DNA of 33,160 bases from a bacterium (GTDB lineage: Bacteria; Bacteroidota; Rhodothermia; Balneolales; M1805). The notes beneath the pieces were generated by a model, which was not told the DNA's origin, searched no databases, and saw only the letters and a list, made by a program, of their open reading frames with translations. A program made the translations under genes and the position numbers. This document shows positions 1 through 33,160 of this stretch, one piece after another. The stretch spans positions 1 through 33,160 of the forward strand of contig SBGQ01000095.1 in assembly GCA_006226965.1 (NCBI GenBank), read 5' to 3'. Each line of letters begins with the position of its first letter. Within the stretch, counting starts at the first letter, position 1.

Positions 1-193
1 AATAATTTACTTCTTCATCATTAAATAAATACACATAATCATGCTTTTTATATTGGCCATATATATATCCAAATTGAATGTCAGATTGACCTTTTTCTAA
101 AACTGTTGGTGATGCCATTCTATTTACAGAATGGCAACGTTGAATCCCAACTAATGAAAGTAGAAGTACAAAAAAATTAAGGCTGACCCTCAA
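1..193 (-). CDS. Partial exported protein of unknown function (5' end only)
   Basis: An open frame runs from a TTG at 193-191 off the left edge of the window (64 complete codons, no stop). The predicted start [16 protein letters not shown] is a good signal peptide: one Arg, a hydrophobic core, then a Cys at residue 20. The Cys is preceded by Gln-Arg, so it is a poor lipobox and lipidation is uncertain. The mature part contains LEKGQSDIQFGYIYG, which resembles the alternating first strand of an outer-membrane beta-barrel; this is inference. The start overlaps the end of coaBC by 17 bases in another frame, which suggests translational coupling at the end of the gmk-rpoZ-coaBC run. The first ATG (residue 20 region of the frame) would leave out the signal peptide, so TTG is preferred. 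The family is not recognised. Confidence 0.5.
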   Translation of the reverse strand, partial: MRVSLNFFVLLLSLVGIQRCHSVNRMASPTVLEKGQSDIQFGYIYGQYKKHDYVYLFNDEEVNY

Positions 194-1382
194 ATATGGT
201 TTTAAGGATTTCACTACTAATCTCCTCCTTTAATCCCTTGAAAGCTTTAATCTCGTGCTCACTTATCATTAAAACAGAATTGGTATCAGTTGCAAATCCA
301 GCGTCTTTTTCGGTCAATGAATTTGCAATAATGTAATCGGCGTTTTTCTTGATGCGTTTTGCCTGCGCGTGTTCTAAAATATCTTGTGTTTCCATGGCGA
401 ATCCGATGGAAATCTGCCCGTTTCGTTTATTCTCTCCGAACCACGCTAACGAATCCGGCGTTTTCTTTAAAGAAATGAGTAACTCTGATTCAACTTTTTT
501 GATTTTATGCTCATTTTTATGATCCGGTGTATAATCAGAAACGGCAGCAGTGAAGATGCCAATGTCAGTTGTGGAATGTTGCGCTTTCACAGCTTCAAAT
601 AAGTCTTGAGCAGATTCTACTGGGATAGCTTTAATTCCACGAGGAATATCGACACTTATATGAGCATGGATCAAGGTTACTTCTGCTCCTAAAAGTTGTG
701 CGGCTTTAGCCATCGAAATCCCCATTTTTCCTGTTGATGGGTTCGAAATAAATCGAACAGGGTCAAAAAATTCGCGCGTAGCTCCGGCAGTAATAAGTAC
801 TTTTTTTCCGGCCAAAATTTGTGGCTGATGTAATCCCGAAATCGTCTTCCAAACGCCGGCAAGTATAACATCATCTTCCGGTAAGCGGCCTTTTGCAACT
901 AATCCTGATGCCAAGTACCCCGAATCTGGCTCGATGAGATGAAAACCGGATTCTTTCAAAAGTTTTAAATTTCGTTGAGTGGCAGGTGCTTCATACATCT
1001 CACCGTCCATAGTCGGACAAATAACAATCGGGCAACGTGCAGCAAGTACCGTAGATGTGAGCATGTTGTCTGCCATCCCGTGTGCAATTTTTGCCATTGT
1101 ATTTGCAGTACATGGTGCAATAACTAAAGCATCAGCCCATTCACCCCAATGGATATGTTTTGTCCAATCAGAGTCGGGATTTTCAGAAAAAATTTCTACA
1201 GCAACTTCGTGGCGGGAAAGGGCTTGAAACGTTTCAATACCAACAAAACGAAGAGCCGAAGGCGTCATAATAACACGCACTTCGGCTCCTAGTTTTTGAA
1301 ATGACCTAAGTAGATTGGCTGATTTGTAAGCAGCAATCCCACCGGTTACACCGAGGAGAATATGCTTACCCTCGAAATTCAA
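177..1382 (-). CDS. coaBC: Bifunctional phosphopantothenoylcysteine decarboxylase / phosphopantothenate-cysteine ligase
   Basis: This 401-residue protein should carry out two steps of coenzyme A synthesis in the cytoplasm: it ligates cysteine to 4'-phosphopantothenate (CoaB) and decarboxylates the product to 4'-phosphopantetheine (CoaC). The N-terminal flavoprotein half shows [10 protein letters not shown] at the start, the [18 protein letters not shown] segment and PTMDGEMY, a variant of the PxMNxxMW motif with Asp for Asn. The C-terminal half shows [20 protein letters not shown], the nucleotide-binding signature of CoaB, and [10 protein letters not shown]. Length is normal for the fused enzyme. 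The start codon directly abuts the stop of rpoZ, so the genes are very likely cotranscribed. The gmk-rpoZ-coaBC order is common in bacteria and supports the call. Confidence 0.96.
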
Positions 1383-1673
1383 TTAGAATTCCTCAGCTCT
1401 GCGCCAATAAACTTTATCTTCCATCATCTCACCGATAGCACGTTCGGTCGGATGAGGACGTTTTTCATATTCTTTAGAGATTTTTTCTTGCTCTTCGTTG
1501 AAAGAGAAGTCATCATCATCATCAAAACCTTCGAAATATTTGAGTTTATCGTCTAACTCAAGTTTGTCATTTGCTGCAATTTGGCGAGCACGTTTTGCCA
1601 TTACAGCGATGGTCTCATAAATATTTCCGGTTTTGTCTTGAAGTTTTTCAACTTCTAATGTTTTAGCTGGCAT
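1383..1673 (-). CDS. rpoZ: DNA-directed RNA polymerase omega subunit (Rpb6/RpoZ family)
   Basis: This 96-residue acidic protein sits between gmk and coaBC, where many bacteria encode the omega subunit. Omega helps fold and assemble the beta' subunit of RNA polymerase. The segment NIYETIAVMAKRARQIA (about residues 17-33) matches the conserved omega/Rpb6 core, in which an aliphatic helix is followed by the alanine-arginine-rich RARQI motif. The rest, with a run of five aspartates near residue 52 and KRPHPTERAIGEMMEDKVYWR at the end, is typical of the Bacteroidota version as I recall it, which is quite divergent from E. coli RpoZ. It lies 11 bases after gmk and immediately before coaBC, so it is probably expressed as part of that operon. 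Confidence 0.85.
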   Translation of the reverse strand: MPAKTLEVEKLQDKTGNIYETIAVMAKRARQIAANDKLELDDKLKYFEGFDDDDDFSFNEEQEKISKEYEKRPHPTERAIGEMMEDKVYWRRAEEF

Positions 1674-1684
1674 GGAGCTTTACC

Positions 1685-2263
1685 TTAATTGGCGTTAATA
1701 AAAGTTTCTAAAATCTGTTTTACTTGCGTATATGCTGTTTCAAGGTCATCATTCACAACGCAAAAATCAAATGAAGATTCGTATTGCAATTCCATTTCGG
1801 CCCTTTCCAAGCGTTCTTTGAGGGATTCGGGCGATTCTGTGCCTCTATTCTCAAGTCGTTGTCGCAGTATTTCAAGCGAAGGCGGTTTAATGAAAATGCT
1901 CACTGCATCTTCTTTAAAAATTGTTTTGACGTTCAAAGCACCTTTTACTTCGATGTCAAGCACGCAAAAATAACCTTTATCCAATTGATTTTCAACATCT
2001 GAACGCAATGTTCCGTAACGTTTGCCTCCATAGAACTCTTCCCACTCTAAAAAATCACCTTCTTCAATCTTTTTATTGAAGTCTGTCAGTGTTAAAAAGT
2101 AGTACTCTTTTCCGTGAATTTCGCCGGGACGGGGTTGTCTTGTGGTAGCTGAAACTGAAAAGCGCAAGATGGATAATTCATCCATCAAGCGCTTAACTAG
2201 TGTTGATTTTCCTGCACCGCTTGGTGCAACGATTATAATTACTTTACCTCTACGGTGTGACAT
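1685..2263 (-). CDS. gmk: Guanylate kinase
   Basis: The enzyme phosphorylates GMP (and dGMP) to GDP with ATP, a step in making GTP and the (p)ppGpp precursor pool in the cytoplasm. The 192-residue product has the P-loop APSGAGKSTL near residues 13-22. The GMP-binding region is represented by SATTRQPRPGEIHGKEYYF (about 38-56) and GDFLEWEEFYGGKRYGT (about 69-85). The lid region with RLENRGTESPESLKERL follows near 136-152. Length is in the normal range for a bacterial guanylate kinase. It starts four bases after the M1 peptidase stop and is followed after 11 bases by rpoZ, so it belongs to the same minus-strand transcription unit. Confidence 0.97.
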   Translation of the reverse strand: MSHRRGKVIIIVAPSGAGKSTLVKRLMDELSILRFSVSATTRQPRPGEIHGKEYYFLTLTDFNKKIEEGDFLEWEEFYGGKRYGTLRSDVENQLDKGYFCVLDIEVKGALNVKTIFKEDAVSIFIKPPSLEILRQRLENRGTESPESLKERLERAEMELQYESSFDFCVVNDDLETAYTQVKQILETFINAN

Positions 2264-2267
2264 TTAT

Positions 2268-4577
2268 TTAATTTTGAGCCCTTTTTGCACGTTGCATTGC
2301 ATTTTCACCGCCTGTACCGAATCGTTGTTTGAATAGTTCGAAACGAGAAGGAACCATTCGCTGAGGCCAGTAATTGTTATTACGGTCGATATCGGCAACT
2401 TCCATGAATGGGTCTAAAACTACACTTTTTACTTCTTTTTCGAAGAAGAAAACTTTGCTTACTTCACGGTCATTTTTTCTCCAGATTTCAGCAGGAATAC
2501 GCTCAACGGCAGTTGTGCCGTCTTCAAATGTAAACTCCAAAATAACCGGCATAACTAATTCACCAACATTTTTAAGTTTGATTTCATAGTAGTTTAAACC
2601 GCTGTTTAATAAAGCTAATTCACTTTCACTCAAAGATTTAACGTATTTGTCATAATCTGCTTCATCAACAGAAGTAACTGCATACGGATCGTTTGTGTTA
2701 TAAAAATCTTTTGCTTTTGCATCTGCTTCGATTGCAGTTTTAGGAATTTGTTTTTCATCATAATTGCGGATGGATGAAATATCTTTTTCGCGTTTTTCAA
2801 ACTCCATTTTGCTGATTGCTTTTTCAACACTCGGATTTTTAGTGTCAATTCTAAGCCATTTTACTTCAGCTAAGTCTTGATCAACATAGTCATTTGAATA
2901 AAACCATCCTCTCCAAAACCAGTCTAAATCAACTGCAGAGGCATCTTCCATTGTTCTGAAAAAATCGGCGGGTGAAGGGTGTTTAAACATCCAACGTTGT
3001 GAATACGTTTTGAATGCATAATCAAACAACTCACGACCCATTACGGTTTCTCTCAAAATATTTAAAGCTGCAGCCGGTTTGCCGTAAGCATTATTACCGA
3101 ATTGGGTGATAGACTCTGAATTGGTCATAATCGGTTGTAATCCGTCAATATCGCCTTTCATGTAATCAACCATTGAATAAGCCGGACCACGACGAGATGG
3201 GTAACCTTCTTCCCATTCTTGTTCAGCTAAATATTCTAAAAATGAGTTTAAGCCTTCGTCCATCCAAGTCCATTGGCGCTCATCTGAGTTTACAATCATC
3301 GGGAAAAAGTTGTGTCCCACTTCGTGAATTATTACACCAATCATGCCGTATTTGATTCGGTCAGAATAGGTGCCGTCTTTTTCCGGGCGGCCAAAGTTGA
3401 AACAAATCATTGGATATTCCATTCCGATTCTGTCGGCATGAATACTCCAAGCCGCAGGGTACGGATAGTCGAATGTGTATTTAGAATACACTTTAAGTGT
3501 GTGCACAATTACTCGGGTCGAATATTGCTCCCAAAGTGGATTTCCTTCTTTTGGATACATAGACATCGCCATAACGGTACGTGAGCCAAATTTTACGCCT
3601 TGCGCATCCCAAATGAATTTACGTGATGAAGCCCAACCAAAGTCGCGAACGTTGGTTGCTTTAAATACCCAAGTTTTTTTGTCTTTAGCCCTAGCTTTTT
3701 CGCGAGAAACCGCTTCGTCCTGATTGTAAATAATCACGGGTTCATTCGCACTAGCTGCTTTTTTCAGTAAATCTTGTTTTGATTTAGGAAGAATTTTAGC
3801 TGCATTTTGTAATTCACCGGTTGCAGCAACTAAATGGTCTGATGGAACCGTAATTTCAACTTCGAAATCGCCAAATGGAAGTGTGAATTCACCGTTTCCT
3901 AAAAATTGTTTGTTTTGCCAACCATCAACATCATTATAAACCGCCATTCTTGGATAGAATTGAGCGATTGTGTAGAGATAGTTGTCATCTTCTGCGAAGT
4001 ACTCATATCCACTGCGTCCGCCCATCGTCATACGGTCGTTAATATTGTACCACCATTTTAATTTAATGACGAATTTTTCACCCGGTTTGATAGGTTTTGC
4101 TGGGTCAACACGCATCATGGTGTTATTTACAGTGTAACTTAAATTGTTATTGGATTTATCCTTTACATATTCAATTTTAAAGCCACCATCAAATTTTCTG
4201 TGCAAACGCTCTAAAGTTGAGAAACTTTCTTTGTCATCTAAAGATGCAGTTGCGGTTTTAGCAGTCATACTGTTTTCAGCACGCATATTTTGGTCGAGTT
4301 GTAACCAAATGTATTCTAATTGGTCTGGTGAGTTATTGGTGTAGGTAATGGTTTCTTCACCGGAAATAGATTGTTTTTCATCGTTGAGTTCAACACTGAT
4401 TTTGTAATCAGCGCGCTGTTGATAATACGCGTGTCCCGGAGCTCCGGCAGCAGTGCGGTAAGAGTTCGGAGTGGGGAATTCCTCATATAATTGTTTGAAT
4501 TTATCTGCGGAGCGATTTTGCGCTTGCAGAAATACAGGCAGAAAAACTGCTAATGTTAACAGAGCGATTTTTTTCAT
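2268..4577 (-). CDS. Exported M1-family zinc metallopeptidase
   Basis: A 769-residue aminopeptidase-like protein with a clear signal peptide (MKKIALLTLAVFLPVFLQAQ), so it is exported to the periplasm or beyond. The M1 catalytic signature is complete: HEVGH at residues 418-422 supplies two zinc ligands and the general base, and Glu441 in WMDEG, 19 residues after His422, is the third ligand. GMEYP at about 385-389 occupies the place of the GAMEN exopeptidase motif. The N-terminal half is the beta-rich domain of the family (the KISVELNDEKQSISGEETI segment near 59-77). It probably trims peptides, but the substrate is unknown. The gene lies 21 bases after the hupE-like gene and 4 bases before gmk. 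I recall the association of M1, HupE-like and DUF6702 genes from other Bacteroidota. Confidence 0.93.
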   Translation of the reverse strand: MKKIALLTLAVFLPVFLQAQNRSADKFKQLYEEFPTPNSYRTAAGAPGHAYYQQRADYKISVELNDEKQSISGEETITYTNNSPDQLEYIWLQLDQNMRAENSMTAKTATASLDDKESFSTLERLHRKFDGGFKIEYVKDKSNNNLSYTVNNTMMRVDPAKPIKPGEKFVIKLKWWYNINDRMTMGGRSGYEYFAEDDNYLYTIAQFYPRMAVYNDVDGWQNKQFLGNGEFTLPFGDFEVEITVPSDHLVAATGELQNAAKILPKSKQDLLKKAASANEPVIIYNQDEAVSREKARAKDKKTWVFKATNVRDFGWASSRKFIWDAQGVKFGSRTVMAMSMYPKEGNPLWEQYSTRVIVHTLKVYSKYTFDYPYPAAWSIHADRIGMEYPMICFNFGRPEKDGTYSDRIKYGMIGVIIHEVGHNFFPMIVNSDERQWTWMDEGLNSFLEYLAEQEWEEGYPSRRGPAYSMVDYMKGDIDGLQPIMTNSESITQFGNNAYGKPAAALNILRETVMGRELFDYAFKTYSQRWMFKHPSPADFFRTMEDASAVDLDWFWRGWFYSNDYVDQDLAEVKWLRIDTKNPSVEKAISKMEFEKREKDISSIRNYDEKQIPKTAIEADAKAKDFYNTNDPYAVTSVDEADYDKYVKSLSESELALLNSGLNYYEIKLKNVGELVMPVILEFTFEDGTTAVERIPAEIWRKNDREVSKVFFFEKEVKSVVLDPFMEVADIDRNNNYWPQRMVPSRFELFKQRFGTGGENAMQRAKRAQN

Positions 4578-4598
4578 GTTTATGTATGTGTTGTTTGA

Positions 4599-5186
4599 TT
4601 ACCAGAAAACAGTGTTTTTCATTAAGATGAGTGAAATACCGGCTGCTGCACCAGAGATGAATATATTCCAGTCACGGTGTTTTATCCTCAATAATTGTTC
4701 ACCTATAAAAAGTATCACAAAGAATAGTGCTAAAATGAATATTTGACCTATCTCAATACCAATGTTAAATGAAAAAAGTGGAATTAAAATACTTTCTTCA
4801 TTTCCTAAAAGAGTTTTTAAATAGTTGGAGAACCCCATGCCATGCACTAAGCCAAAACCTAATGCTAATACATAGTTAAAATGAAACGGATTTCTAGATG
4901 CTTTTGGCTCAGGGTTTGAAATGATGTTGTAAATACATGTCAGTAAAATCGTTACCGGAATCAGAAACTCGATAATACTGCTGTTTACAGAAATCAGATT
5001 TAATGTGGCTAAGGCTAATGTCGCTGAGTGACCAATCGTAAATGCAGTAACTAAGACAATGATTTTTTTCCATTCAAACGGTTTGTATTTAGCAGCTAAT
5101 GCCATAATGAATACAATATGGTCGAACGCGTCAAGATCGACAATATGTTTAAGGCCTAATTGTAAATACAAGGTGAAATCTGACAT
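4599..5186 (-). CDS. HupE/UreJ-like membrane protein
   Basis: A 195-residue polytopic inner-membrane protein with about six hydrophobic segments. Conserved polar motifs lie at the membrane boundaries: KHIVDLDAFDHIVF near the N-terminus, TIGHSATLAL near residue 51, GLVHGMGFSNY near 113 and FNIGIEIGQ near 139. These His- and Glu-bearing motifs match the HupE/UreJ_2 family, whose relatives are associated with nickel or other metal uptake for hydrogenase and urease. No hydrogenase or urease gene is visible here, so the metal and direction of transport are unknown. The gene is first in the minus-strand run leading into the M1 metallopeptidase and diverges from the DUF6702 gene across a 91-base gap, which must hold both promoters. 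Confidence 0.85.
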   Translation of the reverse strand: MSDFTLYLQLGLKHIVDLDAFDHIVFIMALAAKYKPFEWKKIIVLVTAFTIGHSATLALATLNLISVNSSIIEFLIPVTILLTCIYNIISNPEPKASRNPFHFNYVLALGFGLVHGMGFSNYLKTLLGNEESILIPLFSFNIGIEIGQIFILALFFVILFIGEQLLRIKHRDWNIFISGAAAGISLILMKNTVFW

Positions 5187-5277
5187 AGGATTTAAGTAAT
5201 TTGGGATAATAATGACATCAGATTATTTTTTAAAACGCTAAGTAAATAATTCCCAATAATTTACATTTTTTAATTTC

Positions 5278-5784
5278 ATGTTCAACATATTGATTTCATT
5301 TCAGTTATTCCTGATAGCTCTTGGGGCACATCCTTATTATGTGTCACTGTGGGATGTTCTGATAAATAAAGATTCTCAAACTGTTCAGATTTCTGTAAAA
5401 GTATTTTTGGATGATTTAGAAAAAGGCTTGTCTTTAAAAGAGTATCAATTAGATAAGTGGAATTGGGCTAGCTCGGTTGATTCGATAGCCAATAAACACA
5501 ACAAAGCATTGCATGATTATCTTCAAAAAAGTGTAAAAGTATCAGCAAATGGTAAGGCGGTAAAATTGAATTACCTCGGAAGAGAGCAGGAATTGGAGTT
5601 TGTTTACGCTTTTATTGAATCTGAAAAAATGGCTGAGGAAATTAAAGAATTAGATATGAAACTTACATTTTTAACTGAGGTGATTGAAGATCAAATGAAT
5701 ATTGTACATGTGAAGTGGGACGGCGAAAAGAAAAGTTTTCTCATTCATAAAAATGAAACGGAACTATCATGGAAAAAAAAGTAA
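5278..5784 (+). CDS. DUF6702-family periplasmic protein
   Basis: A 168-residue exported protein that matches the DUF6702 pattern known from Bacteroidota. The signal peptide MFNILISFQLFLIALGA would be cleaved before HPYYVSLWDV, leaving His as the mature N-terminal residue. The body contains VQISVKVFLDDLEKGL (about residues 39-54), VKLNYLGREQELEFVYAFIE (about 98-117) and a final segment ending in KKSFLIHKNE. No enzymatic motif is seen. The neighbourhood (HupE/UreJ-like protein divergent, zinc metallopeptidase next to it) points to metal handling, but that is inference. The ATG is the only one giving a complete signal peptide. The last 16 bases overlap the start of the ankyrin lipoprotein gene. 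Confidence 0.8.
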   Translation: MFNILISFQLFLIALGAHPYYVSLWDVLINKDSQTVQISVKVFLDDLEKGLSLKEYQLDKWNWASSVDSIANKHNKALHDYLQKSVKVSANGKAVKLNYLGREQELEFVYAFIESEKMAEEIKELDMKLTFLTEVIEDQMNIVHVKWDGEKKSFLIHKNETELSWKKK

Positions 5785-6539
5785 CCCTAAAAACGATTTT
5801 TATAATTTTGTTGTCCATTTCTGCGATATCGTGTTCGGTGTCACCTAAGGAAGAACTTCAAAAACAGAAAGTTCCATTTACAGATGTTGCTTTTTTTGAT
5901 TCGGTGAAGTCGGGAAATACAGAAGTTGTAAAATTGTTTATTGATGCTGGAATGCCCGTAGATATCATCAATAAATATGAAGAAACACCATTAATGCTCG
6001 CTGTAAAGCAAAATAATCTCAAAATGATTGATGCTTTATTATTGCGTGGTGCAAGCGTTTTTAAAGTCGATGATGCCGGAAAGTCGCCTTTCATAATGGC
6101 AGCTCGAAATGGTGCAATCGATGTTATGGATCGATTAGTGCAGAAAGGAAGCGATGTAAACGACCGCGACCGGAAGTATGGTTTTTCAGCTTTAAATTAC
6201 GCTGTAGACTCTAACAAAGACTCAGCCGTGTATTGGTTGATTGCGAAAAAAGTTGATGTGAACTTGCAAAGTAAAGATGGCGGACATCCGTTGATTGAAG
6301 CATCTTATAACGGGAATATTTCAATTATGAAAGCACTATTAGACGCAGGTTCGCAAGTTAATTTAGCAACCCAATATGGCCAAACTGCATTACACTATGC
6401 AGCAATGGCTGGGCAGTCAGAAGCAATAAAACTATTGTTGAGCTCAGGTGCTGATAAATCATTAAAGGATGTTGACGGTAAAACGGCAAAACAGTTGGCA
6501 GAAGAAAATAAGAATCCCGAATCTGCTGCTTTACTTTGA
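5769..6539 (+). CDS. Ankyrin-repeat lipoprotein
   Basis: A 256-residue protein with a lipoprotein signal (hydrophobic stretch ending SISAISC, Cys22) followed by about six ankyrin repeats spanning roughly residues 40-250. Typical repeat pieces are TPLMLAVKQNNLKMIDALLLRGA, AARNGAIDVMDRLVQKGSDVN and TALHYAAMAGQSEAIKLLLSSGA; each shows the TPLxxA and LLxxGAxxN pattern. Ankyrin repeats bind other proteins, and a periplasmic lipid-anchored version would act as a scaffold. The start lies inside the last codons of the DUF6702 gene, within an eight-A tract, so translation is probably coupled and the two proteins may work together. Its stop converges with and overlaps the end of the MotB-like gene by nine bases. 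Partner and function are unknown. Confidence 0.88.
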   Translation: MEKKVTLKTIFIILLSISAISCSVSPKEELQKQKVPFTDVAFFDSVKSGNTEVVKLFIDAGMPVDIINKYEETPLMLAVKQNNLKMIDALLLRGASVFKVDDAGKSPFIMAARNGAIDVMDRLVQKGSDVNDRDRKYGFSALNYAVDSNKDSAVYWLIAKKVDVNLQSKDGGHPLIEASYNGNISIMKALLDAGSQVNLATQYGQTALHYAAMAGQSEAIKLLLSSGADKSLKDVDGKTAKQLAEENKNPESAALL

Positions 6540-7337
6540 TACTTTGTGGTCAATAAACTCTGTGTTTCTGCGCACATAAATCATCACTCGTCTGTTTTTT
6601 TCCTGATTTTCAGGAATTGAAACACCGTTTATATCTCGGTTAAGGGCAACCGGACGTGAATCGGCAAACCCACTGGCTTTGAGTTTTTCAATAGGAATTC
6701 CGGATTCGATAAGAAGTTTTACTACGTTCGTCGCTCTATGGGATGAAAGCTCCCAATTCGATTCGTATTTAGGACTTTTGATTGGAATATCGTCAGTATG
6801 ACCTTCCACTTCAATCAAAAACTGAGATAAATCTAAGGTGTTAATTGCGGCTCCAAGTTGTTGAACTACGGGGCTCATATCTAGTTTTATGGCAGCAGAA
6901 CCGGATTCATACAACGAACTGCTAGCTAATTCGATTTGAACGCCGAGCGGATCAGAATCAATGAAAACAGCATTTTCGAGATGGCGTTGTTCAACAATGG
7001 ATTTGAGTTCTTTGGTGATTTCTTCAAATGGTTTTTCAACTTCTTTCTTTAAAATTTCACCGGAAATGGCACTTTTGAGTTCTTCAAACTTTTGTTGGTT
7101 GATATCAGACATCGAATAGAGCAAGATGAAAAACGTGAGCAAAAGAGTAACCATATCGGAGTAGGTAAGCATCCAGCTTTCGCCCTCTTCAACTTCTTCC
7201 GTAACTCGCTTCGACTCGATATATGACCGACGTTCAGATAAAGAAGATTCGTGAAACTCTTTCTTATTGTATAAATGAGAGTGTGAAGAACTCGAATACG
7301 AATTCGATGATTTATCCCTTAGATTAAAAAATGCCAT
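6531..7337 (-). CDS. MotB-like stator protein with OmpA domain (orphan)
   Basis: A 268-residue inner-membrane protein. After a Ser-rich hydrophilic N-terminus (about 1-54) comes a single membrane helix, WMLTYSDMVTLLLTFFILLY (55-74). It carries the Asp61 expected to conduct protons in MotB, and the plug-like SMSDINQQKFEEL follows. The C-terminal OmpA-like peptidoglycan-binding domain shows VEGHTDDIP (177-185), NWELSSHRA (194-202) and NRRV (248-251). In flagellar and related motors such a protein works with a MotA-type partner. No MotA-like gene lies next to it; the only channel-like gene in view is a very short one about 4.6 kb away (11947-12306). A role in a non-flagellar proton-driven envelope machine is inference. 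The long hydrophilic N-terminus could be shortened by a later start, but no better one is seen. Confidence 0.9.
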   Translation of the reverse strand: MAFFNLRDKSSNSYSSSSHSHLYNKKEFHESSLSERRSYIESKRVTEEVEEGESWMLTYSDMVTLLLTFFILLYSMSDINQQKFEELKSAISGEILKKEVEKPFEEITKELKSIVEQRHLENAVFIDSDPLGVQIELASSSLYESGSAAIKLDMSPVVQQLGAAINTLDLSQFLIEVEGHTDDIPIKSPKYESNWELSSHRATNVVKLLIESGIPIEKLKASGFADSRPVALNRDINGVSIPENQEKNRRVMIYVRRNTEFIDHKVSK

Positions 7338-7403
7338 TCCTCAATGCCCATACTAATTCCAAAAAGAATCTAACAAATTGTTTTCTTTATTGATGGATTA
7401 ATT

Positions 7404-7443
7404 TTGATGGTTGATGGTTGATGGTTGATGGTTGATGGTTGAT
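7404..7443. repeat. Heptanucleotide tandem array, TTGATGG x 5 plus TTGAT
   Basis: Five perfect copies of TTGATGG followed by a five-base partial copy lie 67 bases upstream of the MotB-like start codon. On the other strand the unit reads CATCAAC in another register. The array is not within a credible gene. Confidence 0.97.
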
Positions 7444-7506
7444 TTGAAAATGAAAATAACCTCCTACGCCTAAGAGCTTGAGAATTTAGCGAACGTGAAC
7501 AGAAGA

Positions 7507-7531
7507 GGGTTTGGATCTGAATTCCAAACCC
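7507..7531. promoter_or_regulatory. Perfect inverted repeat of unknown role
   Basis: GGGTTTGGA at 7507-7515 and TCCAAACCC at 7523-7531 are exact reverse complements separated by 7 bases. No T-run follows on either strand, so it is not a canonical terminator. It could be an operator or part of a small structured RNA; nothing decides between these. Confidence 0.5.
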
Positions 7532-7758
7532 ATTCGAGATTTCAAAACTCAAAAACTTTTGACATTGATGTCGATGTTAGCGTAAGTAATTTTAAAATAA
7601 TAGTTTGGAATTGCATATAAAAAAGAAGAGTATAAAGAAGTTCAAAGTAAACAAACACTTATTACATCTGTCGATTTAGGAAGATTACATCAAACAAACA
7701 AAGTAAATCCCTGCAAAAGTTGTTTTATGTGTAGCTTTTTAAATAGTGGTGTAACGTG

Positions 7759-7789
7759 TTGGAAAATAGTTGGCATAGCTGTATATTTT
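7759..7789 (+). promoter_or_regulatory. Putative rplU-rpmA promoter
   Basis: TTGG at 7759-7762 and TATATTTT at 7782-7789 are spaced by 19 bases. This fits the Bacteroidota -33 TTG / -7 TAnnTTTG type, with a mismatch in the last base of the -7 box. Transcription would start near 7795, leaving a leader of about 30 bases before the rplU ATG. Confidence 0.4.
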
Positions 7790-7827
7790 GCGTCTTTCAA
7801 AAATTCACACTTAACACACATAAACGC

Positions 7828-8142
7828 ATGTACGCAATCGTTGAAATCAGCGGGCACCAATATAAGGTTGCAAAAAACGATGTCGTTTTCGTTCATAAAC
7901 TGGCTAAAAATGCCGACGAAAAATTCGATATCGACCGTGTATTGCTAGTTGCTGATGACAAGGGCACTATTAACGTAGGCACCCCTGTTGTCGAAGGAGC
8001 CAAAGTATCGGCTACCGTTTTATCTCAGGTTAAAGCTGACAAAATTCTTGTTTACAAGAAAAAACGTCGTAAAGGTTACGAAAAACGTCGTGGTCATCGT
8101 CAGCAATTAACAAAACTGAAAATCGAATCTATTTCGCTCTAA
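7828..8142 (+). CDS. rplU: 50S ribosomal protein L21
   Basis: A 104-residue basic protein beginning MYAIVEISGHQYKV, the hallmark start of L21, followed by VVEGAKVSATVL and YKKKRRKGYEKRRGHRQ, the rRNA-binding C-terminal region with the KKRRKGYxKxxGHRQ motif. It binds 23S rRNA in the large subunit. The frame stays open 24 codons upstream, to a possible start at 7756. That extension is cysteine-rich, unlike L21, and would cover the promoter-like sequence, so the ATG at 7828 is chosen. rpmA follows after 21 bases, the near-universal order. Confidence 0.98.
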   Translation: MYAIVEISGHQYKVAKNDVVFVHKLAKNADEKFDIDRVLLVADDKGTINVGTPVVEGAKVSATVLSQVKADKILVYKKKRRKGYEKRRGHRQQLTKLKIESISL

Positions 8143-8163
8143 TTTTAAGAAAGGACTGATTCC

Positions 8164-8424
8164 ATGGCACACAAGAAAGGTGGCGGTTCCACGAAAAACG
8201 GTCGCGATTCACACTCACAACGTCTTGGCGTTAAGCGTTTCGGTGGCCAATTTGTTTTAGCCGGTAACATTCTCGTTCGTCAGCGTGGTACAAAATTCCA
8301 CCCTGGTAACAACGTAGGACGTGGCGGCGATGATACTCTTTTCGCAACTGCCGATGGTTATGTAGAATTCTCTAAAGGTAAAAACGATCGTACTTTTGTA
8401 CATATCGCACCTGCAGAAGCATAG
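8164..8424 (+). CDS. rpmA: 50S ribosomal protein L27
   Basis: An 86-residue protein starting [20 protein letters not shown], the conserved L27 N-terminus that reaches toward the peptidyl-transferase centre, followed by [20 protein letters not shown] and [20 protein letters not shown]. There is no N-terminal extension of the kind that is cleaved in Firmicutes. It sits 21 bases after rplU in the usual two-gene operon and is closed by a strong intrinsic terminator 17 bases after its stop codon. Confidence 0.98.
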
Positions 8425-8441
8425 TCATCACACATCAAATT

Positions 8442-8480
8442 AAAAAGCCCGGTTCATATTTTGAATCGGGCTTTTTTTTT
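8442..8480 (+). terminator. Rho-independent terminator of rplU-rpmA
   Basis: A 15-base stem (8442-8456 with 8462-8476, one G-U pair) rich in AAAAAGCCCG/CGGGCTTTTT closes a five-base loop and continues into a run of nine T residues. It lies just after the rpmA stop. Confidence 0.93.
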
Positions 8481-8577
8481 GTTCTCAACTAAGTAATCTT
8501 AAAACTGGTATCAATAAATCTATCCAGTATCGAAATCAGTTTTTGCGCTTTTTTTTTGGTTTTGATACTATGTAACA

Positions 8578-10197
8578 ATGGAAAAAAATATGTCAGGTTC
8601 TTTCGATTATATCGTAATTGGCTCCGGTTTTGGCGGAAGTGTTTCAGCTTGCAGACTAGCTGAAAAAGGGTACAAAGTTGCAGTATTAGAACAAGGGAAA
8701 AGGAAAGCAGCAAAAGATTTTGCAAAAACGAATTGGGATGTACGTAACTATTTGTGGGCTCCGCTTTTGAAATGTTTTGGACCGCAAAAGCTGTTTTTTT
8801 TCAAAGATGTATTGATTTTAGGCGGAGTTGGAGTTGGCGGAGGCAGTTTAGTCTATGCAAACACGCACATGACTCCCGATGATAAATTTTTTCAAAACCC
8901 GGCTTGGGCACATTTCAAAGATTGGAAATCGGAATTAAGTCCGTTTTATGGCTTGGCAAAGTATATGTTGGGTACAACCAAGAATAAAGTACTCGATAAA
9001 GAAGATGAAATTTTAAAATCTGTTGCTCAAGATATGGGTCAGGCTTCCAGTTATGAAGCTACCGATGTTGGCGTTTATTTTGGTGAAAAAGGAAATGGGG
9101 TTGATCCATATTTCGATGGTAAAGGACCCGAGAGAAATGCATGTACTGAGTGCGCAGGTTGTATGGTTGGATGCCGATATAATGCGAAAAACACGCTGGA
9201 TAAGAATTATTTATGGTTTGCCGAACAAAACGGAGCAGAAATCATCCCAGAAAAAAAAGTAAATCGGATTGAAGAATTAAAAGATGGTTCTTATTTGATT
9301 TACACCGAAAGCAGTACAAAATGGCTCAAAAAGAAAGAGGTATTTCACACGAAAGGAATCGTGTTGTCAGCCGGAGTTTTAGGAACCTTGAGCATTTTAT
9401 TTAAGAATCGGGATGAATTCAAAACATTAACACGAATTTCTGAGACTTTGGGAACCAATGTGCGAACCAATTCAGAAACAATAACGGCAGCAGCTAACGG
9501 AAAAGAAAAGGTAAATCACGGAATTGCAATTTCTTCTGTTTTTCAGGCTGATGAACATACACATATCGAAATTTGTAAGTATCCTGATAACTCCGGTGCC
9601 ATGAGCTTATTGGCGTTACCGGCAACAGATGACAATTCGGGAAAATCGAGAACGCTCAGTTTCTTTGTAAATCTTATTCGAAAACCACGAACAACGTTTA
9701 AATGGATGTTTAACGGTAATTTTTCGAAAAAAGGGCTGTTCATTTTAGTGATGCAAAATCTTGAGAGTTCCATGAAGATGATTTGGAAAAAAGGAGTGTT
9801 TGGTTCAAGGCTTAAGTTCGATAATGAAAGTAACCACAAGATTCCGGCATATATTCCTGTTGGACAAGAAGTTACTCGTCGTTATGCAGAAAAGATTGGC
9901 GGAATTCCATTAAATTCAACCATGGAAGTGTTTCTGAATATGTCAACCACGGCACATATCTTAAGTGGTTGTCCTATGGGCGAGGATGTAAACAAAGGCG
10001 TTGTGAACGATAAGTTTCAGCTCAACGGGTATAAGAATTTTTATGTTTTAGATGGTTCAATAATACCATGCAATTTGGGAGTTAATCCATCACTGACGAT
10101 TACAACACTAAGTGAATATGCCATGTACCATATTCCGGCTAAAAAAGAACAAGTAAAGCCGACTGGATATGAAAAAGTGATGGTTAATAGATATTAA
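8578..10197 (+). CDS. GMC-type FAD-dependent oxidoreductase (cholesterol-oxidase-like)
   Basis: A 539-residue flavoenzyme. The FAD dinucleotide-binding motif is GSGFGGS at residues 15-21, with the acidic ribose-binding residue in VAVLEQG near 34-40. LGGVGVGGGSLVYAN (81-95) is the second GMC signature. Near the C-terminus, STTAHILSGCPMG carries the likely active-site His, and FYVLDGSIIPCNLGVNPSLT is the conserved FAD-contact tail of cholesterol-oxidase-like members. An unusual cluster CTECAGCMVGC (Cys189, 192, 195, 199) followed by RYNAKNTL interrupts the middle. I recall the same segment from actinobacterial ChoD-type proteins. The substrate is not determinable; a sterol, alcohol or sugar is possible. 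No signal peptide is seen, so it is probably cytoplasmic. The stop codon overlaps that of the convergent DUF2256 gene. Confidence 0.88.
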   Translation: MEKNMSGSFDYIVIGSGFGGSVSACRLAEKGYKVAVLEQGKRKAAKDFAKTNWDVRNYLWAPLLKCFGPQKLFFFKDVLILGGVGVGGGSLVYANTHMTPDDKFFQNPAWAHFKDWKSELSPFYGLAKYMLGTTKNKVLDKEDEILKSVAQDMGQASSYEATDVGVYFGEKGNGVDPYFDGKGPERNACTECAGCMVGCRYNAKNTLDKNYLWFAEQNGAEIIPEKKVNRIEELKDGSYLIYTESSTKWLKKKEVFHTKGIVLSAGVLGTLSILFKNRDEFKTLTRISETLGTNVRTNSETITAAANGKEKVNHGIAISSVFQADEHTHIEICKYPDNSGAMSLLALPATDDNSGKSRTLSFFVNLIRKPRTTFKWMFNGNFSKKGLFILVMQNLESSMKMIWKKGVFGSRLKFDNESNHKIPAYIPVGQEVTRRYAEKIGGIPLNSTMEVFLNMSTTAHILSGCPMGEDVNKGVVNDKFQLNGYKNFYVLDGSIIPCNLGVNPSLTITTLSEYAMYHIPAKKEQVKPTGYEKVMVNRY

Positions 10198-10340
10198 GAT
10201 GTTCTTTTTTTTCGGCATTGCTCGCTACAATATCTAACGCTGGTCCAATTCAGTTTCCATTTTTTTTGCCATGAAAACTCGCGAGCGCAACCGGCACAAA
10301 TTTTATAGGGTAAGTAAGATTTATTTCCTTTGTAATTCAC
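10194..10340 (-). CDS. DUF2256 small zinc-ribbon-like protein
   Basis: A 48-residue basic protein, too short for many gene finders, starting at a GTG (10340-10338). Its sequence follows the DUF2256 pattern closely: KICAGCAREFSWQKKW (residues 13-28), then NWTSVRYCSEQCRKKR (31-46). Four cysteines arranged as CxxC and CxxxC, about 20 residues apart, look like a zinc-binding pair; aromatic Trp residues at conserved spacing support the family. An in-frame stop (TAA) lies two codons before the GTG and there is no ATG, so the start is constrained. The stop codon TAA shares the palindromic TTAA with the stop of the convergent GMC gene. The function of the family is unknown to me; in other organisms such genes often lie near cryptochrome/photolyase-type genes, which are not seen here. 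Confidence 0.82.
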   Translation of the reverse strand: MNYKGNKSYLPYKICAGCAREFSWQKKWKLNWTSVRYCSEQCRKKRTS

Positions 10341-10472
10341 TTGTTTTTAAACGGTGAAAGAGAACAAATCATTCCAAATTTTGCTGTTTATGATTGATTG
10401 AAGATGGTAATATCCTAAAATTAAAATTGAGATCGAGTAAACATCCGTTTATTGTTTATAACCATCATGGTA

Positions 10473-11054
10473 TCACATTATCCGATAAACCCAACCTAAT
10501 GAGATATGATGATAAATCATGTTGGAATAGTTATATCGAAGTGAAAAGGTAAACATTGAATGTTGTTGAGTATCAAGTTCGCCAAGATTGATATTTATTC
10601 CCACGCTTGTTTGGTATAAAATCCGTGCTTTGTATATATCATAGGCTTCCCAAAAGGGGTCTTCATCCTGATTAAATTGGCGTCCCGGATCATGAATAAT
10701 ATCGAGGTTAAAACCGACCATAAATGCTGCATACGGATGAAATCGAGGTCCAAACGAATTAATGATTACGCCAGGGCCGCCATAGATATTGGTCTGTAAA
10801 TACCATGATTTATTAAAAGAAGTTATCGGATGGTGAACATAATTGAAGTCTCCGCCAAGGAAAACATTTGGCTGATTGTATACATCTAACATGCCTTGTT
10901 TTAAATAAGAGAATCCAATCATGTATGAATTATCGGTAGATGTTGGAATCAGGCCATAATTAAGCGCCCATTCGTTAGGACTATTGTGGAACGTTTGCGC
11001 TTGTGCAGTAAAAGTTACTATACAAAATATTAAGATGAAGTAATTGCGTCTCAT
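10473..11054 (-). CDS. Hypothetical exported protein, probably outer-membrane beta-barrel
   Basis: A 193-residue protein with a clean Sec signal peptide (MRRNYFILIFCIVTFTAQAQ). The remainder is rich in aromatic and Gly residues with alternating hydrophobic stretches, for example YMIGFSYLKQG, WYLQTNIYGGPGV, FSLRYNYSNMIYHHISLGW and a final YRIM. This pattern is typical of small Bacteroidota outer-membrane barrels, but no specific family is recognised. It follows the SDR gene by 31 bases on the same strand and is probably cotranscribed with it. Confidence 0.7.
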   Translation of the reverse strand: MRRNYFILIFCIVTFTAQAQTFHNSPNEWALNYGLIPTSTDNSYMIGFSYLKQGMLDVYNQPNVFLGGDFNYVHHPITSFNKSWYLQTNIYGGPGVIINSFGPRFHPYAAFMVGFNLDIIHDPGRQFNQDEDPFWEAYDIYKARILYQTSVGININLGELDTQQHSMFTFSLRYNYSNMIYHHISLGWVYRIM

Positions 11055-11085
11055 GTATCAGAATGTGATGTTTAAGTAGAGTAGA

Positions 11086-11805
11086 CTAACTCATTCGTTG
11101 AATTAGTGAATCCGGTAAGATTTTCGCTAGAAGTACAGCAAATTTCCAACGATAAGGTACGATTATTATTTTAGGATGACGTTCCAGTTTAGGAATCACA
11201 ATTTCGGCCATTCGTTCAGCTGAGATAGCGCCTTTAACTTCTTGCTTATTGGCTATAAGCGGAGTAGTAATAAAACCCGGCTGTATATCCGTTACGAAAA
11301 TATCCTTTTTACTGAGTATGGCTCGATGGCGCAATCCGGATAAATAATTGGAAACGAACGATTTAGATGCGTTATATGCGGCTGCTTTTCCATATCCGAA
11401 ATACGATGCTACTGACGAAATTCCGACTAAATGCCCAAAACCTTGATTCAAAAAAACGGAAAATGCTGCCATTGACATCCGAGCAAATCCGGTCACATTT
11501 GTTTCAATAGTGTTTTTGTCGATTTCCCATTCATTTCTCGGATTCCAGTTTCCAATACCTGAGTTGACAATTACTAAATCAACCGAACCCATTTTTAAAA
11601 CCAAGTTTTGAAAAGCATGAATAGCTGTTTCTTGAGTGATATCAAAAGCGCTATATAAGCAGGTTTTCGGGAATAAGGTCACTAATTCTTGCAATAATTC
11701 AATACGGCGCCCTGTTACTCCAACTTGATAACCTTTTTTTAAATAAGCTAAAGCCAATGCTCGTCCAATTCCGCTAGTGGCTCCAATTATGATAATGTTC
11801 TTCAT
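11086..11805 (-). CDS. Short-chain dehydrogenase/reductase (SDR family)
   Basis: A 239-residue NAD(P)-dependent oxidoreductase of the classical SDR type. The Rossmann signature GATSGIGRALA begins near residue 8. VNSGIG stands in the place of the NNAG motif. The catalytic Ser lies in GISSVAS and the catalytic YxxxK in YNASKSF. An Arg in VTGRR after beta-2 suggests NADP preference. The ATG at 11805 starts MKNIIIIGATSG, the usual distance from the glycine motif; a TTG four codons upstream is less likely. The substrate is unknown. It is followed closely by the exported hypothetical gene and preceded by the terminator of the channel-like gene. Confidence 0.9.
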   Translation of the reverse strand: MKNIIIIGATSGIGRALALAYLKKGYQVGVTGRRIELLQELVTLFPKTCLYSAFDITQETAIHAFQNLVLKMGSVDLVIVNSGIGNWNPRNEWEIDKNTIETNVTGFARMSMAAFSVFLNQGFGHLVGISSVASYFGYGKAAAYNASKSFVSNYLSGLRHRAILSKKDIFVTDIQPGFITTPLIANKQEVKGAISAERMAEIVIPKLERHPKIIIVPYRWKFAVLLAKILPDSLIQRMS

Positions 11806-11900
11806 GTGTTCAATCAATCAGTATAATTCTTTTGATGAATGTATTAAAAACTGACAAAGTTGAAAATGCAGAACTAAAAGGGATGAGTGAGTCATTTAAA

Positions 11901-11940
11901 AACAAAGAGCCCGGCTAAATATTCAACCGGACTCTTTGTT
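11901..11940 (-). terminator. Intrinsic terminator of the ExbB-like gene
   Basis: AACAAAGAG (11901-11909) pairs with CTCTTTGTT (11932-11940), and CCGG (11911-11914) pairs with CCGG (11927-11930), with one mismatch between the two helices. Reading on the minus strand the hairpin is followed by TTTTTAAAT. It lies seven bases after the stop of 11947-12306. Confidence 0.8.
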
Positions 11941-11946
11941 GCTCAT

Positions 11947-12306
11947 TTATTTGTCTGATTTGTACCAGATAAGAATTTGTTTTACAATAATCGCTAAAAC
12001 AAACTGCAATAAACCGTACATCGTTGTAACGGAAGAAACTTTGAGTCCGCCCATTAATAAGGCGGGTGATACATTTCCCATGCGTTCAACCGCTTCAAAC
12101 ATTTGGTATAAACCTAGAAATTGTCCCATAACACCTACAACGAATGCCAATAAGCCAAAATCGAACACGCGTTGTACATTTAAGAACGTACTTTCATTCT
12201 CAGATTTATTTAAAAAAATGAGAACAGCAAAAATCATCCAAGAAAAAAAGATGATAGTTAAGATACCCATGAAGAGCGGGCCGCCCATATAAAATAGATC
12301 AATCAT
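11947..12306 (-). CDS. Minimal MotA/TolQ/ExbB-like membrane protein
   Basis: A 119-residue membrane protein with three hydrophobic segments at about residues 8-31, 48-70 and 90-113. The second half contains GVMGQFLGLYQMFEAV followed by SPALLMGGLKVSSVTTMYGL. This is the signature arrangement of the MotA/TolQ/ExbB family: a glycine-rich helix, then a Gly-Leu-rich helix with paired Thr lining the proton path. The family's large cytoplasmic domain between helices 1 and 2 is reduced to about 15 residues, and ExbB proteins are usually about twice this length. No ExbD or TolR partner is adjacent. A proton channel role is inferred from the motif. The gene diverges from a membrane LytTR regulator across 144 bases. 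Confidence 0.75.
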   Translation of the reverse strand: MIDLFYMGGPLFMGILTIIFFSWMIFAVLIFLNKSENESTFLNVQRVFDFGLLAFVVGVMGQFLGLYQMFEAVERMGNVSPALLMGGLKVSSVTTMYGLLQFVLAIIVKQILIWYKSDK

Positions 12307-12450
12307 AATAATTCAAATTTAAGTATTGTTGGTTACTCAAAAACTAGGGGCAATTTAGTAATGCAACCAATGTAGAATCCCCTTATAAACGTGCATTTCA
12401 TCGACAAAACCTGATTTACATGCAAGAAATAGCGATTATTCGATAAAAAC

Positions 12451-13203
12451 ATGAGAATCAGAAATCATATCATATTTTGGTTGATAATAGGAGCGATGTT
12501 GACAATCGGCTTCGGATTATCCTACAAAGAGTATATAAAAGCCTTTTATTTTGTTAGTTTTTTGATGCCGGTAGCCATCTCGACAGGCTATTTTGTGAAC
12601 TACTTTTTAGTACCTCAATATTTATTAAAAGATAAATTTTTCAAGTTTGGCTTATTTGCGTTTTACACCATAGTAGTTTCACTTCATTTAGAAATGATTG
12701 TAGTTACAGTGTCATTCATTGTATTAGCAAATTACAATTACAACGAATTGTCTCCATTAATGACCAATATTTTTGCTTTGGCGATGATTCTCTATTTCGT
12801 GGTTTTATTACAATCCTTGGTAATTTTAATACGTCAGTTAAAAGAGCATCGAAATAAAGTTGATGAATTAGAAAAAACACAAGAACTGAATAAACAAGCG
12901 GTGTTGATTGTAAAATCAAATCGGGCAAACGTTCAAATCATGTTAGAAAACATTTCTTACATCGAAAGTCTGGCTGATTATGTGAAAATTCATCAAGTAA
13001 ACGGGGAATCAATTACAACTAAAGAAACGATAAGTGCATTGGAACAACAATTGCCGAACTATTTTATTCGAATACATCGCTCATTTATGATAAATAAACT
13101 GCAATTAATGGAGTTCTCAACAACAAAAGTACTCATGACAGGAAGTGTGGAGTTGCCAATCAGCAGAACCTATAAAGCACAAGTATTGGAGATGTTTCAA
13201 TAA
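12451..13203 (+). CDS. Membrane-anchored LytTR-family transcriptional regulator
   Basis: A 250-residue protein. Four hydrophobic helices occupy about residues 7-24, 31-53, 64-95 and 107-128. A short coiled linker (129-148) leads to a LytTR DNA-binding domain (about 150-248), shown by VKSNRANVQIMLENISYIES, SLADYVKIH, FIRIHRSFMINK and LPISRTYK. LytTR domains bind DNA through beta strands and usually regulate cell-surface or virulence genes. There is no receiver domain, so this is a one-component membrane sensor and not a response regulator. The neighbouring divergent ExbB-like gene is a natural candidate target, by position only. No binding-site repeats were clear enough to annotate. Confidence 0.9.
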   Translation: MRIRNHIIFWLIIGAMLTIGFGLSYKEYIKAFYFVSFLMPVAISTGYFVNYFLVPQYLLKDKFFKFGLFAFYTIVVSLHLEMIVVTVSFIVLANYNYNELSPLMTNIFALAMILYFVVLLQSLVILIRQLKEHRNKVDELEKTQELNKQAVLIVKSNRANVQIMLENISYIESLADYVKIHQVNGESITTKETISALEQQLPNYFIRIHRSFMINKLQLMEFSTTKVLMTGSVELPISRTYKAQVLEMFQ

Positions 13204-13402
13204 TAAACAGTTCATTTAGAATGGACTCTCTGTGCTAAGTTTTTTTATGATGATTGCGTTTAATAAATCCCGTTTTAATGCATAAAAACCTAGATTTTTT
13301 CGGCTTTTTTTTAACAAAATGCTTACACTTCGGCATACTTTATGCCATATAGTTGCGTATCAGACATTAAAACATCGTTTCACCCTTCACGAAATAAATT
13401 AA

Positions 13403-15445
13403 ATGATTAAAACATTACGAAAAATTACTCTAGGTCTTGGTTTTGTCATACTGCCCTTTACCGGTGGTTTTGCACAAAGTGCTGATTCCTTGCAGTTCTC
13501 CGATACAATAGAAATAATACCGATGCCGGTGTTTCATTTCGAAGACCGAATTCAAGCCATTTTAATGGAGATGGATGCCCGTCGTCTACCGAAAGTTGAG
13601 GATGTATTAACTACAAACCGCCCTGAACTTTCTGAAGATGATAGAATCAGTTTGTCTCGCATTGCCGATATTTATCGATTACACGTTTTAAGCCTTGAGG
13701 CTCAAGTAAATAACGATGCATTATCAGCAGAAAAATATATTACAAACGGCATTTCTGAGATGCAGTCGATGCTGGAAGAAAACCCGGAAGTTCAACAAAA
13801 TAGAAGATTTACAGAGCTCTACCGTACCATTATGACTGAATATCGTGAGTTTTATGGTGTTACGGATTCAGGAATGGAAGAAACGGGTGAAATTTTTGCT
13901 ATTCAAACAGAATTATTCAACGAAGATGATTTGAATTTTGACGGAGAGCATTTTGCGTTTCCAAAGGAAGTGACCACAAAAAGAATGCAGGTTCCTTTAC
14001 CACAAAATAAATACGTAAATAACCATTTAGCGTATTTGTGGATGAAACGTCCTGAAATCATGGAAACTTGGCTTCAACGAAAAGAAAAGTATTTCCCGAT
14101 GATGGAGAAGATTTTTGAAGAAGAAAATGTACCTAAAGAACTCATGCACCTTGCTATGATCGAATCCGGCTTAAATCCGTCGGCACGTTCGAGAGCAGCT
14201 GCTGTTGGAATGTGGCAGTTTATTAAAGCAACTGGTTCAATGTATGGTTTAGAAGTGAACTGGTGGGTTGATGAGCGTCGCGATCCGGTTAAAGCAACTC
14301 GTGCCGCGGCAAGACATTTGAGAGATTTATATGCCTATTGGAAGGACTGGCATTTGGCTTTGGCAAATTATAATGTGAGTCCGCGCCGTATGAAGTACGC
14401 CATCAATAAATCGGGCGGGGAAAAAGATTACTGGGTTATTTATCCGTATTTGCCGAGAGAAACTCGTGGTTATGTGCCTAGTTTTATCGCAACAACCATG
14501 ATTGCATCCAATCCGGAGCAATTTGGTTTTAAAGCCAAATATGAAGAAGAACCGTTTGAATACGAAACCGTTGATATTGTTGGTTCATACGATTTAAGCG
14601 TACTTGCTGAATGTGCAGGAATTGATGTAAATACGATAAAAGAATACAATACGGCATTAATACGATGGGCAACTCCTCCTGGAAACGCTGTTTATCCTTT
14701 ACGTTTACCGGTAGGTTCTAAAGAAACGTTTTTAGCTAATTTCAAAGAAGTGCCGCAATCAAAACAAATGCAGATTTTTGTGCATAAAGTTCAACGCGGT
14801 GAGTCTTTAGGAAAAATTGCAAGTAAATACGGTGTAACCGTTCGTGATATCTATGAGTCAAATGACAAATTAGGGCGTGTTATTTATCCCGGACAAGAAA
14901 TTGTAGTTCCGATTCCGATGGGAGATCAAACTAGAATATTAACTGACAGACCATCTAATGACCCTGATACCAAAACACGTAAATCATATTCCGTAAGTTC
15001 AAGTTCATCTAGCTCTACAGCAACCCAACCTGCTAATACTGTTTCCGTGTACTACGTTGTAAAATCGGGTGATACCATTGGGCATATTGCTGAATGGTTT
15101 GATACAAGTGCTTGGAAAATAAGAACATGGAATAATACTAGTAATCTTATTCGAGTTGGGCAGCGGTTAAAAATTTATGTCCCTGCGGCACAGAAATCGA
15201 AGTATGCTGCAATTGATGATATGAGTCCAAATCAAAAAAATAACCTCGGGTCAGTTAGTGGTAATTCATCGCAACTTGCATCAAGCAATGTGGATGGTTT
15301 TGTGACTTACAAAGTGAAAAAAAATGACAATTTGTACGATATTGCAAATAACTTCGGCATTTCAATATCAGACATCAAAAAATTGAACAACTTAAAGCGA
15401 AATACCATTTTCCCGGGTCAGACGCTAAAAATCAAAGAAAAATAA
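13403..15445 (+). CDS. MltD-like lytic transglycosylase with three LysM domains
   Basis: A 680-residue exported murein hydrolase. The signal peptide ends near FAQS (residue 25). Residues 26-200 form an acidic region of unknown fold. The SLT catalytic domain spans about 235-370: MIESGLNPSARS gives the catalytic Glu254, AAAVGMWQFI (265-274) is the family's GxMQ-like motif, and ALANYNVSPRRM (319-330) corresponds to the AYNxG motif. Three LysM domains at about 460-503, 549-593 and 635-678 bind peptidoglycan; a Ser-rich linker separates the first two. It cleaves glycan strands to 1,6-anhydro-MurNAc ends. It is the first gene of a plus-strand run; the S41 protease starts one base after its stop. 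Confidence 0.93.
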   Translation: MIKTLRKITLGLGFVILPFTGGFAQSADSLQFSDTIEIIPMPVFHFEDRIQAILMEMDARRLPKVEDVLTTNRPELSEDDRISLSRIADIYRLHVLSLEAQVNNDALSAEKYITNGISEMQSMLEENPEVQQNRRFTELYRTIMTEYREFYGVTDSGMEETGEIFAIQTELFNEDDLNFDGEHFAFPKEVTTKRMQVPLPQNKYVNNHLAYLWMKRPEIMETWLQRKEKYFPMMEKIFEEENVPKELMHLAMIESGLNPSARSRAAAVGMWQFIKATGSMYGLEVNWWVDERRDPVKATRAAARHLRDLYAYWKDWHLALANYNVSPRRMKYAINKSGGEKDYWVIYPYLPRETRGYVPSFIATTMIASNPEQFGFKAKYEEEPFEYETVDIVGSYDLSVLAECAGIDVNTIKEYNTALIRWATPPGNAVYPLRLPVGSKETFLANFKEVPQSKQMQIFVHKVQRGESLGKIASKYGVTVRDIYESNDKLGRVIYPGQEIVVPIPMGDQTRILTDRPSNDPDTKTRKSYSVSSSSSSSTATQPANTVSVYYVVKSGDTIGHIAEWFDTSAWKIRTWNNTSNLIRVGQRLKIYVPAAQKSKYAAIDDMSPNQKNNLGSVSGNSSQLASSNVDGFVTYKVKKNDNLYDIANNFGISISDIKKLNNLKRNTIFPGQTLKIKEK

Positions 15446-15446
15446 T

Positions 15447-17084
15447 TTGAAAAAACGTACAATTTCAGGGCTGTTAATGGTATTAGCAGCCTTTTTTATC
15501 ATAGCAGCGGCGCGTTCCGATGTGTTTTTCGAGATAAAAAAGAACTTTAGCATCTTTAGTGATGTGTTTACGGAAGTATCGCTTCGTTATGTTGATGAGG
15601 TAGAACCGGGTTCGTTAATGAATACAGCAATTAATGCCATGCTGGAAATGCTCGACCCCTATACCGTTTTAATAAATGAAGGAGAAAATCAAGAGATAGA
15701 TATTATTACGACCGGGAAATATGCGGGAGTTGGTCTTGAAATTGGACTGCAACGCGGAGAAATGGTTGTGATTGCGCCAATTGAAGGGTATTCCGCTGAG
15801 CGTAAAGGCGTAAAAGCAGGAGATATTATTCTAGAATTGAACGGAATTGCGATAAAAGATTTGAATGAGAAAGCTATCGAATCACAGTTGTTTGGTGAGC
15901 CTGGTTCGTCCGTAATCATAAAAGTGAAACGATACGGGATTGAAAATCCGTTAGAATTTACGCTTGAAAGAGAGCGGATTGATGTGAAAAGTGTACCGTA
16001 TGCAGGCTTCATCAATAAAGAAAAAGGTTGGGTTTATATTCAACTGACACAGTTTTCTCAGCAATGTGCAGATGAAGTACGTTCCGCTTTGTTAGAGCTA
16101 AAAAATGAAAGTGAAATAACTGGAATAATTCTTGATTTAAGAAATAATCCGGGTGGTTTAGTCAATGAAGCTGTAAGTATTTTGGATTTGTTCTTGCCAG
16201 CGGGTGTTGAAGTTGTAACAATTAAAGGCCGTTTAAAGGACACCAATCAAAATTTTTATACCAATGTGCCGGCATTGTTTCCTGATACAAAATTAATTGT
16301 TTTACAAAATAACGGTTCGGCAAGTGCTTCTGAAATTGTTGCCGGTGCATTACAAGATTTGGACAGAGCAATTATTATGGGTGAGCGGAGCTATGGAAAG
16401 GGTCTTGTACAAACCATTCGCCCAATTGCTTATAACAATGCATTAAAAATTACTTCTTCACGTTACTATATTCCAAGTGGAAGAAGTATTCAATCGTTAA
16501 AATACAGCCACTTAGAGCGAAACGAAGTGGAAAATATTCCGGATTCACTCCGAAGCATATTTAAAACAAAAGCAGGCAGAACTGTTTATGACGGAATCGG
16601 AATTGAACCGGATGTTGCCATGAATGATAGGGAGTTTGCTTTACTGGAAGTGGCTTTATTGAAAGACTCTTATTACTTCTATTTTGCGAATGAATATGTG
16701 GCAAAAAACGACACGATAACCGCAGACCTTGTGAAATCTAAAGTGTACGATTCTTTCAAAACCTATTTAAAAGAACAGAATTTTAGCTATGAATCTGAAG
16801 CTGATTATAATCTTTCTCAGTTAAAACAGAGTTCAAATTGGGCGAAAGAAGATTTGAAAATGATGGAATCATTAGAAAAAGCCATCAATAAGCAAAAAGA
16901 ACAGCAATTTGATAGTTTAAAAGCGTATATCCAGTTTCAGTTGTTCAGAGAAATTTCAGAAAGATATTTAACAAACGAGCAGTTTTACCCTGAAATGTTG
17001 ATTCGCGATAAATATGTAAATCAGGCAAAACAATTATTGGAAAATCCAGCGAAATATCAGTCATATTTAAGCGTGAGCAACTAG
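15447..17084 (+). CDS. S41-family C-terminal processing protease (CtpA-like)
   Basis: A 545-residue periplasmic serine protease anchored by an N-terminal hydrophobic segment (about residues 8-22). A PDZ domain (about 90-175, KYAGVGLEIGLQRGEMVVIA onward) selects C-terminal tails. The catalytic dyad is Ser293 in SASASEIVAGALQD and Lys318 in GERSYGKGLVQ, at the 25-residue spacing seen in Prc. LDLRNNPGGLVNEAV (230-244) is the conserved S41 core. The start is a TTG one base after the MltD-like stop; the first in-frame ATG (residue 11) would split the membrane segment. It probably degrades or matures exported proteins and may regulate murein hydrolases such as its neighbour, as Prc does in E. coli; that is analogy. 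Confidence 0.93.
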   Translation: MKKRTISGLLMVLAAFFIIAAARSDVFFEIKKNFSIFSDVFTEVSLRYVDEVEPGSLMNTAINAMLEMLDPYTVLINEGENQEIDIITTGKYAGVGLEIGLQRGEMVVIAPIEGYSAERKGVKAGDIILELNGIAIKDLNEKAIESQLFGEPGSSVIIKVKRYGIENPLEFTLERERIDVKSVPYAGFINKEKGWVYIQLTQFSQQCADEVRSALLELKNESEITGIILDLRNNPGGLVNEAVSILDLFLPAGVEVVTIKGRLKDTNQNFYTNVPALFPDTKLIVLQNNGSASASEIVAGALQDLDRAIIMGERSYGKGLVQTIRPIAYNNALKITSSRYYIPSGRSIQSLKYSHLERNEVENIPDSLRSIFKTKAGRTVYDGIGIEPDVAMNDREFALLEVALLKDSYYFYFANEYVAKNDTITADLVKSKVYDSFKTYLKEQNFSYESEADYNLSQLKQSSNWAKEDLKMMESLEKAINKQKEQQFDSLKAYIQFQLFREISERYLTNEQFYPEMLIRDKYVNQAKQLLENPAKYQSYLSVSN

Positions 17085-17917
17085 TGGCTAAAGCTGATTT
17101 ACACATTCATACCACCTATTCGGACGGTAAATTTAAGCCTGAAGAAATCGTTGAAATGGCAAAGAAAAAGGGATTGGCTCTCATTGCGTTGGCAGACCAC
17201 GACACAATCGAGGGAATTCCTGAAGCAAGAAATGCTGCAAAAGAAGCAGGGATTGACTTTCTAAACGGTGTTGAAATTACTTCTGACTTTAACGGAAGAG
17301 AGGCGCATGTTTTAGCCTATGCTTTCGATGATAGATCTAGCTCGTTGAATGAATTTCTGAATGAACAAGCGAAACTGAGAATTAATCGTATTCATTCAAT
17401 GCTTGAAAAGTTAGCTCAGTTAGGCGTGAATCTGGATTATGAGCAAATTAGAACGTATGCCGGAGAAGGTAGCATCGGGCGTCCCCATTTGGCCAAAGCG
17501 ATAGTTGAAGCCGGTTACGCCAAATCTATGGGAGAGGCGTTTGCACGATATATTGGAAATCATGCCCCTGCTTATTTCAAATCCGATCATCCGGATTATA
17601 AATCGGTAATCAAACAAATACATCTGGCTAAGGGGAAAGCTATTTTAGCCCATCCGGGTCTCAGTTATTCTGTGAACGAATTAAATGATTGGATTTTTCA
17701 GGGAATCGACGGTTTTGAAATGATTCATCCCCGCCATGCCTATCATTTGCAGTTGAAGTATGAAAAACTAGCGAATGAATATGGTTTGATTAAAACAGGC
17801 GGTAGCGATTTTCACGGCTTTTATTCAAAAGATCATGTTTACTTTGGTGTAGTAACAATAAACACCGTTCTAGCTCAAAAATTAGTACATTTACAATCTG
17901 TAAACGCAACTCAATAA
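17084..17917 (+). CDS. PHP-domain metal-dependent phosphoesterase (RNase AM/TrpH-like)
   Basis: A 277-residue PHP-family hydrolase. The four PHP motifs are visible: [12 protein letters not shown] at residues 4-15, [10 protein letters not shown] near 35-44, GVEIT near 63 and GGSDFHG near 246, with a further metal His in AILAHPG near 185. Overall length and motif layout match the YciV/RNase AM group, which removes 5' nucleotides from short RNA or hydrolyses 3',5'-bisphosphonucleotides; PHP histidinol phosphatases differ in detail. The gene starts at a GTG that overlaps the preceding TAG by one base, so it is translationally coupled to the S41 protease. ribH follows five bases later. Its link to envelope genes is unexplained. 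Confidence 0.88.
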
Positions 17918-17921
17918 AACT

Positions 17922-18392
17922 ATGGCAACAGTTACTGAAGGAAATTTTAATAATGTTGGCGGACGTTACGCAATAATTGTAACCCGTTGGAATTCATTCA
18001 TCACAGAACGTTTAAAAGAAGGTGCAATTGATACCTTACAACGCCATGGTGTGAAACAGGAAAATGTGGAAGTATTTTATTGCCCTGGTGCCTATGAAAT
18101 TGGTCTAACTGCCTTAAAAGTGGGTCAGACCGGTAAATACGATGCTATTATTACACTCGGTGCGGTTATTCGAGGTTCAACTCCGCATTTTGATTATGTA
18201 TGCCAAGCTGTAAATAAGCACGTTTCTGAATTAAACATGAAACTTGAATTACCTGTTATTTTTGGCGTTTTAACCACAGATAGTATAGAACAAGCTGTTG
18301 AAAGAGCAGGAACTAAAGCGGGTAACAAAGGCTCAGAAGCTGCAATGGCTGCTCTGGAAATGGTTTCGTTATTAAAAAACATCAACGCCTGA
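17922..18392 (+). CDS. ribH: 6,7-dimethyl-8-ribityllumazine synthase
   Basis: A 156-residue enzyme of riboflavin synthesis. It condenses 5-amino-6-ribitylaminouracil with 3,4-dihydroxy-2-butanone 4-phosphate to give lumazine, as an oligomeric cytoplasmic shell. Motifs are [14 protein letters not shown] (about 22-35), [10 protein letters not shown] (about 51-60), [17 protein letters not shown] with the catalytic His (about 81-97) and [16 protein letters not shown] (about 118-133). The length is typical. No FMN riboswitch is seen upstream, and no other rib gene lies in the window; the gene rides in the envelope run five bases after the PHP gene. Confidence 0.97.
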
Positions 18393-18475
18393 TAATTTGA
18401 TAATCAACTTGAAATAGGGCGCACAAAGCGTTATTATTGCAGGCTTTGAAATATCCAGAAAAGTAACTTTAATTC

Positions 18476-19267
18476 GTGAATTTGACCAAAAATACGCAGC
18501 ATACTGAGGATGAGCTTAAGCAGGAGCATTTAAAAGCTTCAGGACTTATTCCAGAGCACATTGCCATTATCATGGATGGTAATGGGAGATGGGCTAAAAG
18601 CAAGGGTAATTTGCGAGTGTATGGTCATAAGGTTGGTGTTGATTCGGTAAGAGATATAGTAGAATCCTGTGCTCAACTTGGAGTAAAGCATTTAACACTA
18701 TATGCCTTTTCTACCGAAAACTGGAATCGCCCTGAAGCAGAAGTAGGTGCATTGATGCAGATTCTTATTCAATCTCTTCGAAAAGAAGCAAAGCGATTGA
18801 ATAAGAATAACATCCGCTTGGTAACTATTGGCCAAACAGAGCGTTTTTCGGATAGTATAAAAAAAGCATTGAACGAATCAATTGAACTTACTGCAAATAA
18901 CACAAGAATGCAGTTGTGTTTGGCACTCAGTTATTCAGGTCGTTGGGATATCGTTCAAGCAGTAAAAAAAATTGCTGATAAAGTTAAACAGGGTGAAGTG
19001 GATACTTCTGCAATAAATGATGAACTGTTAAGTAATCATTTAACGACAGCAGCAATTCCTGACCCCGATTTAATTATTAGAACCAGTGGTGAATTCAGAA
19101 TTAGCAATTTTTTGCTTTGGCAATTAGCCTATTCTGAATTGTACATTACGGAAACATTCTGGCCTGATTTCAGACGTGAAGAATTGTATAAAGCAATTGA
19201 GTCTTACCAGAAAAGAGAGCGCAGATTTGGAAAAACATCTGAGCAAGTCACAGAAACAACAAAATAA
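18476..19267 (+). CDS. uppS: Isoprenyl transferase (undecaprenyl diphosphate synthase)
   Basis: A 263-residue cis-prenyltransferase that extends farnesyl diphosphate with isopentenyl diphosphate to the C55 lipid carrier used for peptidoglycan and polysaccharide export. IAIIMDGNGRWAKSKG (about 29-44) holds the catalytic Asp and the phosphate-binding residues. LTLYAFSTENWNRP (about 76-89), then IRTSGEFRISNFLLWQLAYSE (about 208-228) and the final WPDFR follow the family order. The chosen start is the GTG at 18476; no in-frame ATG precedes the MDGN motif, so a non-ATG start is required. It is followed by bamA, a pairing that I recall as common in Bacteroidota. Confidence 0.96.
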   Translation: MNLTKNTQHTEDELKQEHLKASGLIPEHIAIIMDGNGRWAKSKGNLRVYGHKVGVDSVRDIVESCAQLGVKHLTLYAFSTENWNRPEAEVGALMQILIQSLRKEAKRLNKNNIRLVTIGQTERFSDSIKKALNESIELTANNTRMQLCLALSYSGRWDIVQAVKKIADKVKQGEVDTSAINDELLSNHLTTAAIPDPDLIIRTSGEFRISNFLLWQLAYSELYITETFWPDFRREELYKAIESYQKRERRFGKTSEQVTETTK

Positions 19268-19353
19268 GATTAAAAAAATTCATGCAGGTCTCTTTAAATG
19301 AGATGAGTATCATCCATACTATTTTCAGAACAAGCTCCGTTTGGATGAGCGTT

Positions 19354-21807
19354 ATGCAGAATAGACTATTAATTACCGGATTAACTTTATTGGTTTTGTT
19401 ATTCGCAGGGAATGCTGTACAAGCACAGGATAAACCAAAATTACAAATAGAAGATCCGACATTAAATGCCCCGCAGAAGTATAAGATATTAGGGGTTGAA
19501 GTAGTAGGTGTTGATAAAAACAATGCATACATCATTGCTACAGCCGGTTTAGATGAGGGTAAAGAGATTCGAATTCCGGGTAGTGATTTGCCCAATGCCA
19601 TCAATACACTAAACAGAACAGGGCTTTTTTCTGATGTGAAAATTTATATAAAGCAGAAAATTGGCGATGGGGTATTTTTGTTGATTTCATTAAAAGAACA
19701 ACCTCGTTTGGCAAGTTATGAGCTAAAAAAAATCAAGCGTTCTGAACGGGAAGATCTTAAAGATATGCTCACATTACTTCCCGGTTTTGCTATAACAGAA
19801 TCTGCAAAAGCTCAGGCAACCAATACCATTATTCGCTTTTATGAGAATAAAGGATTTCGTTATACAAAGGTTGATATTAAAGAAGAGCTGGTTGATACAT
19901 CAAGAAATCGTGCCAAGTTGATTATCACTGTTGATAAGGGCAAAAAAATGGAAGTGAAAAAGTTGAACTTTATAGGTAATACATTCTATAAGGCCAAAAA
20001 ACTTCGCGGGAATGTTGGTGATTTAAAAGAAGACAGATGGTATCACATTTTTTCAGCAACAACATTTAAAAAAGAGGATTTTGAGAAGGGTAAAGAAGAA
20101 TTAATCACTTTTTACCGTAAGAATGGTTTTCGAGATGCTCGAATTGTACGTGATAGTGTATACATCTACACCTATAAAAAAGGAGTTGAAGCAATTGGTG
20201 TTGACATCGAAATTTATGAAGGTCCACGTTTCAAAGTTCGTAATGTAACATGGGAAGGAAATACAGTTTATACAGATGAGCAACTTTCTGCTTCATTAGA
20301 CCTAAGAAAAGGTGACGTATATAATCAGCAAAAGTTTGAAGAAAACTTGTATTTCAACAAGAATAATACAGACGTTAGTTCTAAATATCAGGATATTGGA
20401 TACTTGTTTTTTCAAGTTGAACCAAAGGTAACAACAGTTGGAGAAGACTCGTTAGATTTCCATTTTCTTATTGCTGAAGATGAAAAAGCGATTATTAAAG
20501 AGGTGAGTTTTTCAGGAAACACAAGAACTCATGACCAAGTGGTTCGAAGAAACCTCAGAACTGTTCCCGGTGCAACCTATTCTAGGCAGAATATTCAGCG
20601 TTCTATTCGCGAACTTGCCACCCTGTCTTACTTCCAACCTGAGACGATTTCGCCGAATTTGGATTATGACTATGAGAAAAAGACAGTAAGCATTGACTAT
20701 TCGATGAAAGAGCTTGCCGGGACAGATAACTTCGAGTTTTCCGGAGGTTTCGGCGGTGCTCAAATTGGTATTATTGTTTCAGCACGCCTAAACTTTAATA
20801 ACTTTTCCATTCAGAGTATTAATGATAAAGAGGCGTATTCTCCGTTACCTAGCGGCGATGGACAGAGATTATCTTTAGGTGTACAGGTAACAGGAAATGG
20901 TTACCAAAATTTTGATATTGGTTTTCAAGAGCCGTGGTTGTTCGGACGCCCTAACTCTTTAGGTATAAATGCGTCTTATTCTCTTTTTAAAACAACTGCA
21001 TCAAGAGATGAATTGTTTTCAGCATCCGTCTCTTATGGACAAAGATTGCAATGGCCGGACGATTATTTTACTCATACAACGGTTTTACAGTATCAAGCAT
21101 ACGATGTATTTGGCTCATATATAAATGAGGAAGGCAAAGTGTACGTTTTAAATATTCAACAAATTATTGAACGTAACTCTTTAGACAATTTCATTTCACC
21201 AAACTCGGGCTCTAGGCTCACATTAAGTGGTACAATTGCACCTCCATTTGCAGGGTTCTCTCAATTCTATAAGTTGAAATTTAAATTTAGCCATCACATA
21301 CCTGTTGTTGGAAAATTTGTGTTGACATACGGTACCGAGTTTGGGCATTTAGGCTATTTCGGTAACAAAGATAGATCTCCATTCGAAAAGTTTTACCTAG
21401 GCGGAACTCCATTACAACAACGCCAGACTTTTACTCGTGAGAATATTGACTTAAAAGGTTATCCTGGTGGATTTACAGGATCAATTTCACCAATTGGTCA
21501 GACAGGTGATTTAATTGGTGGTAATTATTATGTTAAATACATGACTGAATTACGTTATCCAGCCGTACAAAACGAGCAGCTTCAATTAATTCCATATTTA
21601 TTTGCTGAAGGTGGTAATGCTTTTGATAAATTTTACAACGTTTCGCCGTTTGACTTAAAGCGATCTTCTGGTTTTGGTATGAGGTTGTTTTTACCAATCC
21701 TTGGTTTAATTGATCTAAGTTATGGTTATCGTTTCGACTCTATTCCAAATACACAAGTACGATCCGGAAATTGGGAATTCTTGTTTAATATTGGGCCATC
21801 GTTCTAA
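19354..21807 (+). CDS. bamA: Outer membrane protein assembly factor BamA
   Basis: BamA is the Omp85-family barrel that inserts beta-barrel proteins into the outer membrane. The 817-residue product has a signal peptide (MQNRLLITGLTLLVLLFAGNAVQAQ) and then about five POTRA repeats over roughly residues 30-430, with recurring elements such as KLNFIGNTFYKAKKLRG, VTWEGNTVYTDEQL and VSFSGNTRTHDQVVRRNL. The 16-strand barrel begins near FSGGFGGAQIGI. It includes KFYLGGTPLQQRQ, KGYPGG and the terminal GNWEFLFNIGPSF, ending in the Phe expected for outer-membrane barrels. The frame extends upstream to 19282; an ATG at 19345 is another option. 19354 gives the most standard signal peptide. It lies after uppS and overlaps the first Skp-like gene by one base. 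Confidence 0.95.
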   Translation: MQNRLLITGLTLLVLLFAGNAVQAQDKPKLQIEDPTLNAPQKYKILGVEVVGVDKNNAYIIATAGLDEGKEIRIPGSDLPNAINTLNRTGLFSDVKIYIKQKIGDGVFLLISLKEQPRLASYELKKIKRSEREDLKDMLTLLPGFAITESAKAQATNTIIRFYENKGFRYTKVDIKEELVDTSRNRAKLIITVDKGKKMEVKKLNFIGNTFYKAKKLRGNVGDLKEDRWYHIFSATTFKKEDFEKGKEELITFYRKNGFRDARIVRDSVYIYTYKKGVEAIGVDIEIYEGPRFKVRNVTWEGNTVYTDEQLSASLDLRKGDVYNQQKFEENLYFNKNNTDVSSKYQDIGYLFFQVEPKVTTVGEDSLDFHFLIAEDEKAIIKEVSFSGNTRTHDQVVRRNLRTVPGATYSRQNIQRSIRELATLSYFQPETISPNLDYDYEKKTVSIDYSMKELAGTDNFEFSGGFGGAQIGIIVSARLNFNNFSIQSINDKEAYSPLPSGDGQRLSLGVQVTGNGYQNFDIGFQEPWLFGRPNSLGINASYSLFKTTASRDELFSASVSYGQRLQWPDDYFTHTTVLQYQAYDVFGSYINEEGKVYVLNIQQIIERNSLDNFISPNSGSRLTLSGTIAPPFAGFSQFYKLKFKFSHHIPVVGKFVLTYGTEFGHLGYFGNKDRSPFEKFYLGGTPLQQRQTFTRENIDLKGYPGGFTGSISPIGQTGDLIGGNYYVKYMTELRYPAVQNEQLQLIPYLFAEGGNAFDKFYNVSPFDLKRSSGFGMRLFLPILGLIDLSYGYRFDSIPNTQVRSGNWEFLFNIGPSF

Positions 21808-22346
21808 TGTTAAAAAAAAGCATCTTCATATTAATTCTGTTATTGGGATTTAGTGCTTTGTCAAAAGCACAAAATCAAAAGATTGGTTATATCGATTCTG
21901 AGTATATCTTGAGTAAAATTCCTGAATATTCTGGTATCGGTGAGCGTTTGTCGATTTTGTCTCAACAGTGGAAAAAAGAATTGGATGAAATTCAGAAAGT
22001 AATTACTGATCTCGAAAAAGATTATGAAGCCAAATCCATTCTGTTTACAGATGATGTGAAACAGACAAAACTCAAAGAAATTGAGGTTCAAAAGCAAAAG
22101 TTAGATCAATTCAGAACGGCAAAATACGGTCCGAACGGTGAATATTTTAAAAAGCAGCAAGAACTTTTGGAACCCCTACAACAACATATATTAGAAGCTG
22201 TAAATAAAATTGCACTTAGAGATAACTACGATTATATATTTGATAGAACCGGGGATTATCTATTTCTATTTACAAAACCACAGTGGAATTTAAGTGATGA
22301 AGTATTACTGGAATTAGGTATTGAAGTTGAAGATTCTACTAACTAG
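21807..22346 (+). CDS. Skp/OmpH-like periplasmic chaperone, copy 1
   Basis: A 179-residue exported protein (signal peptide MLKKSIFILILLLGFSALSKAQ) starting IGYIDSEYILSKIPEYSG in the mature region. This is the OmpH/Skp opening, with IGYIDSEYIL for the more usual IGYVDSDYILE form. A long charged coiled coil follows (about residues 50-125), then a final segment DRTGDYLFLFTKPQWNLSDEV. Skp trimers hold unfolded outer-membrane proteins on the way to BamA. Its ATG overlaps the bamA stop by one base, so expression is coupled. It is the most divergent of the three tandem copies: the tail lacks the ITEKVIAK ending that copies 2 and 3 share. Confidence 0.88.
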   Translation: MLKKSIFILILLLGFSALSKAQNQKIGYIDSEYILSKIPEYSGIGERLSILSQQWKKELDEIQKVITDLEKDYEAKSILFTDDVKQTKLKEIEVQKQKLDQFRTAKYGPNGEYFKKQQELLEPLQQHILEAVNKIALRDNYDYIFDRTGDYLFLFTKPQWNLSDEVLLELGIEVEDSTN

Positions 22347-22389
22347 CACTTTTGTATATTTTAAAACTAAAACTCTTGATAAATCAATA

Positions 22390-22929
22390 ATGAAAAAAAC
22401 GTTACAATTTGTTATTCCATTTATAATGTTGTTGGTTTTAACTCTGTCGGTTAAAGCCCAAGGCGTTAAAGTAGGTTATGCCAATCCGGATGTAATCATC
22501 GATAAATTACCAGATTTCAAAAAAGTTCAAGCTGAATTACAAAATTTGGCTCAGAAAAGAGAAGCTGAAGTTGTAGCAAAGCGTGATTCTATGGGTACAT
22601 TCCTACAAAAATATCAGCAAATAGCAGCTACATTAAGTCCGCAGCAAAATGAGCAAGAGCAAATGAAACTACAGGCTATGAATGAGGAATTACAAGAACT
22701 TGGTAACTCCGCTCGGTTAGAACTGCAACGCAAACAAGCTGAATTGTTTCAACCTCTATATGAGCAAGTTCAACTGGCTATTCAGGATGTTGCTAAAGAA
22801 TTGAAATTGGATTTTGTATTTAACAGTACAACCAGTAATGGTGATGCTATCATTTTATTTGTTGATGAAGCACAAAAAAGTAAGCTCGATATCACCGAAA
22901 AAGTAATTGCAAAAATCACTAAGAAATAA
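22390..22929 (+). CDS. Skp/OmpH-like periplasmic chaperone, copy 2
   Basis: A 179-residue protein with signal peptide MKKTLQFVIPFIMLLVLTLSVKAQ, the OmpH opening VKVGYANPDVIIDKLPDFKK and a long Gln/Glu-rich coiled coil (about residues 50-125), ending LDITEKVIAKITKK. The frame is open upstream to 22321, but that extension adds 23 residues before a complete signal peptide and overlaps the previous gene. The ATG at 22390 is therefore used, 43 bases after copy 1. Its close similarity in layout to copy 3 suggests a more recent duplication than copy 1. Confidence 0.9.
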   Translation: MKKTLQFVIPFIMLLVLTLSVKAQGVKVGYANPDVIIDKLPDFKKVQAELQNLAQKREAEVVAKRDSMGTFLQKYQQIAATLSPQQNEQEQMKLQAMNEELQELGNSARLELQRKQAELFQPLYEQVQLAIQDVAKELKLDFVFNSTTSNGDAIILFVDEAQKSKLDITEKVIAKITKK

Positions 22930-22937
22930 TCAAAAAC

Positions 22938-23474
22938 ATGAAAAAACTACTATTAATTGTTGCTTTATTTTGTGTGGCTTTAGTTGATATTCAATCGGCT
23001 ACCGCTCAGGAATTAAAAATAGCATACGTTGACCCAAACGCGATTCTTACAAAAATGCCTGAAATGGCTGCAGTTGATCGTAAGCTGAAAAACTTTATGG
23101 AAAAAAAACAGAAAGAATTTGCTGATAAAGAAGCGTCTTTCCGTGACCAACTCCAAGCTTATGAGCAAAAGAAAGCAGTAATTTCTGAAGAAGCGCGTAC
23201 TCGTGAAGAAGCACGTTTAGGTCAATTAAGAAATGAATTATTGGCTTTTGATCAACAATACCAAGTTGAAATGCAACAAAAGCAAGGTGAATTTGTTGGA
23301 CCTTTATACAAACAAATTCAGGAAGCAATTACTGCGGTAGCAAAAGAAAACAAAATCACGTATGTGTTTAACACTACCACCAGTGCCGGTGATTTTATCC
23401 TTCTTTATGCGTCAGAAGATGCACAACAAAAATATAATATCACTGAAAAAGTGATTGCTAAACTTGGCATGTAA
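22938..23474 (+). CDS. Skp/OmpH-like periplasmic chaperone, copy 3
   Basis: A 178-residue paralogue of copy 2, eight bases downstream. It has the signal peptide MKKLLLIVALFCVALVDIQSATA, the mature start LKIAYVDPNAILTKMPEMAA, a charged coiled coil rich in EEARTREEARLGQ and QQKQGEF, and the ending ITEKVIAKLGM. It matches copy 2 at GxxVGPLYxQIQ-type and VFNTTTSxGD positions. The gene closes the envelope run and is followed by a strong terminator. Having three tandem copies after bamA is more than I usually recall (two). Confidence 0.9.
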   Translation: MKKLLLIVALFCVALVDIQSATAQELKIAYVDPNAILTKMPEMAAVDRKLKNFMEKKQKEFADKEASFRDQLQAYEQKKAVISEEARTREEARLGQLRNELLAFDQQYQVEMQQKQGEFVGPLYKQIQEAITAVAKENKITYVFNTTTSAGDFILLYASEDAQQKYNITEKVIAKLGM

Positions 23475-23492
23475 TTATTGCTTAAGAATGTG

Positions 23493-23522
23493 AAAAGCGA
23501 AGTACCCCTTCGCTTTTTTTTT
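23493..23522 (+). terminator. Intrinsic terminator of the bamA-skp run
   Basis: AAAAGCGAAG (23493-23502) and CTTCGCTTTT (23508-23517) form a perfect 10-base stem over the loop TACCC, running into nine T residues. It follows the stop of Skp-like copy 3 by 18 bases. Confidence 0.93.
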
Positions 23523-23597
23523 GTAAATATGTAAGGAATTTGATAAGAATTCACAGATTTTTGGTGATAAAACAAGTAATATCCGTCAAAAAAAAAT

Positions 23598-24257
23598 ATG
23601 CCAGTTGTACAATTTCAAGCTCAACAATCACAACTTCGTGTTAATACGATTTACTGCATAGGTAGAAATTATGCTGAACATGCAAAAGAACTCAATAATC
23701 CGGTTCCAACAAAACCGATGGTGTTTTTAAAACCCAACGCAGCTATTGAGACTGAAAATCAGACCGTTAAGTTACCTAAAGAAAGTAATGATGTTCACCA
23801 TGAAGTGGAATTGGTTTTGCTTATTGGCAAAAAAGGTACTTCAATACATCGCGATCAGGCATGGGAATATATTTCAGGAGTTGGCATCGGAATAGATTTC
23901 ACTGCCCGTGATATCCAACAAAAGGCGAAAGACAAGGGTCACCCATGGACACTGGCAAAAGGTTTTGACACCTTTGCACCGGTAAGCGAGTTTATACCGA
24001 TATCAAAAATAGATACAGCTAAATCTTTTGATTTGAAATTTTGGGTAAATAATGAGTTAAAACAGCATGGAACAACGTCTGATATGATTTTTTCAGTCCC
24101 GGAGTTAGTTGAATATATCTCTGGCTTTTCAACAATACATGAAGGTGATTTAATTTTTACTGGAACACCCGAAGGCGTTGGCAAGGTAAGCTCAGGAGAT
24201 AGCTTAAAAGCAAGCCTCAATAACGGACTCACAGAATTAACATTAAGAGTTGAATAA
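23598..24257 (+). CDS. Fumarylacetoacetate hydrolase-family protein (acylpyruvase-like)
   Basis: A 219-residue FAH-fold enzyme of the short YcgM/FAHD1 type. IYCIGRNYAEHAKE (about 18-31) opens the fold. HHEVELVLLIGK (about 67-78) supplies the metal-binding acidic residues. GIDFTARDIQQKAKDKGHPW (about 98-117), KGFDTFAPVSEF and the last motif LIFTGTPEGVG (about 188-198) follow in the family order. Members hydrolyse acylpyruvates or decarboxylate oxaloacetate; the substrate is not fixed by sequence. It is the first gene after a terminator, and the M23 peptidase starts three bases after its stop, so the two are cotranscribed though unrelated in chemistry. Confidence 0.92.
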   Translation: MPVVQFQAQQSQLRVNTIYCIGRNYAEHAKELNNPVPTKPMVFLKPNAAIETENQTVKLPKESNDVHHEVELVLLIGKKGTSIHRDQAWEYISGVGIGIDFTARDIQQKAKDKGHPWTLAKGFDTFAPVSEFIPISKIDTAKSFDLKFWVNNELKQHGTTSDMIFSVPELVEYISGFSTIHEGDLIFTGTPEGVGKVSSGDSLKASLNNGLTELTLRVE

Positions 24258-24260
24258 ATC

Positions 24261-26210
24261 TTGCGCTTAGTACTCCATATTGCTTTCGGTTTAATTCTGA
24301 TTGGTGTATATCAGAATACAAGTGCACAAAAACCATTTTATCCACAAGATGCAGATTATTTGTGGCCAACGGATGCGTCGCATTATGCGTCAGCTTCATT
24401 CGGGGAAACACGTTCTGCACATTTCCATGCTGCATTAGATGTGAAGACATGGGGAAGAGTAGGTTATAAATTATACGCAACTCGAGACGGTATACTTTAC
24501 AGAGTCGCCAGAGGGCCATTTGGTTACGGTAACGTTATTTATTTGAAGCATAACGATGGTTCTTTTTCTGTTTATGCACACATGGATAGGTTTACTCCCC
24601 AACTTGATAAACTTGTTGATTCTTTGCGTTGGGGAAAACGAGTTTTTGTGTTTGATGAGAATATGGAAAAGTTCAAAATCCAATACAAGAGAGGTCAGCT
24701 TATAGGATATACGGGAGAATCCGGTGCAGGCCCGCCACATTTACATTTTGAACTACGAACACCAACGGAAAGCCCGTTTAATCCTTTAATTACTTCAATT
24801 TCGATAAAAGATAAAGTTGCACCAAGTTTTTCAGCCTTGGCAATAGAACCAATTGACAAGTTTGCCAAAGTAGAAAATCAAAAAAAAATATTCGTAAAAG
24901 AACCGAGAAGAGTTGGTAAAAATGTTGATTTTGGTACTATTGACGTAGAAGGTCAAGTTGGGTTGGCAGTTGATGTTTTTGATCAGGCGAGCGGAGTTTC
25001 GAATGTTTATGCTGTGTACGAATTAGAATTAAAAGTGGATAACCAACTACTTTTCCACTCGAAAATTGACAGTTTTAGTTATGCGCAATCCAGGCAAATG
25101 TTTCTGGATAGAGTTTATGGGCTTCTAAAATCTCAGAATAAAGGATTCCAACGACTGTACAGGCATGATGGAAATACTCTGCCATTTTATAAAACGGCAA
25201 AGCCAGAAGCGAAGCTGAACTTGAGCGAAGGTATGCATCAGTTCGAAATTACTGCACGTGATTTTTATCAAAACGAGACCAAAGCATATGGCAAATTAAG
25301 AGTAAAACAACCTGACTCATTGCCAGAAATGCTGATAAATAGTGTTGTACTTCCGCCGAAGATGCCGGGTCAATCTTTCCCCGAAAATCTTACAAAATGG
25401 GATTGGCAGAATGATTGGGTGAAACCGAAGGGTGATAGTAAGATGTTATCCGTAAAATTATCTCCGATGGATTTTTTTGATATATCAAGTAAGTATCAAT
25501 TAAATACAAAAGAAGAGCAAGTTGTAGATTTAAAGATCCAAAATAGTGTATTGCTTGAATCAGAAGGAGATAGGACGGTTTTATATAGAATTGAACCGGG
25601 GAAGACCAAAACAATTGTAACTCCGGATCAAATGCTTGAAGTTCAATTTGGTGCAAAAGCCGTGTACGATACCTTGTCTTTGTCGGTAGGATATTACCGA
25701 GATGAGAAAGACGGCGAACTCTATCTATATGTTCTACCTGAACAAGAGCCTTTACAAAGTGGATTTACGGTTTCATTTTTATTACCTGATTCATTTTTGA
25801 AGCCAGAAAAAACAGCTTTTTACCAATATAATTTCAGATACGATAAACTAGACTTTGCGCCTGCAAATACAAAGGGTAAGGTTATTACAGCGAAATTGAG
25901 AGACTTTGGTTTGTATAGAGTTGTTACCGATTCAATTGCTCCGGTTTTATCAAACCCAAAAATTGTAAAAAAATCGGGTGGTAAATGGACGGTACATGTA
26001 GAAGGGACGGATAATTTATCGGGTATAGATTATAATAAATCGCGTTTCTTTGTTAATGATGAAGAAGGGATTTTAGAATTTGACCCCGAGTTAAATCGAA
26101 TTGTGTATTATCATCCAACATTCAGACCCAAAAAGAAAAACAAAATAGAATTAGTGGTCTATGATTTCGAAGGCAATAAAACACAGCAGATATTTTGGCT
26201 TACTAATTAG
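24261..26210 (+). CDS. Exported M23-family peptidase
   Basis: A 649-residue protein starting at a TTG three bases after the preceding stop, with signal peptide MRLVLHIAFGLILIGVYQNTSA. The M23 zinc endopeptidase domain is complete: HAALD at 56-60 provides two ligands (His56, Asp60) and HLHFE at 160-164 provides the remaining His residues, with GYTGESGAGPPHLHF just before. Such enzymes cut peptidoglycan cross-links. The long C-terminal part (about 200-649) is beta-rich, without a family I can name; the segment ITDSIAPVLSNPKI resembles a bacterial Ig-like boundary. It overlaps the GWxTD lipoprotein gene by 50 bases. Confidence 0.9.
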   Translation: MRLVLHIAFGLILIGVYQNTSAQKPFYPQDADYLWPTDASHYASASFGETRSAHFHAALDVKTWGRVGYKLYATRDGILYRVARGPFGYGNVIYLKHNDGSFSVYAHMDRFTPQLDKLVDSLRWGKRVFVFDENMEKFKIQYKRGQLIGYTGESGAGPPHLHFELRTPTESPFNPLITSISIKDKVAPSFSALAIEPIDKFAKVENQKKIFVKEPRRVGKNVDFGTIDVEGQVGLAVDVFDQASGVSNVYAVYELELKVDNQLLFHSKIDSFSYAQSRQMFLDRVYGLLKSQNKGFQRLYRHDGNTLPFYKTAKPEAKLNLSEGMHQFEITARDFYQNETKAYGKLRVKQPDSLPEMLINSVVLPPKMPGQSFPENLTKWDWQNDWVKPKGDSKMLSVKLSPMDFFDISSKYQLNTKEEQVVDLKIQNSVLLESEGDRTVLYRIEPGKTKTIVTPDQMLEVQFGAKAVYDTLSLSVGYYRDEKDGELYLYVLPEQEPLQSGFTVSFLLPDSFLKPEKTAFYQYNFRYDKLDFAPANTKGKVITAKLRDFGLYRVVTDSIAPVLSNPKIVKKSGGKWTVHVEGTDNLSGIDYNKSRFFVNDEEGILEFDPELNRIVYYHPTFRPKKKNKIELVVYDFEGNKTQQIFWLTN

Positions 26211-27591
26211 CCTTTTTGCTTTACTATCGTGTAAAACACAGGACCCGGCTTTAATTGATACCGGTGCCTTAGATTCCTTTATTCCCGGATTGCCAAATTT
26301 TACGATTGGTGCCGTTGGAAAATATGATTCGCCTCAATCACCTGAGCTGGAAATTTTTATATCAATTCCCTATTCATCGCTCATTTTTAACCAACATACC
26401 GATGTAGATTTTGAATCAGAGGTGGATATTATCTTATGGATAAGCTCGACCAGTAAAGGAAGTTCGTTTAACAGACAACTTACAGCTCAGCGTACCATTA
26501 GTGTAAGTAATTATGAGGATACGCAATCACAAAAAGAGTTAAATATCAACCAAGTAGTAGCGCTTAGCCCCGGTGCATATACAATAAACGCTGTTGTTGA
26601 AGATAGAAAAACGGGTAAAAGAGCCACACGCACGTTAGACGCAGTTATCCCAGACCCTAACATTGCTTTAATTACAACCGGAAATTGGCAGCTTTACGGT
26701 AAGAAAAATGGTGGTGAAGTTCATGAGCCAATTCTTACATACCATATTGGTAAGGATGTGAAAGACCTAAAAGCACAGATGCAAATGCGAGTTCAGGATG
26801 GCTTTGATGTGTCAAAATTACATGTGCATTTGCTTGAATTTGTAGCGGATACCTTACCTGCTCGGGTTCCGCACTTTATAAATCATATGCGCTCAACTGT
26901 TGAGTTTAAGGGGATTGATTATATAAAAGCAGATACCATTGAAGTGGAGTTTTCGATAAGTCGCGAATCCTTAAATGCAATTCAGATTAATGTGGATTTA
27001 CCGGATTTATCAATTGGTATTTATAGAATTGTAGCGGAAGGAATGGATTCTTTGAAACAATCTATACCCTATAAAGCAAGAGATTTTTCCATAAAACGCG
27101 CTTTCTTTCCAAAAGTGAATCATATAAATGATTTGATAGAATCGTTGGTTTATATAGCAACCAAACAGGAATTGGATACGTTGAAATCGGCGGAATCCAT
27201 TGAGGCATCAAAAAAAATATTTGAGAGTTTTTGGTTGAATCTACTTCCGAATAAAGTGCAGGCTAATTCGTTAATGAGCGCGTATTTCACTCGTGTTGAA
27301 GATGCAAATATGATGTTTTCTTCGTACAAAGAAGGTTGGAAAACTGACATGGGTATGATTTATATCATGTACGGTGTTCCTCTTGCAATTGAACCCAATA
27401 TGGATGGCGTTGTTTGGTCGTACTCGAGAAGCAGTTCGGAACCTTGGCTAATTTTCAACTTTAGAAAGGTAGAAACCACACAGCCAAACTCACCATTTGT
27501 TCAGTATATTTTGGAGAGAAATATAAATTATGAAATCAGTTTTGAGAAAAAATTGGCAGATTGGCGTACCGGAAAAATTTTAGAGTACTAA
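26161..27591 (+). CDS. GWxTD-domain lipoprotein
   Basis: A 476-residue protein with a lipoprotein signal ending FALLSC. The C-terminal domain includes FESFWLNLLP (about 357-366) and EGWKTDMGMIYIMYGVP (about 391-407), the motif that gives the GWxTD family its name. Members are restricted largely to Bacteroidota and relatives, and their role is unknown. The first half is beta-rich. The ATG at 26161 lies inside the M23 gene in another frame (50-base overlap); starting later would remove most of the signal peptide. The overlap and order argue for a shared envelope function with the M23 peptidase, by position only. Confidence 0.88.
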   Translation: MISKAIKHSRYFGLLISLFALLSCKTQDPALIDTGALDSFIPGLPNFTIGAVGKYDSPQSPELEIFISIPYSSLIFNQHTDVDFESEVDIILWISSTSKGSSFNRQLTAQRTISVSNYEDTQSQKELNINQVVALSPGAYTINAVVEDRKTGKRATRTLDAVIPDPNIALITTGNWQLYGKKNGGEVHEPILTYHIGKDVKDLKAQMQMRVQDGFDVSKLHVHLLEFVADTLPARVPHFINHMRSTVEFKGIDYIKADTIEVEFSISRESLNAIQINVDLPDLSIGIYRIVAEGMDSLKQSIPYKARDFSIKRAFFPKVNHINDLIESLVYIATKQELDTLKSAESIEASKKIFESFWLNLLPNKVQANSLMSAYFTRVEDANMMFSSYKEGWKTDMGMIYIMYGVPLAIEPNMDGVVWSYSRSSSEPWLIFNFRKVETTQPNSPFVQYILERNINYEISFEKKLADWRTGKILEY

Positions 27592-27917
27592 ACAAGTAAC
27601 CTATGAATACGCGAATCATTTTAACCCAAAAAATAAATAATCTGACTTGTAACATTGATAAACAAAAAAGGCCTAATCATTTATGAAAAGACCTATTTTG
27701 TTTGATTTATGATTTGTGGGGATGTAATAAAAACTCAATTTGTTTTCTTGAATCAACCACAAAACTTCAATTTATTGAGATGATATAATTGTTTATGATT
27801 CACGCAGAATTGAAGTTATCCGTATTACTAAAACACTATTTGGCTAATGCGTATCAATGCAATGATTTTTCATTATATCCAAATATTACCTTACACCTTA
27901 CACCTTACACCTTACAC
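27592..27917. other. 326-base gap between convergent genes
   Basis: The gap lies between the GWxTD gene and the convergent ridA gene. It contains a weak terminator-like hairpin (27664-27699), a perfect 10-base inverted repeat with a 35-base spacer (27763-27817) and a heptamer array (27888-27919). No credible gene or RNA was recognised. Confidence 0.7.
27664..27704 (+). terminator. Weak terminator-like hairpin after the GWxTD gene
   Basis: AAAAAAGGCCT (27664-27674) can pair with AGACCTATTTT (27689-27699) with two mismatches and a 14-base loop, followed by GTTTGATTT. The fold is imperfect, so the call is tentative. Confidence 0.3.
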
Positions 27918-27919
27918 CT
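27888..27919. repeat. Heptanucleotide tandem array, ACCTTAC x 4 plus ACCT
   Basis: Four perfect copies of ACCTTAC and a partial fifth reach the stop codon of ridA (27918-27920), so the array forms the 3' flank of that minus-strand gene. In another register the unit is CACCTTA. Confidence 0.97.
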
Positions 27920-28298
27920 ATATATAAGCTATACAACCGATTTCAACGAGTGAGTTTTTTGGTAAGGTTTTAACTGCTACTGTTTCACGAGCAGGTGGAT
28001 TAACAGGGAAATGTCTTCCATAAATTTCATTTACCGTAGCAAAATCGCCCATATCAGCTAAGAAAATGGTGCATTTAATAACTTTTGAAAACGATGAACC
28101 GGCTTCCGTTAAAACTGCTTCTAGGTTTTTCATTACCTGTTCAGCTTGTTCTGAAACAGTTGTACCTGCGAACTCACCTGTTTGTGGGTTTAATCCTATC
28201 TGACCAGAACAATAAACGATTCCATTGTAAACAACAGCTTGAGAATAAGGTCCTAATGCTTTTGGAGCATTATCTGAGTGAATAATTTGTGCCGACAT
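27918..28298 (-). CDS. ridA: RidA-family reactive-intermediate deaminase
   Basis: A 126-residue RidA/YjgF/UK114 protein that hydrolyses reactive enamine/imine intermediates released by PLP enzymes such as threonine dehydratase. Typical features are APKALGPYSQAVVYNG (about 11-26), VYCSGQIGLNPQTGE (about 28-42), VIKCTIFLADMGDF and the signature PPARETVAVKTLP (about 100-112), with the Arg that binds the substrate carboxylate. The length is normal. It starts inside the end of the alpha/beta hydrolase gene (29-base overlap), so the two form an operon. A PLP-dependent gamma-synthase-like gene lies 3.5 kb away; that may be coincidence. Confidence 0.95.
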   Translation of the reverse strand: MSAQIIHSDNAPKALGPYSQAVVYNGIVYCSGQIGLNPQTGEFAGTTVSEQAEQVMKNLEAVLTEAGSSFSKVIKCTIFLADMGDFATVNEIYGRHFPVNPPARETVAVKTLPKNSLVEIGCIAYI

Positions 28299-29100
28299 AT
28301 TGATAGTCTTTCATTGGTTTATTTGATTGTTGTTGTAAAAAATCGGTGCATATCGAATAGAATAAATTTGGGTGCTCCGTCATTGGCGCATGGCCACATT
28401 TTTCAATCCATTTTAAAGTAGAATCGGGTAGTAACTGGTGAAATAAGTGTGCTGTTTCCGGCGGTGTAATGGCATCATCTTTACCCCAAAGTAAAAGTAC
28501 TGGGCAAGAAATGGATGGCAACACAGAATCTAAGCGTGTTTGTTTGGATGTTCTGGCTATTCTGAGTAATCGAATCAGTTTTGTTGAGGTACCCAATACA
28601 TCCATTATCTCGTCAATATAAGACGGAGCCAAGGTGTGGGCATAAAAAACTTCAGCGGTACGTTCTTCAATATAAGAACGAGAATGTCTTTTTGGTTTTG
28701 TGATGCCGAATGATTGCTCGCCAAGACCAGCACTTCCAGTAAGAATGAGACGGTCAACTTTTTGAGGGTGTGCATAAAAAAATTGAATAGCAAGTTGTCC
28801 GCCCAATGAATTTCCAATGATATGTACAGGATGGTTAACAACTATATCGTCCAAAAATTGATTTGCCGCTCTTATCAAATCACTAAAAGATTGAAACCCG
28901 GGTTTATCAAAAATGGGGAACAATGGAAGTAAAACTCTGAACTGTTTACTAAAGAGCTGAATTACATCATCAAAATTGCTTAAACCGCCAAACAAGCCAT
29001 GGAAGATAAGCAACGTGCCTTTTGACTCGAATGGCTCGCCGGAATCGAAATAATGAATATTATTTTTAGTAGTAAATAGTGATTCTGAGTACAAGAACAT
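28270..29100 (-). CDS. Alpha/beta-hydrolase fold protein
   Basis: A 276-residue cytoplasmic hydrolase without a signal peptide. LLIFHGLFGGLSNFD (about 30-44) gives the oxyanion-hole HG motif, GNSLGGQ (96-102) the nucleophile Ser98, LLWGKDDAITP (203-213) the acid and CGHAPMTEHP (235-244) the catalytic His237. The sequence is closest in style to small esterase/hydrolase proteins of the MhpC type, but the substrate cannot be read. It is the upstream gene of a pair with ridA and overlaps it by 29 bases. The promoter would lie in the 172-base gap shared with the divergent TPR lipoprotein gene. Confidence 0.9.
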   Translation of the reverse strand: MFLYSESLFTTKNNIHYFDSGEPFESKGTLLIFHGLFGGLSNFDDVIQLFSKQFRVLLPLFPIFDKPGFQSFSDLIRAANQFLDDIVVNHPVHIIGNSLGGQLAIQFFYAHPQKVDRLILTGSAGLGEQSFGITKPKRHSRSYIEERTAEVFYAHTLAPSYIDEIMDVLGTSTKLIRLLRIARTSKQTRLDSVLPSISCPVLLLWGKDDAITPPETAHLFHQLLPDSTLKWIEKCGHAPMTEHPNLFYSICTDFLQQQSNKPMKDYQYVGTNYSLR

Positions 29101-29203
29101 GATATAAAAATAGGCAATTTGATAGCACTTATTGGCTGAATAGTTTCAGTTTAGTACGTAGCAAGCGCTTTTATTATAGAGAAGTATAAATGTTGAGCAA
29201 ATA

Positions 29204-29234
29204 TTGAAGGTTAGCTGAGTCTTGCATACCTTTA
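29204..29234 (+). promoter_or_regulatory. Putative promoter of the tandem lipoprotein genes
   Basis: TTGA at 29204-29207 and TACCTTTA at 29227-29234 are spaced by 19 bases, matching the Bacteroidota TTG / TAnnTTTG form with one mismatch in the last base. The ATG at 29273 follows about 33 bases after the likely start site. Confidence 0.4.
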
Positions 29235-29272
29235 ACAGTCAAAATTAACTTAAAATTGTCGTCATACTTATT

Positions 29273-30583
29273 ATGAAAACATTGTTATCTAAAAGTGGGA
29301 TTCTTTTAGCAATTGTTCTTTTCGTTTCAGCTTGTGTTGGAAGCGACCCTGATGTGGAACAAGCTAAACTCGAATTGAAAAATGGAGAATATGCAAAAGC
29401 TATTGAGTCTTTGGATAAAGCCATTGAAACCAATAAAGCTAATGTTCAGGCTCATTCACTAAAAGGAAACGTATTATCTGAGCAAGCAAAATCAATTGCA
29501 AACCCAGAAGAACGTATGCAAATATATGAGCAAATGGTTGCTTCATTTGAAACAGCTAAATCTATTTATGATACTACAAACCAAAAACCGCAATCAGAAT
29601 TAATAAATTTGCAACTCTCAAATATGTGGGCAAATGAGCATAACTCTGGTGTTAAACTGGTTGCAATTGAAGGTACTCCTACTCCTGATGCGTTAAAAAA
29701 AGCAGAGGGACATTTACACAACGCTACTGTAATTCAACCGGATAGTATTATTTCATATGAAATTTTAGCGGAAGTGTATTACATGGATAATAACTTACCC
29801 AAAGCTATCGAATACATGAATAAAAGTATTGATAAGCAAGAAAAGCCGGAAGTAAACCGCTTTCTACGTTTGGCCGCATTTTATGATGCTTCCGGTAACC
29901 CAGAAGGTGTTATTGAGTTGTTAAATAGAGCAAAAGGAGTTCATCCTGAGAGCATTGAAATTACACAAAGCTTAGCTAATGCCTATTTACAAAAAGGCGA
30001 TACCGACAATGCGTTGGCTACTGTAAAAACATTAATTGATGCAGAGCCTGAAAATGCGCAGTATCGTTTAGTATATGGCACACAGATTTATACAACAACG
30101 GAAACCATAACAACCGAGCTTGAGTCTAATTTTGAATTGATATCTGTTTTGAAAAAAGATATCAAAGCCACAAAAGACAAAAAGAAAGCCGCAGCATTAA
30201 AAGCTGAGTTAGATAGCTTGAATACAGTTGACAGTAATTTAAAAACAAAAATTGATGAGTTAACTGATGAAGCATTATTGCATTTAAATAAAGTAATTGA
30301 GTTAAGAGCTGACGATGCAACTGCCAATTATACAATTGGTGTAATTTTGCAAAACAAAGCTGCCGGTATTTTTAAAGAAAGAGATAACACAGATGACAAT
30401 AAAAAAGCTTCTGAGTTAGACACAAAAGCAAAAGAAACTTTAAAAATGGCCCTGCCATATTATGAAAAAGCAACTGAGATTAAACCAGATGAGAAAGATT
30501 ACTGGATGACATTGTTCCGCGTTTATACTACTTTAGGTATGACCGACAAAGCTCAGGTTGCAATGGAAAAAGCAGGTATTTAA
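29273..30583 (+). CDS. TPR-repeat lipoprotein (first tandem paralogue)
   Basis: A 436-residue protein with a lipoprotein signal ending LFVSAC (Cys21). TPR-like helical repeats run through most of the chain: AKLELKNGEYAKAIESLDKA (about 31-50), YYMDNNLPKAIEYMNKSI near 165-182, GVIELLNRAKGVHPES and LANAYLQKGDTDNALATVKT near 225-255, and a last one before the C-terminus. A charged coiled coil with KDIKATKDKKKAAALKAELD lies near 290-310. TPRs form protein-binding scaffolds. Residues 60-125 (EQAKSIANPEERMQIYEQM onward) align with the next gene, showing an ancient tandem duplication. The function is not recognised. Confidence 0.88.
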   Translation: MKTLLSKSGILLAIVLFVSACVGSDPDVEQAKLELKNGEYAKAIESLDKAIETNKANVQAHSLKGNVLSEQAKSIANPEERMQIYEQMVASFETAKSIYDTTNQKPQSELINLQLSNMWANEHNSGVKLVAIEGTPTPDALKKAEGHLHNATVIQPDSIISYEILAEVYYMDNNLPKAIEYMNKSIDKQEKPEVNRFLRLAAFYDASGNPEGVIELLNRAKGVHPESIEITQSLANAYLQKGDTDNALATVKTLIDAEPENAQYRLVYGTQIYTTTETITTELESNFELISVLKKDIKATKDKKKAAALKAELDSLNTVDSNLKTKIDELTDEALLHLNKVIELRADDATANYTIGVILQNKAAGIFKERDNTDDNKKASELDTKAKETLKMALPYYEKATEIKPDEKDYWMTLFRVYTTLGMTDKAQVAMEKAGI

Positions 30584-30597
30584 TTCAAGCAATTTAT

Positions 30598-31827
30598 ATG
30601 CTCATTAATACATTCACCCGAGTAGCGGCTTTGTTCGCTCTCGGGTTTTTTATTTCTTGTAGTACGCCAAAAGAATATCAAGCAATTGCCGATGCTATAA
30701 ACGCTGGCCAATTGGATAATGCTATTCGTTTAGCGGATGAGACAATCGCAAAACAGCCTAAAAAAACGGATACGTATTTTTATCATGCTTTTGCATTAAA
30801 TGAGAAAGCCAGAAAAACAGTAAATGCATACGATAGATTCCCAATTTATCAGAGTATGATGAAATCGCTGGCTGAAGCAGAAGCAAGATGGCAAAAGGAA
30901 AAACGCTCATCAAAAATTAGACAGTTGCACGAGTTGCAATACGAAGCGTGGACGAGAGAGTATAACGAAGCTATTCGATTAGTTGCCGCTAACAGAAATA
31001 AAGAACTAGATGATTGGTTGGCTGTTTATGAAACCACTGAAAATGCTCAACTTATCATTAAAGATTCATTAAGCATTATTCCGCCACAGATAGAAGCGCT
31101 TGCTGCAATGGAAGATTGGAGAGGATTAGATTCTGTAATGGTAATTTATGAGCCTGTTTTAGGAAAAAAAGATTGGTTTGAAATTAGAAATATTCAAAAG
31201 GCAGTACGAAACGGAAATATCGATAAAGCACAAGCACTTTTAGATAAATCACCCAATTTGAAAACACCTAATGATTTTGTTGCAATCGTGTTAAATGAGC
31301 AGGTTGATTTGCCGACATTGATAAACAGTTTAGCCGAGTTTTCGGGTAAAGGAAAACCTTCGCGAGGATTTTATTTGTTAACAGCTCATGTGTTATGGGA
31401 GAGTATCGTTGCACAAACGGAATCTGATACTACCGTTTTGAAGAAGTTTTATACTTCATTTAGTATAAATCAAGACCAATGGGAGATAGATTCAACTGAT
31501 GTGTTAAGAAAGGCTAGTATTATAGATAAATCCGTAAGCTCAATAGATGCAAGTAATATGGATCAATATCTGACACATACAAAAGCCATTTTATTCACGA
31601 ATATCGCATCAAAATTAATCGAAGACGAAAAAAAATTGGGTTTGATGGATAATCAGGTTTCTGATGACGCATACTATTTTTTAAAGAAAGCCGCTCCAGA
31701 GTGGACGCTGTTAATTTATCAGTTTAAAGTAAGTCAAGTTGAGTCTGCTTACACCTTAATTCAGATTTACGATTGGATGGATGAAACCTATCGCAGAGAT
31801 GAGCTCAAAAAAGAATTTAATTTTTAG
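30598..31827 (+). CDS. Lipoprotein paralogous to the preceding TPR lipoprotein
   Basis: A 409-residue protein with lipoprotein signal MLINTFTRVAALFALGFFIS and Cys21. After it, IADAINAGQLDNAIRLADET is TPR-like, and EKARKTVNAYDRFPIYQSMM plus AWTREYNEAIRLV match the corresponding parts of the upstream gene (EQAKSIANPEERMQIYEQM; MWANEHNSGVKLV). The rest is helical but more divergent and lacks clear repeats. The ORF begins 14 bases after the previous stop. Codons 7-19 coincide with a terminator-shaped hairpin (see 30616-30655). No later start would keep the signal peptide. It is followed 16 bases later by the gamma-synthase-like gene. Function unknown. Confidence 0.85.
   Translation: MLINTFTRVAALFALGFFISCSTPKEYQAIADAINAGQLDNAIRLADETIAKQPKKTDTYFYHAFALNEKARKTVNAYDRFPIYQSMMKSLAEAEARWQKEKRSSKIRQLHELQYEAWTREYNEAIRLVAANRNKELDDWLAVYETTENAQLIIKDSLSIIPPQIEALAAMEDWRGLDSVMVIYEPVLGKKDWFEIRNIQKAVRNGNIDKAQALLDKSPNLKTPNDFVAIVLNEQVDLPTLINSLAEFSGKGKPSRGFYLLTAHVLWESIVAQTESDTTVLKKFYTSFSINQDQWEIDSTDVLRKASIIDKSVSSIDASNMDQYLTHTKAILFTNIASKLIEDEKKLGLMDNQVSDDAYYFLKKAAPEWTLLIYQFKVSQVESAYTLIQIYDWMDETYRRDELKKEFNF
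30616..30655 (+). terminator. Intrinsic terminator-like hairpin inside signal-peptide codons
   Basis: ACCCGAG (30616-30622) pairs with CTCGGGT (30640-30646), and AGCG (30624-30627) pairs with CGCT (30636-30639), with one bulged T and an eight-base loop; TTTTTT follows the last G. This is a textbook intrinsic terminator, yet it lies within the first 20 codons of 30598-31827, 32 bases after the stop of the upstream gene. Confidence 0.75.
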
Positions 31828-31843
31828 AAAAAGGTTTATAGAA

Positions 31844-32989
31844 ATGAAATTTAATACCAAAACCATTCATGCCGGTCAGCATGCTGAAGAAACGAGCGGT
31901 GCTGTTATGCCTCCGATTTTTCAAACATCAACATATGCTCAGTCTTCGCCTGGAGTTCATAAGGGACACGAATATGCTCGTGTGACCAACCCAACTCGAC
32001 ATGCACTAGAAGCCTTATTGGCAGGTTTGGAAAATGCAGAACATTGTGCGGCTTTTGGCAGTGGATGCGGTGCAATGGATGCAGTTATGAAAACTTTACG
32101 CCCGAATGATCACGTAATTGCATCAAATGATTTATATGGCGGTTCATATCGTTTATTCACTAAAGTGTTTGAGCCATTTGGTATTCAGTACAGTTTTGTA
32201 GATATGACCGACTTAAACGAAGTTGAAAAAGCAGTAAAATCCAACACAAAACTTATTTGGATAGAAACACCAACCAATCCATTGTTATCTGTTGTTGATA
32301 TAAAAGGCGTTGTTTCAATTGCCAAGAAATCCAGGATTTTTACCATTGTTGATAACACATTTGCATCACCTTACTTACAGCGTCCTTTAGAACTCGGTGT
32401 TGATGCTGTAGTGCATTCAACAACCAAATACATTGGCGGACACAGTGATGTTGTTGGTGGAGCTGTTCTGAGTAATAACGCTGCATTTATGGATGACATT
32501 CGTTTTCAAGTAAAAACGAGCGGAGCTATTCCCGGACCAATGGATTGTTATTTATTACTTCGAGGTGTTAAAACCTTAGCATTACGTGTGCAAAGAAGCT
32601 GTGAAAATGCCCATAAAATTGTAGAGTTTTTAGTGAATCACCCAAAAGTTGGTCATGTAAATTATCCGGGTCTTAAAAATCATAAAGGCCACGAAATTGC
32701 AAAAGCTCAAATGGATGATTTTGGTGCAATGATTTCGTTTACATTGAAAAATGATTCCATTGAACATGCGTTCACATTTATGAGCAATACACATCTGTTT
32801 ACACTCGCAGAGAGTTTGGGCGGAGTCGAATCTCTAATTTCACATCCGGCTTCTATGACTCATGCTTCCATTCCAAAAGAAATTCGAGAAGCTGCAGGAT
32901 TAAAAGATTCCTTAATTCGTTTGAGTGTAGGAATTGAAGATGCCAATGATTTAATCGAAGATTTGGAAAAAGCGTTTAAAAAGGTGTAA
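31844..32989 (+). CDS. Cystathionine gamma-synthase/lyase-type PLP enzyme
   Basis: A 381-residue Cys/Met-metabolism PLP enzyme of the transsulfuration family. MKFNTKTIHAGQ is the usual start; GHEYARVTNPTRHALE (41-56) is the N-terminal active-site segment contributed to the neighbouring subunit. SGCGAMDAVM (73-82) binds the PLP phosphate, and HSTTKYIGGHSDVVGG (191-206) carries the PLP Lys195. AESLGGVESLISHPASMTH near 325-343 is the conserved C-terminal substrate-binding motif. Synthase (cystathionine from O-acyl-homoserine), lyase and methionine gamma-lyase cannot be separated by eye, so no symbol is given. The frame is open to 31781, but the ATG at 31844 fits the family start and avoids overlapping the lipoprotein gene. 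Confidence 0.92.
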   Translation: MKFNTKTIHAGQHAEETSGAVMPPIFQTSTYAQSSPGVHKGHEYARVTNPTRHALEALLAGLENAEHCAAFGSGCGAMDAVMKTLRPNDHVIASNDLYGGSYRLFTKVFEPFGIQYSFVDMTDLNEVEKAVKSNTKLIWIETPTNPLLSVVDIKGVVSIAKKSRIFTIVDNTFASPYLQRPLELGVDAVVHSTTKYIGGHSDVVGGAVLSNNAAFMDDIRFQVKTSGAIPGPMDCYLLLRGVKTLALRVQRSCENAHKIVEFLVNHPKVGHVNYPGLKNHKGHEIAKAQMDDFGAMISFTLKNDSIEHAFTFMSNTHLFTLAESLGGVESLISHPASMTHASIPKEIREAAGLKDSLIRLSVGIEDANDLIEDLEKAFKKV

Positions 32990-33076
32990 AGGGAATACAG
33001 TAGTAAGTTTTCTACATTCAGATTTTAGGTTTTTTGAATCAAAAAAAATTTCCATCAACAAGCAGAAATTTCTAAA

Positions 33077-33160
33077 ATCCGACATCCGACATCCGACATC
33101 CGACATCCGACATCCGACATCCGACATCCGACATCCGACATCCGACATCCGACATCCGAC
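33077..33160. repeat. Heptanucleotide tandem array, ATCCGAC x 12, reaching the window edge
   Basis: Twelve perfect copies of ATCCGAC fill 84 bases and run off the right edge, so the true length is unknown. The array starts 87 bases after the gamma-synthase-like stop. Its minus-strand translation gives a period-7 peptide that should not be taken as a gene. Confidence 0.98.

Follow-up and report, generated by a model that had tools for sequence, protein, structure and literature searches.

A terminator-shaped hairpin conserved within a lipoprotein signal peptide of Balneolales may set the ratio of two tandem paralogues

The window analysed here, that is, the whole stretch of 33,160 nucleotides (contig SBGQ01000095.1, assembly GCA_006226965.1), contains two lipoprotein genes in tandem, followed by a gene for a PLP-dependent enzyme of Cys/Met metabolism (Table 1). 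Orthologues of gene 1 are present across the order and the class. Gene 2 matches gene 1 weakly (26% identity, E 6e-6) and, judged by this match, is a distant paralogue of it. The gap between the two genes has a median of 23 nt in 94 relatives (range -8 to 119 nt). The enzyme gene begins 16 nt past gene 2, and in most relatives examined it is the next gene after gene 1 or gene 2. Between 29000 and 33160, none of the Rfam covariance models (riboswitch, T-box, other) gave a match at E<=1.

Table 1. Genes and sequence elements around the junction of the two lipoprotein genes (window coordinates)
Feature	Position	Strand	Basis
Gene 1: TPR-repeat lipoprotein, 436 aa	29273..30583	+	ORF; Pfam TPR families down to 2.7e-19
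Intergenic gap, 14 nt, gene-1 stop to gene-2 start	30584..30597	+	sequence
Gene 2: tandem paralogous lipoprotein, 409 aa	30598..31827	+	ORF, ATG at 30598
Gene-2 signal peptide and lipobox, MLINTFTRVAALFALGFFISC	30598..30660	+	translation
Terminator-shaped stem-loop	30616..30646	+	RNA fold; covariation and synonymous tests over the order
U-tract TTTTTTATTT (T6ATTT)	30646..30655	+	sequence; T6 at 30646-30651, directly after the stem
Downstream gene: Cys/Met metabolism PLP-dependent enzyme (cystathionine gamma-synthase type)	31844..32989	+	PF01053, E 4.8e-152

Codons 7 to 18 of gene 2 fold into a hairpin that lies inside the translated frame, its stem starting, in the window, 33 nt past the gene-1 stop. 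The 5' arm (30616-30622 and 30624-30628) is interrupted by a bulged T at 30623 and separated from the 3' arm (30635-30646) by a loop (30629-30634); ACCCGAG, the U bulge and AGCGG face UCGCU and CUCGGGU in 12 pairs, of which the one next to the loop is G-U. The original prediction had placed an 11-pair stem in codons 7 to 19, with six T after it; the additional pair is the wobble, and the T6 is where it was said to be. The energy of the hairpin is -18.6 kcal/mol (z -5.8), and none of 200 shuffled sequences folded as well. The element has what is expected of an intrinsic terminator: a stable GC-rich stem-loop, a U-tract directly after it, and a location at which the upstream gene should end. It was not reported by a consensus terminator scan, probably owing to the bulge.

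The genome-wide background for this hairpin consists of a scan of the window and a pattern search. When the window was scanned for hairpins with a T-rich tail, the embedded hairpin was among a few sense-coding hits, and the only stronger one, in coaBC, had a poorer tail. A gapped pattern of the hairpin shape occurs once in the 3.78 Mb genome, at the gene-2 start, and a pattern scan of the genomes of 84,980 species gave four matches, all at the gene-1/gene-2 locus. Two other hairpins of the window were considered as like cases. One, in the signal peptide of an S41 peptidase (15467-15491, + strand), has a T6 and an energy of -14.2 kcal/mol, about 20 nt past the stop of the preceding gene; it is absent in about 28 relatives, is probably due to chance, and was not kept as a second embedded terminator. 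The other (1249-1294, - strand) is strong, at -25.8 kcal/mol, and lies some 90 nt inside coaBC, downstream of an rpoZ-like gene. Of 23 relatives, about half have related stems that outdo synonymous recoding (z of -2 or below); with its stem partly conserved and its T-tract poor, it was likewise set aside.

A search of genome contigs with the gene-2 protein as query gave no match, and a profile of gene 2 found family matches in genomes throughout the order Balneolales. Whole gene-2 proteins of the order share merely 16-20% identity with that of the window. The comparison spans families, the source genome being the sole member of its family in the set. Hairpin and T-tract were found within the gene-2 frame at 99 of the 100 gene-2 junctions read (one of them weak), in at least 27 genera and five families; since the genomes are related, these counts are not independent events, and thinning to one genome per genus changes little. 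The clear hairpin is kept at 98 of the 100 junctions, as the original prediction required of relatives that retain the protein. In G015 the hairpin is weak (-7.8 kcal/mol), in G120 the gene is kept with an eroded stem, only an inner stem of six pairs being left, apart from the T-run, and in G123 the T-tract is interrupted. Erosion in G120 and weakness in G015, in genomes that keep the gene, indicate that the element is not indispensable.

The stem starts 15 or 18 nt past the gene-2 start codon in 80 of 95 genomes, its distance from the gene-1 stop has a median of 41 nt and is at least 27 nt in 87 of 94, and the 12 nt following it contain 6 to 10 T (95 genomes). The signal peptide mostly reads T-R-x-x-...-G-F-F or G-I-F-F, with T7, R8, A14, G16, F17 and C21 among the few (nearly) invariant columns of the gene-2 family. 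Some genomes have extra codons inside the hairpin, and there the stem is lengthened to match.

The question arises as to whether the hairpin could be a by-product of chance, or of selection acting on the protein only. The repertoire of residues in signal peptides is small, and hairpins can arise by chance, as did the unconserved one in the S41 peptidase (15467), probably. However, under synonymous recoding of the signal peptide the median energy is -5.8 kcal/mol, against -19.2 for the natural sequences, and in 93 of 95 genomes the natural sequence outdoes its recoded versions (p<=0.01). A control stretch 90 nt downstream gave no effect in the same test. Covariation was analysed in 76 distinct hairpins of equal length, with 14 pairs each. 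Natural partners are paired in 91% of cells, compared with 22 to 45% when one arm is slid along the other and at most 82% when partners are shuffled. Both sides have changed in 10 of the 14 pairs, with 111 such cells against no more than 46 in shuffles. With one sequence per genus (22 genera), 91% of cells are still paired, and about 35 are double changes, against no more than 18 in shuffles.

Pairing is also reflected in the protein. The residue after the Arg and the residue before the Gly share 1.11 bits of mutual information, a value that in 5000 shuffles never exceeds 0.56. Phe (TTC) before Gly accompanies Met, Ile or Thr (ATN, ACG) after Arg; Leu (CTN) after Arg goes mostly with Ala (GCC), and Tyr, Phe or Leu (TTN) mostly with Ile (ATC). 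This residue coupling is what base pairing between the two codons predicts. Across Balneolales, to judge from these alignments, RNA pairing dictates which amino acids are permitted at these signal-peptide positions. The synonymous-codon test, the covariation, the residue coupling linked to pairing and the stems lengthened through codon insertions together refute an origin by chance or by protein selection, which we consider so improbable that it can be left aside. The comparison supports the view that selection acts strongly on the hairpin as an element with the shape of a terminator.

For the U-tract, the count of T is uninformative as a general synonymous test, because the Phe-rich residues yield T anyway. 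Codon choice is more telling in the group of genomes in which a single base stands between the stem and T8 (GGG-N-T8): the Phe codons of the U-tract are TTT in 67 of 67 cases, and those elsewhere in the same gene pieces in 40 of 53 (formal p of about 6e-9, a value weakened by relatedness). By this measure the U-tract is selected, at least in the GGG-N-T8 group. In some clades its first Phe codon is TTC, which interrupts the tract (GGGTTCTTT), and in others T8 is unbroken; this difference may represent a tuning of read-through. As the tract is interrupted in those clades, and also in the window (TTTTTTATTT), the efficiency of the element may be modest.

How could a terminator-shaped element have come to lie within a signal peptide? 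Gene 2 is absent from all 11 class-level loci outside the order, and at eight of them a terminator-like hairpin is found within about 50 nt of the gene-1 stop, mostly before the PLP-enzyme gene; no terminator was seen at L146 and L151, and none near the gene end at L152. Inside the order, gene 2 is missing from genus g9, where gene 1 is followed by a plain terminator outside coding sequence. In the gene-1 tree this genus is nested among holders of gene 2, beside two that have it, which suggests that gene 2 was lost there secondarily, with the terminator still present. Two reduced genomes of about 1.5 Mb (G128 and G127, loci L235 and L236) have a thiolase-like gene directly after gene 1, and neither gene 2 nor a terminator. 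In most relatives without gene 2, the gene-1 terminator is found at the site of the embedded hairpin.

The scenario that we propose, as part of an explanation that we hold to be probable as a whole, is that the signal peptide of a tandem paralogue came to overprint an old gene-1 terminator. Ancestral gene 1 would have had an ordinary non-coding terminator, upstream of the Cys/Met-metabolism gene. Gene 2 would then have come to lie between the two, starting ahead of the terminator, which would thereby have become translated, and selection would have preserved the translated terminator across the order.

Another possibility is that the hairpin acts on the mRNA, where it would protect or define a processed 3' end of gene 1, or slow the early translation of gene 2 for membrane targeting. 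Hairpins can mark processed 3' ends, and a stable stem 15-18 nt past the start would affect the first translocation steps. However, the T-tract directly after the stem, the preference for T at synonymous sites in the GGG-N-T8 group, and the plain terminators at the same place in genomes without gene 2 all argue against this, and we regard a role at the mRNA level as very improbable.

The probable function, as we see it, is that of an intrinsic (Rho-independent) terminator of gene 1 that doubles as the signal peptide of gene 2 and sets the ratio of gene 1 to gene 2. To the structure, selection, covariation, position and evolutionary history described above, this adds termination itself, a fraction of read-through, and a ratio set without a translational switch, all of which we infer. 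Most gene-1 transcripts would stop in the U-tract, and a minority would run through into gene 2 and the genes beyond. As the gene-2 start precedes the terminator, every complete gene-2 mRNA must have passed the latter, wherever the promoter lies; if the element does terminate, the gene-2 to gene-1 ratio would thus be set by read-through. Translation of the terminator would be tolerated, the start codon lying 15-18 nt ahead of the stem and the lipobox directly past the U-tract. At such a distance from the start codon, the stem begins roughly where a ribosome at initiation ends, so that initiation need not be blocked. A point against termination is its cost, as a terminated mRNA would bear a gene-2 start without a stop codon.

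Gene 2 might also have a promoter of its own inside the end of gene 1, in which case the hairpin would mainly attenuate that transcript. Little is known of the kinds of promoter used in this phylum, which leaves some room for such a promoter. However, no sigma-70-like site was found near the junction, and the Bacteroidota-type -7 motif TAnnTTTG occurs at chance frequency, with the nearest + strand copy about 250 nt upstream of gene 2. We consider such a promoter distinctly unlikely. Moreover, transcripts from it would still meet the terminator, so that it would add to the explanation by a gene-1 terminator, and not replace it.

The remaining question is that of translation. In a translation-dependent attenuator, ribosomes finishing gene 1 would re-initiate on gene 2 and hold the stem open, thereby allowing read-through, and gene 2 would depend on translation or growth rate. 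The proximity of the gene-2 start to the gene-1 stop (median gap 23 nt) would permit such coupling, strict conservation of a stem inside coding sequence could mean regulation, and coupled ribosomes can suppress terminators located in coding sequence in other settings (PMC5021804, PMC4824070). However, in E. coli, a stem at a distance of over about 27 nt from the preceding stop codon gives near-maximal termination, and in the construct W48 the lambda tR2 terminator, placed 30 bp past the start codon of a second ORF, is efficient, the ribosome still lagging behind the polymerase at that point (PMC4824070). If the E. coli coupling rules are assumed to be valid for this phylum, the stem would be unrepressed, its distance from the start being 15-18 nt and that from the gene-1 stop, in 87 of 94 genomes, 27 nt or more. 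In addition, the gap varies from -8 to 119 nt, which indicates that coupling is not conserved, and no control codons are seen. As regards the features of an amino-acid leader attenuator (trp/his type), the signal peptides contain no run of control codons, and inspection of the leaders by eye showed no anti-terminator. We view the translation-dependent attenuator as unlikely; re-initiation could matter, with a low probability for a regulated version. Of the attenuator first proposed, relief of the stem by a ribosome on the signal peptide is not supported, given the efficiency of E. coli terminators at such distances (PMC4824070). What stands is a selected, terminator-shaped element that could set the ratio of the two paralogues, a role well supported by the comparison.

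A variant in which the attenuator codes for protein, and in which the way that gene 2 is first translated, or targeted to the membrane, feeds back on the completion of its own transcript and of the genes behind it, seems to us rather unlikely. If it were true, terminated gene-1 mRNAs would carry a stopless gene-2 start and draw ribosome rescue.

Several known systems resemble this arrangement in part. Like intrinsic terminators in general, the element has a GC-rich stem-loop with an immediate U-tract just past the end of a gene; unlike ordinary, non-coding ones, it is translated in the next protein and kept by the choice of codons and residues. In the E. coli ampC attenuator, a start codon lies just upstream of the terminator, with possible ribosome interference. 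There, the start belongs to a start-stop pair in the leader before ampC, whereas in Balneolales it is that of the structural gene itself. A termination hairpin is mentioned for bmpAB of Borrelia (PMC10319736). The bmpAB genes are tandem lipoprotein paralogues, and the hairpin in their transcript lies between them; in Balneolales, by contrast, the hairpin is in signal-peptide codons and conserved across the order. The attenuator of the E. coli pyrBI leader (pyrL) is similar in that its terminator lies within a translated frame, near the start (PMC4824070, PMC5021804). In pyrBI, however, the frame is that of a short leader peptide and coupling at pause sites brings relief, whereas in Balneolales it encodes a structural gene's signal peptide, and relief is not indicated: with this geometry, by the E. 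coli rule, a coupled ribosome would arrive at the stem too late. W48 has the same succession of gene, short gap, start codon and terminator in the first codons, but is an artificial construct, with neither conservation nor a pair of paralogues. In the open-licence literature we found no precedent for a terminator conserved inside a signal peptide, which does not prove that none exists.

If the reading as a gene-1 terminator is correct, some 40 bases serve, throughout the order, both as a terminator and as a signal peptide, two elements that are normally separate. Annotation tools that bar terminators from coding regions, or that shift start codons past them, would err at such loci. The locus would also offer a natural test of terminators within the first 100 bases of a gene, which have been studied mainly with E. 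coli constructs. Finally, it suggests how a duplicated gene pair can hold a fixed expression ratio.
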